From Oceaniferula flava (lineage in GTDB: Bacteria > Verrucomicrobiota > Verrucomicrobiia > Verrucomicrobiales > Akkermansiaceae): a stretch of DNA of 64,000 nucleotides. Below are positions 1 to 64,000 of the stretch, piece by piece; the stretch's first letter is position 1, and every line of letters starts with the position of its first letter. The notes beneath the pieces were generated by a model, which ran no database searches, was not told where the DNA came from, and worked only from the letters and a program-made list of their open reading frames with translations. The stretch covers positions 62,001-126,000 of the forward strand of contig NZ_JAFBGL010000001.1 in NCBI RefSeq assembly GCF_016811075.1, written 5' to 3'. The position numbers were made by a program, and so were the translations under genes.

Positions 1-239
1 AAAGTTATCCCCAACTGGACTTTATTACCAAGAGAAACATATCCCCAACCAGGATATATTGTGAGTAGATACAATACTGTATCGAGTGGTCATTGTGGAA
101 TTCTTGATTACGATGGCGCTTGGGTTAGCGCTGGAGAAAAAATGTGAATCGCGTTGCTGATATGCGAGCAGAAGGCTATAATGACGATGATCCAGAAACT
201 CCACAAGGGCCCGCCAGAGTTAACAAATACACACCATAA
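1..239 (+). pseudogene. 3' end of a toxin-like (Rhs-type/NlpC-P60 or CHAP-like) domain, frameshifted
   Basis: The gene enters from the left edge. Its first frame encodes SGHCGILDYDGAWVSAGEK and then meets TGA at 145-147. Stepping back one base in the A-run at 137-142 gives ...GEKNVNRVADMRAEGYN... and continues to TAA at 237-239, one base before the next ATG. The two halves together resemble the end of peptidase-like domains that close Rhs or polymorphic-toxin proteins (a GHxGI core with a putative catalytic His, then SAG and VNR). What I see is the broken frame and its smooth continuation; the family is an inference from motif style. It may be a disrupted gene, a homopolymer sequencing error or a -1 slip site. 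AT-rich. Confidence 0.5.
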
Positions 240-240
240 A

Positions 241-849
241 ATGAATTTCCCAAAAATACTGCCAATCATTTGTTTGTTGATCTTCAGCAAAACAAGCCTT
301 GCTCAGGGCTCATATGATATAGCTCCTCTAAACAATTTAGTAGATGCTCTTCTTCTGAAAAAAATCGATGAAGCTGCAATAGATGCACCATCATTAAATC
401 AGTTGTTTAATGATGACGCTGATTTTGTTGCAATCCAAACAAAATGTAAAACGGATTGGAGCGATATTATGGATAACTTGTCTTCAATTAATGGAGGAGA
501 TAAAGGAAGAGATTTAGTTCTTCGCACTATGCAAGCAATGACTGCGAATGATTATATGTCATTACTAGAAAAAACAGCTACTCTTTATGTAGCTAATACT
601 ATCAATGACGACGTAATGAAGGTAATAGTTCTTCCAACTGGAAGAATGCGAGCTTTTGTAACTGACAATTATCAAAATACACGAATGTCTACTGCTTTGA
701 ATACTTTGAAAACGAAAAGTAACGATGCAAACTTTAAAGCGGCTATGACTCAAATTTTAAGTGGAGACGCTAAAACAGCTATGGATGCTTTCAGAGCTGC
801 ATATACAGAAACTTCACTAGGTAATGTGCCCACGATACTTATTCCATGA
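241..849 (+). CDS. Exported protein of unknown function (AT-rich cassette)
   Basis: I do not recognise this 202-residue protein. It begins with a clear signal peptide (MNFPKILPIICLLIF, likely cleaved near SLA-Q at about residue 21), so it should leave the cytoplasm. The mature part is mostly helical-looking, rich in N, D, T and A, with a single Cys pair region (KCKTD). The ATG at 241 is preferred over an upstream in-frame start because it places the signal sequence at the N terminus and follows directly after the preceding stop at 239. It overlaps the next gene by four bases (ATGA), so the two are probably translated together. Position right after a toxin-like domain suggests, without proof, a role in immunity or delivery. 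Confidence 0.6.
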   Translation: MNFPKILPIICLLIFSKTSLAQGSYDIAPLNNLVDALLLKKIDEAAIDAPSLNQLFNDDADFVAIQTKCKTDWSDIMDNLSSINGGDKGRDLVLRTMQAMTANDYMSLLEKTATLYVANTINDDVMKVIVLPTGRMRAFVTDNYQNTRMSTALNTLKTKSNDANFKAAMTQILSGDAKTAMDAFRAAYTETSLGNVPTILIP

Positions 850-1304
850 GCAAACGGAAATATACTATACTATTCATTTTCCTTGCAGCTATACTAGTGT
901 TTATTTCCCTGCTTAGGTTGTGTTTAGAGCACTATCGACCCATAACAAAAACAGATAAATGGGAAGCGACAATAACTGTCGACGAGAATGTAAAAAGTAT
1001 AGATGTATATAAAATGGCTGGCTTCGAAAATCGTCTACTAGTGCGATTACCTGATGAGCTGAGGCAAAGATATGAGTGGTTTGGTATCTACAAATATGGG
1101 GTGACCGAATACAAGTATTATGTTAGCAGATTGTCTGGTGTTAGAACATTTCCTTATCGCCATTACAATCACGATAAGGCCTTTGGTGTTGCTTTAGACG
1201 ACCCTAAAACTGAAGATAGTTGGGTTATAGAACAGACAAAAGATACAGTAGATTTTCATAATGCTGACTTTAAGATTTCACTAAGAAAGAGGTCTAGTCA
1301 GTAA
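846..1304 (+). CDS. Single-pass membrane protein of unknown function
   Basis: A 152-residue protein with one N-terminal transmembrane segment (about residues 7-26, YTILFIFLAAILVFISLL) and a polar C-terminal domain that would face the periplasm. The ATG lies inside the stop of the upstream gene (ATGA overlap), which points to coupled translation. It shares the low GC of its neighbour and differs from everything to its right. No family recognised. The domain has many aromatic residues (EWFGIYKYGVTEYKYY) and no Cys pairs. With the two preceding genes it forms a compact AT-rich cassette, most likely acquired. Confidence 0.6.
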   Translation: MSKRKYTILFIFLAAILVFISLLRLCLEHYRPITKTDKWEATITVDENVKSIDVYKMAGFENRLLVRLPDELRQRYEWFGIYKYGVTEYKYYVSRLSGVRTFPYRHYNHDKAFGVALDDPKTEDSWVIEQTKDTVDFHNADFKISLRKRSSQ

Positions 1305-1451
1305 AATTAGGTTGTGTCCCGAATCTTATCGCAAAGATAACGTCCCGGAAGTTTCGCAAAATCTGGAGAGGAGGCTTTGAAAAAAGAGTGTCCCTTGCTG
1401 GGCTTCCCCAGAAATTTCGACCAAGGAGTGTCCTAAATTTTGTTAGTTCAT

Positions 1452-1517
1452 TTATGCGGCTGCTTCAAGAAGCAACTGCTGGTTCAGGTGTTCAATTGGT
1501 GAGAGGTTACCCAGCGA
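1452..1517 (-). pseudogene. Possible C-terminal remnant of an IS3/IS481-like transposase
   Basis: Read on the minus strand, about 21 codons before a TAA at 1452-1454 encode SLGNLSPIEHLNQQLL followed by LEAAA. The SLGNLSP(I)E pattern resembles the end of integrase-type transposases of the IS3 group (…ALGNLSPxEF…). The frame stays open further right but passes through a run of eight G at 1519-1526 and loses resemblance. The sequence beyond the stop (TCCTAAATTTT on the plus strand) could be the old terminal repeat. Only a fragment, no start and no catalytic residues. Confidence 0.3.
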
Positions 1518-1591
1518 GGGGGGGGATGTCCCACAGGTCGTTAAAACTCTTGGAGGGAAGAGAAATAGAATGGATGAGATCAACAAACAGT

Positions 1592-1606
1592 CGCGTCGTT
1601 GACGCG
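1592..1606 (-). terminator. Hairpin after uup
   Basis: A perfect 6-bp stem (CGCGTC/GACGCG) with a 3-nt loop sits just past the uup stop codon. There is no long U-run, so it could stop transcription only weakly or protect the 3' end. Confidence 0.4.
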
Positions 1607-1609
1607 TTC

Positions 1610-3490
1610 TTACTGCTCTGTCGCAGCGCGAATCGCCTCAAGTTCCTCCCAGCGAGTGTATAAGTGCTGCACTTTCTCTTTGGCCTGCTTCAGCTCGGCT
1701 TCGAGTTGCTGCCAGTTGTCGCCGTGTTTTTCGTAGAAGTCGGGCGCTTCGAAGGCGGCGGTGAGTTCGGATGCTTTTTCCTCGGCGGCGAGAATGTCGT
1801 CCTCGATGGTTTCCAGCTCCTTGGCCTCGGCCCACTTCAGTTTGCGCGGACGTTCTTTGCGAGCTTTGGGTTTTTCCTTTTTGCCGATGTTCTTGTAACT
1901 CGCTGCCGTGGCTTCGCGGGCGGCTTTCTTTTCCAGGTAGTAATCGTAGTTGCCCACTTGGTAATCGACCACACCGTCGCCCTCGAAGGCGAGGATGTCC
2001 GAGCAGACGCGGTTGAGGAAATAGCGATCGTGACTGACCACGATGACACTGCCTTGGAAGGCGCAGAGGGCTTCTTCTAACAATCGAAGCGTGTTGAGGT
2101 CGAGGTCGTTGGTCGGTTCATCAAGCACCAGCACATTGCCGCCGCGTTTGAGGATCTTCGCCAGCATGACCCGACTTCGCTCACCACCGCTGAGTAGGTT
2201 GATCTTGGTATTGATGCGTTCCTCGGTGAACAGGAAACGGCGCAGGTAGGCGCGCAGGCCGATGGTTTCGTCGCCCAAGCGGACGTTTTCCTGTCCTTCG
2301 CCGACTTCTTCAAACACGGACTTTTCTTCGTCTAACAGGAGGCGGTTTTGGTCGATGAAGTTGATCTCGGTTTTCATACCAATCTCCACTTTGCCTTCCA
2401 GTGGTTCCATCTGACCGAGGATGATCTTCAGCAGGGTCGACTTACCCATGCCATTGCGGCCGACGATGCCGAGTCGCTGTCCGCCCTCAAGCGAGAGATC
2501 GACATCGGCGAACAGGCGCCGATCGCCAAAGGCCATGCCGACGCCGCGCGCATCGATGATTTTATTGCCGAGCTTCGGTGCCTTGGGGATGATGAGATCG
2601 ACGTCCAGCTCCTGCTCGGGCGCTTCTTGGTCGGCGATTTCAAAGTAGCGGTCCATGCGGTCCTTTGCCTTGGTGGTGCGGGCCTTCGGGCCACGGCGCA
2701 CCCATTCGAGCTCGCGACTGAGAAAGCGCTGGCGTTTGTGCTCGTTGCGCGCCTCGGCCATGTCGCGTTCGGCGCGGGAAACGAGGTATTCGGTGTAGTT
2801 GCCCTGGTAGCTATCGCATTTCCCCCGGCGGATCTCGACGATGCGGGTGGCGATGCGATCGAGGAAATAGCGATCGTGAGTCACGAATAAGCAGGTGCCA
2901 TTGTAGCGGGAGAGAAATTGCTCCAGCCACTCGATTGACCCGGTGTCGAGGTGGTTGGTCGGTTCGTCCAGAATTAGGAAATCCGGCTGCGAGAGCAGGG
3001 CGCGGCACAGGGCGACGCGTCGTTTTTCCCCACCGGAAAGTGGCCCGACGATGCTGTCCGCATCCGGCGCGTGCAGGTTGGTCAGCAGACTTTGCGCCTG
3101 ATGTTCCAGGTCCCAGCCTTGGTGGTGGGTGATGAGGTCGAGCAGTTCGGCACTGCGGTCGTCATCGCCGGCGGAGGTTTCGTATTCCTCGATCATATCC
3201 AGCACGTATTGCACACCGGAGAGCACGTTCTGAATCACGGTTTTCTCATCATCGAGTTCGAAGTTCTGCGGCAGGTAGCCGGTGAGCAGTCCTCGCTTGC
3301 GGGTGACTTCGCCGCTGTCGGGCACATTTTCTCCGGCGAGGATTTTCAGGAAAGTGGACTTGCCGCAGCCGTTGCGGCCGACGAGGCCAATGCGGTCGCC
3401 TTGCTGGATCGCGAGAGTGGCGCCGTCGAGCACGGTGTGGGAGCTGTAGCTGACGCAGAGTTCGCTGGCGCTGGCAATGGAATCGGACAT
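1610..3490 (-). CDS. uup: ABC-F family ATPase Uup
   Basis: A soluble twin-ATPase protein of 626 residues without membrane segments, as in the ABC-F group that acts on ribosomes or DNA structures. Two nucleotide-binding domains are complete: Walker A GRNGCGKST, signature LSGGEKRRVAL and Walker B LILDEPTNHLD in the first; GRNGMGKST, LSGGERSRVMLA and LVLDEPTNDLD in the second. A charged linker (RRGPKARTTKAKDR) separates them, and the last 90 residues form the coiled coil typical of Uup (RKLKWAEAKELETIEDDI). The start at MSDSIASASEL is preferred over an in-frame extension of 44 unalignable residues. It is transcribed away from rapA, with 135 bp between the two starts. Uup over EttA is chosen because of the C-terminal coiled coil. 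Confidence 0.9.
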   Translation of the reverse strand: MSDSIASASELCVSYSSHTVLDGATLAIQQGDRIGLVGRNGCGKSTFLKILAGENVPDSGEVTRKRGLLTGYLPQNFELDDEKTVIQNVLSGVQYVLDMIEEYETSAGDDDRSAELLDLITHHQGWDLEHQAQSLLTNLHAPDADSIVGPLSGGEKRRVALCRALLSQPDFLILDEPTNHLDTGSIEWLEQFLSRYNGTCLFVTHDRYFLDRIATRIVEIRRGKCDSYQGNYTEYLVSRAERDMAEARNEHKRQRFLSRELEWVRRGPKARTTKAKDRMDRYFEIADQEAPEQELDVDLIIPKAPKLGNKIIDARGVGMAFGDRRLFADVDLSLEGGQRLGIVGRNGMGKSTLLKIILGQMEPLEGKVEIGMKTEINFIDQNRLLLDEEKSVFEEVGEGQENVRLGDETIGLRAYLRRFLFTEERINTKINLLSGGERSRVMLAKILKRGGNVLVLDEPTNDLDLNTLRLLEEALCAFQGSVIVVSHDRYFLNRVCSDILAFEGDGVVDYQVGNYDYYLEKKAAREATAASYKNIGKKEKPKARKERPRKLKWAEAKELETIEDDILAAEEKASELTAAFEAPDFYEKHGDNWQQLEAELKQAKEKVQHLYTRWEELEAIRAATEQ

Positions 3491-3625
3491 GGGCGGGACT
3501 ATACGGGTGGATGTGGGTTTGGCACTAGTAAAGTCGGGGAACTTACCAAGTTCGTTACCGAGATCGGCTGCAATCCGAGGCTTGCGAGATGAAGCGATCT
3601 CTGTCATGTCCGGCGCCCTCAAAGT

Positions 3626-6322
3626 ATGCAGACCATTTCAGACATCGCACCCGGACAACGTTGGATCAGTGAAACCGAACCGGAGCTTGGGTTCGGGATC
3701 ATGCTCAAAGTGGAGTTTAAGCGAGTGGAGTTGGTGTTTCCTGCGGTCAGCGAGCAGCGGGTTTACGCCCTCGATAGCGCACCTCTGCGCCGGGTCATTC
3801 TCAAGCCGGGTGAAGAGCTGGAAACGCACGACGGTGATACGCTGGAAATCGACGACGTGATTGAGCGTGAAAAGCTGCTGATCTATGTCTGCGGCGAGCG
3901 CGAAATTGAGGAAGCCCAGCTGGCCGATACCATGAGCTTCAGCCGACCAGAAGACCGCCTGCTCGCCGGACGGGTGGATGATTTGCACACCTACGATCTG
4001 CGGGTGGATGCGCTGCAGCGTCAGTGCGAGGTGATGAAGTCTCCCGTGCGCGGATTTGTCGGAGGTCGGGTGGATTTGATTCCGCACCAGATGTCGATTG
4101 CCGGCGAGGTGTCCTCTCGGCTTGCTCCTCGCGTTCTGTTAGCTGATGAAGTGGGGTTGGGGAAAACCATCGAAGCCTGCCTCATCATGCACCGATTGCA
4201 CCTAACGGGTCGTGCCGATCGGGTGTTGATCCTAGTGCCTGAGCCGCTACTGCACCAGTGGTTTGTCGAGCTGCTGCGTCGTTTCAACTTACTCTTCAGC
4301 CTCTTCGATGAAGAGCGTTGCCAATCGCTCGAAGGTGAGGGGGAGAACCCCTTCCTCGATAGCCAACTGGTGCTTTGCAGTGTGAACTTCTTGGCTGACA
4401 ACCCAAACCGCTCCCAGCAGGTCATCGAGGCTGGTTGGGACATGTTGATTGTGGATGAAGCGCACCACCTTGAGTGGTCCGAGCAGGAGGCCAGTCCGGC
4501 CTACCAAATGGTCGATTCACTGGCCCGCCGAACCGAGAGTTTGCTCCTGCTCACCGCCACGCCACGGCAGTTGGGTGCCGAAGGTCATTTTGCCCGATTG
4601 AGGTTGCTCGATCCCGAGCGCTACGTCGATTTACAGAAGTTCCAAGAAGAAGCCGAGCAGTATGAAGCGGTGGCCGAGGCCGTGGGTAGGCTGCAGGCAG
4701 GGGAGCCTCTCAGCGCCGAAGACCGAGCGCTTTTCACCGCCCAGTCCGAGCGTGTGCACGACCACTGCCTGGCGCTCGATGGCGGTGATGAATCCGCCCG
4801 CGAGCCACTCATTCGGGAGCTGCTCGATGCCTTTGGCACCGGGCGCGTGATGTTCCGCAACACCCGCACCGCTTTGCAAGGCTTCCCTGAGCGGAAGGTG
4901 AACCTGGTGGAGATCGAGCAAGATCACATGCAGTGGCTGGTCGGGCTTTTACAAAGTCTGGGTGAGGAAAAGGTGCTGCTGATCTGTCGCACCCGCGAAC
5001 TGGCGGAGGAAATTTCCGAACGACTGCAAGAGATCATCAATATCAAGTGTGGTCATTTCCACGAGGGCATGACACTGCTGCAGCGTGACCGCTCGGCGGC
5101 TTACTTCGCTGAGCCGGACGGGGCGCGGATTCTTATCTGCTCGGAGATCGGTAGTGAGGGGCGGAATTTCCAATTTGCCCACCATCTGGTGCTCTTCGAT
5201 CTGCCGGAGGATCCGGAGTTGTTAGAACAACGGATTGGTCGTCTCGATCGCATTGGCCAGTCGGAAACCATCAACATCCACGTGCCCTACGAAAAGGGAA
5301 CCCGCGGCGAGTTTCTGGCTCGCTGGTATCACGAAGGTTTGGATGCCTTTGAGCATAGTCTGCATGGCGCCACCGAGATCTTGAAAGAGCTGGGTGGGGT
5401 GCCGGAGAGTTGTGACGACCTGGATGCCTTCATCGCGACATCGAAACTGGCACGGGAGAAAGTTTCCCAACAGTTACAGCGTGGCTATGATCGATTGTTA
5501 GAGCTGAACTCAAGCCGACCCGGCAAGGCGGCGGAAGCGATCGATCAAATCTCCAGCATGGATGATAGCCAGATCTCGGAGTCCTTCCTCTTGCGTCTGT
5601 GGGATCACTTCGGCTTGCATGTCGAAGAGCTGGTGGACCGCTCCTATTTACTGCTCCCCGGTCACCTGATCACCGATGCCTTTCCAGCTCTGCCGGACGA
5701 CGGATTGAACGTGACGTTTGATCGCACCCGCGCGCTCTCGCGTGAAGATTGTGCCTTCATGAGCTGGGATCACCCGGTGGCTCGCACGGCTCTGGATTTA
5801 CTCCTGACCTCGGAGGCTGGCAATGCCTCCTTCGGCGTCTGGGAGGGGGCTCCGCACAAGGGGATCCTGGTGGAAACCTACGCGGTGGTGGAATGTGTCG
5901 CTCCGGCGAAGCTGCACAGCGATCGCTTCCTGCCGGTGACCCCAATCCGCGTGCAAGTGGATCACAGCGGCGCGGATCGCAGCGATGATGCTCGTGTGGA
6001 TGGCAAGACCTTGCGTGTCGGGAATTTGCATAAACTGCTCGATCAGGAGAAGTTCCGTCGTAAGATGCTACCGATGATGCTTGGCAAGAGCCGCGACATC
6101 GCCACGCTGAAGATGAAAGACATCGTCGCCGCCGCGGTGGCGGAATCGGACGCGAAACTGGGAGTGGAAATCGATCGCTTAGTCGCGCTCGGTGAGATCA
6201 ACGATCACGTCAGTGAAGAAGAAATTGCCGCCCTGAGAGTGCAGCGCGACGCCTTGCACCAGGCCATTTCCAAATCCCGCCTCCGCCTCGATTCCGTGCG
6301 CATTATTTTCTGCCAACCTTGA
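3626..6322 (+). CDS. rapA: RapA-like RNA polymerase-associated SNF2 ATPase
   Basis: An 898-residue Swi2/Snf2 ATPase. The N-terminal 110 residues look like the Tudor-like RapA N domains (GQRWISETEPELGFGIM). The helicase core follows: Walker A region LADEVGLGKTIEA near residue 172, DEAH box VDEAHHLEW near 275, LTATPRQLG, and the second RecA lobe ending in LEQRIGRLDRIGQ. A long C-terminal region carries the RapA-specific part. Family members bind RNA polymerase and recycle it after termination. It is slightly shorter than the enterobacterial protein (about 970 residues). Divergent from uup; the long inverted repeat at 6332-6525 begins ten bases after its stop and may end its transcript. Confidence 0.9.
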   Translation: MQTISDIAPGQRWISETEPELGFGIMLKVEFKRVELVFPAVSEQRVYALDSAPLRRVILKPGEELETHDGDTLEIDDVIEREKLLIYVCGEREIEEAQLADTMSFSRPEDRLLAGRVDDLHTYDLRVDALQRQCEVMKSPVRGFVGGRVDLIPHQMSIAGEVSSRLAPRVLLADEVGLGKTIEACLIMHRLHLTGRADRVLILVPEPLLHQWFVELLRRFNLLFSLFDEERCQSLEGEGENPFLDSQLVLCSVNFLADNPNRSQQVIEAGWDMLIVDEAHHLEWSEQEASPAYQMVDSLARRTESLLLLTATPRQLGAEGHFARLRLLDPERYVDLQKFQEEAEQYEAVAEAVGRLQAGEPLSAEDRALFTAQSERVHDHCLALDGGDESAREPLIRELLDAFGTGRVMFRNTRTALQGFPERKVNLVEIEQDHMQWLVGLLQSLGEEKVLLICRTRELAEEISERLQEIINIKCGHFHEGMTLLQRDRSAAYFAEPDGARILICSEIGSEGRNFQFAHHLVLFDLPEDPELLEQRIGRLDRIGQSETINIHVPYEKGTRGEFLARWYHEGLDAFEHSLHGATEILKELGGVPESCDDLDAFIATSKLAREKVSQQLQRGYDRLLELNSSRPGKAAEAIDQISSMDDSQISESFLLRLWDHFGLHVEELVDRSYLLLPGHLITDAFPALPDDGLNVTFDRTRALSREDCAFMSWDHPVARTALDLLLTSEAGNASFGVWEGAPHKGILVETYAVVECVAPAKLHSDRFLPVTPIRVQVDHSGADRSDDARVDGKTLRVGNLHKLLDQEKFRRKMLPMMLGKSRDIATLKMKDIVAAAVAESDAKLGVEIDRLVALGEINDHVSEEEIAALRVQRDALHQAISKSRLRLDSVRIIFCQP

Positions 6323-6331
6323 CCTCAGGAG

Positions 6332-6525
6332 TTTTTTTGACCGCGAATCAGGCGAATTCGGCGAATATTTTCCAGCACGACGGGTTCGATTCAAACCACG
6401 GAAAACACAGAATACACGGAAGTAAGAATTCTAAATTCTGTAACTTCCGTGTTTTCCGTGGTTCGCCAATGATTAATCAAGCCCAGAATGATTCGCCGAA
6501 TTCGCCTGATTCGCGGTCAAAAAAA
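6332..6525. repeat. Long nested inverted repeat between rapA and yebC
   Basis: Outer arms are a perfect 35-bp inverted repeat: 6332-6366 (TTTTTTTGACCGCGAATCAG...) and 6491-6525. Inside lies a second inverted repeat, AACCACGGAAAACAC at 6394-6408 against GTGTTTTCCGTGGTT at 6449-6463, with GGAAGT/ACTTCC continuing it past a 9-nt bulge, and a small AGAATT/AATTCT hairpin at the centre (6425-6439). The transcript could fold into one very long hairpin. It looks like a non-coding mobile or dispersed element (MITE-like), and its final run of A or T would also act as a terminator on either strand. Confidence 0.85.
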
Positions 6526-6615
6526 AGCACCGTCATCGCGGTGGAATGAAAGCTTGAGCATTGCTGTCGTTTCCCTAAGGTCTGGGCAGCAAACCAATCA
6601 ATTTTTTATTATATC

Positions 6616-7326
6616 ATGGGAAGAGCATTTGAAGCACGTCGTGCAGGAAAAGAAAAACGTTGGGGCGAAATGTCGCGCCTGTTTCCGAAACTTGGTAAGG
6701 TCATCACCATGGCGGCCAAGGCCGGGGGATCTGATCCCGAGTCGAACACCGCGCTGAAAACGGCGGTGAACAATGCCAAGGCGCAGAACATGCCCAAGGA
6801 CAACATCGAGAAAGCCATCAAGCGAGCTACCGCCGCCGATGCCGCCAACTACGATGAAGTCAGCTACGAAGGCAAAGGTCCACACGGTGCACTGCTCTGG
6901 GTGGAATGTGCTACTGACAATGCGACGCGAACCGTGGCCAACGTCAAAAGCATCTTTAACAAGAACGGTGGCCAAGTCGTCAACAACGGCTCATTGGACT
7001 TTATGTTTGATCGCAAGGCTGTGATCGAATTTGCCAAATCCGACGACCTCGACCTCGAGGACATCGAACTGAATCTGATCGACCACGGACTCGAGGAAAT
7101 GGATGTGCAAGATGATCGCGTGCTGATCTACGGCGATTTCACCAGCTTCGGGGATTTGACCAAAGCCTGCGAGGACATGGGCATCGAAGGAGTCAAAGCG
7201 ACTCTCCAACGCATCTCCAACAACCCTCAGGAGTTTACCGAGGCTCAGATCGAAGAGATCGAGGTGCTGATCGATAAATTGGAAGAAGACGATGATGTGC
7301 AGTCCGTCTTCACCAACATTGCCTAG
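6616..7326 (+). CDS. yebC: YebC/PmpR (TACO1) family protein
   Basis: A 236-residue full-length member of the YebC family. N-terminal MGRAFEARRAGKEKRW and KLGKVITMAAKAGGSDP, the central NMPKDNIEKAIKRA helix and the C-terminal DDDVQSVFTNIA are family hallmarks. These proteins have been described both as DNA-binding regulators and, more recently, as translation factors that help ribosomes through difficult stretches; the sequence alone does not decide. No Shine-Dalgarno is visible before ATG 6616 (leader TTTTTTATTATATC). It is monocistronic, with the inverted repeat upstream and a hairpin after the stop. Confidence 0.93.
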   Translation: MGRAFEARRAGKEKRWGEMSRLFPKLGKVITMAAKAGGSDPESNTALKTAVNNAKAQNMPKDNIEKAIKRATAADAANYDEVSYEGKGPHGALLWVECATDNATRTVANVKSIFNKNGGQVVNNGSLDFMFDRKAVIEFAKSDDLDLEDIELNLIDHGLEEMDVQDDRVLIYGDFTSFGDLTKACEDMGIEGVKATLQRISNNPQEFTEAQIEEIEVLIDKLEEDDDVQSVFTNIA

Positions 7327-7332
7327 GGCGAC

Positions 7333-7353
7333 TGCCCGGCCGCGTGCCGGGCA
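7333..7353. terminator. Hairpin between convergent genes
   Basis: An 8-bp GC-rich stem (TGCCCGGC/GCCGGGCA) with a 5-nt loop lies between the stops of yebC (7326) and the minus-strand gene ending at 7362. Without a U-run, its strength as an intrinsic terminator is uncertain; the position suits a two-way terminator. Confidence 0.5.
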
Positions 7354-7361
7354 TAGCCGCT

Positions 7362-8129
7362 TTAGTGGCGGATGATACCCGGAGTGACCTTCATGGTCTG
7401 CGGTTTGCACATGTCTTTATTGAGGCGTGTGTTCGCAGGGTAGGTTTTCAGCTTGGTGGCGTAGGTGGCATCCACCTCCATGGCATTTTTCAAGGCGGTG
7501 TAGATGGTCTTGGTGTGCACGATCTGGTTCTTCGCACCAGTCACAACGACGAGATAGCCGACGTATTTAAACCCACCGATGTTGCCTTCTCCCTTGTTGT
7601 CACTGTCGTAACGGGTGACGAATGGCTCGGTCTCTTTGACCAAATCGTCTTCCGTGGGAGTGACTTTGAATTCTTGATTTGAGAGCACCATGAAAGTGTC
7701 AGTGTCTCTTTGGTCCTGACCTACAAAGATGACATTCATCGTGCAGGGAGGGCAGGGTATTTTGTAGTCCTCGTTGGTAAGAGTGATCTTGGCAGTGATC
7801 TCCATCTGTTTCATGTAATAACTGCCTTTGTCATATTTGCGCCGTTTACCGATGGTAACATCACAATTCAGTGGGGGATAAGCGAGATCCAGGTTCTTCA
7901 TTTTGTTCGTCACGAGGGCCTTGGATTGATCGCTCAAACTATCGGGGGAGATCGTGAACTCCTTGCCGTCTGTGGCGCGGCGAATGACCACCTTGTCACC
8001 TTGTCGTGAAACCAAGGTCACGGTCATTTTTTGGCCTCCTTTTGATTCAATGGTGACCACCTCGGCGAGGGAACTGGCGCAAAGGGAAAGAGAGACGATG
8101 GAACAAAGTGTGATAATGTTAGGTGACAT
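7362..8129 (-). CDS. Exported protein with SHD1-like N-terminal domain
   Basis: A 255-residue protein with a signal peptide (MSPNIITLCSIVSLSLCASS, cleaved after about residue 22). Directly after it comes a 45-residue segment (VTLVSRQGDKVVIRRATDGK, EFTISPDSLSDQ) that matches the SLA1-homology-1-like fold often found just after signal peptides in the Planctomycetes-Verrucomicrobia group. The remaining 180 residues contain a CPPC motif and a predicted beta-rich domain I do not recognise (ITLTNEDYKIPCPPCTMNV). Function unknown; periplasmic or surface binding is a guess. A good sigma-70-like promoter lies upstream at 8155-8183. Confidence 0.7.
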   Translation of the reverse strand: MSPNIITLCSIVSLSLCASSLAEVVTIESKGGQKMTVTLVSRQGDKVVIRRATDGKEFTISPDSLSDQSKALVTNKMKNLDLAYPPLNCDVTIGKRRKYDKGSYYMKQMEITAKITLTNEDYKIPCPPCTMNVIFVGQDQRDTDTFMVLSNQEFKVTPTEDDLVKETEPFVTRYDSDNKGEGNIGGFKYVGYLVVVTGAKNQIVHTKTIYTALKNAMEVDATYATKLKTYPANTRLNKDMCKPQTMKVTPGIIRH

Positions 8130-8154
8130 GGTCAGCGGGGGTGATTTCTGCTAG

Positions 8155-8183
8155 ATGTTAACTATACTACCAAATATCGTCAA
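8155..8183 (-). promoter_or_regulatory. Candidate sigma-70 promoter for the SHD1-like gene
   Basis: On the minus strand TTGACG (8178-8183), 17 bases, then TAACAT (8155-8160); the start codon is 26 bases further on. The 12-mer TTGACGATATTT also occurs upstream of the PEP-CTERM gene at 17275-17922 at a similar distance. Confidence 0.4.
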
Positions 8184-8366
8184 TATTTCATAGAATAAAT
8201 TGAGAGAGATGTTCATGAGGAGAGTTTTCTAAAGTAGCAGTAGAATTCAAACATCATTAGAGTGAGAGGATAGCCAATGATGGTAACGATGACGTCACCG
8301 AGGCGGGGACAGGTTGCCAATGGCTAGTTCGGGGAGGGTGCGCGCAACCTGAACTTGTGCCCGCTC
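8184..8366. other. Gene-free spacer
   Basis: Between the candidate promoter of the SHD1-like gene and the end of the DUF4177 gene. I see no open frame, repeat or strong hairpin here. Confidence 0.4.
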
Positions 8367-8564
8367 TTACCTCTCACGCTTCATCACCGCCAAAAGATAC
8401 ATCGTCTGGCCTTGAATCCCAGTGAGGCTCTCGGTGCTGACCAGCTCCCAGCCGTCATTGCCCCAGTCGGTGAGAGTCTGCGCAACCTCATTCAGATCGA
8501 TGTCGGCAGACTGGGTGCTGCTTTTTACGGAAAAGCGCACGGTGGTGTATTCCCATCGGGTCAT
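8367..8564 (-). CDS. DUF4177-like small protein
   Basis: A 65-residue protein with the pattern WEYTTVRF ... LTDWGNDGWELVS ... YLLAVMKR, the layout of the DUF4177 family (W-E-Y-x-T at the start, G-x-x-GWELVS in the middle, a final KR strand). Function unknown in the family. It follows acyP by 13 bases on the same strand and is the last gene of the marC-acyP run. Short, but motif and operon position support it. Confidence 0.75.
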   Translation of the reverse strand: MTRWEYTTVRFSVKSSTQSADIDLNEVAQTLTDWGNDGWELVSTESLTGIQGQTMYLLAVMKRER

Positions 8565-8577
8565 TGTGAATAATGAG

Positions 8578-8853
8578 TTAGGCTGAAATTGTGAAACCTT
8601 TCACATCGTCCAAGAGCGAGATTTCCTCACTGTAGACGTTCTGAATATGATGGGCCATGGCGCTTTCTTCGACGATCTCTTTGATAAACTCGTCGACTTC
8701 CTCTTCCTCGCCCATCAGCTGCATTTCCACCGTTCCTTCGGGCAGGTTTTTCACCCAGCCACAGACATCGAAGCCCATGGCGAGCTGTTTGGTGGCGTAG
8801 CGGAACCCGACACCCTGCACTCGGCCTTCGAAAATAACGCGTTTGGCAATCAT
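8578..8853 (-). CDS. acyP: Acylphosphatase
   Basis: A 91-residue enzyme that hydrolyses carboxyl-phosphate bonds such as acetyl phosphate. Both family signatures are present: GRVQGVGFRYAT, with the catalytic Arg of the phosphate loop, and GWVKNLPEGTVEMQLMG, with the catalytic Asn. The ATG at 8853 (MIAKRVIFEGRVQGVG) fits the usual length better than the longer in-frame alternative that overlaps marC. It lies 10 bases after marC and 13 bases before the DUF4177 gene, so the three are probably cotranscribed. Confidence 0.92.
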   Translation of the reverse strand: MIAKRVIFEGRVQGVGFRYATKQLAMGFDVCGWVKNLPEGTVEMQLMGEEEEVDEFIKEIVEESAMAHHIQNVYSEEISLLDDVKGFTISA

Positions 8854-8863
8854 GCGGCGAAGC

Positions 8864-9496
8864 TTAGTGCATCGATTGATATTCGGCCAGCCCATCCATA
8901 AACATTTGCACGGAAATCATCACCAGCAACATACCCATCAGTCGCTCCAGGGCGCGGGTGCCTTTTCTGCCGAGAATACGCATGAAAAAGGGCGAGGCTA
9001 ACAAGATGGTGGCACTGACCATCCAAGCGAGGAAGGTGGCGATGGCAATATTGCCGATCACATGGGCGTGCTGGTTCGAGAGCAGCAGGAGGTAAATGAT
9101 GGCGGACGGTCCGGCCATCAGTGGAATGGCCAGCGGCACAATGAATGGCTCCTCTCCCTCTTCACCGCCTAGGACTGACTTCGCCGGGAAGACCATACCT
9201 AGGGAGACTAAGAAGAGGATGAGGCCGCCGGAAATGCGTAGGGTCGATTGCTGAAGGTTGAGAAAATCCAGCACTGGCCGACCGCAAAAAAGGAAAAACA
9301 TCAGCACTACCAGTGCGATCGTCAGCTCGCGGACTAGGATGCCATTGCGCTTGGCTTCCGGCTGGGAGGCGAGCACTGAGTTGAACACCGCCAAGTTGCC
9401 AAAGGGGTCAAGGACGATGAAAAGGGTGACCGCTGTGCTGAGAACGAGATCTATACCGCACACATGCCTGATTTTTTCCTCGGAGAAAAGGCGCAT
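8864..9496 (-). CDS. MarC family integral membrane protein
   Basis: A 210-residue protein with about six transmembrane helices. It has the MarC-type features VTLFIVLDPFGNLAVF near the N terminus, LNLQQSTLRISGGLILFLVS, and IPLMAGPSAI in the middle. The family was once linked to antibiotic resistance, but its function remains unknown. I take ATG 9496 as the start because it gives the usual family length; a longer frame would run across the divergent menA start. Only 27 bp separate this ATG from menA, so the promoters of the two divergent operons must overlap coding sequence. First gene of a marC-acyP-DUF4177 unit. Confidence 0.88.
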   Translation of the reverse strand: MRLFSEEKIRHVCGIDLVLSTAVTLFIVLDPFGNLAVFNSVLASQPEAKRNGILVRELTIALVVLMFFLFCGRPVLDFLNLQQSTLRISGGLILFLVSLGMVFPAKSVLGGEEGEEPFIVPLAIPLMAGPSAIIYLLLLSNQHAHVIGNIAIATFLAWMVSATILLASPFFMRILGRKGTRALERLMGMLLVMISVQMFMDGLAEYQSMH

Positions 9497-9523
9497 TGTG
9501 GCTTTTCTATCCGGCGTCAACCT

Positions 9524-10387
9524 ATGAAGTCCTACATCCTCGCTGCCCGACCTAAAACCTTGCCCGCTGCGGTGGTGCCCGTTTGGGTAGGCTGTGTTTT
9601 GGCCGATCACCTCACCGGAAGCTGGGATCTCAGGCTGGCGGTCTACACCCTGATGGGCGCGATCTGGATCCAGATTGCTACGAACTTTTTCAATGATGCC
9701 ATCGATCACGATAAGGGCGCGGATACCGAAGCGCGATTGGGTCCTGTTAGGGCGACGGCGTCCGGTCAGTTGTCGCGGAACACCGTGTTCGGAGCGGCGC
9801 TGGTCTGTTTGTTGCTTGCCTCGATCTTTGGCTACCTGCTATTTGCCGCGCGTGGTTGGCCGGTTGTGGCGATCGGTCTGCCATCGCTTTACCTCTGCTA
9901 CGGCTACACCGGCGGACCGGTGCCCTTGGCGTATCGTGGGCTGGGGGAGCTCTTTGTGATTTTGTTTTTCGGAGTGGTGGCGGTCACAGGCACGGTCTTT
10001 ATCCAGACCGGAACTTGGTTTGCGGAAGCGGTGATCACCGGGGTATCGATCGGCTGTTTATCGGCGATGTTAATTTCTATCAATAACCTTCGCGATGTCG
10101 ATGAAGACCGGTCGAACCAAAAAAACACTCTGGCGGTCAAATGGGGACGTCGGCGAGCGATCAACCTTCTGTTTCTCATGTGGGTGGCATCCTACGTCGC
10201 CTTGGTCCCGGTGTTTGGGGTCCAACTGCAGCTGCTGTTCTTCCTGCCGGCACTCGCTCTGGGAGCTCTTATCGTCCGGTGGATCAGTCGGACTGCACCG
10301 GGCACCATTTATAATCGGTTCCTCGCTCTGTCAGCCCTGCAACTCCTTCTTTACGCGGCGGCAATTCATCTTATGGTAGCCCTATGA
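9524..10387 (+). CDS. menA: 1,4-dihydroxy-2-naphthoate polyprenyltransferase
   Basis: A 287-residue UbiA-superfamily membrane enzyme that attaches the isoprenoid tail to DHNA, a late step of menaquinone synthesis. The start MKSYILAARPKTLPAAVVPV is typical of MenA. Two Asp-rich motifs that bind Mg-diphosphate are present: NFFNDAIDHDKGADT near residue 50 and NNLRDVDEDRSNQKNTLAV near residue 190. Eight or nine hydrophobic helices. The stop overlaps the menC start (ATGA), so menA-menC-menE form one tightly packed operon. Confidence 0.93.
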   Translation: MKSYILAARPKTLPAAVVPVWVGCVLADHLTGSWDLRLAVYTLMGAIWIQIATNFFNDAIDHDKGADTEARLGPVRATASGQLSRNTVFGAALVCLLLASIFGYLLFAARGWPVVAIGLPSLYLCYGYTGGPVPLAYRGLGELFVILFFGVVAVTGTVFIQTGTWFAEAVITGVSIGCLSAMLISINNLRDVDEDRSNQKNTLAVKWGRRRAINLLFLMWVASYVALVPVFGVQLQLLFFLPALALGALIVRWISRTAPGTIYNRFLALSALQLLLYAAAIHLMVAL

Positions 10388-11340
10388 AATCTCCCATTTA
10401 CATCCACCGCTACACCATGCACAGCCACACCGCGCTGAATGCAGCATCGACCCGTCACGATCATGAGGGCGCCTTGATCAAGGTGGACGATGGCTACGGC
10501 TGCATGCACCCGTGGCCCGAGCTGGGGGATGTTTCTTTGGACCGACTCCTCACCGCGCTCGAGCGTGGCCGCACGACGCCCACCACCCGATCTGCGCTAT
10601 ACTGCGCCCGGGAGGACGGCAAAGCCCGGCGAGAAGGGAGGAGTCTGTTTGATGGCTTGGAGGTGCCGCTGAGCAATGCCACCCTGCCACTGTGCGAGAA
10701 GGCCTTTGACCAGGCGATCGCTGCAGGATTCACCATTGCCAAGGTGAAAGTCGGACGCGATCCGGAGGCCGAGGCGAAGTTCATCATGGAGCAGTCGGAC
10801 CGATTCCCTACCTTGCGCTGGCGACTGGATTTTAATGCCGTGTTAGGTCGGGGTGGGGTCGAGCAGTTTTTGAAATCACTCAGTCCCGAGTGCCGGCAAC
10901 GCATCGATTTTATCGAAGACCCCTGTGTCTATGAGAGTGAGAGCTGGAATGAACTTTACACCCGTTACGGCATTCCGCTCGCCGTGGATCGCGATGTGGA
11001 AAATGCCGAGAGTGGTGTGAATGTCGTGATTCTCAAGCCGGCGGTGAATGTGGTGAAGCCGATGTTGGAAAAGGCCCACATGGAAAGCTGGCGCGTGGTG
11101 TTTACCAGTTATCTGGACCACCCTCTGGGTCAGTGTTTTGCCGCGTGGCGCGCTGCGCAATCGGCCAAAGCCTTTCCCGGAATGATCGATGCCTGCGGGC
11201 TGATGACTCACGGGTTGTTCGAACCCAACGCCTTTATCGATCGGATGGGCCCGGTGACACCGGAGTTCACTCCTCCGGGTGGCACAGGGCTTGGATTTGA
11301 TGATTTGTTAGAAAAGCTACCATGGAAGCGTCTGATCTAA
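10384..11340 (+). CDS. menC: o-Succinylbenzoate synthase
   Basis: A 318-residue enolase-superfamily enzyme that dehydrates SHCHC to o-succinylbenzoate in menaquinone synthesis. The active-site set can be read: K120 and K122 in AKVKVG, metal ligands D149 (RLDFNA), E178 (FIEDPC) and D202 (AVDRD), and K218 in VILKPA. The N-terminal capping domain is short. It overlaps menA by four bases and menE by 19 bases. Its place between menA and menE supports OSB synthase rather than an amino acid racemase or another enolase-superfamily activity. Confidence 0.92.
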   Translation: MKSPIYIHRYTMHSHTALNAASTRHDHEGALIKVDDGYGCMHPWPELGDVSLDRLLTALERGRTTPTTRSALYCAREDGKARREGRSLFDGLEVPLSNATLPLCEKAFDQAIAAGFTIAKVKVGRDPEAEAKFIMEQSDRFPTLRWRLDFNAVLGRGGVEQFLKSLSPECRQRIDFIEDPCVYESESWNELYTRYGIPLAVDRDVENAESGVNVVILKPAVNVVKPMLEKAHMESWRVVFTSYLDHPLGQCFAAWRAAQSAKAFPGMIDACGLMTHGLFEPNAFIDRMGPVTPEFTPPGGTGLGFDDLLEKLPWKRLI

Positions 11341-12479
11341 CATCTAGTGAATTTTGGTCGTCAACGCAGCCATGGGTGATTCCTAATCCGCGTGACAGTG
11401 TCGCTGTGGCTGAGGCGGAAATCATCCAGCCGTGGCTGGAGCAGCAAGCAGGGCTGCAAGGTCATCTGCTGTTCCGCACATCGGGTTCCACCGGTAAGGG
11501 GAAGTGGGTAGCTCTCTCGCGAAGTGCGCTGTTGGCCTCCGCCCGTGCGGTGAATGAATTTTTACAGGTGACCCCGAACGATCGCTGGTTGCTCACCTTG
11601 CCGCTTTTTCACGTGGGAGGCTTCGGCATTGCTGCACGAAGCTACCTTGCCGGGTGTCCGATGTTGCAGGGCGAGTCTTCATGGGACGCCGAGCGCTGTT
11701 ATGATCGACTGTGCGAGGAATCCATCACGCTCACCTCTCTGGTGCCTGCTCAGTTAGGTGATCTTGTTGGGCTGGGTCGATCCGCTCCGCCGTCATTGCG
11801 CGCAGTGTTGATTGGTGGTGGTCGCACAGACGATTCTATCTATCAACAGGCCGTTGAGCTTGGCTGGCCCGTGCATGAAACCTACGGCATGACGGAGACT
11901 GCGTCACAAGTGGCCACGGCCCCGACAGGCGGGAGGCAACTGCAGATCCTGCCACATTGGCAAGTCGGCACCGACGAGCACCACCTGCTGAAATTCCAAG
12001 GCGATGCTTTGTTCTCAGCCTACGTTGGCTGCGATCAAGGCCGCTGTTTCATCGATGATCCGAAGCAGGATGGCTGGTTCATCAGTAGTGATCGGGGCGA
12101 GGTCGCGTCCGGCATTTTAACTGTGATGGGACGAGCGGATCGATGTGTCAAAGTGCTCGGTGAACTCGTCGATCTCAGTGAGGTGGAAAGCACGCTCAAG
12201 AGGGTGGCCGATGAAGCTGGGCTATCCCAGCGAGAACTGATCGTCACAGCGGTCCAGCCACCGAAAGCAGGAGAGTATCGCGACCAACGGCGGGGCACCT
12301 TGTTGGTTCTCTGCACCGATCAGGATGATGGGTTGGCATCTTTGTTAGAAAAATACAATGCCGTTTGCCCGGCCCTGCAACGGATCAAAGGAATTGCTGT
12401 GTTAGGTGAAATTCCAAGGACAGCGATCGGAAAAATCGACTACCCACTGATCCAACAGCTGCTGCAGAGCGACCAATAA
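11322..12479 (+). CDS. menE: o-Succinylbenzoate-CoA ligase
   Basis: A 385-residue adenylate-forming enzyme that activates o-succinylbenzoate to its CoA ester. Motifs: the AMP-binding loop RTSGSTGKGKWVALS, LPLFHVGGFG, ETYGMTETASQ and a C-terminal lysine region PRTAIGKIDYP. It is short for the superfamily, as MenE often is, because the N-terminal lobe is trimmed. The ATG lies 19 bases inside menC, which implies translational coupling. Last gene of the menA-menC-menE operon; menB, menD and menH are not in the window. Confidence 0.92.
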   Translation: MEASDLTSSEFWSSTQPWVIPNPRDSVAVAEAEIIQPWLEQQAGLQGHLLFRTSGSTGKGKWVALSRSALLASARAVNEFLQVTPNDRWLLTLPLFHVGGFGIAARSYLAGCPMLQGESSWDAERCYDRLCEESITLTSLVPAQLGDLVGLGRSAPPSLRAVLIGGGRTDDSIYQQAVELGWPVHETYGMTETASQVATAPTGGRQLQILPHWQVGTDEHHLLKFQGDALFSAYVGCDQGRCFIDDPKQDGWFISSDRGEVASGILTVMGRADRCVKVLGELVDLSEVESTLKRVADEAGLSQRELIVTAVQPPKAGEYRDQRRGTLLVLCTDQDDGLASLLEKYNAVCPALQRIKGIAVLGEIPRTAIGKIDYPLIQQLLQSDQ

Positions 12480-12552
12480 CTTTGCATTTAGTGATTGCCA
12501 GAAGCTCACGATTCGTGCGATGGTTTAGTTAAGTTGAATTTTTTAGTCCACG

Positions 12553-12761
12553 CCTATTCCATCTGGAATGGTTGTTTTCATCTAACCCACACAGGGGAAA
12601 TTGGACGACCCCTGTGCTCAGTCCGGCCTACTTCAACCTCCGGACGCCCCTTTCCAGCTGATAATTTGGCATCAGCTGGCATCCTATCACCAGGTGGTGA
12701 GACTGCTGTTCAGCGAGTTAAGTGGAAGACTGCGCAGCATCATCAAATTGACCCTCCACTT
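12553..12761 (+). ncRNA. Hairpin array, candidate structured leader RNA of phoH
   Basis: In the 302-bp gap before phoH at least six stems follow one another with little space. They are ATTCC/GGAAT (12556-12569), CACAGGGG/CCCCTGTG (12590-12616), GTCCGG/CCGGAC (12621-12645), CCAGCTGAT/ATCAGCTGG (12654-12679, 9 bp), TCACC/GGTGA (12687-12700) and AAGTGGA/TCCACTT (12720-12761). The last ends 20 bases before the phoH ATG. The array is on the coding side and has no convincing frame of its own. I cannot match it to a known riboswitch, 6S, tmRNA, SRP or RNase P RNA. A structured 5' leader or small RNA is the best reading. Confidence 0.45.
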
Positions 12762-12781
12762 CTTCGTTATTACCCCATCCT

Positions 12782-14323
12782 ATGATACAACCTAACAGCC
12801 CTGATGCATCGCATGTTGTCGACTCCACAGTAGAAAAAAGATCCTCGGAAAGTGGCACTGCCACTGCTAAAAGAAAAGGTGTGAGTAAATCGCGCATTCA
12901 AGACTTCGGCATCGCCGCTCCCTCCGGGACGGCCAAAAATTTCGTCCTCGATACCAACGTTCTTCTTCATGACCCAGGATGTTTGAGTCGGTTCAAGGAC
13001 AACCACCTCTGCATCCCGGCGGATGTGCTGGCTGAACTGGACAAGTTCAAAGGCGAGCAAAGCGAACGTGGCGCCAATGCGCGCCGGGTGCATCGCCGAC
13101 TGACTGAAATGTTTTCCTCCGGTGAAAATGTCACCCGCGGCGTTCCCACCGACGGCGGAGGCACGATCCGACTGGTGATTTACGATCCGGCCTTTTGCGA
13201 GGAGAACTCGAAGGAACTCAGTCAGTTCCTGCGTATTTTTCCCGACCGGGGACAGGTCGACCACCGAATCCTGGCTGCCACCGTGTTGTTGAAAGAGCAC
13301 AACGAGGCCCCGGTGATCTTGGTCACCAAAGATCTCAACATGCAGCTGAAGGCCAAGGCCGTGGGAATTTCCTGCGAGGACTACCTTAACGACAAGGTGG
13401 ATCCCAGCGAGGTGAGTAGCTACGATATGCGATCGGTGGAAGTTGACCCCTCCGAGCTGCAACGCTTTGCCAGCTCAGGGGAGCTGATCATCGAACATCC
13501 ACGCCGCAAGGAGATCGTTTTGAACCAGTATGTGCTGCTCAAGGCCGGCGAGAAACAAACCATGCCCGCCCGGCTCGACTCGGAAGGCACCTTTGTCCGC
13601 TTGCAAATCCCCGAGGTGCTCCGGATTCCGGACGGTCACAACCTCAAGCCTCTCAATCTGGGGCAGAAGTGCCTGATCGACGCCCTGCTCAATCCGGATA
13701 TTTCTCTGGTGACCTGCTATGGACAGGCTGGCACCGGCAAGACCCTGGTGGCTGTGGCCGCTGGCCTGCATGAAATGTTCAATCGTCGTTACAACGGTCT
13801 CACTGTGAGTCGTCCGGTGATTTCCATGGGGGATCAGTTAGGGTTCCTGCCTGGTTCGCTCGACGATAAAATGCGCCCATGGCTGCAACCAATTTACGAC
13901 GCTCTCGATCTTCTGATGCAGCCTGACAGCCAGCAAGGGCCGCGCAGGAAGCAGCAGAAAAAAGAAAACCTCGGAGAAGGGGGAAGCAAGCCCTACGACG
14001 AACTGATCGAGCGCGGGATCATTGAGATTGAAGCGCTGTGTTATATTCGCGGTCGCTCCATTCCGAATCGTTTCTTCATCCTCGACGAAGCCCAACAGTT
14101 GACTCCACAAGAGGCAAAAACGGTGGTCACCCGCATGTCGCGTGGCTCGAAACTTGTTTTGGTGGGGGACCCGGCTCAGATCGATAACCCATACGTGGAT
14201 AGCCGAAGCAATGGCCTGGTATTCACTCGGAACCGACTGAAGGGACAACCGTTCTCGGCACACATCTCGCTCTCACGGGGTGAACGGAGTCCTTTGGCAG
14301 AAGCTGGAGCGCAGTTGATGTAA
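12782..14323 (+). CDS. PIN domain-PhoH ATPase fusion (PhoH2-like)
   Basis: A 513-residue protein with two parts. The N-terminal PIN ribonuclease domain (about residues 52-210) shows FVLDTNVLLHDP, ADVLAELDKFK and LVTKDLNMQLKA, with the acidic residues of the metal site. The C-terminal PhoH ATPase has Walker A CYGQAGTGKTL near residue 315 and Walker B FILDEAQQLTP, then LVLVGDPAQID. PhoH2-type proteins unwind and cut RNA. A hydrophilic 45-residue N-terminal tail is of no known type. Followed after 76 bases by a lipoprotein gene on the same strand. The hairpin array directly upstream suggests control at the RNA level. Confidence 0.9.
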   Translation: MIQPNSPDASHVVDSTVEKRSSESGTATAKRKGVSKSRIQDFGIAAPSGTAKNFVLDTNVLLHDPGCLSRFKDNHLCIPADVLAELDKFKGEQSERGANARRVHRRLTEMFSSGENVTRGVPTDGGGTIRLVIYDPAFCEENSKELSQFLRIFPDRGQVDHRILAATVLLKEHNEAPVILVTKDLNMQLKAKAVGISCEDYLNDKVDPSEVSSYDMRSVEVDPSELQRFASSGELIIEHPRRKEIVLNQYVLLKAGEKQTMPARLDSEGTFVRLQIPEVLRIPDGHNLKPLNLGQKCLIDALLNPDISLVTCYGQAGTGKTLVAVAAGLHEMFNRRYNGLTVSRPVISMGDQLGFLPGSLDDKMRPWLQPIYDALDLLMQPDSQQGPRRKQQKKENLGEGGSKPYDELIERGIIEIEALCYIRGRSIPNRFFILDEAQQLTPQEAKTVVTRMSRGSKLVLVGDPAQIDNPYVDSRSNGLVFTRNRLKGQPFSAHISLSRGERSPLAEAGAQLM

Positions 14324-14399
14324 GAGGAGCTCGAAGTATTCAGATTGATGTTTGAATCAGGCTGGGATAAGGTGCCGCCGTTCGCCTCCCCACCTGATT

Positions 14400-14969
14400 A
14401 TGACTTTCACTCTGAGAAGACTCTGCTGTTTTCTATTCTGCTCTTGCCTCTTGATGTTGGCAGGATGCGCTAATGAACCGAAAACGTCTCAGCCGTGGCT
14501 TAGCTCGATCCGTCAGGAGCTGGGCTATCTCGGCGCCAGAAATTGGGTCGTCATTGGAGAGGCTGCCTTGCCGATCCAGAGTCGGCCAGGTCTGCGCGTG
14601 ATCCAAGTGGATGCAGATATTCCCGAAGTGCTCGATGGCTTGGAGCAGGTGATTGAGGAAAAACATCACGTGTCCCCACGGATCTATGTGACTTCTGAAA
14701 TGGCCAAGGTTCCCTATGATTACGCTCCGGGGATTAAGGAACATCGCAAGGATTTGGAACAGGCCCTGCATGGTCGTGAAACGGTGCGATTGGATAACGA
14801 GATTTTGATGAAACTGGTCAACGATACCTCCAAAAGCTACCGCGTGCTGGTGATTAAAACCCGCACAGCGCTCCCTTATTCAAGTGTCTTCGTGGAACTT
14901 GGCAGTGGTTATTGGAGTGCGGAGTCGGAAAGTGCCCTGCGTAAAAATATGGAAAGCGATACTCCGTAA
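14400..14969 (+). CDS. Lipoprotein with an RbsD/FucU-like domain
   Basis: A 189-residue protein. It begins with a lipoprotein signal (LLMLAGC lipobox; MTFTLRRLCCFLFCSCLLML before it), so it should be anchored in a membrane facing the periplasm. The mature part reads like the RbsD/FucU sugar-mutarotase fold: LGARNWVVIGEAALPIQS, VDADIPEVLDGLEQVI, and near the end YRVLVIKTRTALPYSSVFVE with the ELGSGYW strand. Classical members are cytoplasmic ring enzymes that interconvert pyranose and furanose or anomers of ribose and fucose. A lipid-anchored version would be unusual. ATG 14400 is chosen because it places the lipobox correctly. Confidence 0.62.
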   Translation: MTFTLRRLCCFLFCSCLLMLAGCANEPKTSQPWLSSIRQELGYLGARNWVVIGEAALPIQSRPGLRVIQVDADIPEVLDGLEQVIEEKHHVSPRIYVTSEMAKVPYDYAPGIKEHRKDLEQALHGRETVRLDNEILMKLVNDTSKSYRVLVIKTRTALPYSSVFVELGSGYWSAESESALRKNMESDTP

Positions 14970-15042
14970 CGCTCTCACGAAGGAGGGTCGTAATTCTGTA
15001 TTTCAGAGTTGAAAGTTCAAAATTACCTTCTAAATCAACGAC

Positions 15043-15396
15043 ATGGCAGCACCCAAAAAAATCGATCCGGAGCTCATGCGCGAGCGTGAGGAAGCGTGGG
15101 TTGGCGACGCGGTGCTAGCGCTGTATATGCGCGAGCTGATCCTCAAGGAGGATGGTGCGATGGATGGCGAGAAGTTCGTGCGCTGCACCTCCAATGATTT
15201 CCTTAGAAACATCGGAAATGCCACCTCTGTGGAAGCTCTGATCGGCCGGATCTACCAAGAAAAAGGGCTCGAAGCCGCCAACGAGTGGATGGAGTATCAG
15301 CTGCTGCCCGTTTTCCGAAAGCAGGAAAAAAACTACCAACAACGCCAAGCTCAGCTCGCCAAAAAAGGAGGCAAGCGCGCGAAGAAGAAAGGTTAA
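15043..15396 (+). CDS. Small RNase III-like protein (Mini-III type)
   Basis: A 117-residue protein with the RNase III fold signature REEAWVGDAVLALYMRELI (compare the LEFLGDAVL helix of RNase III, with its metal-binding Asp) and a second element SVEALIGRIYQEKG, matching the EAxIGAIY helix that supplies the second acidic ligand. There is no double-stranded RNA-binding domain; instead the C terminus is a basic tail (KKGGKRAKKKG). This architecture is that of Mini-RNase III, which matures 23S rRNA ends in some bacteria; that role here is an inference. It lies 73 bases after the RbsD-like gene on the same strand. Confidence 0.72.
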   Translation: MAAPKKIDPELMREREEAWVGDAVLALYMRELILKEDGAMDGEKFVRCTSNDFLRNIGNATSVEALIGRIYQEKGLEAANEWMEYQLLPVFRKQEKNYQQRQAQLAKKGGKRAKKKG

Positions 15397-15706
15397 TCTC
15401 GCCCTCGTCCTATCGTGGAATGGTGACGGTGGTCGTGGGGCATTGTTGCTGGTTTTCGAGATCTGAGGGTGTTTCGTTTACGTTCGAGGAGGGTGACGAC
15501 TTGTATTTCTTTAGCTCCTGCCCGCGATGGTGATTTGCTGAGAGATTGTCTGCAAGGATAGCAGCAGGGTAGTCGGTTCTTTCGTCGTGGACGGCATAAA
15601 TATGGCTGGAGGAACTTATGATGCCACCCAGATCGCAGCGCGTGGAGTGGGAGGTTCATCTAACTGCGTAGCTAAGCCTACACGAAAGAGATGGGGACCA
15701 TGTTTC
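15397..15706. other. Convergent gap without a supported gene
   Basis: 310 bp between two converging genes. On the minus strand a frame stays open from 15655 to a stop at 15410-15412 and encodes RTDYPAAILADNLSANHHRG, which faintly recalls the end of H-X9-DG pseudopilin-like proteins, but it has no start codon and the resemblance fades. Possibly a gene remnant; otherwise nothing seen. Confidence 0.25.
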
Positions 15707-17203
15707 CTAGCGTCGAAGTTTTTTCCACGTTTCAGGTTTCATGAGTAAGCTTCTAACTTCTGCCATGGTCATGCCCTGAGCGGCCATCTTGTCGAGCCTT
15801 TGGCAGTGTTCTTTGTAAATACGCTTTTCATGCCTGGGTGCTTGATAGCCCTTTGTGGGAATTGATAGACCTGTTAAATGGGCAAAGTATCCGCTAATGC
15901 CGAACTGTGAGAGAGGAGGAAGGGTGGCCGCGGCGATTTTCGATGATCCGTTTTCTTGATAGAATTTCAGAAGCTCTTCCCAATTTGTAGCGGGGATCTT
16001 GTTCTGACAGTCCTGCCAGAACGGGGTGTTGATCCGATGGTTATACTTGTAGTGAAGTGCGAGGAAATCACGAATCTCCTGCCATAGATCAGTCGTGACC
16101 TTGTTGTAGAGGGTTCGAAGTGAATCGTTCGGGGAACACTGGCTGTCATACAGTCCGTCAGCCAGCCACCGCGTTTGTAGGCAGGCACACATGATCGCTG
16201 TCGCTTCCAAGGGTTCTACGAAACCGGAGGCGTTGCCAATAGCGATGACGTTTTTTGCCCATGCTTTTTCTCGATGGCCAGATTGGAAGAAAACTTCTCG
16301 AGCTTCGTTGATTTTAGGGTTTTTGGCTTTGAATTCTTCAACGGCAGTCTCGGTGTCAATATGCGATGAGCTGAACACATATCCGCGGTTGATACGTTCC
16401 GGATGGTCAATACGCCACGCCCAACCTGATTCCATGGTTTCAGAAACCGTGTAATTCAAAATCTCCTCGCCGTCTTCTCGATCCCAGCCACCCACAACAG
16501 CACGATCGCAAAAGAGTGATTCAGAAAATGAAACAAAAGGAACTTCCGCGTGTTTGCCGATCAGTTCAGCACGGAAGCCTGAAGCATCGATGAAGAGGTC
16601 AGCCGAGTATGACTGACCACTGACGCCTATGATCGAAGAGAGGTTTCCGTCTTCATCACACACAGCGGCCTCGAGTTGATCCTCTTCGAAGATGATGCCT
16701 GATTCTTTTCCTGCCGCGACCAGTGTTTCGATCAAGCGATGGTTCTCAATATGCCAGGCAAAGAGTTGTCCTGGTGGTGGGATATTTGGCAACTGCGAGC
16801 CTCGAGAGGGAATTCTTTTTTCACGCATGCATGCCACCAGAAGGTCGGCCCCATTATCCTCAGCTTGGTGATAATATCCTGAACCTCTCGATAAATGGGG
16901 CAATGATCGAACTAAGAAATCTTCAGTGAAGGGGTAATAATACCTGTCATGGGACCCCCACTGGAGTTCCACTCCTAGTTTGTAAACTGGATCAAGTGCT
17001 CGGTAAGTGCTCGCTTCATCGAGTTTGAGATAATTATGGATGAAATCGAGAACGTAGGGGACGGTTCCTTCGCCTACGCCAATCGTTCCAATCAGGCTGC
17101 TAGAGACGACGGTAACTTCGAGCTGAGGGTTTCGACGTTTGACCCCAAGTGCCGCAATGAGGCCAGCACTCCCCGATCCGAGGACAATAACTTTTTTGAC
17201 CAT
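15707..17203 (-). CDS. Flavin-dependent (tryptophan-type) halogenase
   Basis: A 498-residue FAD enzyme of the tryptophan halogenase family. The N terminus VIVLGSGSAGLIAALG is the FAD-binding loop, GVGEGTVPYVLDFI is the second flavin motif, and VYKLGVELQW carries the lysine (residue 75) that forms the chloramine in PrnA and RebH. GWAWRID matches the WxWxI motif that separates halogenases from monooxygenases, and GNASGFVEPLEATAI closes the flavin site. The substrate cannot be told from sequence. No biosynthetic cluster lies nearby; the next gene upstream is a PEP-CTERM protein. A reduced-flavin partner is not encoded adjacent. ATG 17203 puts the FAD loop at the usual distance; a TTG at 17218 is the alternative. 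Confidence 0.87.
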   Translation of the reverse strand: MVKKVIVLGSGSAGLIAALGVKRRNPQLEVTVVSSSLIGTIGVGEGTVPYVLDFIHNYLKLDEASTYRALDPVYKLGVELQWGSHDRYYYPFTEDFLVRSLPHLSRGSGYYHQAEDNGADLLVACMREKRIPSRGSQLPNIPPPGQLFAWHIENHRLIETLVAAGKESGIIFEEDQLEAAVCDEDGNLSSIIGVSGQSYSADLFIDASGFRAELIGKHAEVPFVSFSESLFCDRAVVGGWDREDGEEILNYTVSETMESGWAWRIDHPERINRGYVFSSSHIDTETAVEEFKAKNPKINEAREVFFQSGHREKAWAKNVIAIGNASGFVEPLEATAIMCACLQTRWLADGLYDSQCSPNDSLRTLYNKVTTDLWQEIRDFLALHYKYNHRINTPFWQDCQNKIPATNWEELLKFYQENGSSKIAAATLPPLSQFGISGYFAHLTGLSIPTKGYQAPRHEKRIYKEHCQRLDKMAAQGMTMAEVRSLLMKPETWKKLRR

Positions 17204-17274
17204 ATGTTGAACAAACAAAGGCTGCCATAGATTACTATAACAGCCTTGTATGAGGCTAATATCTAGAGGGGCAG

Positions 17275-17922
17275 TTAGCGTCTACGTTTTCTTTGGAAAA
17301 GAAACAAGCCAGCACCAAGCATCGCCATCAGAGCGGATGAAGGTTCAGGAACTGCGGTAATAATAATTCCCGCAATATTGGTTCTTGCACTAGCTCCACC
17401 TGAGGGGGCTGTTCCTGTAGTCGTAGTATCTACGTAAAGTGTGTCGGAAGTGATACTGCTACTCACTGTGGTAAGCCCGTTCTGAATATTCGGATTGGTT
17501 AGTGTGTCCAGTAGCGCACCTCCGCTGGTATCATTGATGAGAGTGTCACCGAACCAGTTAGTGGATGTGTCGCTTGCTTGAGAAAGTTGCACGGTGTAGC
17601 CACTTGCTCCATTGGCTGTTAGCCAGCTTGATAGGCCGGTAATGGTGATTGCTGTGGCGTTATCAATGTAGCCGTTTTCAATATTATTACTGCTGCCGCC
17701 GCTCCATGAGCCTCCTCCCCATGACATCGATACTCCATCAGTTGTTAGATTTGTGTCGCCGCTCTCGACATCGACCCAAGTATCGATACCGTATTCGCTA
17801 CCATCATTAGCGGCAGGTGTGACGGTAGCACTTCGCATAAAATTGACTGCGATGATACTGGCTGCAGAGAGGCTGCCGTGGCAGAGTCCCATAACGGTGA
17901 CAAGGAATATAGTTTGTTTCAT
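17275..17922 (-). CDS. PEP-CTERM exported protein
   Basis: A 215-residue protein with a signal peptide (MKQTIFLVTVMGLCHGSLSA) and a C-terminal sorting signal: VPEPSSALMAMLGAGLFLF followed by QRKRRR, the PEP-CTERM layout recognised by exosortases. Between them is a Ser/Thr/Gly-rich, low-charge region (SWGGGSWSGGSSNN) typical of exported verrucomicrobial proteins of unknown function, often tied to exopolysaccharide or the cell surface. ATG 17922 is chosen over an upstream in-frame ATG because it starts the signal peptide cleanly. The halogenase gene follows on the same strand after 71 bases. Confidence 0.82.
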   Translation of the reverse strand: MKQTIFLVTVMGLCHGSLSAASIIAVNFMRSATVTPAANDGSEYGIDTWVDVESGDTNLTTDGVSMSWGGGSWSGGSSNNIENGYIDNATAITITGLSSWLTANGASGYTVQLSQASDTSTNWFGDTLINDTSGGALLDTLTNPNIQNGLTTVSSSITSDTLYVDTTTTGTAPSGGASARTNIAGIIITAVPEPSSALMAMLGAGLFLFQRKRRR

Positions 17923-17973
17923 AATATTGCGAATTACATGTTGCATTAACACAGTATTAATCCCGAAAAATAT

Positions 17974-17985
17974 CGTCAACGTGAA
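17974..17985 (-). promoter_or_regulatory. -35-like element TTGACG with shared flank
   Basis: On the minus strand TTGACG (17974-17979) lies about 50 bases before the PEP-CTERM gene. With the following ATATTT it repeats the 12-mer found before the SHD1-like gene at 8129. The matching -10 is weak (TACTGT at 17 bases), so only the -35 is suggested. Confidence 0.25.
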
Positions 17986-18239
17986 ATAAGTGTCGGATTT
18001 CCTTCTTGGGGTTCATTATTCCTCACCACTCTTACAGGTGTAAAGATGGCTTTTTATCGGGGGCTTTCCGACCTTGTTTTCTGAAGAGTCATCTTCGAGC
18101 TTTTCTTTTTCAGGATCGCTTTTTTTGACACGTTCTTGTTACGATGGATTCTTTGTTCAGGGCTTTATTTTCATGACCCAGATCTCGTCTATTGTGTTTG
18201 TAGGGGTGTTTAGAGTTATGTTAGTTATGACATTCTATC

Positions 18240-20102
18240 ATGATGAATGTGAAACAATCTAAGGTGCCCCAGGCGGTGAGTGTTGGGTTTTTGTTAGTCA
18301 GCGCGGCGCTGTGGGCACGGGCTGAGGTTGCGGTCAGTGGGGAACTCAAGCAGTGGCACAAGGTGACTCTGACGGTCGACGGCCCGATGGCGAAGGAGAG
18401 CGACCAACAACCGAACCCTTTTACCGAACTCTTGCTCGATGTGCGCTTCATCCACGAATCCGGCAGCCCGGATTATTGGGTGCCGGGGTATTTTGCCGCG
18501 GATGGTCAAGCTGCCGATAGCTCGGCAACTCAGGGGACCAAGTGGCGTGCACATTTGTCTCCGGATAAAACCGGCAGGTGGAACTACACGGTCCGCTTCA
18601 ATGGCAGCAAGCACGATGGCGAAAGTGGCAGCTTCACCATCGCCGCGACAGATAAGACAGGGCGCGATTTCCGGGGGAAAGGTCGACTGCAATACGTCGG
18701 CAAGCGCTACCTTCGGCATGCTGGAAACGGTCAATGGTTTCTCAAAGCCGGCGCTGACTCACCGGAAACTTTTCTCGCCTATCAGGACTTCGATGGCACC
18801 GTGACGAACAATCGAAAGAAGGGCCCGTTGAAATCGTGGAAGGCACATATCAAGGACTGGAAAAGTGGTGACCCCACGTGGAAGGGTGGCAAGGGGAAGG
18901 GGATGATAGGTGCGATCAATTATCTGTCAGGGAAAGGGGCTAACGCATTTTCCTTCATCCCCTACAATGCAGGGGGCGATGGTGATAACGTCTGGCCCCA
19001 TGTCAGCCGTGCCGATAAATTACACTTTGATTGTTCCAAGCTTGATCAGTGGGGGATCGTGTTCGATCACGCCACCTCGAAGGGGATGTATCTCCATTTT
19101 AAACTGCAGGAAACCGAGAATGACGACCAGAAGGGGCCGGGCAAAGACCAGGCGCTCGATGGCGGAAACTTGGGGCCCGAGCGCAAGGCATATCTGCGCG
19201 AAATGGTCGCCCGTTTTGGTCATCATCTGGCACTCAACTGGAACCTCGGTGAGGAAAACACCCAGTCGCTGGATCAGATCCGTGAGCAGGCCGCGTATTT
19301 GCGCAAGATCGATCCCTACGGACATCTGATCGTGCTGCACACCTATCCGAGCCAGCATGAGAAAATTTACGGAAAGCTGGTAGGCGACAAGAAAAGCCTG
19401 ACCGGGGTTTCGGTGCAGAACTCAGACGTCGGCAAGACCCATCAAGATACCTTGAAGTGGGTGGAGCGCTCGGAGAAGTCGGGGCATCGATGGGTGGTCG
19501 CTTTTGACGAGGCGGGCAATGCCGGAGCTGGCAGCCCGCCGGACCCCGATTGGCCAGGGGTGGCCGAAGTGCGGAAGAAAAACAAAGCGAGTAAAAAGCC
19601 GCTCGATATGCCGAGCGTGAACGACGTTCGGTCGAAGGTCCTCTGGGGAAACTTGATGGCCGGTGGCGCGGGTGTGGAGTATTACTTCGGCTACAAATTA
19701 CCGCAGAACGACCTCAAAGCCGAGGACTGGCGCAGTCGCGACATGACTTGGGATTACAGCGCCATCGCTCTGGATTTTTTCCAAGAGAACAAGATCCCGT
19801 TTTGGGAAATGAGCAACAGCAATGCGCTGGTGGGCAATACCAAGAAGGATAACAGCGCCTATTGTTTTTCCAAAAAAGGAGAGGTCTACGTGGTCTATCT
19901 GCGGAAGGCCAATGGCAAGCAGCAGCTCGATCTTTCTGAAACCCAGAACGCCTTCAGCCTGCAATGGTTCAACCCGCGCAGAGGTGGTTTGCTTCAAGAT
20001 GGCAAGCTCAACCGTGTGACGGGTGGTGGTCAAATCGATCTCGGAAATCCACCCTCGGACCTCGGTGAGGACTGGGTGGTTCTGCTCAAGGCAAAGAAGT
20101 GA
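18240..20102 (+). CDS. Secreted DUF5060 / glycoside-hydrolase-like protein
   Basis: A 620-residue secreted protein: signal peptide to about residue 28 (SAALWARA), then an N-terminal beta-sandwich of the DUF5060 type (LKQWHKVTLTVDGP, DKTGRWNYTVRFNG, GESGSFTI). Next comes a TIM-barrel glycosidase region with NWNLGEEN and VVAFDEAGNAG as likely acid/base and nucleophile glutamates, and a C-terminal beta domain (SLQWFNPRRGG) like the collagenase-type all-beta module of such enzymes. The layout is common in marine Verrucomicrobia and Planctomycetes that degrade algal polysaccharides. The substrate is not predictable. Monocistronic, divergent from the PEP-CTERM gene. Confidence 0.78.
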   Translation: MMNVKQSKVPQAVSVGFLLVSAALWARAEVAVSGELKQWHKVTLTVDGPMAKESDQQPNPFTELLLDVRFIHESGSPDYWVPGYFAADGQAADSSATQGTKWRAHLSPDKTGRWNYTVRFNGSKHDGESGSFTIAATDKTGRDFRGKGRLQYVGKRYLRHAGNGQWFLKAGADSPETFLAYQDFDGTVTNNRKKGPLKSWKAHIKDWKSGDPTWKGGKGKGMIGAINYLSGKGANAFSFIPYNAGGDGDNVWPHVSRADKLHFDCSKLDQWGIVFDHATSKGMYLHFKLQETENDDQKGPGKDQALDGGNLGPERKAYLREMVARFGHHLALNWNLGEENTQSLDQIREQAAYLRKIDPYGHLIVLHTYPSQHEKIYGKLVGDKKSLTGVSVQNSDVGKTHQDTLKWVERSEKSGHRWVVAFDEAGNAGAGSPPDPDWPGVAEVRKKNKASKKPLDMPSVNDVRSKVLWGNLMAGGAGVEYYFGYKLPQNDLKAEDWRSRDMTWDYSAIALDFFQENKIPFWEMSNSNALVGNTKKDNSAYCFSKKGEVYVVYLRKANGKQQLDLSETQNAFSLQWFNPRRGGLLQDGKLNRVTGGGQIDLGNPPSDLGEDWVVLLKAKK

Positions 20103-20130
20103 GCCGACTCCGTTGACGACCTGCTCCGGC

Positions 20131-20162
20131 CAGCCAGCGCCCTTGATCAAGGGGCTGGGCTG
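20131..20162. terminator. Hairpin between convergent glycosidase and rnr genes
   Basis: An imperfect stem pairs CAGCC..GCCCTTGAT with ATCAAGGGGC.GGGCTG around a palindromic TTGATCAA centre. It sits between two converging stops and could end transcription from both sides; there is no clear U-run. Confidence 0.5.
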
Positions 20163-20189
20163 ACTGAAGTGTGTGATCCCGGCTCCGAG

Positions 20190-22706
20190 TTATCGGCGCC
20201 GTTTCTTGGCGGACTTTTTCTTGGAAGGTCCTTTTTTGTTGGAAGGTGCCCTCTTGCTGGAAGGCTTTTTGTTGGGCTTCTCTGAACGTGAGTTTCGTTG
20301 CTTGTTCTTCTCCGTGTCCACTGGCTGTGCATTCGCTTGGCCTTCGACGGGTTTGAGCTCGTTATCGACGAGTTTGAAATCGACGCGCTGCTGCTCCATA
20401 TCGACGTTGGACACGTGGCAGAGGTGCTGCTGACCGACGGTAAACATCTGACCGTAGGGTCCGGTGAAGCGCATCAGGTTCGCCTCGAACTGCCATTCTT
20501 TACCGCCCTTGAGTGGTGGCAGATCTTCCAGCTTGATCAGCCCCTTGGTCTGAATATCCACCGCTTCGACGAAGAGACCGAAGTGGCGCACTTCCGTGAC
20601 AACGACATTGAAGCTTGGCGGGTTTTCATCCACCGAACACATGTGCAGATACTGCAGCATCTTGAGTCGGCGTGATTCGTTTTCAGCCTCCGCGCTGGTG
20701 CGCTCGGTCTCGGATATGTGCTGGGCGATCTGCGCCATCTCGGCTCCACCCGGTGTGCGGTCGATTTTCTTCGGCGGGTTCCCCAGGTGTCTTTGCAGCG
20801 CACGGTGGACGATCAAATCTGCGTAGCGACGGATCGGCGAGGTGAAGTGGCAGTAGTTCTCCTTGGACAGGCCGTAGTGGCCGAGCGGGTCTTGGAAATA
20901 GGCGGCTCGCTTGAGCGATTTCAGCAGTCCGATCTTGATCGCCGGTTCCTCGATGGTGCCCTTGGCTTTATCTAACAATGCTTGGATATGCTTCTTATTC
21001 GTCAAGTCACCTGGTTTGTAACCGTGGAGCTTGGCGAGCTCGGCATAGTCGTTGAGTCGATCAGGATCTGGATCCTCGTGGATGCGGTAAACTGTCGGTT
21101 GGCGTTGGTTTTTCAACAACTTGGCAGCCGCCTCGTTGGCAATGAGCATGAACTCTTCAATCAGCTGGTGGCTTTCGTTGTAGTCGCTTTTTTCAATGCC
21201 AATGGGTTTTCCTTTGTCATCTAACACAACCTTGACCTCCGGCATGTCGAGATCGAGCGCGCCGTTTTCAAACCGCCGCTTTCGCAGCAGGGAGGCCAAG
21301 CGCCATGCCTCATGCAGCATGGCGGCAATCTCCGGTTTTTCATCGGGGAAGAGCTTGGCGATCTTGTCTTCCGGAGCCATCAGGATTTCCTGGGCTTCTT
21401 CGTAGGTGTAGCGTCTGGCCGAGTGAATCACCGCGCGGGTGAACTTGGCGGACTTGACTCGACCTTGCTGGTTGAGCGTTAGCAGACAGCACTGGGTGAG
21501 GCGATCCACATGGGGCATCAGCGAGCAGAGGTGGTTTGACAGCTCGCGCGGGATCATCGGCAGCACACGATCGGCCATGTAGGTGGAGTTACCACGCTCC
21601 ACGGCCTCCTTGTCCAGTGCGGTGCCGGGTTTCACATAGTGCGAAACATCGGCGATGTGCACGCCCAGCTGCCAGTCGCCATTCTTGAGCTTTCGCACGC
21701 TGATGGCGTCATCAAAGTCCTTGGCGTCATGGGGGTCGATGGTGATCACCGTGAGGTCGCGCCAGTCGTCGCGGTCGACGAGATCTTTTTCCGTCACTTC
21801 ATCGCCGAAGTTACGAGCTTCCTTCAACACGGCGTCGGGGAATTCACTGCGCAGGCCATGTTTGTGAACGATGGAAAGCATGTCCACGCCTGGGGTGTCC
21901 GGCCAGCCTAACACCTCGGTGATTTTACCGCGCGGTGAGCTGTTCGGGTTATCCCATTGGGTCAGTGCCACGGCCACCTTCTGGCCGCCTTTCGGCTCCG
22001 GTGAGGTGTCTTTTGATCCCTTGCTCGCTGGCTCGATGTTGACATCGGGGATTTGGGCATCGTCCGGCTGCACGTGGGCATACTGGCCACGTTTGAAGTA
22101 GGTGCCGATGATTTTGGACATGCCTCGCTCGATGATTTTATCGACGTAGCCGGCGGCTTCGTCATCGGGAGCTTTCATGCCCGCGGCCTTCTGGGCTCGG
22201 CCACGGCGGCGGTTCGCCCACTCGGGAGGCCCGATGCGATCGATGCGCACGCGCACCTTGTCGCCATTCATGGCGGTGGAAGTTTTGTTGGAGGAAATGA
22301 AGATCCGGCTGAACTGTTGCAGATCGATATTAGCGGCTTCGTTACTGGCGTCATTGCTGTCCGGGTAGAACCAAGCATTGCCGGAGGCTTGGAAGCGGAT
22401 GGTGCCCACGAGTTGGGGGCCACTTGAGGAATGTTTACGGCCGCCTTTTTTGCCACCTCCTTTGGGGGGGCGTTGGGGTTGGTGCTCGGAGGCACCGCCA
22501 TTCTGGCCAGCTCTTGATTTCAGGTCGAAGCGACCTTTTTTACCGCGGACAATCAGGCCTTTGTTTTCGAGACGAAGCAGCTCGGCGCGGAGGGCGGAGC
22601 GTTCGTTCGGTTTCAGGCGGAGGCTGCGGGCGAATTCAGATTTATTGAGCGGTTGGTAATCAGAGGCTTTCATGAGCACTCGGATGCGCTCTCGAAGATT
22701 ATTCAT
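20190..22706 (-). CDS. rnr: Ribonuclease R
   Basis: An 838-residue 3'-5' exoribonuclease of the RNB family that degrades structured RNA. Order: N-terminal winged helix (about residues 1-65, SEFARSLRLKPNERSALRAE), cold-shock domains, the RNB catalytic domain with TVITIDPHDAKDFDDAISV, where the Asp cluster binds Mg, and LPMIPRELSNHLCSL, then an S1 domain (FNVVVTEVRHFGLFVEAVDI). The last 45 residues are a strongly basic Lys/Ser tail (KKPSSKRAPSNKKGPSKKKS) like the helicase-assisting tail of RNase R. A Gly/Lys-rich linker (PKGGGKKGGRKHSSS) near residue 85 is also unusual. Divergent from the pseudopilin gene. Confidence 0.93.
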   Translation of the reverse strand: MNNLRERIRVLMKASDYQPLNKSEFARSLRLKPNERSALRAELLRLENKGLIVRGKKGRFDLKSRAGQNGGASEHQPQRPPKGGGKKGGRKHSSSGPQLVGTIRFQASGNAWFYPDSNDASNEAANIDLQQFSRIFISSNKTSTAMNGDKVRVRIDRIGPPEWANRRRGRAQKAAGMKAPDDEAAGYVDKIIERGMSKIIGTYFKRGQYAHVQPDDAQIPDVNIEPASKGSKDTSPEPKGGQKVAVALTQWDNPNSSPRGKITEVLGWPDTPGVDMLSIVHKHGLRSEFPDAVLKEARNFGDEVTEKDLVDRDDWRDLTVITIDPHDAKDFDDAISVRKLKNGDWQLGVHIADVSHYVKPGTALDKEAVERGNSTYMADRVLPMIPRELSNHLCSLMPHVDRLTQCCLLTLNQQGRVKSAKFTRAVIHSARRYTYEEAQEILMAPEDKIAKLFPDEKPEIAAMLHEAWRLASLLRKRRFENGALDLDMPEVKVVLDDKGKPIGIEKSDYNESHQLIEEFMLIANEAAAKLLKNQRQPTVYRIHEDPDPDRLNDYAELAKLHGYKPGDLTNKKHIQALLDKAKGTIEEPAIKIGLLKSLKRAAYFQDPLGHYGLSKENYCHFTSPIRRYADLIVHRALQRHLGNPPKKIDRTPGGAEMAQIAQHISETERTSAEAENESRRLKMLQYLHMCSVDENPPSFNVVVTEVRHFGLFVEAVDIQTKGLIKLEDLPPLKGGKEWQFEANLMRFTGPYGQMFTVGQQHLCHVSNVDMEQQRVDFKLVDNELKPVEGQANAQPVDTEKNKQRNSRSEKPNKKPSSKRAPSNKKGPSKKKSAKKRRR

Positions 22707-23032
22707 AAGTTAATACTGTGTAGAAATTGAAGATTGAACATGAAAAATTGATGGTTTTTCAAGGATTGGGATAGATTTTGCGTCTTTGTCGGGAGGTTTT
22801 TTTCGTTGTGATGGATCGGATCCAGTGGTAGTTTTGTATTGTCAATGTAATCTCAGATGTAACTCCAAGGTTGCGCTGAGGCAGGATTTCTGTCTCATTA
22901 AAGTCTTGCAGTAGCGGCCGTAAAAAACGGTGGGAGAAAAGAACTCTGGGGTGTCCCTTGTTCTCTCTGGCTGAAGCCGTCTTTCTGTTTTTGCATAGCT
23001 ATCCATATATACACCATAACCAAACATAACCG
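22707..23032. other. Divergent intergenic region (rnr / pseudopilin)
   Basis: 326 bp with no gene. A hairpin TGAGGCAG/CTGTCTCA (one G-U pair, loop GATTT) lies at 22877-22897 and a small CCGT/ACGG stem at 22918-22930. The stretch before the pilin start (CATAACCAAACATAACCG) is G-poor and contains two ATAACC copies, like other leaders here. GTGTCCCTTG at 22950-22959 repeats a 10-mer of the scar at 1388. I cannot assign promoters with confidence. Confidence 0.4.
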
Positions 23033-23632
23033 ATGAAATTACCTAAATCAAAATCCAAAGGATTTACCTTAGTCGAACTGCTGGTCGTGATCGCGATCAT
23101 CGCCGTTCTCGCCGCACTGGCCACGCCTGCCATTATGAAAGGCCTGACCAAGGCCAGCATTGTGAAAGCGAAGAGCGTTTGCTCAAACTTTGAAACTGCC
23201 GTAAACAATTTCGAAAACGAATATAATTACCTGCCATACTCTGGCACGGTGCCGGACGATGATAACACGGATCCAATCAGAAGTGATGAAGATGTCGTAG
23301 CCGTCCTAGCCGGTGTTGAGGACACTGATAGCTCAGATGCTCAGAATTTCAAAGGAATTCGCTTTTTTGAGTTGGGCGAGCCTAAGGGAAGCTCCGAAGC
23401 CAGCTACAAAGATGGCATGAAAATCGACACCGCAGCCAACACCGCCAAGATTTACGATCCATGGGGTAATACCTACTACATCGTGTTCGATTACGGCTTG
23501 GACGGCCTGATCGACAATCCACTTGAGCCAGGCGAAACAGTCGGCGGTAAAAAAGTCATCGTCTACAGCTACGGCCCAGACGAGCAGTTCGGCACGAACA
23601 AGCTGAACCGCGATAACGCGACCAACTTCTAA
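23033..23632 (+). CDS. Type II secretion-like major pseudopilin (GspG-type)
   Basis: A 199-residue pilin-like protein. The N terminus KGFTLVELLVVIAIIAVLAA is the class III prepilin signal: cleavage after Gly, methylated Phe, Glu at +5, then a hydrophobic helix. The rest contains YDPWGNTYYIVFDYG, the calcium-loop region typical of GspG-like pseudopilins. It would form a pseudopilus in the inner membrane after processing by a prepilin peptidase. It stands alone, with no other secretion genes nearby, and ends in a strong terminator, so it is probably highly expressed. The leader has no Shine-Dalgarno. Confidence 0.88.
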   Translation: MKLPKSKSKGFTLVELLVVIAIIAVLAALATPAIMKGLTKASIVKAKSVCSNFETAVNNFENEYNYLPYSGTVPDDDNTDPIRSDEDVVAVLAGVEDTDSSDAQNFKGIRFFELGEPKGSSEASYKDGMKIDTAANTAKIYDPWGNTYYIVFDYGLDGLIDNPLEPGETVGGKKVIVYSYGPDEQFGTNKLNRDNATNF

Positions 23633-23664
23633 TCGAGCCTCGCACAGAAGCTCTCAATCATTCC

Positions 23665-23695
23665 AACGGCGCGGCTCACACCGCGCCGTTTTTTT
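23665..23695 (+). terminator. Strong intrinsic terminator after the pseudopilin gene
   Basis: A perfect 10-bp stem (AACGGCGCGG/CCGCGCCGTT, loop CTCACA) is followed by seven T. It also faces the end of trmB. Confidence 0.92.
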
Positions 23696-23706
23696 GTCGA
23701 CTGCGC

Positions 23707-24354
23707 TTACTTTTTGAAGCGCAGCTGATGGATGGTTTTTCCCTGGCTTTCCCAGAGTTTTTGGAAGTCCGTTTTTGGGTAGAAAAAGGCATCCGGGCCG
23801 GCATCGTCCGTGCCGTCACCCAGCCATGGCAGAGGGGTGAACTTGCCGAAGGTTTCCATCTCCTCGCAGACCCACTCGTAGTAGTCCGGGTGATCGGTTT
23901 TGAAGAGGAACTCACCGGTGGGGGAGAGAACATTGTGGAGGCAGCTGAGGAAATGCTGCTGGACGAGGCGGCGCTTGTGGTGGCGCGCCTTCGGCCATGG
24001 ATCCGGGCAGAGCAGGTGCAGGCGGCTGACCGATTCTTTTTCTAACAACCATTCCAGGGTGTAGGAACTTTCGAGTCTTAAGACCTTGGCATTTTTTAAC
24101 CCCAGTTCCTCGATTCCCCGACAAACGCCGCGGACTCGCCCCAGCAAGCGCTCGACGCCGAGAAAGTTCCGTTCCGGGTAATGCTTTGCCATTTCCAGGA
24201 GAAAGGTGCCGTCGCCGCAGCCGAGGTCGATTTCCAGTGGCAGGTCTGGATTTCCGTCGGAAAAAATATCAGCGGCGGAGTGGCGACGGAAAAAGTCGTC
24301 CGGCATGTATTCGCAGGCTTCCGGTGGGCGGGTGCATTGGGCGGTGGTGGGCAT
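23707..24354 (-). CDS. trmB: tRNA (guanine-N7-)-methyltransferase
   Basis: A 215-residue SAM-dependent enzyme that methylates G46 of tRNA. The SAM loop EIDLGCGDGTFLLEMA, NFLGVERLLGRV, the signature CPDPWPKARHHKRRL (usually FPDPWPKKRHxKRR) and FKTDHPDYYEW are all present. ATG 24354 (MPTTAQCTRPPEAC) is chosen because the longer frame adds unrelated residues encoded by a GAAGTTT repeat stretch. It is transcribed toward the pseudopilin terminator and its start lies 56 bp from the divergent serine hydrolase. Confidence 0.92.
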   Translation of the reverse strand: MPTTAQCTRPPEACEYMPDDFFRRHSAADIFSDGNPDLPLEIDLGCGDGTFLLEMAKHYPERNFLGVERLLGRVRGVCRGIEELGLKNAKVLRLESSYTLEWLLEKESVSRLHLLCPDPWPKARHHKRRLVQQHFLSCLHNVLSPTGEFLFKTDHPDYYEWVCEEMETFGKFTPLPWLGDGTDDAGPDAFFYPKTDFQKLWESQGKTIHQLRFKK

Positions 24355-24410
24355 GGGGAAAGATTGAAGTTTGGAGTTTGAAGTTTGAAGCATTAAGTTA
24401 TGAAACTGCC

Positions 24411-25523
24411 GTGAACGCGAGCGAGCTGGAGAAAAGTTTTCAGAAGAATTTTACCGATCGGCAGGAATTGGGGGCTTCAGTCTCCATCTGGAAAGACGGA
24501 GAAGAGGTGCTGTCTTTGGCACAGGGATGGTGCGAACGCGAGCAGGAACGGCCGTGGACGCAAGAAACCTTGGTGCCTTTTTACTCCACGACCAAAGGGC
24601 TGGCATCGGCCACTGTGTTGCTGCTGATGCACGAGCGTGGGATGACGCCGGAAGATTTGGTCTGTTCGGTTTGGCCCGAGTTTCCCGTTAAGAAGGGCAC
24701 GATCGGACAGCTACTGTCGCACCAGCTGGGACTGGCGGCACTGGATGAAAAAGCGGATGTCTGGGACTATGATGCGGTGATTGCCGCCATTGAAAAGCAG
24801 CAGCCGAACTGGCAGCCAGGCAGCGCTCATGGCTACCACCCCCGGACCTTCGGCTTCTTGTTGGAGGAACTGGTGCGGCGCATGACGGGGGAGACGCTGG
24901 GCGATGTTTGGCGGAAAAAAATTGCCGAGCCTCTCCAACTGGATGCCTGGATCGGTCTGCCGGAGAGCGAATTCGATCGCGTCGCCCGACTATACCCCGG
25001 CAAGCAGAACAAGGAGGATCTGGAGAGCGGCTTTTACCGTCAGCTGCACACGCCGGATTCGTTGGTGAAGCGGGCGTTCTCATCTCCGCGCGGATTGCAC
25101 TCGGTGCGCGAGATGAATGAGGCGCGAGCCTGGCAATCGGGCTTCCCGGCGATGGGGGGCATTGGCACGGCGCGGGCGGTGGCGAAGTTCTACCAGGCGG
25201 CCTGCGGAGCGATTCCCTTTTTTCCCGAGGCAATGATGCCCTGGATGCAGGGCATGCGGAGCTGCGGGGAGGATTTGATTTTGTGCACACAAACGGCCTT
25301 TTCCTGTGGGTTCCAACTCGACCCGATCGATATGGTGGGGCGCAAAGTGCGTCACCACTACGGACTGTCCAGGCGGGCATTCGGTCATCCGGGGGCGGGT
25401 GGCAGTCAGGCCTTTGGCGATCCGGATTCCGGTCTGTCGTTCTGCTACCTGATGAACCAGATGGAGCTCAGTCCGCTGCCGGGTGCGAAAAGTTTGGACA
25501 TGATCCGAGCGATGTATCTCTAA
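24411..25523 (+). CDS. Serine hydrolase of the class C beta-lactamase/EstB family
   Basis: A 370-residue protein with the beta-lactamase fold. The SxxK nucleophile motif is YSTTKG near residue 64 and GYHPRT sits at the Tyr (YxN-like) position. LSHQLGLAAL is the usual strand after it, and GHPGAGGSQAFGDP replaces the KTG element with the HxG of esterases. This favours an EstB-like esterase or D-amino-peptidase rather than antibiotic resistance. No signal peptide, so it is probably cytoplasmic. No ATG fits; GTG 24411 (VNASELEKSF) gives a compact N terminus and is my choice. The lysA start follows 38 bases after the stop. Confidence 0.82.
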   Translation: MNASELEKSFQKNFTDRQELGASVSIWKDGEEVLSLAQGWCEREQERPWTQETLVPFYSTTKGLASATVLLLMHERGMTPEDLVCSVWPEFPVKKGTIGQLLSHQLGLAALDEKADVWDYDAVIAAIEKQQPNWQPGSAHGYHPRTFGFLLEELVRRMTGETLGDVWRKKIAEPLQLDAWIGLPESEFDRVARLYPGKQNKEDLESGFYRQLHTPDSLVKRAFSSPRGLHSVREMNEARAWQSGFPAMGGIGTARAVAKFYQAACGAIPFFPEAMMPWMQGMRSCGEDLILCTQTAFSCGFQLDPIDMVGRKVRHHYGLSRRAFGHPGAGGSQAFGDPDSGLSFCYLMNQMELSPLPGAKSLDMIRAMYL

Positions 25524-25561
25524 GGCTTGCAACTTTCGCAGGTCTAGTGCAAAGCAGCGTC

Positions 25562-26860
25562 ATGCATTCTTTCCACTATCAAAATGCCTCGCTGCACTGC
25601 GAGGATGTCGATCTCGCAACGCTGGCCGACGCCCACGGCACTCCAGCCTATGTCTACAGCGCGAACACCATCCGAGATCATTACCGTCGACTCGATCAGG
25701 CTCTGGGCGACATCGATCACGGCATTGAATACGCTGTGAAGGCGAACTCCAACCTCTCGGTGCTCAAGTTGCTCGTCGAGGAGGGAAGTGGCTTCGACAT
25801 CGTTTCCGGTGGTGAGCTGCGCCGTGTGATTGAAGCCGGTGGCGATGCCGGAAAGTGCACCTTCGCCGGAGTCGGTAAGACCCGCGAGGAAATTGAATAC
25901 GCCCTGCGCGAGCAGATCTACTGCTTCAATGCCGAGAGCGAAGAGGAAGTTGCTTTTATTAATACCGTTGCTGGTGAGATGGGTGTGAAAGCTCCTGTCG
26001 CCTTCCGCGTGAACCCGAATGTCGATGCCAAGACGCACAAGTACATCTCCACGGGGAAATCTGAGAACAAGTTCGGTGTCGATTTCGAAGTCATCGAAGA
26101 CGCTTACGCTCGTGCCGCCGCACTGCCTAACATCACCCTGCGCGGATTGCAGATGCACATCGGCTCCCAGCTGACATCGCTGCAGCCATTCATTGAAGCG
26201 GTGGAAAAAGTGGCCCCATTGGCGAATAAGCTGAAGGAAAGCTACGGGATCGAATTTTTCTCCATCGGTGGAGGTGTAGGCATCGTTTATGATCCAGCTT
26301 TGGAATCAGGGAAACCCGAGTGGTGGTCCGGCCAGGAGGAGGAACACAAACCTCTCACAATCGAGCAGTATGCCGCGGGTGTGGTGCCTGTGTTGAAAAA
26401 GACCGGTCTGAAAATCTTGGTCGAACCCGGCCGTTACATCGTCGGCAATGCCGGTGTCATGCTGACCCGCTGCCTCTATGAGAAAAAAGGATCCGCCAAA
26501 ACCTTCCGCATCGTCGATGCCGGCATGAACGATCTCATTCGTCCGGCACTCTATGAAGGTCACCACGACATCGTGCCGCTGAAAGAGCCGGGTGCCGAAA
26601 CAGGTGTGACCGCGGTCGACGTGGTGGGCCCCGTCTGCGAGACCGGCGACTTTTTCTGCCAGAACCGCGAACTGCCGAACTTCGCTCCCGGAGAAGCCAT
26701 CGCACTGCTCAGTGCCGGTGCCTACGGTTTTGTCATGGCGTCGAACTACAACTCACGCGGGCTGCCCGTGGAGATTTTGGTCGATGGATCCGAGGCGAAG
26801 GTGATTCGTCCGCGCCAGACCATGGACGATATCCTCGCCAGTGAGAAGGCAGCGCTCTAG
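25562..26860 (+). CDS. lysA: Diaminopimelate decarboxylase
   Basis: A 432-residue PLP enzyme that makes lysine from meso-diaminopimelate. The PLP lysine is K60 in YAVKANSN. FDIVSGGELRRVIEAGG, LQMHIGSQL, FFSIGGGVGI and EPGRYIVGNAG supply the phosphate-binding loops of the barrel; VVGPVCETGDFF has the conserved Cys-Glu that reaches into the partner active site, and LLSAGAYGFVMASNYNSR closes the protein. ATG 25562 is chosen over a much longer frame that runs inside the upstream gene. Probably cotranscribed with the serine hydrolase. Confidence 0.93.
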   Translation: MHSFHYQNASLHCEDVDLATLADAHGTPAYVYSANTIRDHYRRLDQALGDIDHGIEYAVKANSNLSVLKLLVEEGSGFDIVSGGELRRVIEAGGDAGKCTFAGVGKTREEIEYALREQIYCFNAESEEEVAFINTVAGEMGVKAPVAFRVNPNVDAKTHKYISTGKSENKFGVDFEVIEDAYARAAALPNITLRGLQMHIGSQLTSLQPFIEAVEKVAPLANKLKESYGIEFFSIGGGVGIVYDPALESGKPEWWSGQEEEHKPLTIEQYAAGVVPVLKKTGLKILVEPGRYIVGNAGVMLTRCLYEKKGSAKTFRIVDAGMNDLIRPALYEGHHDIVPLKEPGAETGVTAVDVVGPVCETGDFFCQNRELPNFAPGEAIALLSAGAYGFVMASNYNSRGLPVEILVDGSEAKVIRPRQTMDDILASEKAAL

Positions 26861-26912
26861 ATGATTCATTGGCGGAACTGCCTGTATGAGAGGGGAAAAT
26901 GCTAATTCCCGC

Positions 26913-26940
26913 TTGCCACGGCTGATATCTCTGCTAAATA
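26913..26940 (+). promoter_or_regulatory. Candidate promoter of the rpsM operon
   Basis: TTGCCA (26913-26918), 16 bases, then TAAATA (26935-26940). It would start a leader of about 105 bases before rpsM. The only gene upstream on this strand is lysA, so the ribosomal genes need their own promoter. Confidence 0.4.
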
Positions 26941-27051
26941 CGCCCTCCCGCGCGGTGCGCAGGAACACCAATTTTGGTTATCATCACTAGGGCAATTCCT
27001 TGGGTTGAGCGCATCACACAACACATTAACCATCCAGAAAAACACAGGATT

Positions 27052-27420
27052 ATGGCACGTATATTCGGTATTGAAATCCCGAACGAGAAGCGCATTGAAG
27101 CTTCTCTTCCCTACATCTATGGCGTTGGTCGTCAGACCGCCACACGCATTCTCGAGCAAGCAGGAGTGGACCCAGACGTCCGCACCGGTAAGCTCACTGA
27201 AGAACAGCTTGTGAAAATCGCTCAAGTCATCACCTCCGAGGGTATCCTCATCGAAGGTGATCTTCGTCGTGAGAAGCAGGCCGCTATGAAGCGTCTGACT
27301 TCGATTAACTGCTACCGTGGCATCCGTCACCGCGTCGGTCTTCCCGTTCGTGGTCAACGCACCAGCACCAACGCCCGCACCCGTAAAGGTAAGAAGCGCA
27401 CAGTGGGAGTAGTGAAGTAA
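27052..27420 (+). CDS. rpsM: 30S ribosomal protein S13
   Basis: A 122-residue S13 of normal length: MARIFGIEIPNEKRIEASL, YIYGVGRQTATRILEQAGVD (helix-hairpin-helix), CYRGIRHRVGLPVRGQRT and NARTRKGKKRTVGVVK, the basic tail that reaches into the decoding site. It opens the cluster rpsM-rpsK-rpsD. The usual upstream partners (rpmJ, infA) are missing; lysA precedes it. Start 27052 is fixed by the conserved MARI. The spacer before it contains ATTAACC and lacks a strong Shine-Dalgarno. Confidence 0.97.
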   Translation: MARIFGIEIPNEKRIEASLPYIYGVGRQTATRILEQAGVDPDVRTGKLTEEQLVKIAQVITSEGILIEGDLRREKQAAMKRLTSINCYRGIRHRVGLPVRGQRTSTNARTRKGKKRTVGVVK

Positions 27421-27446
27421 TTAACCTATTAAACTAATTTATCATT

Positions 27447-28025
27447 ATGTCTGAAGAAGAAATCAAAGACGACGCAGCCGAAACACCAGCTGCCGAGGCT
27501 CCTAAAGAGGAAGCCACTCCTGTGACTGAAGAAGCTGCTGCTGAAACTCCAGCCGCTACTGAAGAAGCCGTTGCCGAGGAAGCACCTAAAGCTCCTGAGA
27601 AAAAGCGCGACATCTTCGCCGAACTCATCGGTGAAGACGAAGAAGCTGTTCGCATTCACAAAGCGAAGAAAAGCAAGAACGTCACCTCCGGTATCGTTCA
27701 CATCACTGCTACTTTCAACAACACCCTGGTCAGCGTCACCGATTACTCTGGTAACGCCATCGGATGGTCAAGTGCTGGTAAAATGGGCTTCAAGGGATCT
27801 CGTAAGAGCACCGCTTATGCCGCCCAGGTTGTGTCTCAGGACGCATGCCGCCAAGCAATGAGCCACGGTTTCAAAGAAGCCGAAGTTCGTGTCAAAGGCC
27901 CAGGTTCCGGACGTGAGTCCGCTGTTCGTGCCGTGCAAGGTCTCGGAATCAGCATCACTGCCATCAAGGACGTGACTCCGATCCCCCACAACGGCTGCCG
28001 CCCTAAGAAAGCACGTCGCGTGTAA
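27447..28025 (+). CDS. rpsK: 30S ribosomal protein S11 with acidic N-terminal extension
   Basis: The last 125 residues are a standard S11 ([72 protein letters not shown]). In front lies an extension of about 65 residues made of Glu, Ala, Thr and Pro repeats ([20 protein letters not shown] and similar), giving 192 residues instead of about 130. The only upstream candidate start is ATG 27447, 26 bases after rpsM, and the extension uses the same codons as the core, so it looks real. It is strongly acidic, unusual for a ribosomal protein. The leader TTAACCTATTAAACTAATTT contains no G. Confidence 0.95.
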
Positions 28026-28064
28026 TTCAGCACATTTTATTCACTCTCTAACTACTTTTATATT

Positions 28065-28676
28065 ATGGCTCGTTACACTGGCCCAAAAGACAAAATCAGC
28101 CGCCGCTTCGGCGTCGCCCTCTTCGGACCTTCCAAAGCTCTCGAACGTCGTAACTTCCCTCCCGGTCAACACGGCGTTCGCGCTGGTCGCCGCAAGAAGT
28201 CCGACTACGCAGTCGCTCTCGGTGAGAAGCAGAAACTCCGTTTCCAATACGGCGTTCTCGAAAAGCAATTCCGCGCATACTACGCAGAAGCAAGCCGTCG
28301 CCGCGGTATTACCGGTGACCTTCTTCTCCAGATCTTGGAACTGCGTCTCGACAACGTTTGCTACCGCCTCGGCCTTGGCAACACCCGTTCCGCTGCTCGT
28401 CAGCTCGTGAACCACGGTCACATCCAAGTCAACGGCAAGCGCGTGGACATCCCTAGCTACCAGTGCAAACCTGGTGACGTGATCTCCGTGCAGGACAAAG
28501 CCAGCTCACAGCAGCTCGGCCTCCGTTACATGGACCTCACCCAAGCTGTGCCACTGAAAGACTGGCTCGAGCTTGACCGCACCAAGATGGAGGGCACCAT
28601 TACCCGCACTCCTGAGAACGACGACATGGACGCCCAAGTCAACGTTCAGCTGGTGGTCGAACTTTACTCACGTTAA
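28065..28676 (+). CDS. rpsD: 30S ribosomal protein S4
   Basis: A 203-residue S4, the primary 16S rRNA-binding and assembly protein. MARYTGPKDKISRRFGVALF, RRNFPPGQHGVRAGRRKKSD, LRLDNVCYRLGLGNTRSAAR and QLVNHGHIQVNGKRVDIPSY (the S4 RNA-binding domain) are clear. It is the last gene of the cluster and is followed by a terminator; rpoA and rplQ, its usual followers, are absent here. The 39-base spacer before it is G-poor and contains CTAAC. Confidence 0.97.
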   Translation: MARYTGPKDKISRRFGVALFGPSKALERRNFPPGQHGVRAGRRKKSDYAVALGEKQKLRFQYGVLEKQFRAYYAEASRRRGITGDLLLQILELRLDNVCYRLGLGNTRSAARQLVNHGHIQVNGKRVDIPSYQCKPGDVISVQDKASSQQLGLRYMDLTQAVPLKDWLELDRTKMEGTITRTPENDDMDAQVNVQLVVELYSR

Positions 28677-28696
28677 TCGACCCAACAACAACTTCA

Positions 28697-28731
28697 AAAC
28701 GGCGGTTCACTTCGGTGGCCGCCGTTTTTTT
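28697..28731 (+). terminator. Strong intrinsic terminator after rpsD
   Basis: The stem AAAACGGCGG/CCGCCGTTTT encloses a CAC-TTCG-GTG tetraloop hairpin and is followed by a T-run. It closes the ribosomal cluster before any rpoA. Confidence 0.93.
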
Positions 28732-28916
28732 GTGGCCCTTTTGTGGCCCAATGAGCGGTGGGAATCAGGTCATGTCGCTTACATGAAATTGGGAAACTGA
28801 ACTTCGGCGCAGGAGTCACTTTTTCCTCGAGAGGGTAGCGATTGACCTGACTTGAGATTCTTGCACAGGACTGCTCAGATCCCTTGAGCAGCTCAACGGC
28901 AATAATACAGAGTTAT

Positions 28917-28965
28917 AAAAAAGCGGAGAGCCCGCGAGCGACACTAGTCGCCTGGAGCCCACCGC
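28917..28965 (-). terminator. Candidate terminator of the MsbA-like ABC gene
   Basis: Read on the minus strand after the stop at 28987, GCGG ... GCGAC-TAGT-GTCGC ... CCGC is followed by six T. The inner 5-bp stem and outer 4-bp stem are separated by an internal loop, so strength is moderate. Confidence 0.45.
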
Positions 28966-28986
28966 CATTGAGCGTTTGGGGAATGC

Positions 28987-30708
28987 TTATTCCGCGAGAA
29001 ATGCCTGCTTGGAGAGTTCGGCGTATTTGCCACCCAGCGCCAGCAGTTCGTGGTGCGTGCCACTTTCGATGACGCGACCCTTGTCCAAGACGTGAATCAC
29101 ATCGGCATTGCGGATGGTGGAAAGGCGGTGGGCAATGACGAAGGCGGTGCGGTTTTCCATCAGACGATCCAGTGCCTGTTGGATGAGGAGCTCGGTTTGG
29201 CTGTCAACCGAGGCAGTAGCTTCGTCGAGCAGCAGGATGGGCGGGTTCTTCAGCAAGGCGCGAGCAATCGATAAGCGCTGTCTCTCACCTCCGGAGAGTT
29301 TCACCCCGCGCTCACCCACCACGGTGTCCAATCCTTCCGGAAGTGCGCGCACAAAGCCATCGGCATTCGCGGCGGCCAGTGCCTGCCACATCGCCTCGTC
29401 GCTGGCATCGCGCTGGGCGAGGTAGAGGTTTTCCCGCACCGGGCCATTGAATAAAAACGGATCCTGGGTGACGTAGCCAATGGCCGAGCGCAAGGAGGCT
29501 TTGTTGGTCTGGTTCAGCTCCACGCCATCAATTGTGATCGAGCCTTCATCGTATTCGTAAAAGCGGCAAAGCAAGTTGACGATGGTGGATTTCCCCGCGC
29601 CGGTGGAACCCACCAGGGCAATTGTCTGCCCCGGCTTGGCTTCCAACGATACACCATGGAGAGTGCGTTCGTCACTGTAAGAAAAGTTGAGGTCGGTGAT
29701 TTTGACGTGTCCACGCAGCGGTTGGGGCAGCGGGTTGCCATCGGTAGCGTGCACTTCGTCGTCTTCGTCCAAAATGGTGAACACCCGCTCGGCGGCGGCT
29801 CGTGATGATTGGGTCATCTGGTTCAGCTGGTGCAGTCGGGTGATCGGATCATACAGCGCCCAGATGATGGTGAAGAACTCCAGCAACACATCAGAGCCCA
29901 TGCGTCCGTTGTGGATTTCCCAAGCTCCCACACCCAGCACCAAGGTGTAGCCGATGGAGTTGAAGAAGCTCATGCTGGGGGAGTAAAGCGCCCAGGCTTT
30001 CATGACGGTGAGGTTAGCATCGCGCACACGACCGGAGGTTTCGTTGAAGCTCTTGTGCTCCTCGTCCTCAGCCGCGTAGGATTTGATCTGGCGGATGCCG
30101 GCGATGTTGTCATGCAGCATGGCATTCATTTCCCCCGTGGCCTTGCGAACGATGCGATAGCGCGTGGCTGCATGCCGGGTGTAAAGCCAGGCCCCGATGA
30201 TTAACAGGGGGATGGGAGCCAGGGCGGAAATGGCCAAGATAGGCGACCGCGTCATCAGGAAGATCGTCACGATGAGAATTTGTAACACGGCGATCAGTCC
30301 CTGTTCGATCCCATCGATCAGCACTCGCTCCATCTGTGGCACATCCTCGGCCACTCGAGTCATGATATCCCCAGTGCGGCGTTCATCGAACCACTTTAGC
30401 CGCAGACGTTGCAGTTTATTGTAGAGTTGGGATCGCAGATCATAGACCGCTTTTTGCTCGAAGGTGTTGTTGATTAGGATGCGTAGGAAGTTGAAAAAAT
30501 CACGGGCGAAAAATGCCACCACCACCACGATCATGAAGGGGAGCAGGGATCCGATTTCTCCATTGTCGATGACCTCACGTTTGACTCGACCCGTCATCAT
30601 TGGGAATGCCAGGAGCATGAGAGTCATCAAAATGGCACAGACCAACTGCGCGGATGCGAGCTTCGGATACTTGCCGAGATAAGAGAAAATACGCAGGATA
30701 GTCTTCAT
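28987..30708 (-). CDS. MsbA-like ABC exporter (fused permease-ATPase)
   Basis: A 573-residue half-transporter. Six transmembrane helices fill residues 1-300, with the coupling region LRLKWFDERRTGDIMTRVAE typical of type IV exporters. The ATPase domain has Walker A GSTGAGKST, Q-loop YVTQDPFLFNGPVREN, signature LSGGERQRLSIARAL, Walker B ILLLDEATASVD and the H-loop IAHRLSTI. Members move lipids, lipid A precursors, peptides or drugs; the substrate is not predictable from this sequence, and no lipid A genes lie nearby. ATG 30708 is preferred over a GTG five codons upstream. Divergent from the coiled-coil pair. Confidence 0.9.
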   Translation of the reverse strand: MKTILRIFSYLGKYPKLASAQLVCAILMTLMLLAFPMMTGRVKREVIDNGEIGSLLPFMIVVVVAFFARDFFNFLRILINNTFEQKAVYDLRSQLYNKLQRLRLKWFDERRTGDIMTRVAEDVPQMERVLIDGIEQGLIAVLQILIVTIFLMTRSPILAISALAPIPLLIIGAWLYTRHAATRYRIVRKATGEMNAMLHDNIAGIRQIKSYAAEDEEHKSFNETSGRVRDANLTVMKAWALYSPSMSFFNSIGYTLVLGVGAWEIHNGRMGSDVLLEFFTIIWALYDPITRLHQLNQMTQSSRAAAERVFTILDEDDEVHATDGNPLPQPLRGHVKITDLNFSYSDERTLHGVSLEAKPGQTIALVGSTGAGKSTIVNLLCRFYEYDEGSITIDGVELNQTNKASLRSAIGYVTQDPFLFNGPVRENLYLAQRDASDEAMWQALAAANADGFVRALPEGLDTVVGERGVKLSGGERQRLSIARALLKNPPILLLDEATASVDSQTELLIQQALDRLMENRTAFVIAHRLSTIRNADVIHVLDKGRVIESGTHHELLALGGKYAELSKQAFLAE

Positions 30709-30793
30709 AATAGAGGCCTGCACGAGCCTTCGTGCGGGTGCCCTTTACTAAGGCTGCGATTGCCACCTTGTAAAGCGAACGATTGGCAAGAGT

Positions 30794-30819
30794 AAAATTG
30801 AGTGAAATTGCTCAATTTT
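30794..30819. promoter_or_regulatory. Perfect inverted repeat in a divergent promoter region
   Basis: AAAATTGAG (30794-30802) and CTCAATTTT (30811-30819) form a 9-bp inverted repeat with an 8-nt spacer, between the divergent ABC exporter and coiled-coil genes. No transcript ends here, so an operator is more likely than a terminator. Confidence 0.4.
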
Positions 30820-30903
30820 TGCGTTGCCGTCTGCCCCTCGGTGGCACTAGGTTAACTTTCATACACCGAAAACCCACGATCTCAACACACCTAACCTACA
30901 CCT

Positions 30904-31698
30904 ATGTCAAAAGTATTTGGAACCATCGCAGCAGTCCTGCTAGCTGTCGCAGCGTTTGTTGCGTTTAAGAACAAAGAAGCTAAACAAGCTGAACTCGAAA
31001 CTAAAGCTCGGGCCGAAAAATTGGCCAAGTCAACGACGGCTGATCTCGAAGGCGAACAAACTCGCCTGACCGATGCCACCGCCGTTCGTGATGAGAAACA
31101 AAAAGAGACGGTTGGCGTCGAGAAAGAGCTCGAAACCATCACCGCTCGTTACGAGGAGGCGAAGAAAAAAGTCGATGCGCTCAAATCCGAGCATGCATCT
31201 AACGAAAAAGAAATCGCCAACATGGACGACGTTCTCAAAGGTCTTCCTGATCCCAAGGAACTCGTTCCTAAGATCACTCGCATGAGCAATGACCTCACTG
31301 CAGCTACCAGCGAAATCGCTACCAAGGAAGCTACTCTGGCCAACTTGCTGCAAACCGACAAAAATGCTCAGTCAAGAATCGCAGCTACTCGTAAACTGAT
31401 CGATCTGCAGAGCACCGGAAAATCCTTCCCATCCCTGCGCACAAGCATCAGCTCTGTCTACCGCAACTGGGGATTCGTGATTCTCTCCGCTGGCGATAGC
31501 GAAGGTGTTGTAAGCGGCTCTACCCTCGATGTCATTCGTGGCGGTGAGGTGATCGGCAAGCTCAAGGTGACTGCTGTGGAAGCTGGCCGTGCGTCCGCTG
31601 ACATCGTGCTCGACTCCGTAGCCGAAGGCACCACTCTCCAAGCTGGCGATACCGTCGTGGCCGAGCGTGAAACCACAACGGCTTCCACCGACCAGTAA
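30904..31698 (+). CDS. Membrane-anchored coiled-coil protein, paralogue 1
   Basis: A 264-residue protein of no family I can name. It starts with a hydrophobic helix (TIAAVLLAVAAFVAF, residues 7-21) without a cleavage site, so it is probably anchored. A long charged coiled coil follows (about residues 25-150), and then a C-terminal beta-rich domain: YRNWGFVILSAGDSEGVVSG, GGEVIGKLKVTAVEAGRASA, AGDTVVAE. The same architecture and C-terminal motifs appear in the next gene, so the two are tandem paralogues. The C-terminal domain recalls the beta-barrel-like ends of FlgT- or TolB-neighbour proteins, only loosely. The leader (CACACCTAACCTACACCT) has no Shine-Dalgarno, yet codon use suggests high expression. 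Confidence 0.72.
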   Translation: MSKVFGTIAAVLLAVAAFVAFKNKEAKQAELETKARAEKLAKSTTADLEGEQTRLTDATAVRDEKQKETVGVEKELETITARYEEAKKKVDALKSEHASNEKEIANMDDVLKGLPDPKELVPKITRMSNDLTAATSEIATKEATLANLLQTDKNAQSRIAATRKLIDLQSTGKSFPSLRTSISSVYRNWGFVILSAGDSEGVVSGSTLDVIRGGEVIGKLKVTAVEAGRASADIVLDSVAEGTTLQAGDTVVAERETTTASTDQ

Positions 31699-31754
31699 AA
31701 TTGGAAAAGCCCAATACGATTCACATTTTTCACATCACACCTACTTTATAGATT

Positions 31755-32564
31755 ATGAAAGCCATCCTTTATGTCCTCGCCATCGTCGCCATCGCAGCCG
31801 GCGCATGGTTCTCCTACGATAGCATGAGCAAGTTCCAAACGCTGAAAACTGAGCGTGAAGAACTGGACTCCCAGAACGAAGCTCGTAAGTCTTCGATCAA
31901 GAAGACCAAGAAAGAAGCTGATACCATGGTGCAGGAGCGCGACAACGCGAAGAAAGCCCTCGCTGAAGCCATCGCCAACCGTGACAACGCTGTCAGCAAC
32001 GAGAAACTTGCTAAGAAAGAAGCCGCTTCATGGAGCAGCAAAATTGCTGGTCAGAAGGAAAAAATCACCGAAGTCGAAAGCGTCATCGCCAAGATTAAGA
32101 AAGAGTTCTCCAAGCTGGGTGAAGACATCGAGCTCGACCAAGTTCCCGGTCTCGTGCAGAAACTTGAAGACGATCTGAAGCAAGCTAACAAGACTCTCGA
32201 AGAGCTTGAAACCAACGTGGAAGTCGCTCAGAAGCGCGTCGCTAGCAGCCAAGAGTCCATTCAGAACCTCAACAGCCGCATCACCAAGCGCGCTCGCCGC
32301 ATCAGCGGGAACTCCGCTCAAGGCAGCATCACTGCTGTCAATCACGACTGGGGTTTCGTCACTGTGAGCGTGCCAAGCAACATGCCTGTGGATGCCACTT
32401 CCAAGCTGACCATCAAGCGTGGTGCTAGCTTCATCGGCACTCTGAAAATCAACGCTGTCGAAGGCAGCCGCATCATCGCTGACATTGATTACAAGAGCAT
32501 GAGCCCAGGAATGGTGGTTCAGCCTGGTGACCAAGTGGTGCTCACCAAGCCTGTTACCAACTAA
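31755..32564 (+). CDS. Membrane-anchored coiled-coil protein, paralogue 2
   Basis: A 269-residue relative of the preceding protein. N-terminal hydrophobic anchor (AILYVLAIVAIAAGAWFSY), a coiled coil of about 150 residues (KKEADTMVQERDNAKKALAE and similar heptads), then the shared C-terminal domain: NHDWGFVTVSVPSNMPVDAT, GASFIGTLKINAVEGSRIIA, PGDQVVLTKP. Conserved positions with paralogue 1 are the WGFV strand, the R-G pair before IG-L-KV/I, the AVE-x-x-R-x-x-ADI strand and GD-x-VV. The two genes are 56 bases apart and share the terminator downstream. A heteromeric envelope structure is a reasonable guess. Confidence 0.72.
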   Translation: MKAILYVLAIVAIAAGAWFSYDSMSKFQTLKTEREELDSQNEARKSSIKKTKKEADTMVQERDNAKKALAEAIANRDNAVSNEKLAKKEAASWSSKIAGQKEKITEVESVIAKIKKEFSKLGEDIELDQVPGLVQKLEDDLKQANKTLEELETNVEVAQKRVASSQESIQNLNSRITKRARRISGNSAQGSITAVNHDWGFVTVSVPSNMPVDATSKLTIKRGASFIGTLKINAVEGSRIIADIDYKSMSPGMVVQPGDQVVLTKPVTN

Positions 32565-32590
32565 GTTTGTAACAACCTGATATTTTACAG

Positions 32591-32621
32591 AACGGAGTCC
32601 GGGAACGGGCTCCGTTTTTTT
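32591..32621 (+). terminator. Intrinsic terminator after the coiled-coil pair
   Basis: AACGGAG.CCG / CGG.CTCCGTT with a GGAA loop is followed by seven T. Confidence 0.9.
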
Positions 32622-32767
32622 GTGGCCGGTCACACAGACCAGTTAGCTGATTTTTCAGCAGAGCGGTATCTTTGACGAGGGAGAACCTGCCGATGAAGCT
32701 AGACGATCAACCGACAGCTTGTGGGCTGAGACTTGTCACCGGCAGATCGAACTAACAGGAGCGGTTC

Positions 32768-34648
32768 TTAGCGGATAAACCTCTGCTGTAAGTTTTTCAG
32801 GATCTCTTGAAGGTCCTTAGCCTCGTTCATCAGGCGGATCATTTCCTCCGCCGCGAGATTGGGTTCGCGCAGGCGAGCGCGGATGGCTGCTTCCTTATTC
32901 TGGAAATGGGTGCTCACCAGCATGGCCGTGGTTTCTTCCGCGGCACGCACGGGGTTGGCTGGGGCATCTTGGGCAAGGGTGCCGCGCAGTGCCAGTTGGT
33001 CCTCCTCACGCATCGAGCCGATGAAGGTTTGCACTGCGGCCGGCTTGGTGGGGTCTGGACTGCGACTTAAGATGTGGCGCAGAATCGATCCCCCGGGCAG
33101 CGAGGCTAGTGGGTCACTGAGCGATTCCAGCTGCTCACCCAGCCAGTCCTGCGCCTCCTGTGAGGTGAGGGCGAGGTGGCAGAGGTAGGAAACAGATCCG
33201 TTGATCGGTGTGGGCAGCGCCTTCGGCAGGTTGTCTTGTTCCTGAGCATCCCGTGCCTGTTGCCGGGTTTCATAGAACTGGGTTTTTCCCTTCTGCTTTT
33301 CGGCCCGCACTACGCCGCTGCGAAGCTCTTCCACGCCGATCTCCAAGCGAGTCGACACCTGGTTGATCAACGCGTCCTTGGTCATCTTGTCGTCGACGTG
33401 TGCCACCAGCACCGCCAGTTCATTGGCGAGCGCCGCGCGCTCCCTGACCGAGGTGAGGTCGCGTTTGGAGATTTCATGCTCCAGTTTGACTTCGAAATAA
33501 TCGCGCGAGTGATCCACCAAGTTGCGGAAGGTTTCGGTTCCCTGGCTTTTCATCAGCGAGTCCGGGTCCTCGCCTTCGGGCATGGCGACCATGCGCAGGT
33601 TCATGCCCTCGGCGGACATGATGGCGAAGGCCTTGTCGGCAGCTTTGAATCCGGCGTTGTCAGAATCAAAACAGAGCACCACATCGGAGGTGTAGCGTTT
33701 TAACAAGCGGGCGTGGTCCGGGGTGCAGGCGGTTCCCAGGGTGGCGATGGCGCTGGTGATGCCAGCTTCGTGGCAGGCGATGACATCGATCTGTCCTTCG
33801 CACAGCAGGGCGAATTTGTCCTTGGTCATGCTGCGCCGGGCTTTGTCGAGCGCGAAGAAGACCTTGGATTTTTTAAACAGCGGCGTCTCCGGAGAGTTGA
33901 TGTATTTGCCGCTGCGTGGATCTTCGCGCAGCTGCCGACCACTAAAGGCGATGATGTCGCCGTAGTCGTTGTGGATGGGAAACATCAGTCGGTCACGGAA
34001 GCGAACGTAGAGCCCTCCGGCATCTTTTTTCATCGCAATACCGCTATCGCAGAGTTCGCGACCGGTGAATTTACTGGACCTGGCCCAGTCGAGATAGGTA
34101 TTGGGGTTGTTAGGCATCCAGCCCACCAGCCAGCGCTCGGCCATGCCGCGGCCGTAACCGCGTGATTTTAGGTAGTCGCGGGCATGCTGGGCCTCTGGCG
34201 AACTCATCAGCTGCTCGTGCATGAACTTGGCGGTGCCATTGTGCAGCTCCAGCAGCCTGGATTTTCTCCGCCGTCGTTGATCGGCTTGGGGGTCGTGGGC
34301 CTCTTCTTGAATCACCACGCCAGCGCGAGTGGCGAGTTTTTTAACCGCGTCCGGGAAGGGCAGGTTTTCGTATTCCATGACAAAGCCAATGGCGCTGCCT
34401 CCCGCACCACAGCCAAAACAATGGTAGGATTGCCGAGCGGGGTTCACCGTGAACGAGGGCGTCTTCTCGTTGTGGAAGGGGCAGTTCGCTTTGAACGCGG
34501 AGCCGGCCCGTTTCAAGGGCAGATAGGAACTCACCAGATCCACGATGTCCGTGCTGGCGAGAACGAGCTCGATAGTTTCGTCAGGAATACGACCCACAGA
34601 GGACTTGTAAGTTCCAATCTGCAAATACGAAATACCAAATTCATTCAA
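32768..34648 (-). CDS. dnaG: DNA primase
   Basis: A 626-residue primase that lays down RNA primers at the replication fork. The N-terminal CHC2 zinc-binding domain (CPFHNEKTPSFTVNP with YHCFGCGAGG) is intact. The Toprim catalytic core follows, with KFALLCEGQIDVIACHEAG, GTACTPDHARLL and VVLCFDSDNAG carrying the acidic metal ligands. The C-terminal third is the helicase-binding domain, poorly conserved as usual. Most primases begin a few residues before RIPDETIE; a GTG at 34597 (VGRIPDET) would give that start and may be the true one, because the first 17 residues look unrelated. No rpoD or rpsU nearby. Confidence 0.92.
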   Translation of the reverse strand: MNEFGISYLQIGTYKSSVGRIPDETIELVLASTDIVDLVSSYLPLKRAGSAFKANCPFHNEKTPSFTVNPARQSYHCFGCGAGGSAIGFVMEYENLPFPDAVKKLATRAGVVIQEEAHDPQADQRRRRKSRLLELHNGTAKFMHEQLMSSPEAQHARDYLKSRGYGRGMAERWLVGWMPNNPNTYLDWARSSKFTGRELCDSGIAMKKDAGGLYVRFRDRLMFPIHNDYGDIIAFSGRQLREDPRSGKYINSPETPLFKKSKVFFALDKARRSMTKDKFALLCEGQIDVIACHEAGITSAIATLGTACTPDHARLLKRYTSDVVLCFDSDNAGFKAADKAFAIMSAEGMNLRMVAMPEGEDPDSLMKSQGTETFRNLVDHSRDYFEVKLEHEISKRDLTSVRERAALANELAVLVAHVDDKMTKDALINQVSTRLEIGVEELRSGVVRAEKQKGKTQFYETRQQARDAQEQDNLPKALPTPINGSVSYLCHLALTSQEAQDWLGEQLESLSDPLASLPGGSILRHILSRSPDPTKPAAVQTFIGSMREEDQLALRGTLAQDAPANPVRAAEETTAMLVSTHFQNKEAAIRARLREPNLAAEEMIRLMNEAKDLQEILKNLQQRFIR

Positions 34649-34697
34649 CGGCTAAAATAATCTTGGATCTGGTCTCGGCGGACTGTTCACTGCGGGG

Positions 34698-35702
34698 GTG
34701 CAAGATCAAGCGGTGGCATTTATAAAAGCGGGCGATGGTCCCTATGTGGTGGGCCTGGGTCCTTTTACCAGCCATGCGGCTGCGCCAGACGCAGGCACCG
34801 CATTTTACTGCAACGACTTCACTCTGTCGGATCCGGAACCGTGGAAAGTGCCGACCGAAACCCGCGAGGTCGAATCGCTCGAGGAAATCGGCTTGGCGCC
34901 AGTATCTTCATCGGTGACCTGGCAGGATTTGGACCCCGAAGGATTTGCCGCCATCTTTGCCGAAATCAACGAGATGATTGGTCGCGGTGTGATTGAAAAA
35001 TCGGTCCCGGTGGCCACTGAACACGGCACTCTGGAGTCGGGGCACGGATGTTCGCTGATGGGGAACCTGACACCGCTCGGAGCACCATTTTACAGCTACG
35101 GCTGGAGCGATGGTGAACGTGGTTTTTGTGGGGGGACACCCGAATTGCTTTTCGAACTCGACGGCCGACAACTCAGCACCATGGCCTTGGCCGGGACAGC
35201 GAAGGCCGATGAGCGCGAGGTCTTTGCCGTGGATGGTAAGGAAATCCGCGAACACGAATTTGTCGCCCAAACTTTGGTGGCGAAGCTTTCCGATATCGGA
35301 AGCGTCACACGGGCCGAGCGCTCGATCATGGACCTCGGCCAGCTGGTGCATTTCCACACTTCGATCGAAGTCGAGCTGTTCGCCCTGCGCGGTGTCGACG
35401 AGCTTATCCGGCGCCTGCACCCCACGCCCGCGTTGGGACCTCTGCCTCGGACCGAGCAAACCTTGCAGATGCTGGCCGACTGGCGCCAACGGATGCAGTG
35501 CCCGGAACAATTCGGAGCCCCCTTCGGTCTACTCAAAGACGGCACGTTCCGTTCTGTCGTGGCAATTCGCGGCCTACATTGGCAAGGAGCAGAGGTGGCG
35601 ATTCCATCTGGCTGCGGCGTCATCGAGGCCTCGCGGCTAGTCAACGAGTGGCGCGAGCTACGGCTCAAACGCGAAGCGGTTAAAGCGGCGCTAGGCTTGT
35701 AA
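34698..35702 (+). CDS. menF: Isochorismate synthase (chorismate-binding enzyme)
   Basis: A 334-residue chorismate-utilising enzyme. Motifs of the family: LSTMALAGTAKADE, REHEFVAQTLVAKL, HPTPALGPLPRTEQ and IPSGCGVIEAS. The compact single domain and the lack of a glutamine-amidotransferase partner fit isochorismate synthase, the first step of menaquinone synthesis, better than anthranilate or aminodeoxychorismate synthase. The menA-menC-menE operon elsewhere in the window supports this. Start is GTG 34698, with 49 bases to the divergent dnaG start. A cloverleaf-like repeat follows the stop. Confidence 0.8.
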   Translation: MQDQAVAFIKAGDGPYVVGLGPFTSHAAAPDAGTAFYCNDFTLSDPEPWKVPTETREVESLEEIGLAPVSSSVTWQDLDPEGFAAIFAEINEMIGRGVIEKSVPVATEHGTLESGHGCSLMGNLTPLGAPFYSYGWSDGERGFCGGTPELLFELDGRQLSTMALAGTAKADEREVFAVDGKEIREHEFVAQTLVAKLSDIGSVTRAERSIMDLGQLVHFHTSIEVELFALRGVDELIRRLHPTPALGPLPRTEQTLQMLADWRQRMQCPEQFGAPFGLLKDGTFRSVVAIRGLHWQGAEVAIPSGCGVIEASRLVNEWRELRLKREAVKAALGL

Positions 35703-35707
35703 GCATC

Positions 35708-35790
35708 CCGTAGCGAAGCCTTTGCAGGCTTCGTGTTCTAACGGGTGGATCAACCTCACGCCAACGAAGGATGCCAATCCTTCGCTACGG
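35708..35790. repeat. Cloverleaf-like inverted repeat after menF
   Basis: Outer arms CCGTAGCGAAG (35708-35718) and CTTCGCTACGG (35780-35790) enclose two further hairpins: GAAGCC/GGCTTC (35715-35732) and CGAAGGAT/ATCCTTCG with loop GCCA (35765-35784). The result is a three-way-junction fold in DNA or RNA. The core CGTAGCGAAG...TTCGCTACG looks like a dispersed intergenic repeat family. It lies between converging genes, so it may also end transcripts. Confidence 0.75.
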
Positions 35791-35793
35791 CGA

Positions 35794-36726
35794 TTAACCC
35801 TCCAAGGTTTCAGGGTAAGCTGCTTTCCAGACTTCCAGTGCCTGTTTGATCTGTTCCGTCTTGCGGGTCGGGCTGAGCTCCCAGACCAGGGGCTTTTTGG
35901 GATCGATGTGGCGTAGCAGCTTTTTAAAATCGAGTTCTCCTGTGAGCGGCACGCGGTGGTCGCGTTCCGGCCAGTAAACGTCGTGCACGTGGCAGCCGAT
36001 GAGATAAGGAGCCATCTTGCTCAGCCATTGGTCGTGGTCTAACAATCCGAGATTGTGCTTCAGCTGCACGTGGCCGAAATCATGCCAATAACCGACCCAT
36101 GGGTTGTCTTTGAAGTGCTCTTGGAGCAAAACCATTTCGCTTTCGCTGGGCACGTCTTCAAAGCGGCTGCGTGACTCGACGGCGAGTGGGATTTTCAGCT
36201 CGGCAGCTTTTTCCGAGAGCTTTTCCAGTGCCTCAATCGCGCGATGGTAATAGAGAGGGGCGATCTTTTCCCGTTTCTTGACGAAGTCTAACTTTGCCTT
36301 GGCATACTCCGGGCTGAGCTGCTGACCGTCTTTGACCATGGCTGTCAGGCGCTTGGTCCATTTTTTCGATGGCATCGGCACCGAGCCCATGTGCATGACC
36401 ACATAGTGCGCCTTGAACTCCGCTGCCAGCTCGAGGGTTTTCAAGGTCATGTCCAGCGCACGTTCGCGATCGTAGGCACGGTGTGAGCTGAACTCGTAAG
36501 CGTCCGGCGCATCGATCATCACCTCCACCGGAGACGGGAAGTAGTTGTGCACGCCGGAGCAGCGGAACTTCCCTTCGCGATACGCTTTTTGGATCCCCGG
36601 AAGCTTGCTGATCGTCATGCCATGGCTGAGTTCCATGGTATCGAATCCCAGCTCGAGGATCTCATCGATGATGTCCTCGCCCTCAGGGTGACGCGCGTTG
36701 TTCCAGCATGTTGAAAAGGAAAGCAT
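35794..36726 (-). CDS. Sugar phosphate isomerase/epimerase-like TIM barrel
   Basis: A 310-residue protein of the xylose isomerase-like/AP endonuclease 2 superfamily. Features are the ILELGFDTMELSHG strand after the N terminus, AHYVVMHMGS, IPLAVESRSRFED with a metal-binding Glu, VGYWHDFGHVQLKHN, IGCHVHDVYW and PLVWELSP with the last Glu. These give the metal-binding His/Glu/Asp set around the barrel. Substrate unknown; many relatives act on inositols or ketoses. No signal peptide. It lies 24 bases after the L,D-transpeptidase gene and may be cotranscribed with it and the Aas-like gene. Confidence 0.8.
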   Translation of the reverse strand: MLSFSTCWNNARHPEGEDIIDEILELGFDTMELSHGMTISKLPGIQKAYREGKFRCSGVHNYFPSPVEVMIDAPDAYEFSSHRAYDRERALDMTLKTLELAAEFKAHYVVMHMGSVPMPSKKWTKRLTAMVKDGQQLSPEYAKAKLDFVKKREKIAPLYYHRAIEALEKLSEKAAELKIPLAVESRSRFEDVPSESEMVLLQEHFKDNPWVGYWHDFGHVQLKHNLGLLDHDQWLSKMAPYLIGCHVHDVYWPERDHRVPLTGELDFKKLLRHIDPKKPLVWELSPTRKTEQIKQALEVWKAAYPETLEG

Positions 36727-36750
36727 AGGTGGTATCGATCGTGAGATGTC

Positions 36751-37479
36751 CTATGGAAGCTTCCAAGCACTACGAAGTCTAACATATTCGCTCTGCGGCA
36801 GCAGGATATAGACTGGGTTCTTGCTGGGATCGATGCGGGCAATCAGCTGCTTCAGCTGACCTTCTGCCATGGTGGTGCAGCCAGCGGTCGACTTGCTACC
36901 ACCGCCTCGCCAGATGTGGAAAAAGATCGCCGAGCCGCGCCCAGAAATCGGCTTGCCACCGAGGATGGCGTCGTTGTGTGCAATGTAGAGTTTCAGCGAG
37001 TGTGCGTGATCGTTCTGGCGCATCTGGGCCTTTTTCTCCCAGCTGCTGGCAGGTGAGTGATCGAGCACCAGATGGCGGTTGTAGTAGGGCGAGTTACGGT
37101 CTTCCACCCAGAGGTCGCGAGGGCTGACTTTGCGGTAACTTAGCGCCGGGTGTTTTTGGATTTGTCCTGCGTAGCCGTAGGCACCGCCAATCTTGAAAAT
37201 CCCAGCCGGTGCGCGCTTGTCGCCCTCACGTTTGACGGGGGCCTTGGACTGGATGTTAGGGTGGATGCCGTAGCCCCATGCCAAGCCACTTTTCCCCAAA
37301 CGCCCCTGCCAGGGCGCTCCGACCGGCTGCCAAGCTCTGCCATGTTTTTCGTAGACCCGCAGTGTCACATGGGACGAGTTCCAACCACTGGAAACACCGA
37401 CGATGGCTTGTCGGCAGTTGTTAGGCACCTGGGCGCATAGGCTTGCTGCCCCGAGTAGGAGGAGAAGTAAGGATTTCAT
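36751..37479 (-). CDS. L,D-transpeptidase family protein
   Basis: A 242-residue exported protein with signal peptide MKSLLLLLLGAASLCA. The YkuD-like catalytic domain shows PAGIFKIGGAYGYAG, then SAIFFHIWRGGGSKSTAGCTTM, in which His and the nucleophile Cys of the HxW...S-x-GC motif can be seen. Such enzymes cross-link or trim peptidoglycan stem peptides or attach proteins to them in the periplasm. The family branch is the one with IFFHxWRGxGxxTAGC. It follows the Aas-like gene by 49 bases on the same strand. Confidence 0.85.
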   Translation of the reverse strand: MKSLLLLLLGAASLCAQVPNNCRQAIVGVSSGWNSSHVTLRVYEKHGRAWQPVGAPWQGRLGKSGLAWGYGIHPNIQSKAPVKREGDKRAPAGIFKIGGAYGYAGQIQKHPALSYRKVSPRDLWVEDRNSPYYNRHLVLDHSPASSWEKKAQMRQNDHAHSLKLYIAHNDAILGGKPISGRGSAIFFHIWRGGGSKSTAGCTTMAEGQLKQLIARIDPSKNPVYILLPQSEYVRLRSAWKLP

Positions 37480-37528
37480 AGGGGCAAACTAAACCGAAAA
37501 GGTGGAAGCTCAAACGCGTTTCTGACAC

Positions 37529-39673
37529 TTAGCTCTCGGCCAGTTGTTGGCAGGCTTTGATGTCGAGTTTTCCGGATGCTAAGATGGGAATTTCGTCGGT
37601 GGGAATAAACGATTTGGGGCACCACAGACTTGGCAGTCCCTGGTCCATCAGCTTGTAACGCAGATCGATGCATTCCTGCTCCAAGGTATCACCACAGACG
37701 GTGGTAAGCAGGGCAATGGCTTCGCCTTTCTGTTCGTCAGGGATACCGACCACAGCAATCTTGCGCTCGGTTTCCTGGTCGAGTCCCAAGACCTTGGTGA
37801 TGGCCGCCTCCACGGTTTCGTGTGGCACCATTTCGCCGGCAATTTTTGAAAACCTGGAGAGCCTGCCTTCGATGTAGAGAAATCCATCATCATCAATGCG
37901 ACCAATGTCTCCGGTGTTGAACCAGCCGTCTTTGATCACTTCGGCCGTTTTCTTCTCGTCGCCGAGGTAACCTGGGAAAATGTTCGCCCCGCGCAGCCAG
38001 ATAGTGCCTTGATGATCAATCGGTGAAGGTTTGCCGGTGGCGGGGTTCGTCATTTTGACCGCCATGCCGGGAAGGAATTTGCCGACCGAGCCAAAGCGGT
38101 TGCTGTCGATCACCGGGGCTTGCCCTTCTTGTTCGGGCGTGGGGAGGTTGACGTTGGTGGCGGGAGATGTTTCTGTTAGTCCGTAACCTTCTAGCGGTAG
38201 AATGCCGAATTTCTCCTTGAAGGCGGTGGCCAAGGACTCGGGTAATTTCTCGGCACCGGTGACCACGTAGTCGAGCGACTGCAGCTGCTCCGCCTTCACC
38301 CGGCGCATGTAACCGCGCAGGAATGTTGGGGTGGACAGCAGCATGTTCACAGAGTGCATCTCGATCAGTTCGGCCAGTCGCTTGGTTTCCAGTGGGCTGG
38401 GGTAGGTGACCAAGTTGACGCCCTCGATACATGGATACCAGAGGGTCACGGTGCTACCAAACGAGTGGAAAAGCGGCAGGCAGCCGAGGATTTTAGTGTG
38501 GTGACCAAGACAGATTCGGCTGCCGAACTGGCAGACATTGGCGAGCACATTACGGTGGGAAAGCGGCACGCCTTTCGGCTCTCCGGAAGAGCCTGAGGTG
38601 AACAGCAAGACCGCCTCGTCATCGCCGGAGGAGTTGCCTAGTCCGAGAATCTTAGCAATCACCGAGACGGGTAAAATTTTCGTCAACACCACCCAGCGGA
38701 TGATCTTCTTCTTCAAAGCGGGCAGACTGCGTTCGATGAAAATCAGGTCCCTGTTAGGTGGCCATGGAAAGGAAGAGACCTTGCGCACGAAGGGGTCTGC
38801 GGTGATGAATTTATCGATATCAGCTTGGCGGATCGACGATTGCACCGCGGCGTGGCTGGCGGTGAAATTGAGGTTCACCGGGATCTTGCCAGCGAAGAGC
38901 ACCGCGAGGTTGGCTACCATGCCTCCTTTGCCGGGAGGGAGGATGATGCCGACCCGCTTTTTCTTGGTCATCTGCTTCAGCTCACCGGAAAAGGCAATGG
39001 CGGCTGCGAGGATGCGATCGAAGGCGAGCTCCGAGTCGTCAGTGCCATCGTAAAGCTTGGTGGTGGAGCCATGCTTTTTCAGTCCACTGAGAATGGCCAA
39101 CGGCAACGAGCCGTTGAGGAAGGATCGGCTGGAAAAGGCAATTTCGTCTGCCTCGAGCAGTGCCTGGCGCCATGTGGCGGGAGTGACCTCATTGCCGGGG
39201 ATGACCGGTCTGAAGGAAAAGATGGAGGAGGGAAGCTTCGCGGTGTTCTCCGGGGCGCTGGCAATTTCAGACGGCTTGCTGACTGCGACAGGAAGCACCG
39301 GCAGACCAAGGGCGCAAAGCTGGCGAAGAATTGGCGCGGTGATGTGGCAACAATCGCCCGAGGTGGAGCAAACTTGGCCGGCGAGATAGATCAGCACGCC
39401 GCCGGATTGCAGTTTGTCTCTGAGATTGTCTCCGATCGTTTCCGGAGCGGCGTCGTCCGCAGAGAAGGCGACTGCAGTGATGCCGTCGCGCTCGAGAAAG
39501 CTGCGTATGGCATCATCGAGAACGACATTTTCTTCACAAATCCAAGTAATCGCTCTGCCGGCAAAAATTTGCTCCAGGTGGAGCATTTCGTGGAAATCCA
39601 GGCGACCGGGGATGACGAGGGCTCCCTCGCTGGGAATGTGTTCTTTTCCTAGGATTTCAATGTTCTTACTCAT
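37529..39673 (-). CDS. Aas-like fusion: degenerate acyltransferase plus acyl-ACP/CoA synthetase
   Basis: A 714-residue two-domain protein. The C-terminal 490 residues are an AMP-forming synthetase: VLLFTSGSSGEPKGVPLSHR, CLPLFHSFGSTVTLW, GYGLTETSPATNV, DGWFNTGDIGRIDDDGFLYI and PILASGKLDIKA. The first 190 residues have the order of a PlsC-type acyltransferase (LGKEHIPSEGALVIPGRLDF) but the catalytic H-x4-D is not there; the site reads GRLDFHEML, so acyl transfer by this domain is doubtful. In Aas, the pair re-acylates lysophosphatidylethanolamine. Here the likely activity is fatty-acid activation for lipid recycling. First of a possible three-gene run with the transpeptidase and the TIM-barrel gene. 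Confidence 0.8.
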   Translation of the reverse strand: MSKNIEILGKEHIPSEGALVIPGRLDFHEMLHLEQIFAGRAITWICEENVVLDDAIRSFLERDGITAVAFSADDAAPETIGDNLRDKLQSGGVLIYLAGQVCSTSGDCCHITAPILRQLCALGLPVLPVAVSKPSEIASAPENTAKLPSSIFSFRPVIPGNEVTPATWRQALLEADEIAFSSRSFLNGSLPLAILSGLKKHGSTTKLYDGTDDSELAFDRILAAAIAFSGELKQMTKKKRVGIILPPGKGGMVANLAVLFAGKIPVNLNFTASHAAVQSSIRQADIDKFITADPFVRKVSSFPWPPNRDLIFIERSLPALKKKIIRWVVLTKILPVSVIAKILGLGNSSGDDEAVLLFTSGSSGEPKGVPLSHRNVLANVCQFGSRICLGHHTKILGCLPLFHSFGSTVTLWYPCIEGVNLVTYPSPLETKRLAELIEMHSVNMLLSTPTFLRGYMRRVKAEQLQSLDYVVTGAEKLPESLATAFKEKFGILPLEGYGLTETSPATNVNLPTPEQEGQAPVIDSNRFGSVGKFLPGMAVKMTNPATGKPSPIDHQGTIWLRGANIFPGYLGDEKKTAEVIKDGWFNTGDIGRIDDDGFLYIEGRLSRFSKIAGEMVPHETVEAAITKVLGLDQETERKIAVVGIPDEQKGEAIALLTTVCGDTLEQECIDLRYKLMDQGLPSLWCPKSFIPTDEIPILASGKLDIKACQQLAES

Positions 39674-39776
39674 GAGGCGGATGTTGCTTGCCGATGATCA
39701 AACCATCTCGACAACATGCCTGCAAGCTGTAAGCGGGTATTCGTATCCAAATCCCGCATTCAGTTAGAAAAACGGA

Positions 39777-40652
39777 TCAAGCTTTCAGTGCGTCTAACAC
39801 ACCGTTGACGAAGCGAGACGAATCCGAGCTGCCAAATTTCTTCGCAATCTCAATGGCCTCGTTGATACTCACAGCGCGTGGAATGTCCTCACAGTGCAGG
39901 ATCTCGTAGGCCCCCAGACGGAGGATAGCGCGATCGACCGGAGCCACTCGCTCGGGAGCGTAGTTTTCCACGATTGATGTCAGAGTGGCGTCGATGTCCG
40001 CTTTGTTAGCGAGAATTCCCTGCACCAATTTCTCGGTTTCCTCGCGGAACGAGCGAATCTCTTTTTCTCCGGCGCGAAGGTGCTCGAAGCCGGGGATGCC
40101 GGGTGTTTGGAATTCGGGCGAATGAATTGCGTCCAGACGATCGGAAATGCGCTCGAGGTGATTGATGATGGCCGTCATGGCCTCCAGTTTATTGCGCCAT
40201 GCGGGAAAATCCTGCAGGGTGTAATCCCAGTGCAGGCGAACGGCTGGCAGAGCGCGGCTGGCGACAAAGACTTCTTGCAGGCGGGTTTCCACGATATCCT
40301 CGCCGGACTTGCTGCGCGTCGCGGTTTTCAGCAGATCGATGGCGCTACTGAGTTTGCTTTCCTGCGAGTTGATTTTGCGCAAGGCGGTGGCGAGGGGAGT
40401 AGTCCCTTCCACGGCTTTCAGCTGGGCGAGCACCAGAGGGCATTCCTCGGCGAGCCGTTTGATCCGGCTTTCGCGTCCTTGGGCAATGTGCAGCACCGCC
40501 TTGGCCTTGGCCATGGTGAGCTTGCGGAGGCTGCCCTCCTGAATGATCTGCCAGAAGGCGTCCTGAGCGTCGGAGACCTCGGGTCCACCCTCCAGGTCAG
40601 CGAAGTAGAGAAGCTGAACGGCAGCTTCGCGAATGTGGCGGCGTTTAAGCAT
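39777..40652 (-). CDS. nusB: Transcription antitermination factor NusB with a large insertion
   Basis: A 291-residue protein whose ends match NusB. The N terminus is LKRRHIREAAVQLLYFADLE, and the C terminus is ATLTSIVENYAPERVAPVDRAILRLGAYEIL followed by IPRAVSINEAIEIAKKFGS and RFVNGVLDAL. NusB is normally about 140 residues. Here some 150 extra residues, helical and charged, lie between the first helix and the core (LRKLTMAKAKAVLHIAQGRE onward). NusB joins NusE in the antitermination complex on rRNA operons. ATG 40652 overlaps ribH by eight bases; ribH-nusB pairing is common. Confidence 0.88.
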   Translation of the reverse strand: MLKRRHIREAAVQLLYFADLEGGPEVSDAQDAFWQIIQEGSLRKLTMAKAKAVLHIAQGRESRIKRLAEECPLVLAQLKAVEGTTPLATALRKINSQESKLSSAIDLLKTATRSKSGEDIVETRLQEVFVASRALPAVRLHWDYTLQDFPAWRNKLEAMTAIINHLERISDRLDAIHSPEFQTPGIPGFEHLRAGEKEIRSFREETEKLVQGILANKADIDATLTSIVENYAPERVAPVDRAILRLGAYEILHCEDIPRAVSINEAIEIAKKFGSSDSSRFVNGVLDALKA

Positions 40653-41148
40653 TACTAGGGAAAACGCGCGATGGGCTACGTTTGAGTTGAGTGAAAGTAT
40701 CGACGATGGCAGCGGCTGCGCGGGCGGCCTCACGACCACGGTTGAGTTTACTGCCGATGCAGCGTGCGTAGGCTTGTTTTTCGTCACCCACCAGCAGCAC
40801 CTCGTGCACCACGGGAGTGGCGTGATTGACGGAAATTTGTTGCAGCGCCTGGGTCACGCTTTCAGCCACCATGTCACCGTGTGCGGTCTGGCCGCGGATG
40901 ATCAGGCCCAGGCAGATGACGCATTCTGGCTTGCTTTGACGCAGCACCGTTTCCACGGCCACTGGGATTTCAAAGGCACCGGGCACACGCACCAGCTCAA
41001 TCTGGCCGTTGGGGATCAATTCCAGCAGTTCCTCGTGGGTGTTTTCCACCAACGCATCGGTGAATTCCTCGTTGTAATGCGAGGCCACGATGGTGATCTG
41101 GGTTTTTTGAGTCAAGCTTCGTGGCTTGGGCGGCAAGACCTTGGACAT
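40645..41148 (-). CDS. ribH: 6,7-dimethyl-8-ribityllumazine synthase
   Basis: A 167-residue lumazine synthase, the penultimate step of riboflavin synthesis. ITIVASHYNEEFTDALVENT, ELVRVPGAFEIPVAVETVL, VICLGLIIRGQTAHGDMVAE (with the catalytic His) and PVVHEVLLVGDEKQAYAR are the family blocks, and the C terminus has the NRGREAARAAAAI helix. ATG 41148 (MSKVLPPKPRSL) is preferred over a longer frame. Its stop overlaps the nusB start, so the two are coupled. Confidence 0.93.
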   Translation of the reverse strand: MSKVLPPKPRSLTQKTQITIVASHYNEEFTDALVENTHEELLELIPNGQIELVRVPGAFEIPVAVETVLRQSKPECVICLGLIIRGQTAHGDMVAESVTQALQQISVNHATPVVHEVLLVGDEKQAYARCIGSKLNRGREAARAAAAIVDTFTQLKRSPSRVFPSNA

Positions 41149-41231
41149 GGAGGGTGGATATAGGATGGAACCCCGTTCTTGCAAGGTTGAAGTTATAACT
41201 ATTTTCAGCAGCTCCGACCTACTTAGCCCGC

Positions 41232-42068
41232 TTAGGGTAGGGGAGCAAAGACGTTCAAGGCACTCTTGGTGCTGATCTTTTGGTTCTTGGCATAGGCCTT
41301 CGCCGCACGCAATCGCAGCTGGCCGCGGTCCTCATGTTTCAACCAGCCTTCGATGACATCGTGAAGAATGAAGGCCCCCGGATACATGTTCGAGGCGGTC
41401 ATGACCAAGGGGGTGACTCCCGAGGGCTCCGTGTGTTTTTGGAAAAACCGATCGCTCTTACAGCAGAGCACCACCGCGCTGACATCCTGCTTACGCTTGG
41501 GATTGGCCGGCAGGGCTGGCAGACTGAACTCCATCAGACCGTTGTGACCGATGAAGGCAAGCAGGTCGGCGCCGCCGGCCAGGTTCACCCGGTGCTCTCC
41601 TTGATCGTCTTTGATGGTAACCGATTCATAACGCTGCCCCGCCATGCTCTGGCAGAACTGCGCCATGCACTCCTTGATCTCCGAGCCCCGCCAGGCGTCT
41701 ACGACCATGACGGTTCTGCTTTGCTTGTGTTGAAAGACCAGCCGCTCGAGGATGGCGGGCTGATCCTTGGCCTTGCCGGTGGAGTGTCGGCGCCACTGCT
41801 TGCTTTTGGAAAAATACGCCCGCGAGCCGTCGGAGCAGCCCCAGTAGAGGTTGTTTGCCGGGTCGTTGCCATTGCCAATCTTGCTCGGCACCGGGGCAAT
41901 GCCTTGAGACGCATTGTCACAGAGCGCCACAAAGGTATGCACCACCTTGAAATCACGGTGCTGTTCTGCCGGAGGGCTTGGGTTGGTCGCGGCTGATTCG
42001 GCCTTGTTGCAGGCCGCTAGGGTGAGGCTCAGTGCCAAGATGGAGAGATGGAGGGCTGCACGAATCAT
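41232..42068 (-). CDS. Lipoprotein of a conserved unknown family
   Basis: A 278-residue protein with a lipoprotein signal (LSLTLAAC, lipobox LAAC near residue 20). The mature part resembles a conserved family without known function: TFVALCDNASQGIAPVPSKI, NLYWGCSDGSRAYF, VVDAWRGSEIKECMAQF, LLAFIGHNGLMEF and VVLCCKSDRFF. It contains several Cys residues. The order of motifs suggests an enzyme-like fold, but I cannot assign a reaction. It is divergent from clpB, with an AT-rich spacer that contains an 11-bp inverted repeat. Confidence 0.68.
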   Translation of the reverse strand: MIRAALHLSILALSLTLAACNKAESAATNPSPPAEQHRDFKVVHTFVALCDNASQGIAPVPSKIGNGNDPANNLYWGCSDGSRAYFSKSKQWRRHSTGKAKDQPAILERLVFQHKQSRTVMVVDAWRGSEIKECMAQFCQSMAGQRYESVTIKDDQGEHRVNLAGGADLLAFIGHNGLMEFSLPALPANPKRKQDVSAVVLCCKSDRFFQKHTEPSGVTPLVMTASNMYPGAFILHDVIEGWLKHEDRGQLRLRAAKAYAKNQKISTKSALNVFAPLP

Positions 42069-42134
42069 GATCCTAATGTGTATGAAAGTGAGCCAAAATG
42101 TCGATATTTATAACATAACAACAAATATACACAA

Positions 42135-42167
42135 AAACGTGAACAAATAGCTGTTATGTTTACGTTT
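42135..42167. promoter_or_regulatory. Inverted repeat upstream of clpB, candidate operator
   Basis: AAACGTGAACA (42135-42145) and TGTTTACGTTT (42157-42167) form an inverted repeat of 11 bases with one mismatch and an 11-nt spacer, about 90 bases before clpB. It is not the CIRCE consensus (TTAGCACTC-N9-GAGTGCTAA), though its size and place fit a heat-shock operator. It could equally serve the divergent lipoprotein gene. Confidence 0.45.
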
Positions 42168-42259
42168 ATTAAGGTAGAAACAAGGTATGGGATCACCTTT
42201 AAAACGAGTTGATATCACCCTTATTCATTCCAAATTAACCTCAATAACCATCACCAATC

Positions 42260-44836
42260 ATGGGACTCGATAAATTAACCACCAAATTTCAAGAAGCACT
42301 CCAAACCGCCCAGCAGCTGGCCTCCAAGTCCGCCAATGCCGAGCTGAAAAGTGTGCACGTTTTACTCGCCCTGTTACAACAGGACGGAGGCATCGTTGTG
42401 CCGATCCTCGAAAAATCCGCCGTGGATGTCTCCCGGCTGAAGGCAAAAGCGCTCGCTGCGCTGGAAAAGGAACCCCGCATCCAAGGCGCCGCGTCACAAC
42501 CACAGATGAGCTACGGCCTGCGCTCCAACCTCGATGCCGCTGATGCGGTGCGCGAGAAAATGGGCGACGAATTTCTCAGCGTGGAGCATTTCCTGCTCGG
42601 CGCGCTCGATTCCGATTCTCCCGCGGGCAAACTGCTCAAAGAGGTCGGCTTCGACCGCAACAAGGCAGACGCCGCGTTGAAAGAAGTTCGCGGTAGTCAG
42701 AAGGTGACCGATCAAGATCCGGAAGGCAAATACCAGGCTCTGGAGAAATACGGCACCGACCTCACCGCCAAGGCGCGCGAGGGGAAAATCGACCCGGTCA
42801 TTGGTCGGGACGAGGAAATCCGCCGCATCATGCAGGTGCTCTCACGCCGGACGAAAAACAACCCGGTTCTCATCGGCGAGCCCGGCACCGGTAAAACGGC
42901 CATCGTGGAAGGTCTCGCACGCCGCATCGTCAGCGGTGACGTGCCGGATTCGATGAAGAACAAACGCCTCATCGCCATGGACCTCGGCGGCATGATCGCC
43001 GGTGCCAAATACCGCGGTGAGTTCGAAGACCGATTGAAGGCTTTCTTGAAGGAGGTCACCGAGTCCGAAGGCGAAATCATTCTCTTCATTGATGAGTTGC
43101 ACACCATCGTGGGTGCCGGTGCCAGCGAAGGTGCCGTGGATGCCTCGAATTTACTCAAGCCGCAGCTGGCTCGAGGTGAGCTGCACACCATCGGTGCCAC
43201 CACCTTGGACGAGTATCGCAAATACATCGAAAAAGATGCCGCACTGGAACGCCGTTTCCAGCCGGTCCGCTGTGATGAGCCCAGTGTCGAAAGCACCGTG
43301 GCTATCTTGCGCGGTCTGAAGGAACGCTACGAAGTGCACCACGGCGTGCGCATCACCGATGCCGCCATCGTGGCTGCCGCGAACTTATCGGATCGCTATA
43401 TCACCGACCGCTTTCTTCCCGACAAGGCAGTGGACCTGATGGACGAGGCTGCATCGCGCTTGAAAATTGAGCTCGATTCGATGCCCACCGAGATCGATCA
43501 GATCGAGCGCCAGGTGATGCAGCTGGAAATGGAACGTCAGGCTCTGGAAAAGGAGACCGACGATGCCTCCGCTGTGCGTCTGGAAAAGGTGCGTGAGGAA
43601 ATGGCCAACCTGAAAGAGGAATCTGCCACCCTGATGACCCGCTGGCGCAATGAGAAGGACGTCATCGATGTCGTGCGTGGTGCCTCCGAGCGTATTGAGG
43701 AACTGAAAAACGAAGCCGAGCAAGCTCAACGCATCGGTGACCTCAACCGCGCTTCCGAATTGACTTACGGTGCTATTCCGGCCGCCGAAAAAGAACTCGA
43801 GGAAGCCAAGGAAAAGCTCAATCAGCTGCAGGGCGGCGATCGCATCCTGAAAGAGGAAGTCACCGAGGAAGATATCGCCCGCGTGATTGCCACCTGGACC
43901 GGTATTCCTGTGAGCCGACTCCAAGAAGGTGAGCGCGAGAAGCTGGTGAAAATGGAAGAACGGATCGGCCAGCGGGTGATCGGTCAGACCGACGCCGTGG
44001 AAGCTGTGGCCAATGCCGTGCGCCGCGCCCGCGCCGGTCTTCAAGACGAGAACCGCCCGATCGGTTCCTTCCTCTTCCTCGGACCCACCGGTGTCGGTAA
44101 GACCGAGCTGTCCAAGGCCTTGGCTGAATTCCTGTTCGACGATGAAAACTCGATGATCCGCATCGATATGTCCGAATACATGGAAAAACACAGCGTCGCC
44201 CGTCTGATCGGAGCGCCTCCCGGCTACGTTGGTTACGAAGAAGGTGGCCAGCTCAGCGAGCATGTCCGGCGCCATCCGTATTCTGTGGTCCTCTTCGATG
44301 AGATCGAAAAGGCACACCCGGATATTTTCAACGTCCTGCTGCAGGTCTTAGACGATGGTCGGATCACCGATGGCCAAGGCCGCACCGTGGACTTCCGCAA
44401 CACCGTGCTGATCATGACCTCGAACATCGGCAGCCAGTTCATCATGGATGAGGAAAATGCGGAACAGCGTGAAGCCAAGGTCACCGAGGCTCTGCGCGGT
44501 CACTTCCGCCCAGAATTCCTCAACCGGATTGACGAAACCGTGATCTTCGATCGGCTCAAGCGCGAGGAGCTCACCGAGATTGTTAGTCTGCAGCTAGAGC
44601 GGGTGCGTCAGCGCCTTGCCAAGCAGGGGATTGGTCTGGCTCTCACCGATGAAGCCAAGCTGTTCATTGCCAATCAGGGATATGACCCGGTCTATGGCGC
44701 ACGTCCACTCAAGCGGGCGATCCAGAAACATCTGCTCGATCCTCTGAGCTTGGAAGTGCTTGAAGGCCGTTTCAAAGATGGCGACGTGATCCAGGCGGAT
44801 GTGGTGGACGGCAAGGTGCTGTTCACGACTGGCTAA
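42260..44836 (+). CDS. clpB: Chaperone ClpB
   Basis: An 858-residue Hsp100 disaggregase that works with DnaK to pull apart aggregated proteins. Order: N-terminal repeat domain (residues 1-145), AAA1 with Walker [14 protein letters not shown] near residue 210 and Walker [11 protein letters not shown], the long coiled-coil M domain (about 400-525), AAA2 with [14 protein letters not shown] and [12 protein letters not shown], then the sensor-2 region [18 protein letters not shown]. The pore loop [11 protein letters not shown] is present. Length is normal. The M domain identifies ClpB rather than ClpA or ClpC. The leader is G-poor with TTAACC and ATAACC and no Shine-Dalgarno. Confidence 0.97.
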
Positions 44837-44853
44837 CAGGTGCTTTTGCTGGG

Positions 44854-44879
44854 GCCGGAGGGTCGTGTGATCCTCCGGC
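44854..44879 (+). terminator. Hairpin after clpB
   Basis: An 8-bp GC-rich stem (GCCGGAGG/CCTCCGGC) lies 17 bases past the stop. No U-run follows, so it is a weak or factor-assisted terminator. Confidence 0.55.
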
Positions 44880-44954
44880 TCTCAGAGAAAGTTAGAAAGA
44901 ATCACGCTTATTACTGAAATTTTAAATTTAAATTCAGTTTATCCTGATTTTTTA

Positions 44955-44983
44955 TTGAAGGGACAACAGGGATTCGGTATATT
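44955..44983 (+). promoter_or_regulatory. Promoter of the roadblock gene
   Basis: TTGAAG (44955-44960), exactly 17 bases, then TATATT (44978-44983), in an AT-rich stretch. Transcription would begin near 44990 and give a leader of about 190 bases before the ATG at 45181. Confidence 0.6.
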
Positions 44984-44985
44984 CC

Positions 44986-45058
44986 AACCATGTTCTTCAA
45001 GCTAGGACATCGGTGACACAGGTCATTGAGTCTAAGTCTTTGAGGGACATGGTTTTTT
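44986..45058 (+). promoter_or_regulatory. Terminator-like fold in the roadblock leader (possible attenuator)
   Basis: AACCATGT (44986-44993) pairs with ACATGGTT (45047-45054), and the second arm runs into six T (45053-45058). The 53-nt loop contains further self-complementary pieces (for example GGTGACAC and CATTGAG-TCT). It lies between the promoter and the start codon, so if it forms it would stop transcription before the gene. This is the layout of an attenuator or riboswitch expression platform. I recognise no ligand-binding class. Confidence 0.35.
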
Positions 45059-45180
45059 GATTTGTTGGGTTAAACTTTTTAAAAAATCCGAACATTCTGC
45101 GTTGCGTGGAGTCTGTAATGAGACAGATCGCAACCCCCTGCCATCCATCCGTATCAGACGAACTTCACTTATCTAACATC

Positions 45181-46278
45181 ATGTCCCAACAAGGAATATT
45201 CAGCATCGCTCCAGATTCACATAACGGCTCATCTAATGGAGCCAATGCTAATGGAGCCAATGGCGACCGTAACGGTGCGAACGGGAGCCCTTTTTCTTCC
45301 GTTACCACACCGGCGGCTCAGAACTCTCCGTTTGCAGCGGTGGCTGCCGAATCTCCTTTCCAGCAGGTTGTTCAAAAACCGGCCAATGAGCAGGCATCGT
45401 CGATTCCTCAGCCGCGCGCTGAAGGCGAATCTCCCGCGCTGGGATCTGCGGCTGACAGCGGCTCAGCCGCCACGGATTCCGCCCCTGATGCGAACGGTGG
45501 ACCATTTCAAATGAATGGTTTTCCTGAGCAGTCATCCTCACAGTTCATGGAAGCCGCGCCAGTGGCATCATCCCAAGAGTCATCGCCCTTCGCCGCCGCT
45601 TCTCAGCCAGAGAGCCACGATTACACAGCGGCCAAGGCTGGCCTTGAGCCTCAGCAGGATTTTGCAGCCGTGCAGTCCCGCTACCAGCCAGAATCATCAC
45701 CTGAACCTGCGCGCGCCACCCAAGCGATGCATTACGAGCAAGCTGCAGCTCTGCCGACTCCTACTCAGGCGATCCGTGCAGCCTCGATGGAGATGGATCA
45801 GGCTCCCGCCGCGCAGGCCGCGCCCGAGCCAGCTCCAGTCCCCGCAGCTCAAGAGCCCGTCAAGGCCGAAGCCGTGCAAGAGAAGGTCCCTCAAAATGCT
45901 CCAGCTCCAGCCCAATCCGCATCCTCTGGGCGCAACACCAGCGCTGGAATTCAGCAGCTCGAGCTGCGCGCCATCTTTGGCGTTGATCACATGCTGTCTC
46001 AGGATGAAATGCTGCAACGTGCTCGCACACTGCCGGGCATTCACAATGTTGCCGTGATTCACAGCGAGCAGGTATCTGCGCTATCCAATTTCCGTCAAGC
46101 GCTACAAGGAATGGGCTTTGGCAATGCCGATGAACTGAAGCTCACCTCAGGCGGCGGGGCCGTTGATTTCCTTTCCGAAGGAGAGACCACCCTGGCTGTT
46201 CTCCACGACGCAGGTTATGCTCCAGGTGTTCAGGAAACCCTGATCATTGTGGCTCGCGAGATCGGTAAGTTGGCCTAA
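45181..46278 (+). CDS. Roadblock/LC7-like protein with a disordered PF-motif N-terminal region
   Basis: A 365-residue protein. Residues 1-255 are low-complexity, Ala/Pro/Ser/Glu/Gln-rich and probably disordered, starting with an NGANANGANGDRNGANG repeat. Within them a [SG]PF tripeptide occurs five times, at residues 36-38, 49-51, 58-60, 107-109 and 135-137. The last 100 residues look like a roadblock/LC7 domain: LQRARTLPGIHNVAVIHSEQ, LKLTSGGGAVDFL, TTLAVLHDAGYAPGVQETLI. Such domains (MglB type) bind and activate small Ras-like GTPases, and an MglA-like GTPase gene follows. ATG 45181 is chosen (ATCTAACATC before it) over a GTG at 45106. Confidence 0.7.
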   Translation: MSQQGIFSIAPDSHNGSSNGANANGANGDRNGANGSPFSSVTTPAAQNSPFAAVAAESPFQQVVQKPANEQASSIPQPRAEGESPALGSAADSGSAATDSAPDANGGPFQMNGFPEQSSSQFMEAAPVASSQESSPFAAASQPESHDYTAAKAGLEPQQDFAAVQSRYQPESSPEPARATQAMHYEQAAALPTPTQAIRAASMEMDQAPAAQAAPEPAPVPAAQEPVKAEAVQEKVPQNAPAPAQSASSGRNTSAGIQQLELRAIFGVDHMLSQDEMLQRARTLPGIHNVAVIHSEQVSALSNFRQALQGMGFGNADELKLTSGGGAVDFLSEGETTLAVLHDAGYAPGVQETLIIVAREIGKLA

Positions 46279-46287
46279 CTTTTTCAT

Positions 46288-46329
46288 CCCCCGTGTTCGC
46301 CCTTTCGATAGGGCACGGGGGATTTTTTT
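46288..46329 (+). terminator. Intrinsic terminator between the roadblock and GTPase genes
   Basis: CCCCCGTG/CACGGGGG with an inner GCCCT/AGGGC hairpin is followed by seven T. It separates two genes expected to work together, so the GTPase is either read through or has its own promoter. Confidence 0.9.
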
Positions 46330-46353
46330 ATATTCGATACAGCATTAGGTAAG

Positions 46354-46941
46354 ATGGCGCATGAGGTTCGAGGGCAAAATGAAGTAGTGATTAAAGTCGC
46401 TATTCTCGGTCAGGTAGGAGCTGGAAAATCGAAGATTCTCAGCGCGGTGGCCACTGCTCATGGGCAGGCCGATGTCAGGACGACCTCGCTTTCGGGTGCC
46501 GAAGTGCTGCGCACAGAGTTTTCGTGGCCAGACCTTTTACCTGATGACAGCTCGCTGCGGGTCCGCGTTTTTGCGCTGACAGGTCAGCCAATGCACCAAG
46601 CTGCAGAACAATGCCTGCTGGCCGATGTGGATGCGATTATCTACGTGGTCAACTGTGCTCCCGATACTATTTCAGCGAGCCGTGAATGCTTGCTGGCCAT
46701 GACTCAAAATGCCGCCAAAGTGGGGCTCGATTGGGCGAACACCGTCATGGTGATGCAATACAATCGCGCCGACCTTTATCCCGGCTTCAAACCTTCCGAC
46801 CTCGATCGCTGGTTGGGCATTACTCAGAACAATGTGCCACGGCATATTACTGGCGAGCAGGGCGAGAACCAAGGGGTGGCCGTGAATGACGCCATTGCTA
46901 AAGTGGTGGCAAAGCTGGGACAAGCGGTGGCCGAGGTGTAA
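46354..46941 (+). CDS. MglA-like small Ras-family GTPase
   Basis: A 195-residue GTPase domain. The P-loop is GQVGAGKSK (residues 19-27). The switch-II region reads RVFALTGQPMHQAAEQCLLA, which lacks the Asp of the usual DxxG but matches the TxPGQ style of MglA. DVDAIIYVVNCAPD is the next strand, and QYNRADL (N137, D140) is the base-specificity motif NKxD with Arg in place of Lys. MglA sets polarity or motility in other bacteria by switching with its roadblock partner MglB, which fits the upstream gene. Nucleotide binding should be tested because two motifs deviate. Confidence 0.75.
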   Translation: MAHEVRGQNEVVIKVAILGQVGAGKSKILSAVATAHGQADVRTTSLSGAEVLRTEFSWPDLLPDDSSLRVRVFALTGQPMHQAAEQCLLADVDAIIYVVNCAPDTISASRECLLAMTQNAAKVGLDWANTVMVMQYNRADLYPGFKPSDLDRWLGITQNNVPRHITGEQGENQGVAVNDAIAKVVAKLGQAVAEV

Positions 46942-46950
46942 GCTGGGAGG

Positions 46951-48075
46951 TCATGCCAACGAGCGGATCAAGCGCTCGAAGTATTCCACTCCGGCTTCTA
47001 GATCGGAAATTTGAATAAATTCGTCACGTGTGTGAGCTTGGTCGATGGATCCGGGGCCGACACATATGGAAGGAAGCCCGGCTGCATTCAGATGCGCGGC
47101 ATCGGAGAACCAAGGTGCCCCCACAGCCTGGGAGTCAGGGTTGGCAGCTTGCATTTTCAGGATCCATGGATGGTCAACAGGCACTTCCATCGGTGGGTTT
47201 TCATGGGGCTGGCTCACACTGATGGGTAGAGATTCTTCAGCGATCACTTTTTCCACAAGTGCCAGTGCACCGCAGTCCTCGGTGAGTGAGGGAGTCATGC
47301 GGATATCAATTTGTGCCGAGGCAAAATCTGGCACGATATTGGGTTGCTTGCCTCCGTGAAAAACTCCGACGTTGAGCGTGGTGTGGCCGAGGATCGGGTG
47401 GGTGTATTCTGCAAGCTGGGCGACGAGCTTTTTGTCTAACACACCGAGTGCATGGGCGAGCTTGAGAATCGCATTTTCCCCGAGTTCCGGTTGGGACGCG
47501 TGGGCCGCCTTGCCGCTGGCGTTGAGCGTTGCCCAGAGAGATCCCTTGGTGACGTGCACGATATCTAACGAGGTGGGTTCTCCGGCGAGGGCAAATTCGT
47601 ATTCCTGTGCGTGATGTTTGGCAAAATGTTGAGAGCCGTGCTGAGACGCCTCTTCGCCCATGAAACCGATGAAGTCCACGGCGACCGGGAGTTGTTCGAG
47701 TAGGCCCCGACAGTTGCTCAATGCTTGCAGCATCGCAGCCATCGGGCCTTTGGTATCAGATGCACCCCGGCCAAGGACTCGACCATCGTCGGTGATCTGG
47801 CCAAAGGTGTCCATGTCCATGCCGGCGACGCTTACAGTATCCAGATGGGGCCCAAGTAAGATGCGTGGCCGCTCATTCGAGCCTGGGCATCTGGCGATCA
47901 GGTTGGGGCGATTGGGTTGCACCACTTCCTGACGCACATCGAAACCGACATTTTCCAGGTAGGCTTGCACATAGTTCGCCGTCGCCGCTTCTCCATCACC
48001 ATCCGGTGAGCAGTCCGGATTGACGCTGGGGATACGGATCAGGGTCTGAAGTAGAGATACAACGTCGCTAGGCAT
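46951..48075 (-). CDS. M20 family metallopeptidase (ArgE/DapE-like)
   Basis: A 374-residue zinc hydrolase. The metal ligands appear as LLGPHLDTVSVAG (H and D), LGRGASDTKGPMAAML (bridging D), FMGEEASQHGS (catalytic E then E), AGEPTSLD and the C-terminal DQAHTRDEFI (H). The KAAHASQPELGENAI segment is the dimerisation lid. It could be acetylornithine deacetylase, succinyl-diaminopimelate desuccinylase or a peptidase; sequence features do not decide, although ArgE fits well. Convergent with the GTPase gene, with nine bases between stops. Confidence 0.83.
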   Translation of the reverse strand: MPSDVVSLLQTLIRIPSVNPDCSPDGDGEAATANYVQAYLENVGFDVRQEVVQPNRPNLIARCPGSNERPRILLGPHLDTVSVAGMDMDTFGQITDDGRVLGRGASDTKGPMAAMLQALSNCRGLLEQLPVAVDFIGFMGEEASQHGSQHFAKHHAQEYEFALAGEPTSLDIVHVTKGSLWATLNASGKAAHASQPELGENAILKLAHALGVLDKKLVAQLAEYTHPILGHTTLNVGVFHGGKQPNIVPDFASAQIDIRMTPSLTEDCGALALVEKVIAEESLPISVSQPHENPPMEVPVDHPWILKMQAANPDSQAVGAPWFSDAAHLNAAGLPSICVGPGSIDQAHTRDEFIQISDLEAGVEYFERLIRSLA

Positions 48076-48101
48076 ACCTCTATGTAACCCCGAAGATGAC
48101 G

Positions 48102-48113
48102 GAATACACGGAA
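48102..48113. repeat. Short copy of the 6.4-kb repeat core
   Basis: GAATACACGGAA matches 6410-6421 inside the long inverted repeat, embedded here in ACGGAATACACGGAATTTTT. It may be a decayed copy of the same dispersed element. Confidence 0.35.
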
Positions 48114-48197
48114 TTTTTACTGCAGAGCTGCGAGCCTAAGACGCGGGGCCTGACTAGACTCGGCAACGCATACTCTCGTGGAGAAGTCGCACTGGTT

Positions 48198-49721
48198 TTA
48201 CCGTCGAGACCATGCCAGCCATTTTTTGAATAGCTTGCTCACCATCGGGGTGAGCTTGGTTCGAGAGTAGCTGTCGGCGACTTTTTTGATCGCCTCTGCT
48301 TGCGTCGGGTAGGAGTGAATCGTGGAAGCAATCTTATCCAAGCCCAGACCGTGGGTCATTGCCAAGGTGATCTCAGAAATCAGCTCGCCGGCATGATTGG
48401 CGACGATCGTGGCACCGAGAATCTCTGCCGAGCCTTTGCGCGTGATGACTTTGACAAACCCATCCGTTTCTCCATCGAGGATGGCTCGGTCGACGTGGTT
48501 GAAATCCTGCCGGTAGACGTCGGTTTCCAATCCTTTCTCCTCGGCTTCGTGTTGATACATGCCGACGTGGGCGATTTCCGGTTCGCTATACGTGCACCAG
48601 GGAATCACCAGGTCGCTGAGCTTTTTACGCCCGAGGAATAAGGCATTCTGAATGACAATTCGTGCGGCAGCGTCGGCGGTGTGGGTGAACTGGTGGCGCA
48701 TGGCGACATCTCCAGCCGCGTAGATGTTGGGGTTGCTGGTCCGTAAGCGATCGTCCACCTCAACCCCATGTTGGCGGGAGGAAACTCCGGCGGCTTCGAG
48801 TTGCAGGCTTTCAATGTTCGGCTGTCGGCCCGCGGCGACGAGGATGGCATCCACTTTCAGCGCGGACGAATTACCGTCGGAATGTTTCAGCTGCAAGGTC
48901 GGCTCAGCACCGTCTTTGCTGACGCGTTCCAGTTCGGTGCGACAGTGAATCGTCACGCCGTCGTGGACCAGCGACTGGTGCACGATCTCTGCAGCGTCCG
49001 GGTCCTCCTTGCTCAAAATGTGTTCGCCATGTTGGATCAGGGTGACCTCGGAGCCGAAGCGGGCGAAGGCTTGGGCGAGCTCGACTCCGATTGGTCCGGC
49101 GCCGATCACGGCCAGCCGTTTGGGCAGTTCGGTGATGGAGAAAATAGTTTCGTTGGTGAACGCTCCGGCTTCCCACAGTCCGGGAATGGGGATGCGAGCA
49201 GCGCGTGCCCCGGTGGCAATCAGGGCTTTTTTAAAAGTGAGCTCTTGCCCGCCTACCTTGACAGTATTTGCTGAGGAAAATGCGGCATCTCCGAGAAAGA
49301 CATCCACTCCGAGTTCCTCTTGGTAGCGCTGGACGCTATCGACATCACTGATGTTAGCCCGTAGCTGGCGCATCCGGTGAATAGCCGCGGTGAAATCGAT
49401 TTCAGGCTCAGCCGCGAGAATGCCGAACTTGGCAGATTGCCTGACATGAGCGGCAGCTCGGGCGGCGCGGATGAGTCCTTTTGATGGCACACAGCCGACA
49501 TTTAAGCAGTCGCCCCCCATGGCATGGCGCTCGATCAAGGCGACTTTGGCACCCAAGCCCGCAGCACCGGCTGCAGCAATGAGCCCGCAGGGGCCCGCGC
49601 CGATGATGACCAGGTTGTAGACTGCTTCAGGTTTAGGATTGGTCCAGTCGTCAGGTGCGACATTGGATTTGAGGTCCCGGTTGGGTGCGGTGTCGGGTTC
49701 AAAAAGGGGGCTGTTGTTCAT
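48198..49721 (-). CDS. Flavin disulfide reductase (mercuric reductase-like)
   Basis: A 507-residue class I pyridine nucleotide-disulfide oxidoreductase. FAD loop NLVIIGAGPCGLIAAAGAA, redox pair GGDCLNVGCVPSKGL, NAD(P)H loop RLAVIGAGPIGVELAQAFA, NPNIYAAGDVAMRHQFTHTA and the C-terminal interface PTQAEAIKKVAD (normally HPTxxE; here SYPTQAE). The missing His of the C-terminal HxxxxE and the absence of the terminal Cys pair argue against true lipoamide dehydrogenase or MerA. It follows a TVP38 membrane protein by six bases, an association often seen with this reductase type. The electron acceptor is unknown. Confidence 0.82.
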   Translation of the reverse strand: MNNSPLFEPDTAPNRDLKSNVAPDDWTNPKPEAVYNLVIIGAGPCGLIAAAGAAGLGAKVALIERHAMGGDCLNVGCVPSKGLIRAARAAAHVRQSAKFGILAAEPEIDFTAAIHRMRQLRANISDVDSVQRYQEELGVDVFLGDAAFSSANTVKVGGQELTFKKALIATGARAARIPIPGLWEAGAFTNETIFSITELPKRLAVIGAGPIGVELAQAFARFGSEVTLIQHGEHILSKEDPDAAEIVHQSLVHDGVTIHCRTELERVSKDGAEPTLQLKHSDGNSSALKVDAILVAAGRQPNIESLQLEAAGVSSRQHGVEVDDRLRTSNPNIYAAGDVAMRHQFTHTADAAARIVIQNALFLGRKKLSDLVIPWCTYSEPEIAHVGMYQHEAEEKGLETDVYRQDFNHVDRAILDGETDGFVKVITRKGSAEILGATIVANHAGELISEITLAMTHGLGLDKIASTIHSYPTQAEAIKKVADSYSRTKLTPMVSKLFKKWLAWSRR

Positions 49722-49727
49722 ATTGTC

Positions 49728-50411
49728 TTAGACGCGGTTGTTGATCGCTTTGCGTGCAATCTTGGTGATGTAAATCGTGACGATCAAGGTGGCGAGTAGC
49801 CCCAAACCGTAGAACACCCACTCGGTGTTCGTTTTCTCCCGTTCTCCACCCGCCAGCTCGGCCAGGCTCTTGAACAAAGAGCCGAGGTAGACGTAGAGCA
49901 GGGTGCCCGGGAGCATGCCGATCCATGAGGCCAACACATAACGACCGAAGGAAATTTGAGTCAGCCCCAGGGCATAGTTGAGCAGGGTGAAGGGGAACAC
50001 AGGCGATAAACGCAGGAGGAAAACTATCTTGCTACCTTCCTCGCCGACGGCCTCATCGATAGCGCGGAATTTGGGGCGGTGTTCGATTTTTTTCATCACC
50101 CAATCGCGCGCGACATAGCGGCCAATCAGAAAGGCTGCCGAGGCCCCTGCGACGGACGCCAGTGAAACATAAAGCGTGCCCCATCCCACACCGAACAAGA
50201 AACCGGCGGCCAGGGTGATTAGTGAGCCCGGGATGAATAAGACTGTGGCCAGAATGTAAAAACTGATGAACACCAAGGGGGCGAGCAAGGGATCGAGTCC
50301 CGAGATGTAGTCGAGCACCCGCTGTAACCAGGAGGAGATACCTGTGGCGGCGATGATGTGGGGGTGGGGGAGCATGGCGAATGGGGCTAGGCCTGGCGGC
50401 TTGGAGTCCAT
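49728..50411 (-). CDS. TVP38/TMEM64 (DedA-superfamily) membrane protein
   Basis: A 227-residue protein with about five hydrophobic segments. Family features: ATVLFIPGSLITLAAGFLFG (the re-entrant FIPG...GFLFG loop), GASAAFLIGRYVARDWV, FLLRLSPVFPFTLLNYALGL and FGRYVLASWIGMLPGTLLYV. Such proteins act in lipid scrambling or transport in other organisms. Operon with the flavin reductase, whose start lies six bases past this stop. ATG 50411 gives the full N terminus; ATG 50375 is an alternative. Confidence 0.85.
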   Translation of the reverse strand: MDSKPPGLAPFAMLPHPHIIAATGISSWLQRVLDYISGLDPLLAPLVFISFYILATVLFIPGSLITLAAGFLFGVGWGTLYVSLASVAGASAAFLIGRYVARDWVMKKIEHRPKFRAIDEAVGEEGSKIVFLLRLSPVFPFTLLNYALGLTQISFGRYVLASWIGMLPGTLLYVYLGSLFKSLAELAGGEREKTNTEWVFYGLGLLATLIVTIYITKIARKAINNRV

Positions 50412-50517
50412 GAGAGAGATTGAGGCGGAAAATTATTCCGCATTTAGTTCTAAAGACCATCCCAGCGAGTGCCGACTTTAGGTTGTTGTTGGCGTCAATT
50501 CCAGCTAAGTATGGGCC

Positions 50518-51051
50518 ATGCATGAAGATATTGAAAAGGTGCTCATCGATGAGGCGGTGATCCAAAAACGTTTGGATGTGCTTGCGGAGAAAATTCTGGA
50601 AGACTTCCAAGGGAAACCGCTGGTTGTGGTGGCTTTGCTCAAGGGAGCCTTGTTGTTCATGGCCGATCTGCTGCGCCGGATCCCGGTGCCGATGGAAATC
50701 GAATGCATCAGTGTGGCCAGCTACCACGGCGGCACCGAAACCAGCGGTAAGGTGGAGTTTCTCGATCGAACTTTGCCCGATGTGGACGGGCGCAATGTGC
50801 TGCTGCTCGATGATATTCTCGATACCGGTGGCACCCTCCACGCGGTGATCGACAAGTTGAATGAACACGGGGCCAAGGAGATCAAGACCTGCGTCCTGCT
50901 GACCAAAGACATCCCTCGCGAACGCATCCGCGAAGCCGATTACACCGGCTTTGTCATCGGCGACGAGTTTGTCGTCGGTTATGGCTTGGACTATCAGGGA
51001 AGATATCGTAATTTGCCCTATGTGGGAATTCTCAAGGATTCCGCAATCTAA
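50518..51051 (+). CDS. hpt: Hypoxanthine phosphoribosyltransferase
   Basis: A 177-residue purine-salvage enzyme that makes IMP or GMP from the free base and PRPP. PLVVVALLKGALLFMADLLR (pyrophosphate loop), VASYHGGTETSGKVEF (flexible loop), VLLLDDILDTGGTLHAVI (PRPP loop with acidic pair) and FVIGDEFVVGYGLDYQGRYR (purine site) are complete. Length normal. First gene of a hpt-LOG-MBL run; the LOG-like gene follows after 20 bases. Divergent from the TVP38-reductase operon. Confidence 0.93.
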   Translation: MHEDIEKVLIDEAVIQKRLDVLAEKILEDFQGKPLVVVALLKGALLFMADLLRRIPVPMEIECISVASYHGGTETSGKVEFLDRTLPDVDGRNVLLLDDILDTGGTLHAVIDKLNEHGAKEIKTCVLLTKDIPRERIREADYTGFVIGDEFVVGYGLDYQGRYRNLPYVGILKDSAI

Positions 51052-51071
51052 CAACCTCCATTGCTCTTTCC

Positions 51072-52202
51072 ATGAAATGTTCATCCGTCCGTGAAATCGA
51101 CACTCTAACCTCGCTGAAACGCCTTCAAGGTCAGCTGAACTGCGCCGTGATCCAAGGGCTAGACCTTACTCAGGCCGAGCTCGACTGGGAGACTCTCGAG
51201 TGCGATGGAGCGGTGTTCATGGGCTGTCATTTTCCCGATGGGGTCGATGAGCAAAGCTTGCGCCGGCGGGGCGCGATGATTTTACCCAAATTTGCCAACC
51301 TGCCCTATCACCCGTATCGCCACGAACTTTATTCGCGCGAGGAACTGATGTGTGGCTGGACGCCCGGTCATGACGACAGTGTGGATAAGAAAATTTACGA
51401 TCACTTCCACTCCAAAGGACGTCACAATCCGGATGTGTTAGAGGCAATGGCGCAGCGGCTGCACGATCATGCCATCGACGATGCTTTGCGCGATTTGTTA
51501 GAAGGTCGGGTCGAACGTGATGGTCGCAAGAAAGTCGTGGCCGTCATGGGCGGGCATGGAACACCTCGCACCGACCCCTATTATCGCAAAGTGGCTCACA
51601 TTACTCGGCAGCTGACACGAGCGGGGTATTTCATCGCCTCCGGCGGTGGCCCGGGGATGATGGAGGCCGCGAATTTGGGTGCCTGGATGGCCAACGCGGA
51701 TGATCACGATCTCGAGACGGCCTTGCAAATTTTGGGTCGCAGTCCGGTGTATACGGATGCCGGTTATATGGAATGTGCCCAGGAGGTGATCGATCTTCAC
51801 CCGGTGGGCAGCTCGAGCCTGGCGGTGCCCACCTGGTTCTACGGTCACGAACCCACCAACTTCTTCTCCCGCTACGTTGCCAAGTATTTTTCCAACAGCA
51901 TTCGCGAAGACGGCCTCCTAGCCATTGCCACCTACGGAGTGATTTACGCTCCCGGAAGTGCTGGAACCACACAGGAGATCTTCATGGACGCCACCCAGAA
52001 CCATTACGGAACCTTCGACTGGATTAGCCCGATGATCTTCCTCGGAAAAAAACGCTACCTTGAGGAAACCATGCTCTTCGACTGCATCAGCCAGTTAGCC
52101 GAAGGGAAGCAATACGGTGAGATGCTGCTGTGCACCGATGACGTTGAGGATGTGTGCTCGGCCATTGAAAACTATCAACCGACCCATTACCAACAACCAT
52201 GA
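51072..52202 (+). CDS. LOG-like nucleotide-binding protein
   Basis: A 376-residue Rossmann-fold protein. The C-terminal two thirds have KKVVAVMGGHGTPRTDPYYR, IASGGGPGMMEAANLGA (the GGGxGxME phosphate loop) and VIYAPGSAGTTQEIFMDAT (PGGxGTxxE-like), which define the LOG/SLOG group; known members release the base from nucleoside monophosphates. The first 110 residues are a separate domain (LDLTQAELDWETLECDGAVF, LYSREELM) seen in the larger LOG-like proteins. Linkage to hpt makes sense, because it could supply free purine bases. It overlaps the next gene by four bases. Confidence 0.8.
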   Translation: MKCSSVREIDTLTSLKRLQGQLNCAVIQGLDLTQAELDWETLECDGAVFMGCHFPDGVDEQSLRRRGAMILPKFANLPYHPYRHELYSREELMCGWTPGHDDSVDKKIYDHFHSKGRHNPDVLEAMAQRLHDHAIDDALRDLLEGRVERDGRKKVVAVMGGHGTPRTDPYYRKVAHITRQLTRAGYFIASGGGPGMMEAANLGAWMANADDHDLETALQILGRSPVYTDAGYMECAQEVIDLHPVGSSSLAVPTWFYGHEPTNFFSRYVAKYFSNSIREDGLLAIATYGVIYAPGSAGTTQEIFMDATQNHYGTFDWISPMIFLGKKRYLEETMLFDCISQLAEGKQYGEMLLCTDDVEDVCSAIENYQPTHYQQP

Positions 52203-53188
52203 TGCGCGCCCCTTCTCCCGGTTTTTCCAGACGCCACTTTCTCTCACTCTCCGCCATGGCTGCGGGGGCATGCTGCGCGGCTCCGGCTCAGAGCCTGGCT
52301 GCCACATCGCCGAAGAATCCATGGATCTATCACTTTAAGATCGGCGAGCTTGAAGCGTGGTCAATTAGCGATGGCTTCATGAAAATCGGTCAGGGGTTGA
52401 AGCTGATGTATCCTGAGGACGAGCGGGACGCGATGGCGACTGCGCTGAAACAGCACTCGGAGCCGCTCGATCACCTACCGCTTTACGTCAACGTTCTGGT
52501 CATCCGCAAAGGCAAGGAGATCGCACTTTTCGATGCTGGCTTTGGCGCGCCGGCGAGTGAGCGTAGAGGTTGGCTGGCGGCGGGCTTGAAAGAAATTGGC
52601 ATTCATCCGGATCAGGTGACCGCCACCTTTCTCAGCCACGCCCACTCGGATCATATCGCGGGCTTTGTCACCGACGGGAAACCGACATTCAAGAACGCGG
52701 CACTCAATGTCACCCCGGAAGAATACCATTTCTGGCGCTCGAAAAATCCTGATTTTTCCAAAACCAAGCGCAACCCCAAGGCGATTCCCGGCATGGTGAG
52801 GCAGGCGCAGAAGCGCTTGGAAATTCTCACCCCGATCAAGCAGCTTACTCCCGTGGGGGCCTCACTGTTCGATGGTGCGGTGACAGTGGAAAATGGTTTC
52901 GGTCACACCGCAGGACACGCGATTTACCGCATCAGATCCGGGGACGATGAACTGCTGCACATGGTGGATCTCGCGCACCACCACTTGCTGATGTTTCAGA
53001 AGCCCACATGGAAAATTGGCTGGGACAACAACCTTGAGCTCGCGGCGCAGACGCGGAAGCGTGTATTCACCCAGGCCGCCGCAGCGAAAACCCGCGTGTT
53101 TGGCTTCCACGTGCCATTCCCCGGTCTCGGCCGGATCAACCCACTGGGCGACGGCTTTCGCTGGGTGCCGGAACGGCTGGTCTGGTGA
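52199..53188 (+). CDS. Tat-exported metallo-beta-lactamase-fold hydrolase
   Basis: A 329-residue protein. The N terminus SRRHFLSLSAMAAGACCA is a twin-arginine signal, so it is exported folded. The metallo-beta-lactamase site shows TFLSHAHSDHIAGFV (HxHxDH), GFGHTAGHAIYRI (third His), HMVDLAHHH (bridging Asp) and FGFHVPFPGLG (last His). Relatives hydrolyse lactones or other esters; the substrate is unknown. The start overlaps the LOG stop (ATGATG). It ends the hpt-LOG-MBL run. Confidence 0.86.
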   Translation: MMRAPSPGFSRRHFLSLSAMAAGACCAAPAQSLAATSPKNPWIYHFKIGELEAWSISDGFMKIGQGLKLMYPEDERDAMATALKQHSEPLDHLPLYVNVLVIRKGKEIALFDAGFGAPASERRGWLAAGLKEIGIHPDQVTATFLSHAHSDHIAGFVTDGKPTFKNAALNVTPEEYHFWRSKNPDFSKTKRNPKAIPGMVRQAQKRLEILTPIKQLTPVGASLFDGAVTVENGFGHTAGHAIYRIRSGDDELLHMVDLAHHHLLMFQKPTWKIGWDNNLELAAQTRKRVFTQAAAAKTRVFGFHVPFPGLGRINPLGDGFRWVPERLVW

Positions 53189-53271
53189 CCTGCGCCGACC
53201 GCGCGACAAGGGAGCATACAAGCTGGAAAAATAGCACTTGATTCGGTCTTGGAGGAGAGTAATGTTCGGAC

Positions 53272-53454
53272 ATGACCAAGATCTTTTTTGCATTCCTTGC
53301 CCTCGTTACACTTCCGATGATCTCCTGCACTCCTGGCAACGAGTCCGCACGGAATAAACCCGTTCTGCCAACTTCCGATGAGTCCGACATGCCTTGGAAT
53401 CGTCCTACAGGGCCTGAAGGCGGTGGACCACTCAGCATGCTGGACAATAGCTAG
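53272..53454 (+). CDS. Small lipoprotein
   Basis: A 60-residue protein: hydrophobic signal MTKIFFAFLALVTLPMISC with lipobox PMISC, then a short polar tail (DMPWNRPTGPEGGGPLSML). The MPWNRP...EGGG end looks like a conserved short motif rather than random sequence. Function unknown. It stands alone after the hydrolase gene. Confidence 0.6.
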   Translation: MTKIFFAFLALVTLPMISCTPGNESARNKPVLPTSDESDMPWNRPTGPEGGGPLSMLDNS

Positions 53455-53493
53455 TCGGTATAGTCGCTAAACGATTTTTTCGTGTAAAAGCTG

Positions 53494-54168
53494 TTAGTCG
53501 CGAATGACGAACAGTTTTTTCACTCCCCACCAAGTTCCTTTGGTGATTGCGCCAAGGGGACCGGGGATGCTTTTCTGGCGCAGATTGATGGTGATCTTGC
53601 TGTAGCTGACATTGCGCTGCATCGCTTTCATGCGCCCCTCCAGAGAGTCGAGCTCACTCTGCACCCTATTGAGCTCTTTCTCCACCGCGAGCACCTCCTT
53701 GACGTTATTGGTTCGATCGAGCAGCCGGCGTAAGCGATCTCGCAGAGAGCGCAGGTTCTTGATTTTTGCCTGCAGATCGATCCACTCGTCCGTCACATCC
53801 TCCACCGAGATCTGACGGGAGGTGATTTTTCCAACGGTAGCCAGTCCCTCCATGGTTGAGGTTAAGTGAGTTTGTGGCACTCTCACTGTAAGTCTTGACG
53901 AGCCAGCCTCCTTGCCTTGGCTTCGGGTGTGTTCGATGTATCCCTGCTGCTTTTTCACCAGGCTTTTGACCTGAGCGGTGGATTGTTCAACATCAGCGAC
54001 TTCTAGTGAGATGGAGCCAGTGTGAATCAAGACTCGGGATCTTGCGGCCGACTCTTGGCTGTAGGCAGAAGTCATCGCAGGAGCCGGTGCATGAGGAAGC
54101 AGCGAATTGCTGCAGGATGTAAAAAGTGCGAGCGTGGCGAGCAGGGAAAGATAGACAGGTAATTGCAT
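53494..54168 (-). CDS. DUF4349 lipoprotein
   Basis: A 224-residue protein with lipobox LFTSC near residue 19. It has the DUF4349 pattern: RVLIHTGSISLEVADVEQST, LVKKQQGYIEHTRSQG, SRLTVRVPQTHL, KITSRQISVEDVTDEWIDLQ, then a coiled coil (LDRTNNVKEVLAVEKELNRV) and VSYSKITINL. The final helix usually found in this family is short (GVKKLFVIRD). Envelope-located; function unknown. Confidence 0.82.
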   Translation of the reverse strand: MQLPVYLSLLATLALFTSCSNSLLPHAPAPAMTSAYSQESAARSRVLIHTGSISLEVADVEQSTAQVKSLVKKQQGYIEHTRSQGKEAGSSRLTVRVPQTHLTSTMEGLATVGKITSRQISVEDVTDEWIDLQAKIKNLRSLRDRLRRLLDRTNNVKEVLAVEKELNRVQSELDSLEGRMKAMQRNVSYSKITINLRQKSIPGPLGAITKGTWWGVKKLFVIRD

Positions 54169-54234
54169 GAGTGCTAGAAAAACAGCACAATCAAACCGAG
54201 CGCAAGCTTAAATGCTGAATATCCAGCATATAGC

Positions 54235-54672
54235 TTAGCGGTGGTAAGGTTCCCCGCGCTGGATGGTGGCGATGCGGTAGAGCTGCTCGAGCAAAACAAC
54301 GAGGGCCAACTCATGCTGTAAGGTCAGCGGGGAGAGGGCCCAGACGAGGTCGGCTTGCTGGCGCAGTTCTTCGGTGTGGCCATCGGAGGCACCAATCAGG
54401 TAGCTGGCGCGTTTCACACCACGCATTTCCCAGGCGTTGATCTTCTTGGTCAGCTGCGCCGTGTTCAGGCTCTCGCCGCGCTCGTCCATGACGATACGCA
54501 GCGTGCCTTCACTGCCTTCTAACAAGCGTTGCGAGACATCCTCGCTACTGCCGTCTTTGATATGTTTCAGATCATAGCTGCCGTAACGTTTGAGTCGTTT
54601 GAGATACTCAGCGGTGCCTGTTTTCGCGTAAGCGAGCGCAGGTTTTCCGGCAACGATGATCTGGTGTTTCAT
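54235..54672 (-). CDS. rlmH: 23S rRNA (pseudouridine-1915-N3)-methyltransferase RlmH
   Basis: A 145-residue SPOUT methyltransferase that acts on the 70S ribosome. Signatures: EYLKRLKRYGSYDLKHIKDG, LRIVMDERGESLNTAQLTKK, SYLIGASDGHTEELRQQADL (SAM knot) and the end QLYRIATIQRGEPYHR, which usually reads YRAxxIxxGxPYHR. Follows the glycyl-tRNA synthetase gene after four bases, so cotranscribed. Confidence 0.92.
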   Translation of the reverse strand: MKHQIIVAGKPALAYAKTGTAEYLKRLKRYGSYDLKHIKDGSSEDVSQRLLEGSEGTLRIVMDERGESLNTAQLTKKINAWEMRGVKRASYLIGASDGHTEELRQQADLVWALSPLTLQHELALVVLLEQLYRIATIQRGEPYHR

Positions 54673-54676
54673 CGCC

Positions 54677-56077
54677 TTAAACGATGCGAGCTAACAGCCA
54701 TGGAAGCAGCTCGCTGATGGCGACCCGTTCCTGCTCCATGCTATCGCGGTGGCGCACGGTGACGGTATCGGTGAAGTCCTCACCGTTGGGTCCTTCTTCG
54801 CCGAGCGTTTCGAAATCGATGGCGATGCAGAATGGCGTGCCAACCTCATCTTGACGACGGTAACGGCGGCCGATGGCAGCGGTTTCATCGTAGAAGATGT
54901 TCATGTGCGGCTGAAGCAGTGCCTTCACCTCCTTGGCCTTCGCCACGAGTTCAGGTTTGTTTTTCAGCAGCGGCAGAATGGCGGCCTTGATCGGAGCAAC
55001 GCAGGGTTGGAAACGCATCACGGTGCGCTCGTCCTTCTTGCCACCTTCCTTGGTGAGGTCCTCCACATCGTAGGCTTCGCAGATGACCGCGAGGATGGTG
55101 CGGTCGCAACCGGCGGACGGTTCCACCACGTGGGGGATGAAGCGCTCCTTGGTTTCGGCGTCGAAGTATTCGAGGTTTTTGCCAGAGTGTTCCTGGTGCT
55201 TGCCGATGTCGTAAGCACCGCGGTAGGCGACACCTTCGAGCTCTTGCTGGCCGAAGGGGAAGTCGTATTCGATGTCGTATGTCTTCTCCGAGTAATGCGC
55301 ACGGTCTTCATCGGGGATGTCGAGCACGTGCAGCTTCTCGCGTGGCACGCCGATCTCGGAGTAGAACTCGAGGCGTTTCTCCAGCCACTCGTCGGTGAGG
55401 CGGAGGCCGTCTTCGGGGCGACAGAAATACTCGACCTCCATTTGTTCGAACTCACGTGAACGGAAGGTGAAGTTGCGTGGGTTGATCTCGTTGCGGAAGG
55501 CTTTACCAATCTGGGCGATGCCGAAGGGCAGCTTCAGACGGGTGGAGTCCAAGACGTTTTTGTATTGCACGAAAATCGACTGCGCTGTCTCCGGGCGGAG
55601 GTAGGCGATGGCATTGGGATCGTTCTCGTCCGCAGACGCACCCATCTTGGTTTGGAACATCAGGTTGAACTCCTTCGGCTCGGTCAGCTCGCAGCTCTTG
55701 TCCTCGCCCTTGGGAAGCTGAGCTTTTTTCTCACAAGTGGGAATCTCGTCGAGTTGGTCGGCGCGGTAGCGTTTGTTGCAGACTTTGCAATCGACCATAG
55801 GGTCCGAGAATCCGCCGACGTGGCCGGAGGCTGTGAGCACGGCTTGGTGGGTGAGAATGGAACCGTCCATACCGACGATGTCCTCGCGCTCGAGCACGTT
55901 CTTGCGCCACCAGAACTCTTTCACATTGCGCTTCAGTTCAGTGCCTAACGGACCGTAATCCCAGCAGCCGTTGAGCCCTCCGTAGAGTTCTCCTGATTGG
56001 AAAATGAAGCCCTTGCTTTTGCAGAGGGAGACGATTTTTTCCATGCGTTCGGTGTCGGTCTGGTCTTTGTTAGCCAT
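54677..56077 (-). CDS. glyS: Glycyl-tRNA synthetase (dimeric type)
   Basis: A 466-residue class II synthetase of the homodimeric kind. KIVSLCKSKGFIFQSGELYG and GCWDYGPLGTELKRNVKEFW open the protein; a zinc-ribbon-like CKVCNKR segment follows; motif 2 is FRNEINPRNFTFRSREFEQMEVEYF; motif 3 is VEPSAGCDRTILAVICEAY. The C-terminal anticodon domain includes FYDETAAIGRRYRRQDEVGT and ends at LPWLLARIV. Length is normal for the short bacterial form. Operon with rlmH; divergent from xseA. Confidence 0.95.
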   Translation of the reverse strand: MANKDQTDTERMEKIVSLCKSKGFIFQSGELYGGLNGCWDYGPLGTELKRNVKEFWWRKNVLEREDIVGMDGSILTHQAVLTASGHVGGFSDPMVDCKVCNKRYRADQLDEIPTCEKKAQLPKGEDKSCELTEPKEFNLMFQTKMGASADENDPNAIAYLRPETAQSIFVQYKNVLDSTRLKLPFGIAQIGKAFRNEINPRNFTFRSREFEQMEVEYFCRPEDGLRLTDEWLEKRLEFYSEIGVPREKLHVLDIPDEDRAHYSEKTYDIEYDFPFGQQELEGVAYRGAYDIGKHQEHSGKNLEYFDAETKERFIPHVVEPSAGCDRTILAVICEAYDVEDLTKEGGKKDERTVMRFQPCVAPIKAAILPLLKNKPELVAKAKEVKALLQPHMNIFYDETAAIGRRYRRQDEVGTPFCIAIDFETLGEEGPNGEDFTDTVTVRHRDSMEQERVAISELLPWLLARIV

Positions 56078-56144
56078 GGTGATAAATAAGTTAGTGTTGG
56101 ACGAACGCGGATGGAAGCAGGGGTGGGGGTGCTAAGCAAGAGAA

Positions 56145-57536
56145 ATGGATTGCAGAATTGAGTCATCCACGGATGATGCGGCTGTGTTGGACAACAAGAA
56201 ATCACTGACCGTCACCCGTCTGGTGAGGAGGATGCGGAACCTGTTGGAAATCGAGATCGGCGAGATCTGGGTGGAGGGGGAAATCAGCAATCTCCGGAGG
56301 CAGGCCAGCGGTCATTGTTACTTCACGTTGAAAGACGAAGGGGCTCAAATTTCCTGCGTCTTATTCCGTGGGACCGCCAGCCGGGCAAAGTCCCGACCCG
56401 AAGACGGCATGCAGGCTCGCTTATTTGGTGAGATCTCTGTGTATGAGGCTCGCGGTCAGGTGCAGCTGGTGGTCAAGCAACTGGAGGATGCTGGCATGGG
56501 CGATCTGCAGGCCCGTTTCGAGGCACTGAAACGCAAGCTGAATGCCGAGGGACTCTTCGATACCACCCGGAAGAAAGCGCTGCCGAAATTTCCCCAAACC
56601 ATTGGTCTGGTCACGTCGCCCACGGGGGCTGCGCTGCAGGACATGCTGAATATTTTAACCCGCCGTGCACCCTGGGTGCAGCCGGTCCTTTACCCGGTGA
56701 CTGTGCAAGGCAAGGGGGGCGAGCGGACCATCGCCGCCGCCATCGAGCAGCTCGGTGATCCCGAACAACACGGCTTGCCGCGCGTGGATGTGATCATCGT
56801 CGGCCGCGGTGGGGGATCGCTCGAAGATTTATGGAACTTCAACGAGGAGGTGGTTGCACGCGCCATTCATGCCTGCCCCATCCCGGTGGTTTCCGCCGTG
56901 GGGCACGAGATCGATTTTACCATCTCCGATTTTGCCGCCGATATGCGGGCTCCGACGCCGAGCGCGGCTGCCGAGCTGGTGGTGCCGGATGCTGTGGAGC
57001 TGAAAGCGCGCGTTCGCCAATCGGCCAGTGCGGTGCAGCGGGCGATGGAAAACCGCCTGAAACATGATAGCTCCATCCTCAACTCGGCGCGTCGTGCACT
57101 GATGCCGCGCGATGCGGAACGGGCGCTGCGCGACCCCATTTTAGAGCTCGATCGGATTCGGCAAGAGCTGCGTGATGCAGCTCAAGGAGCGTTGGATGAT
57201 AAAAAGTCCAAGCTTAGAGAAATGGAAGTGCATCATGCGGCGCACCATCCGGCTCGGGTCTTGGAACGGCGCGGTGAGAAGCTTGATCAGGCTCGGATTA
57301 TTTGGGAAAAAGCCGGAAAGGCTGCACTTCAATCCGCCACTGAACGCTTTCAGAACTTAGCTTCCCTGATTCGGACTCTTGGTCCCGAAGCTACCTTCGC
57401 GCGGGGGTTTTCCATCACTCTCGACCAAGATGGGAAACCAGTGAAGGACGCTGGCGCGGTGCAAGCTGGTGATGTTCTGGTCACCCAAGTTAGCCATGGG
57501 AAAATCCAGAGCGAGGTAACCAGCCTACAAGAGTAA
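56145..57536 (+). CDS. xseA: Exodeoxyribonuclease VII large subunit
   Basis: A 463-residue protein. The N-terminal OB fold reads IWVEGEISNLRRQASGHCYF with TLKDEGAQISCVLFRG. The catalytic core has IGLVTSPTGAALQDMLNIL, DVIIVGRGGGSLEDLWNFNE (the GRGGGSxEDLW motif) and PVVSAVGHEIDFTISDFAAD. A helical region and a C-terminal beta strand (PEATFARGFSITLDQDGKPV) finish the protein. It degrades single-stranded DNA with XseB, which is not encoded nearby. ATG 56145. Confidence 0.94.
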   Translation: MDCRIESSTDDAAVLDNKKSLTVTRLVRRMRNLLEIEIGEIWVEGEISNLRRQASGHCYFTLKDEGAQISCVLFRGTASRAKSRPEDGMQARLFGEISVYEARGQVQLVVKQLEDAGMGDLQARFEALKRKLNAEGLFDTTRKKALPKFPQTIGLVTSPTGAALQDMLNILTRRAPWVQPVLYPVTVQGKGGERTIAAAIEQLGDPEQHGLPRVDVIIVGRGGGSLEDLWNFNEEVVARAIHACPIPVVSAVGHEIDFTISDFAADMRAPTPSAAAELVVPDAVELKARVRQSASAVQRAMENRLKHDSSILNSARRALMPRDAERALRDPILELDRIRQELRDAAQGALDDKKSKLREMEVHHAAHHPARVLERRGEKLDQARIIWEKAGKAALQSATERFQNLASLIRTLGPEATFARGFSITLDQDGKPVKDAGAVQAGDVLVTQVSHGKIQSEVTSLQE

Positions 57537-57554
57537 GGCTCGGAAGGGACTAAC

Positions 57555-58532
57555 TTAATCGCGGCGCCGGCCACAGAAGAAAACGGCCAAACCAAGGGTC
57601 AATAGTCCGCTTGATGCAGGCTCAGGAACGGCGACCAACGAATATCCGAGGTCTTCAATAATTGCTAAATCGAGCGCTGTGTATTCGCGTTTGGACTCAC
57701 CAAATCCAATATGGTGCACCATAGGATCTTCATCCAGGGTAGGGTCATCGCTATCGACATGGCTCGTGCTGCTACCTCCTAAGTAGGTGCCTGGGGAAAA
57801 AAGAGGAACCGGTGCTCCATAGACAGCCACAGCATTGGGGCCGTTAAAAAATAAATTTTCTGAGGTAAATATATCTAAGACATCATCGGAGTCCGCACCA
57901 TCAGTGAAGCGCGCTGTGTCGAACTCAGCTGAATCCATGATCAGCGGATTGCCCTCCCCATCGACCAGGAAAGAATCGTAGGTGGAATAGGTTTGACCGT
58001 AATAATTGCCTCCAGAGACCACATTAGAGCCTTCTCCAGTCACTTCATCAATCAGGCTGGTCATGCCTAGTGAGTGAGTCATCTCGTGTAGAGCGACCGA
58101 ACGAAAATCGTATTCAAAATCACTGGCTGCGGCTTCTGAGAAATTCCACGCAAAACCGAAATCAACGGTCATGTAGCCTCGCGTTGTGTTGCTGGAAAGA
58201 CCTTGGATAGCAAGGGCCATGTTGCTGCCGCGTATGGTGTTTGTTCCTTTCAGTAATCCATAGGAGCTACCTGCGCTGGCTAAAGATCCGTTGCCATCAG
58301 TTTGAGATGCCTTGATGGTGTATGTAATAGTCGCATTGTGATCCAGTAGACCTCCGATGTAGTTACCGACATCTTGCAGTGCCTGCCGGCGCTCCGCTCC
58401 ACTGGCAGAGTTGTCAAACCCGATTCCTGAATTGTTTTCGACGTCCTCATAGACGAAATTAAAGATCACTTGGCCGCTGACTAAGCTGGGCACCAGAACA
58501 GCATAAGCTGCTAGTTTAGCTATCGATTTCAT
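57555..58532 (-). CDS. PEP-CTERM metalloprotease-like exported protein
   Basis: A 325-residue exported protein: signal peptide MKSIAKLAAYAVLVPSLVSG, zinc motif ALHEMTHSLGMTS (HExxHxxG), a beta-rich domain before it (VIFNFVYEDVENNSGIGFDN), and the tail VPEPASSGLLTLGLAVFFCG RRRD, a PEP-CTERM sorting signal. It belongs with the zincin-like PEP-CTERM proteins common in this phylum. ATG 58532 is chosen over a longer frame because it begins the signal peptide. A -35-like TTGACA lies at 58607-58612 on the minus strand with no clear -10. Confidence 0.8.
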   Translation of the reverse strand: MKSIAKLAAYAVLVPSLVSGQVIFNFVYEDVENNSGIGFDNSASGAERRQALQDVGNYIGGLLDHNATITYTIKASQTDGNGSLASAGSSYGLLKGTNTIRGSNMALAIQGLSSNTTRGYMTVDFGFAWNFSEAAASDFEYDFRSVALHEMTHSLGMTSLIDEVTGEGSNVVSGGNYYGQTYSTYDSFLVDGEGNPLIMDSAEFDTARFTDGADSDDVLDIFTSENLFFNGPNAVAVYGAPVPLFSPGTYLGGSSTSHVDSDDPTLDEDPMVHHIGFGESKREYTALDLAIIEDLGYSLVAVPEPASSGLLTLGLAVFFCGRRRD

Positions 58533-58784
58533 TTTGGTAGGGGGGGATGGGGCGTGTATGAAAGACACCTAATAAAAGCCAATTGATTAAGATGTATTAA
58601 CTTAAATGTCAAGTTTGATAAAACGATGTCCCCCCACACTCAGGGGGTGGAGGCTATTTATGATTGCGCCCAAAAGAGCTTTATCCGCTTAATGGTGGCT
58701 GCGCTATTGCTGGAGAGGTAGAGCATTCGCGCAAAAGTGTTTTTATGTGGCTTATTCCAAGTTCAGCCCATCTTAGTTACCATC

Positions 58785-59177
58785 ATGCATTTACAAAGGT
58801 CAGCCAAGGAAGTCCGCACACTCACCGCGAGTGCGTGTCACTTTCTTTTTAATGTCTCGCTTGGCTCTGCCGTGGTGGTGCTTTTGAGTTATGGATTTTA
58901 TCGTGACGACCGCACGAGCATGATCTGGGCTGCCAGTCTTTTGGGGCTGTGGTTCCTCTCGATGGCGGTTTTTTTCGCCCGGCGCTTAGTGCTTCGTTGT
59001 GCTCTGTGTTCCGTGCCGCTCTGGTCGGGGCAGAAATGCCAGAAGCATAAAAAAGCCAAGCCGGCTCTGGGGGTGAGTTATCGTCTTGGTGTGGCCAGTG
59101 GTGTGGTGTTCAAAGGTCATTACCGCTGCCCCTACTGCGGCGAGCCCTTCAGTGCCCGCAAGTCACGGCGGAGGTAG
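58785..59177 (+). CDS. Two-helix membrane protein with zinc-ribbon-like Cys pairs
   Basis: A 130-residue protein. Two hydrophobic helices (NVSLGSAVVVLLSYGF and MIWAASLLGLWFLSMAVFFA) are followed by a cytoplasmic part with Cys pairs: RCALCSVPLWSGQKCQKHKK and RCPYCGEPFSARKSRRR, which would bind one or two zinc ions. Family unknown to me. It precedes the ABC ATPase gene by 58 bases on the same strand. Confidence 0.6.
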   Translation: MHLQRSAKEVRTLTASACHFLFNVSLGSAVVVLLSYGFYRDDRTSMIWAASLLGLWFLSMAVFFARRLVLRCALCSVPLWSGQKCQKHKKAKPALGVSYRLGVASGVVFKGHYRCPYCGEPFSARKSRRR

Positions 59178-59235
59178 CGGAAGTTGGCTGGCGAGGACTT
59201 CCTTCCTTGCTGTTTTCAGTGGTTGGTGTTCTATC

Positions 59236-60198
59236 GTGCCCGTGTCTGAATCTGTTATTGATATCTCGGAAATGCGAAAGCGCTACCGAGGCGGAGTTGA
59301 AGCCCTGCGAGGCGTCTCACTGGCTGTTCCCAAGGGTGGAATTTTTGGCTTGTTAGGGCCTAATGGGGCTGGCAAGTCCACGATGGTGAAGATCTTGCTC
59401 AGCATTGTGCGCCCGAGCCAATGCAGGGGGCAGATGCTAGGTCACAAGATCGGTCACAAACCAACCTTGGCACGTGTCGGTTACCTTCCAGAGCACGCTC
59501 GCTTCCCTGATTATCTCAAAGGCGGAGAGGTGATTCGCTATGTTGCCGGGCTGGGCGGCGTGCCAAAATCATTGACCCATTCGCGCAGCCAGGAACTGCT
59601 GGAAATGGTGGGGATGCAAGATTGGGCCAATCGTAGGATGGGCAGTTATTCGAAGGGCATGAAACAGCGTATCGGCCTGGCCCAGGCGCTGGTCAACGAT
59701 CCGGAAATTGTATTCCTCGATGAGCCCACTGATGGGGTCGATCCCAAAGGCCGGATGGAAATGCGCTCGGTGTTGAAAACCATGAAAGACCAGGGCCGCA
59801 CCGTTTTTATCAACAGTCACTTGTTAGGTGAGCTGGAAATGATTTGCGACACCGTGGCTATTATGGACCAGGGGCAGATCGTCCGTCAGGGCAGTATCGC
59901 TGACCTAACGGAGAAATCGCGCCGCTACGAGATCTCAGTGCGAGGCAAGATCGGCGGTGAACTCAGCGGGAGTTTGCTCCAACACGGTGTGGAAATCGAA
60001 GGTGAGACCCTGACGATGTATCAGCAGGACGCCGAGAAAGTTCAACCGGTGATCGATGCCCTTCGCGCTGCGGGTGTGACCATTGTTACCATGACCGAGG
60101 CGCGCCAGTCATTGGAAGATTTGTTTATGGAAACGGTGGGAAGTCATGGACCGGGTGCGGCCATGCCACCTAAACTTCCTCGAAAGGAGAAAGTGTAA
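59236..60198 (+). CDS. ABC-2 type transporter ATPase
   Basis: A 320-residue ATP-binding subunit: Walker A GLLGPNGAGKSTMVKIL, Q-loop region VGYLPEHARFPDYLK, signature SYSKGMKQRIGLAQAL, Walker B EIVFLDEPTDGVDP and H-loop INSHLLGE. The C-terminal 90 residues are the extra domain of CcmA/NatA-like ATPases. GTG 59236 (VPVSESVIDIS) is my start; GTG 59242 is the alternative. The stop shares its last base with the permease start (TAATG), and a strong Shine-Dalgarno (AAAGGAG) precedes that start. Exports an unknown substrate. Confidence 0.87.
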   Translation: MPVSESVIDISEMRKRYRGGVEALRGVSLAVPKGGIFGLLGPNGAGKSTMVKILLSIVRPSQCRGQMLGHKIGHKPTLARVGYLPEHARFPDYLKGGEVIRYVAGLGGVPKSLTHSRSQELLEMVGMQDWANRRMGSYSKGMKQRIGLAQALVNDPEIVFLDEPTDGVDPKGRMEMRSVLKTMKDQGRTVFINSHLLGELEMICDTVAIMDQGQIVRQGSIADLTEKSRRYEISVRGKIGGELSGSLLQHGVEIEGETLTMYQQDAEKVQPVIDALRAAGVTIVTMTEARQSLEDLFMETVGSHGPGAAMPPKLPRKEKV

Positions 60199-61211
60199 TG
60201 CGACAAATTTTAACCATTTTCTGGGATTCTTACCGACTGCTCACCGCGAAGAAGCTCTTCTGGGTGGCGCTGGGCCTTTCGGTGCTGATTGGCTTGATCT
60301 ATGCCTCGATCAGTTTTCATGAGGAAGGCATGTCGGTTTTCTTTGGGGCTTACACCTTGGAAAGTGGCATCCTCAATACGACCGGTCCCTTGGCGAAATA
60401 CATCTACCTCACGATGTTTACCGATGTGCTGGTGCCGTTCTGGCTGGGTCTGTTCGCCATCGTGCTGGCTCTGCTCTCCGTGTGTCCGGTTTTTCCCAAC
60501 TTCTTGGAAGGTGGATCGATCGATATCGCGGTGTCCAAGCCCATTAGCCGGGTCACCTTGTTCGTCAGCAAATACCTGAGTAGCTTGTTGTTTGTTGCCA
60601 TTCAGGTCTTCGTGTTCTCGCTGATCGTCTTTGTCGCCTTTGGCCTGCGGATGGAATCCTGGAACTTTGGAATCTTCTGGGCTGTGCCGTTGATGGTGTT
60701 TGTGTTCAGCTTGATCTACTGTGTCGCAGTGCTGACGGCGGTGTGGACGAAATCGACGCTGCTCTCGCTGCTGATGGCCTTCTTGGTCTGGGGTGTGAGC
60801 TGGGGTATTCAGGTGGCCGAGGGCTTTATCTACCGTTTGGCATATACAGCGCCGGCGTCCGGACTGACCTTGGACATGGGAACCGGCCAGACTCAAATCT
60901 CCGATGAGCCACAGGCTGTGGATTCGGATTTAGCCAAGTTCCACGGTCTGCTGAAAATGGTGGAGACTCCATTGCCCAAAACGCGTGAGGCGACGTATTT
61001 GCTGAAAAAGAAAATCAAGATTGATGGCCGCAACCTGACACAAGCCGGAGCATTCATTCAGCCGGTGGATGATGTGGAACGAAACCAACACATGGCGGAG
61101 GAAGATTATGACAATCGGCACTCGGAATTCTTCGTGGTTGGCACCTCACTGGCCTTCGAGCTGGTGATCCTCTCGATTGCGGGGTTCTTTTTTGTCCGCA
61201 AAGATTATTAA
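60198..61211 (+). CDS. ABC-2 type transporter permease
   Basis: A 337-residue membrane protein with six hydrophobic segments, partner of the ATPase encoded just before it. The first helix (LFWVALGLSVLIGLIYASIS) is followed by a periplasmic loop, then helices with PFWLGLFAIVLALLSVC and FVFSLIVFVAFGL, a stretch of about 100 soluble residues (residues 220-310) and a last helix (LVILSIAGFFFVRKDY). The family signature is loose, as usual for ABC-2 permeases. Confidence 0.84.
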   Translation: MRQILTIFWDSYRLLTAKKLFWVALGLSVLIGLIYASISFHEEGMSVFFGAYTLESGILNTTGPLAKYIYLTMFTDVLVPFWLGLFAIVLALLSVCPVFPNFLEGGSIDIAVSKPISRVTLFVSKYLSSLLFVAIQVFVFSLIVFVAFGLRMESWNFGIFWAVPLMVFVFSLIYCVAVLTAVWTKSTLLSLLMAFLVWGVSWGIQVAEGFIYRLAYTAPASGLTLDMGTGQTQISDEPQAVDSDLAKFHGLLKMVETPLPKTREATYLLKKKIKIDGRNLTQAGAFIQPVDDVERNQHMAEEDYDNRHSEFFVVGTSLAFELVILSIAGFFFVRKDY

Positions 61212-61223
61212 TTGGCAGGCGTG

Positions 61224-61844
61224 ATGGGGGAGTGGTTGGTCTTTGTCGCCCTGATGGCGGTTGGTCAGTTCAGTCCTGGCCCGGACATGCTCTTGCTGAC
61301 GCGGACGGCCTTGGCGCAGGGACGGAGTGCAGGCTGTTGGACAGCGCTCGGCATTGCCACCGGCTTGGGCGTGCATGCACTGATCGCCGTTGCCGGTGTG
61401 GCCTCGCTCATGGCGCAGGGCGGCTGGCTGGAAAAGGGGATGAAGTGGGCGGCCGCTACCTATTTGCTATGGCTGGCTTATCAGCTGATCCGCAGTGGTC
61501 TCAGGGCCAGAAAGGTGCAGGTGGGCGAAGCTGCTGAGAGCAGTGATCAGGGGAGGCTTCACGCATGGAAACGGGGGTTGCTATGCAATTTGTTGAATCC
61601 CAAGGTGGCGGTGTTTTTGGCTGGGGTTTCAGCGCCTTTTTTGATCGGTCACGATGGCTTCAGGTGGCCCTTGCTCCTCTGGACCACGATTGTGTTTGAG
61701 GGTGCCCTGCTGTGGTGTTTGTGGGTCTGTCTGCTGCAGCAGCCACGGCTGAAACGGGGTTACCTCCGGCTGGCGCATTGGTTCGATCTGGCATTTGGCA
61801 TCGGGCTGCTGGCCGTGGCGGTCGCCTTACTGGCTGGTGGCTGA
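61224..61844 (+). CDS. LysE/RhtB family exporter
   Basis: A 206-residue transporter with about six helices: VFVALMAVGQFSPGPDMLLL (the SPGPD motif of the family), GIATGLGVHALIAVAGVASL, LLCNLLNPKVAVFLAGVSAP (the NPKV/A motif). Relatives export amino acids such as lysine, homoserine or leucine. ATG 61224 is taken because the TTG at 61212 and GTG at 61221 add nothing. It follows the ABC permease gene by 12 bases. Confidence 0.85.
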   Translation: MGEWLVFVALMAVGQFSPGPDMLLLTRTALAQGRSAGCWTALGIATGLGVHALIAVAGVASLMAQGGWLEKGMKWAAATYLLWLAYQLIRSGLRARKVQVGEAAESSDQGRLHAWKRGLLCNLLNPKVAVFLAGVSAPFLIGHDGFRWPLLLWTTIVFEGALLWCLWVCLLQQPRLKRGYLRLAHWFDLAFGIGLLAVAVALLAGG

Positions 61845-61888
61845 AGACTGGGTGAGATTTGCGTTTCCTAAATCCGGCAAGCGTGTAC

Positions 61889-62926
61889 ATGGTTTGCCCC
61901 GTGGATCTGACAATACATTTGCTCTGGCTGACAGGCGGCTTGGTTTTTCTCTACTTCGGAGCCGAGTGGCTGGTGAAGGGTGCCTCGGAGATTGCCCTGC
62001 GCTTGGGGATTTCCCCTTTGGTGGTCGGGCTGACGGTGGTCGCCTTCGGCACCAGTATGCCGGAGTTGCTGGTCTGCCTCAAAGCCAACTCACCGGAAGT
62101 CGTAGCAGCGCCGGCGGCGTGGTTTGGTTTTGCTGTCGATGTCGGAGTGGCGAGTCCTGACATTGCCTTCGGTAATATTGTGGGATCGAACATTTTCAAC
62201 ATCGCCCTGATCTTGGGCGTCGCCTCATTGATTCGGCCCATCGAGGTGCATTCACAGCTGATTCGCCGAGAGCTGCCGATCCTGATTGTGGCCTCTCTGG
62301 TATTTGTCGCGATGATGTCAGACATGGTGCTGATGCGCTGGGAAGGTGCTCTGCTGGCTGCCGGAGTGGTGACCTACGTGTTCATGAGCGTGCGCATGGC
62401 GAGGGGAGAGAAGGACATCGACCAGTATGAGGAATTCTCCGAAGAGGAAATCGAAAAGGCCAAGCAGGGTGGCGGACGACTGCTGATCGATCTCATGCTC
62501 ATTGTCGTCGGCATTGGCGCTTTGGTCGTGGGTGCCGACTGGTTGGTCGATCACGGCGAGTCCGTGGCCCGAGTATTTGGTGTGCCGGAAGTGATCATCT
62601 CACTGACGCTTTTCGCTCTTGGGACCTCATTGCCTGAGTTGGCGACCTCTGTGGTGGCAGCTCTGAAACGTCAAGGCGATATCATCACCGGCAATGCGAT
62701 TGGCTCCTGTATTTTCAATCTCTTGGCCGTAATGGGCGTCACTGCGAGCGTCAAACCACTGCAAGCAGAGCACATCGCGTGGATGGATCTCTGGGTGATG
62801 CTGGGGCTGGCGATTTTGATCATGCCCTTTATGTGGTCCCGTAAGCGGATTAATCGGGTGGAGGGGGCCATTTTAACAGCAGTGGCACTAGGATACTCAG
62901 TGCTCGTGGTGGTGATTGATCGCTAA
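61889..62926 (+). CDS. Na+/Ca2+-exchanger (CaCA) family protein
   Basis: A 345-residue transporter with ten hydrophobic segments in two alpha repeats. The first is VVGLTVVAFGTSMPELLVCL ... DIAFGNIVGSNIFNIALIL, the second ISLTLFALGTSLPELATSVV ... DIITGNAIGSCIFNLLAVMG. The acidic and GNxxGSN residues of the ion site are present. About 18 extra residues (SPEVVAAPAAWFGFAVDVG) interrupt repeat one between the PELL and DIAFGN parts, which is longer than I expect for the YrbG type. A charged cytoplasmic loop (EKDIDQYEEFSEEEIEKAK) joins the repeats. ATG 61889 chosen. Confidence 0.85.
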   Translation: MVCPVDLTIHLLWLTGGLVFLYFGAEWLVKGASEIALRLGISPLVVGLTVVAFGTSMPELLVCLKANSPEVVAAPAAWFGFAVDVGVASPDIAFGNIVGSNIFNIALILGVASLIRPIEVHSQLIRRELPILIVASLVFVAMMSDMVLMRWEGALLAAGVVTYVFMSVRMARGEKDIDQYEEFSEEEIEKAKQGGGRLLIDLMLIVVGIGALVVGADWLVDHGESVARVFGVPEVIISLTLFALGTSLPELATSVVAALKRQGDIITGNAIGSCIFNLLAVMGVTASVKPLQAEHIAWMDLWVMLGLAILIMPFMWSRKRINRVEGAILTAVALGYSVLVVVIDR

Positions 62927-62958
62927 AGATCGGCGAAGGCTGAGGCTATCGCAAAATA

Positions 62959-62989
62959 ATCCCCCCATGCGCATGATGCAGGCGGGGAT
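62959..62989. terminator. Hairpin after the exchanger gene
   Basis: ATCCCC/GGGGAT arms with a TGCGCATGATGCA centre lie between convergent genes. No clear U-run. Confidence 0.4.
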
Positions 62990-63018
62990 GGGGTATTCTT
63001 AACCGCTGACTTTTTAGA

Positions 63019-63441
63019 TCACTTGTAGCCGATAATTAGGGCGTAGTGTGCTCCATTGCGTGTGCTGTTGGACATTTGCACCTTGATGTGGAAGTTGCCA
63101 GACCACTTGGGTTTGACTCGGACGACCGGGACGGCATCCACTTTGGTGTCTCGGCCAACTTCGTTCCAGTTCTCATCGTAAACGATGATATCAATATCAC
63201 GGGCATCTTCACAACCTCCGGCCACGAGCACATACTGGGTGCCGGCTTTCAGGGTGGTTTTGATCGTGGTGCTCCCTTTATATTTCAGTAAGCCGTGCCA
63301 GTATTTTTCACGGAACTGAATATTTTGTTTTTTCAGCGCCTTGGCGATACGATTGGCCCGATTTTGGGCCTCCTCGGTAGTAGCCTGAGCGGCTGAGGTT
63401 ATCAGGGTGACCGCGATCGTGAAAAAGAGGAGCTTGTTCAT
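63019..63441 (-). CDS. Small exported beta-rich protein
   Basis: A 140-residue protein with signal peptide MNKLLFFTIAVTLITSAAQA. The mature domain (LKAGTQYVLVAGGCEDARDI, DIIVYDENWNEVGRD, VPVVRVKPKWSGNFHIKVQ, HYALIIGYK) resembles bacterial pre-peptidase C-terminal or jelly-roll domains. Function unknown. ATG 63441 chosen. Confidence 0.65.
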   Translation of the reverse strand: MNKLLFFTIAVTLITSAAQATTEEAQNRANRIAKALKKQNIQFREKYWHGLLKYKGSTTIKTTLKAGTQYVLVAGGCEDARDIDIIVYDENWNEVGRDTKVDAVPVVRVKPKWSGNFHIKVQMSNSTRNGAHYALIIGYK

Positions 63442-63529
63442 TGGGTCAGGTGAGGTGTCCAAGCACGCCAATTAAATCAAGAGGTGCCATGGCACGAGCT
63501 CCGTCAAGGGGGCAAGATCTGGAGGGGGC

Positions 63530-63907
63530 TTACTTCTTGCCGAGTTCTGGCTGAAGTTTCTTTTCCAGCTGCTTCGGTGAGATCCCGTAGAACTTTTTGA
63601 TGTCGGTGCAAAAATGGCTGTAATAGAGATAGCCCAATTTCTCTCCAATTTCGTGAAGGTCCATCCCTTCGGTGATCATGCGTTTGGCGAGCAAAGCGCG
63701 GTGGTTGCAAAACAGATCCTTGGGTTTCAGCCCAATGGCGGCCTCAACATGGCGCTGCAGCTGAATCACGGTGAAGCCAAGCTCCTCTGCAACATTTTTC
63801 ACATTGAAGCCTTTTTCCTCGGCAAGTTGAAGGAGGTCGACTCCAGATTTGTCGACAACACGGTCTCCTTGTCTGAAGAATGGTGTGGGTGTGGCGGGTC
63901 TACTCAT
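63530..63907 (-). CDS. AraC-type HTH regulator, DNA-binding domain only
   Basis: A 125-residue protein consisting almost wholly of an AraC/XylS double helix-turn-helix: VAEELGFTVIQLQRHVEAAI in the first half, EIGEKLGYLYYSHFCTDIKK with FYGISPKQLEKK in the second (compare xxGYxxxSxFxxxFKKxxGxSPxxYR). No sensor domain is attached, so it may work with a separate partner or constitutively. ATG 63907 gives a short leader peptide MSRPATPTPFFRQGD. Targets unknown. Confidence 0.8.
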   Translation of the reverse strand: MSRPATPTPFFRQGDRVVDKSGVDLLQLAEEKGFNVKNVAEELGFTVIQLQRHVEAAIGLKPKDLFCNHRALLAKRMITEGMDLHEIGEKLGYLYYSHFCTDIKKFYGISPKQLEKKLQPELGKK

Positions 63908-64000
63908 GGTGGTGATTTTTCGTAAAACTCTTCCTATAGAGGGAATTATTGTTTGCGCGGGCTTGATAGTAAACGAGAAAGTGTAACTGCGCACGAATTT

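Follow-up and report, generated by a model that had tools for sequence, protein, structure and literature searches.

A PF-motif-rich roadblock-fold protein beside a degenerate MglA-type GTPase in Oceaniferula flava and its relatives

Genes and features at the locus

We analyzed a 64,000-nucleotide stretch of the Oceaniferula flava genome (the window), in which the two forward-strand open reading frames of the initial annotation (45,106–46,278 and 46,354–46,941) were both present as given. For the first of them the reading frame stood, but its GTG start at 45,106 appeared less likely than the ATG at 45,181, because same-genus relatives start with MSxxGIFSIA, as the window protein does when read from 45,181. 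The gene from this ATG (45,181–46,278, +) encodes a 365-aa protein that we call the PF-roadblock protein (PFRB); among relatives, whole proteins range from about 250 to 1300 aa. Its N-terminal part (45,181–45,930, +) is rich in Pro, Ala, and Ser and presumably disordered, to judge from its composition, and about 250 residues precede the roadblock domain from this start, close to the 255 or so initially estimated. Exactly five [SG]PF tripeptides were counted upstream of the domain, in agreement with the number first reported: SPF at 45,286–45,294, 45,325–45,333, and 45,352–45,360, GPF at 45,499–45,507, and a last SPF at 45,583–45,591 (all +). The five PF observed in this region compare with a mean of 1.05 in shuffles of the same region. 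Among 57 non-overlapping ORFs of at least 100 aa in the window, [SGN]PF occurred five times in the PF-roadblock ORF and four times in total in the other 56 (19,262 residues).

The rest of the protein, from QLELRAIFGVD to the C-terminus (45,958–46,275, +), was assigned to a roadblock fold lacking one strand. Modeled on its own with AlphaFold2, the domain had a pLDDT of 87.9 and a pTM of 0.77, and its best Foldseek matches were roadblock and Ragulator chains (7yh1, E 7.9e-3, probability 0.99), with nothing below E 0.001 and TMq values of 0.36–0.52 among the first 20 rows. When the Foldseek list was rescored with VIA-align, roadblock and MglB chains occupied ranks 1–9 (Z 7.8 to 6.6), a profilin was tied at rank 10, and MglC (7ct3) was also among the structural matches. 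Structure prediction thus supported the proposed roadblock fold with modest scores. By sequence, the Pfam/NCBIfam search assigned the window domain to no family, Robl_LC7 included, and the sister-family proteins of loci L108 and L107 had no Robl_LC7 match either. The hhalign probability of a relationship to MglB was 37.8 with sister-family domains and 8.1 with those of the window's clade, and in the PDB sequence search a Robl_LC7 chain came second (E 0.042) behind an unrelated adhesin (E 0.036). By sequence, then, the roadblock fold has thin support.

The second gene (46,354–46,941, +) encodes a 195-aa small GTPase (Arf match, E 3.5e-5). Its best PDB sequence match was MglA 3t12 (E 3.7e-8), hhalign against canonical MglA gave a probability of 100, and the top Foldseek match was MglA-GDP 3t1o (E 1e-13, TMt 0.82). 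The kinship with MglA put forward at the outset was therefore supported by both sequence and fold matches, and the protein, as aligned and modeled, is a derived, degenerate MglA. Motif alignment recovered an intact GxxxxGKS in its P-loop, GQVGAGKS (46,408–46,431, +), and an Arg53-Thr54 pair in G2 (46,510–46,515, +) that aligns with R53-T54 of canonical copies, the Arg sitting where Group 1 MglA carry their intrinsic arginine finger (PMC4316618). G3 reads ALTGQ (46,573–46,587, +) where canonical copies have a T[VS]PGQ-type motif, and G4 reads NRAD (46,762–46,773, +) where they have NKRD, as initially noted. The absence of the DxxG Asp, which had been taken as atypical, turned out to be normal for MglA, since Group 1 has TVPGQ and Groups 2–5 GTPGQ (PMC4316618; PMC3000849). 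ALTGQ matches neither. In G4 the N and D are retained and K is replaced by R, leaving no match to [NT]KxD; the Lys is also often missing in MglA Groups 2 and 3 (PMC4316618). Judged by its motifs, what is really odd in the window GTPase is that ALTGQ lacks the TVPGQ Thr and Pro and that NRAD replaces NKRD. With P-loop, Arg-Thr, and Gln retained, it may be active.

Between the two genes lies a terminator-like hairpin followed by a T-run (46,286–46,323, +; -24.9 kcal/mol, z -5.47), a strong intergenic feature on which the initial annotation had not remarked. The clpB gene (42,260–44,836, +; similarity/Pfam) is the upstream neighbor of the pair in the genus (also in L115, L116, L117, L118, and L181) and lies outside the module. 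Linkage of the two genes was supported: all 45 full-length GTPase genes (43 distinct) that adjoin a PF-roadblock gene are on its strand, with gaps of -335 to 78 bp, the lower extreme being due to an over-long ORF start in L099. The window ORFs are in frame with TAA and TAG stops between them; we rejected a read-through fusion as biology because the share of in-frame pairs (13 of 45) is close to the one third that chance alone would give and because the terminator-like hairpin intervenes. A single chain made in this way for folding only gave a pTM of 0.61, and we read no interface from it. A phage origin of the PF-roadblock protein was discarded (0 matches in 50,697 phage records), as was a defence origin (no PADLOC family for it or for the GTPase).

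The PF array and the GTPase among relatives

In the N-termini of relatives, [SN]PF reached 2.41 per 100 aa. The 693 other ORFs of these loci had 0.012, so that the N-termini are about 200 times denser in the motif, and 33 TonB-position proteins from the same loci had 0.008; in this motif table L183 duplicates L103 and L125 duplicates L114. In the shuffle comparison, with N-termini shorter than 60 residues and exact duplicates excluded, 49/73 and 11/18 rows individually beat all but 5 of 500 shuffles. Outside the order [SN]PF was nearly absent (2 in 20 proteins). The expectation that the PF motifs would be conserved in relatives was therefore borne out within the order for their number and kind, but not for alignable position. 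At least three [SN]PF were kept in 28 of the 35 rows without a GTPase, and none in 4 of them; the GTPase is disfavored as the partner of the PF motifs because of these 28 rows.

We took the name Akkermansiaceae as the label of family f1, the 65-row clade containing the window. In the window genome Robl_LC7 (PF03259) matched nothing even at E up to 10 (the control searches matched in 9/14 genomes, above cut-off in 3), and no MglA besides the window copy appeared at E 0.001. Throughout f1 no Robl_LC7 match exceeded the cut-off, the single match in this family falling under it; as the Robl_LC7 model misses the PF-roadblock domain itself, a divergent MglB could be missed too. All 25 distinct MglA copies of the window's clade had lost core motifs, with GxxxxGK[ST] in 2, the G3 Gln in 4, and NKxD in 0, and the window copy was the least degraded of them by the motifs scored. 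The same-genus GTPases of L116–L119 (L119 being cut by a contig end) had lost both the Ser/Thr of the P-loop and the Gln of G3. A canonical MglA in genome G011 (contig C21, 3.4 kb, two internal TGA, E 2e-73) was set aside as probable contamination.

No adjoining GTPase was found for 35 of 81 scored PF-roadblock genes, all 35 in the window's clade (35/63), absence meaning that no ORF in the locus matched the first profile; L130 and L138, whose downstream DNA is missing, were left unscored. L146, scored as absent, carries a 60-residue ORF with a weak match (E 0.0012). On one weakly resolved tree, presence and absence of the GTPase changed at least 7 times, by a parsimony blind to gain versus loss. 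We estimated dN/dS in five hand-chosen groups (29 pairs). For the degenerate GTPases it was 0.10–0.25 in three clades and 0.35–0.63 in one, nearer to plain decay, and it was 0.20 for the window-L115 pair, at saturated dS. For the PF-roadblock gene, 27 of the 29 pairs were measurable and gave 0.01–0.38, many with dS >1. No PF-roadblock match was found in 145 of 336 genomes of the order.

Sister families and ExbBD

We compared 18 loci from other families of the order, 16 hand-picked for spread among the matches plus L064 and L182. A canonical MglA gene was next to the PF-roadblock gene in 18/18, an MglB-like gene was found in 14/18, and ExbB+ExbD followed downstream in 8/18. These MglA look like Group 1 by motif (G2 Arg in 17/18; PGQ and NKRD in 18/18), and Verrucomicrobia are listed only under MglA Group 5 in the portion of PMC4316618 covered here. 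The name MglB in the 14 loci denotes similarity to four seeds, of which those of L064, L107, and L108 matched Robl_LC7 and that of L110 did not; the Robl_LC7 genome search found 10 of the 14 genes again beside the PF-roadblock gene. Of the 317 genomes of the order covered by this search, 72 had a Robl_LC7 match, 71 of these lying outside f1; in 49 of 54 comparable genomes the match was no more than 2.5 kb from the PF-roadblock gene. Among 20 picked loci from other families of the class, MglA and MglB were both present in 13. A reading of the two genes as an MglA/MglB pair was thus not upheld, since in sister families an MglB-like gene exists in addition to the PF-roadblock gene and next to it, and the window genome has no Robl_LC7 match; on this genomic comparison, the PF-roadblock protein is a third component and not MglB.

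In L102 the genes read TonB-ExbB-ExbD-Def-PFRB-MglA-MglB-ExbB-ExbD-x-FabF. The neighboring genes, ExbB and ExbD included, were labeled across loci by similarity to Pfam-named seeds; the Pfam names of clpB, FabF, and a hydantoinase neighbor come from one protein each, that of Def from two. TonB of the first set had TonB_C in 1/4 tested (L102), and that of the second set, with TonB_C in 0/3, is named by position only. Upstream ExbB+ExbD were present in 31 of the 57 window-clade loci with at least 3.5 kb of upstream sequence and missing in 26, including the window, and in the window genome the PF-roadblock gene adjoins neither ExbBD set. In L186, L187, and L192, from other families of the class, the PF-roadblock gene occurs with ExbB and ExbD in genomes that yielded no MglA. 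An ExbD like the adaptor-side one was found in 52 of 58 relatives, the distant ones possibly being paralogs. A dependence of ExbBD on the adaptor was not supported: the channel does not need it, as such an ExbD is present in the adaptor-less same-genus genomes G008, G009, G012, and G013 (96–98% complete).

Interpretation and comparison with known systems

We propose, with a probability of roughly 0.58, that the PF-roadblock protein is an adaptor that has persisted beyond its GTPase switch and that the window pair is what remains of a switch with three parts. The ancestral switch of Verrucomicrobiia would have consisted of a PF-roadblock adaptor, an MglA GTPase, and an MglB-type roadblock protein. 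The roadblock domain would serve as a docking platform for MglA and MglB, and the [SN]PF repeats as a multivalent array of short linear motifs holding a client other than the GTPase. More tentatively, gene order suggests that this client, or the whole complex, may belong to the ExbBD channels encoded nearby; the ancestral module would then have set the place or the timing of a proton-driven motor's activity, much as MglA is believed to do for the AglRQS motor in Myxococcus. Within the window's family the adaptor would function in the absence of a complete GTP cycle, and in some lineages, the window included, its partner would still be an MglA that is a pseudo-GTPase or only weakly active. A bolder version, which we hold to be rather doubtful, is that Verrucomicrobiia own an MglA-steered, proton-driven envelope machine in which the [SN]PF roadblock adaptor, MglA, and MglB govern the adjoining ExbB-ExbD, parallel to MglA-AglRQS but with a multivalent linear-motif scaffold; in Akkermansiaceae the GTPase would have become a pseudo-GTPase and been dropped in several lineages, leaving a GTP-independent scaffold.

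The initial annotation had seen an uncharacterized polarity or spatial system here, and the window pair could be a working MglA-type polarity switch, with a GTPase that cycles GTP, the PF-roadblock protein as its GAP or effector, and polar localization. The motifs retained (GxxxxGKS, R53-T54, GQ, N and D of G4), its rank as least degraded copy, the adjoining genes, and the low dN/dS of the window-L115 pair speak for such a switch. Yet the window GTPase carries A at the position of T78 and T at that of P80, where M. xanthus MglA tolerated only Ser for T78 and lost motility with P80A (PMC3000849), and since MglB is undetected and the GTPases of relatives lack nucleotide-binding residues or were not found, a working switch in this organism is quite improbable. 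At the other extreme, both genes would be dispensable leftovers in neutral loss. The many genomes of the order without a PF-roadblock match and the highest GTPase dN/dS values would fit this explanation, but the PF-roadblock gene appears constrained and motif number is mostly kept after GTPase loss, so that we rate it as very unlikely.

The PF-roadblock protein could also act mainly on ExbB-ExbD channels, regulating or clustering them from the cytoplasm, with MglA and MglB as optional inputs, a reading that the gene's frequent association with ExbB+ExbD after loss or decay of MglA would favor (31/57 loci, and L186, L187, and L192). We consider this unlikely, though by no means far-fetched: the common gene order may reflect one or two inherited clusters instead of repeated independent linkage, ExbD also occurs without the adaptor, and nearly half of the window-clade loci have no upstream ExbB+ExbD. 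Somewhat less probable still is a Ragulator- or MglC-like scaffold whose roadblock domain pairs with MglB rather than with the GTPase, MglA tuning the contact. MglC of M. xanthus binds MglB and RomR and leaves MglA GTPase activity unaffected (PMC10329633), it is among the structural matches, and Robl_LC7 usually lies close to the PF-roadblock gene; the window's family, however, has no detected MglB for it to pair with.

In this class the MglA-MglB module has a third component, a motif-rich roadblock protein, and in some genomes lies beside ExbBD. One family shows the dismantling of the switch: MglB undetected, GTPase motifs variably eroded, the GTPase gene often missing, and the adaptor kept. 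These lineages form a natural series in which to study the function of a roadblock platform deprived of its GTPase, and they offer in [SN]PF a very specific short linear motif, the receptor of which could be fished out directly.

In the open-licence literature we found no paper joining roadblock with Akkermansiaceae and none on an operon of roadblock, ExbB, and GTPase. The vWA force transducers with tolQ/tolR-like genes described from Verrucomicrobia resemble the present case as uncharacterized TolQR-type motors of the same phylum, but we noticed no vWA protein in the PF-roadblock module, and the main text of that paper (PMC12204202) contains neither "roadblock" nor "GTPase". With MglA-MglB of Myxococcus xanthus and Thermus thermophilus, the window shares an MglA-descended GTPase gene beside a roadblock-fold gene; MglB was coupled nearby in 390 of 449 MglA surveyed in PMC4316618. 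In contrast to that pair, the window roadblock protein has no Robl_LC7 match, is one strand short, and carries a 250-residue SPF-rich N-terminus, the GTPase has ALTGQ and NRAD, and no MglB was detected in the genome. MglC, the third, non-GAP roadblock protein of the M. xanthus polarity module (PMC10329633; see also PMC7949163), likewise adds a further roadblock protein to the MglA-MglB pair; PF-roadblock proteins differ by their motif-rich N-terminal part, and the resemblance is one of fold only (Z 5.0). Finally, although the ExbBD link here is one of gene order alone, the case resembles AglRQS, the Myxococcus gliding motor thought to be controlled by MglA (PMC9120999), in that an MglA module is tied to MotA/TolQ/ExbB-family and ExbD/TolR-family genes.

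Anatomy of the gene pair

The pair consists of two genes on the + strand, encoding a PF-roadblock protein of 365 residues (45181-46278) and a small GTPase of 195 residues (46354-46941), with clpB as the upstream neighbour of the former. Coordinates and motifs agreed with the initial annotation, apart from the start, for which ATG 45181 is likelier because the MSxxGIFSIA found there is common to same-genus relatives. The N-terminal part, rich in Pro, Ala and Ser, spans about 250 residues and carries five [SG]PF tripeptides; a C-terminal domain of just over 100 residues follows. The 75 bases separating the PF-roadblock gene from the GTPase gene contain a strong terminator-like hairpin (46286-46323, -24.9 kcal/mol, z -5.47), versus an intergenic space of only 12 bases in the nearest relative (locus L115). 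In this genome, expression of the window GTPase may be weak or uncoupled from that of the PF-roadblock gene.

The best PDB sequence matches of the GTPase were Thermus MglA (3t12, E 3.7e-8) and Myxococcus MglA (E ~1e-6), and the best structural matches of its model were MglA-GDP (3t1o, E 1e-13, TMt 0.82). The DxxG Asp is indeed absent, but this feature, initially taken as atypical, is a trait of the MglA family: an excerpt of PMC4316618 gives the G3 motif as TVPGQ in Group 1 MglA and GTPGQ in Groups 2-5, and one of PMC3000849 reports that M. xanthus MglA carries Thr78 in place of Asp, that Ser alone is tolerated at this position, and that P80A abolishes motility. In contrast to this consensus, the ALTGQ of the window has both Thr and Pro replaced. 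The GTPase is not a new kind but a derived MglA.

The C-terminal domain had no match in Pfam or NCBIfam. Its AlphaFold2 model, built from an 83-row alignment (pLDDT 87.9, pTM 0.77), displayed a helix, a strand and a second helix, then three strands and finally a long helix. Foldseek ranked roadblock and Ragulator chains first among PDB entries: 7yh1 (prob 0.99, E 7.9e-3), followed by 7f8m, 6b9x and 9jue. None fell below E 0.001, and TMq was 0.36-0.52 in the first 20 rows. VIA-align, a second scoring of the Foldseek-listed chains, placed roadblock or MglB chains at ranks 1-9 with Z of 7.8 to 6.6 (Z < 8 being weak taken alone), a profilin tied at rank 10 and, below, FLCN, more profilins and a GAF domain. 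Profile comparison with MglB was weak for domains of the sister families (other families of the order; prob 37.8) and of the window's clade, taken as Akkermansiaceae (prob 8.1), and a PDB search with the sister-family profile returned a Robl_LC7 chain (E 0.042) second behind an unrelated adhesin (E 0.036). The two sets of domains matched each other with prob 99.9. Since the top structural rows are uniform and are joined by this link and by the MglA neighbourhood, the predicted roadblock fold is convincing; the roadblock-like domain of the initial annotation is thus borne out, with modest scores.

Distribution and dismantling of the switch

Among 58 related genomes, 22 had a match to the window GTPase at E 0.001, and 18 matched the PF-roadblock protein when it was used at full length. 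The domain profile matched 191/336 genomes of the order, and a wider one 68/286 genomes of the class. The 71 named loci from the scan all carried Verrucomicrobia names, 23 of them that of Akkermansiaceae; Haloferula, Luteolibacter and Roseibacillus were among the others.

Gene order was examined in the window and 92 loci, including a few duplicates. The sister-family set comprised 18 loci outside the window's family (16 hand-picked for spread, plus L064 and L182), in which PF-roadblock genes encode 600-1300 aa and are followed by canonical MglA in all 18 and by an MglB-like gene in 14. Their long N-termini (L101, L102, L108, L110 and others) contain apparent uncharacterised small domains, e.g., LxxLIPPxx and VxxxLPLxLIxxQLxxGxxxxxL; Pfam gave no match on the whole L107 and L108 proteins. 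MglA and MglB were both present in 13 of 20 further loci hand-picked across the class's other families; L186, L187 and L192 had the roadblock gene before ExbB-ExbD with no adjoining MglA, apparently a separate MglA loss. None of the 7 genomes behind MglA-less class loci had MglA anywhere at E 0.001.

In the window's clade, 27 of the 69 loci whose downstream flank spanned 0.7 kb or more had a GTPase there, and the gene-order survey found no MglB seed match. Robl_LC7 was detected in 72/317 genomes of the order, 71 of them outside the window's family, whose sole match scores under the curated cut-off; it lay within 2.5 kb of the PF-roadblock gene in 49 of the 54 genomes where the position of that gene was known, 18 others being left out. 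All 18 GTPases outside the clade had PGQ and NKRD, and 17 the G2 Arg. Of 25 distinct GTPases inside it, two kept GxxxxGK[ST] (the window's and that of L115), four the G3 Gln and none NKxD. The 81 scored members of an 83-domain tree divided into 18 canonical, 2 window-like, 23 degenerate, 3 remnant and 35 absent GTPases, with at least seven changes between presence and absence (a parsimony minimum without direction, on a tree of few columns made by a quick method). We read these changes as losses because the GTPase is canonical outside the clade. A near-canonical MglA with two TGA codons in frame, on a contig of 3.4 kb in the same-genus genome G011 (C21:2860-3429, E 2e-73), was set aside as probable contamination; this genome also holds a degenerate copy.

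Degenerate GTPases had dN/dS of 0.10-0.25 in three clades, where they therefore seem to be kept as proteins, and of 0.35-0.63 in a fourth; the PF-roadblock gene had 0.01-0.38 in the 27 pairs, out of 29, that could be measured, all these values coming from hand-chosen groups with dS > 1 in many pairs.

The PF motif array

Conservation of the PF motifs was checked by counting them in relatives' N-termini, rows that share kinship and are not independent. PF was enriched over shuffles in the window's clade (402 versus 126.6 in 73 N-termini, including 279 SPF and 54 NPF) and in other families (243 versus 115.4 in 18). The density of [SN]PF reached 2.41 per 100 residues in PF-roadblock N-termini (74 rows); elsewhere in these loci it was 0.012 across 693 other mechanical ORFs and 0.008 across 33 proteins in the TonB position. 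The motifs were mostly kept without the GTPase: 28 of 35 such rows had at least three [SN]PF and four had none. Twenty loci outside the order had two [SN]PF in total; PF was rarer there and chiefly TPF, IPF and LPF. The array therefore seems to be an innovation of the order. The MglB-type (Robl_LC7) protein of L108 (9317-10708) bears an acidic tail of ~300 residues with SPFE and NPFE, as if it and the adaptor recruited one common partner.

A probable remnant of a three-part switch

The initial observation is real, and the pair is a derived MglA/roadblock module that has been dismantled in part and whose third component, rich in motifs, is unusual; the anatomy, ancestry, co-localisation and erosion of the module are demonstrated here. 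The best explanation of the whole would be a remnant of a three-part switch (PF-roadblock adaptor, MglA and MglB) whose adaptor outlived the GTPase. We give it a probability of about 0.58, slightly lowered because the clade-to-MglB profile comparison and the PDB profile search were both weak. The roadblock domain would be a docking platform for MglA/MglB, and the [SN]PF array a multivalent bait for a putative client other than the GTPase.

The module may also be coupled to ExbBD channels, as gene order and the Myxococcus analogy suggest. ExbB and ExbD lie downstream of the PF-roadblock gene in 8/18 sister-family loci and, together with Def, upstream in 31 of the 57 window's-clade loci whose upstream flank covers 3.5 kb or more (Def in 47), all being raw counts. 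One sister-family locus, L102, has both flanks, in the order TonB-ExbB-ExbD-Def-PFRB-MglA-MglB-ExbB-ExbD-x-FabF (PFRB, the PF-roadblock gene; x, a protein without Pfam match). However, the PF-roadblock gene is no longer linked to ExbBD genes in the window's genome, where both flanking sets survive apart, TonB-ExbB-ExbD-Def on C13 (at ~63.4 kb, L211) and ExbB-ExbD-x-FabF on C3 (at ~81.4 kb, L213), and ExbD of the adaptor-neighbouring kind occurs in 52/58 relatives, including near-complete genomes without the adaptor. In Myxococcus, MglA binds the gliding motor, according to an excerpt of PMC9120999, whereas the putative ExbBD link here is one of gene order.
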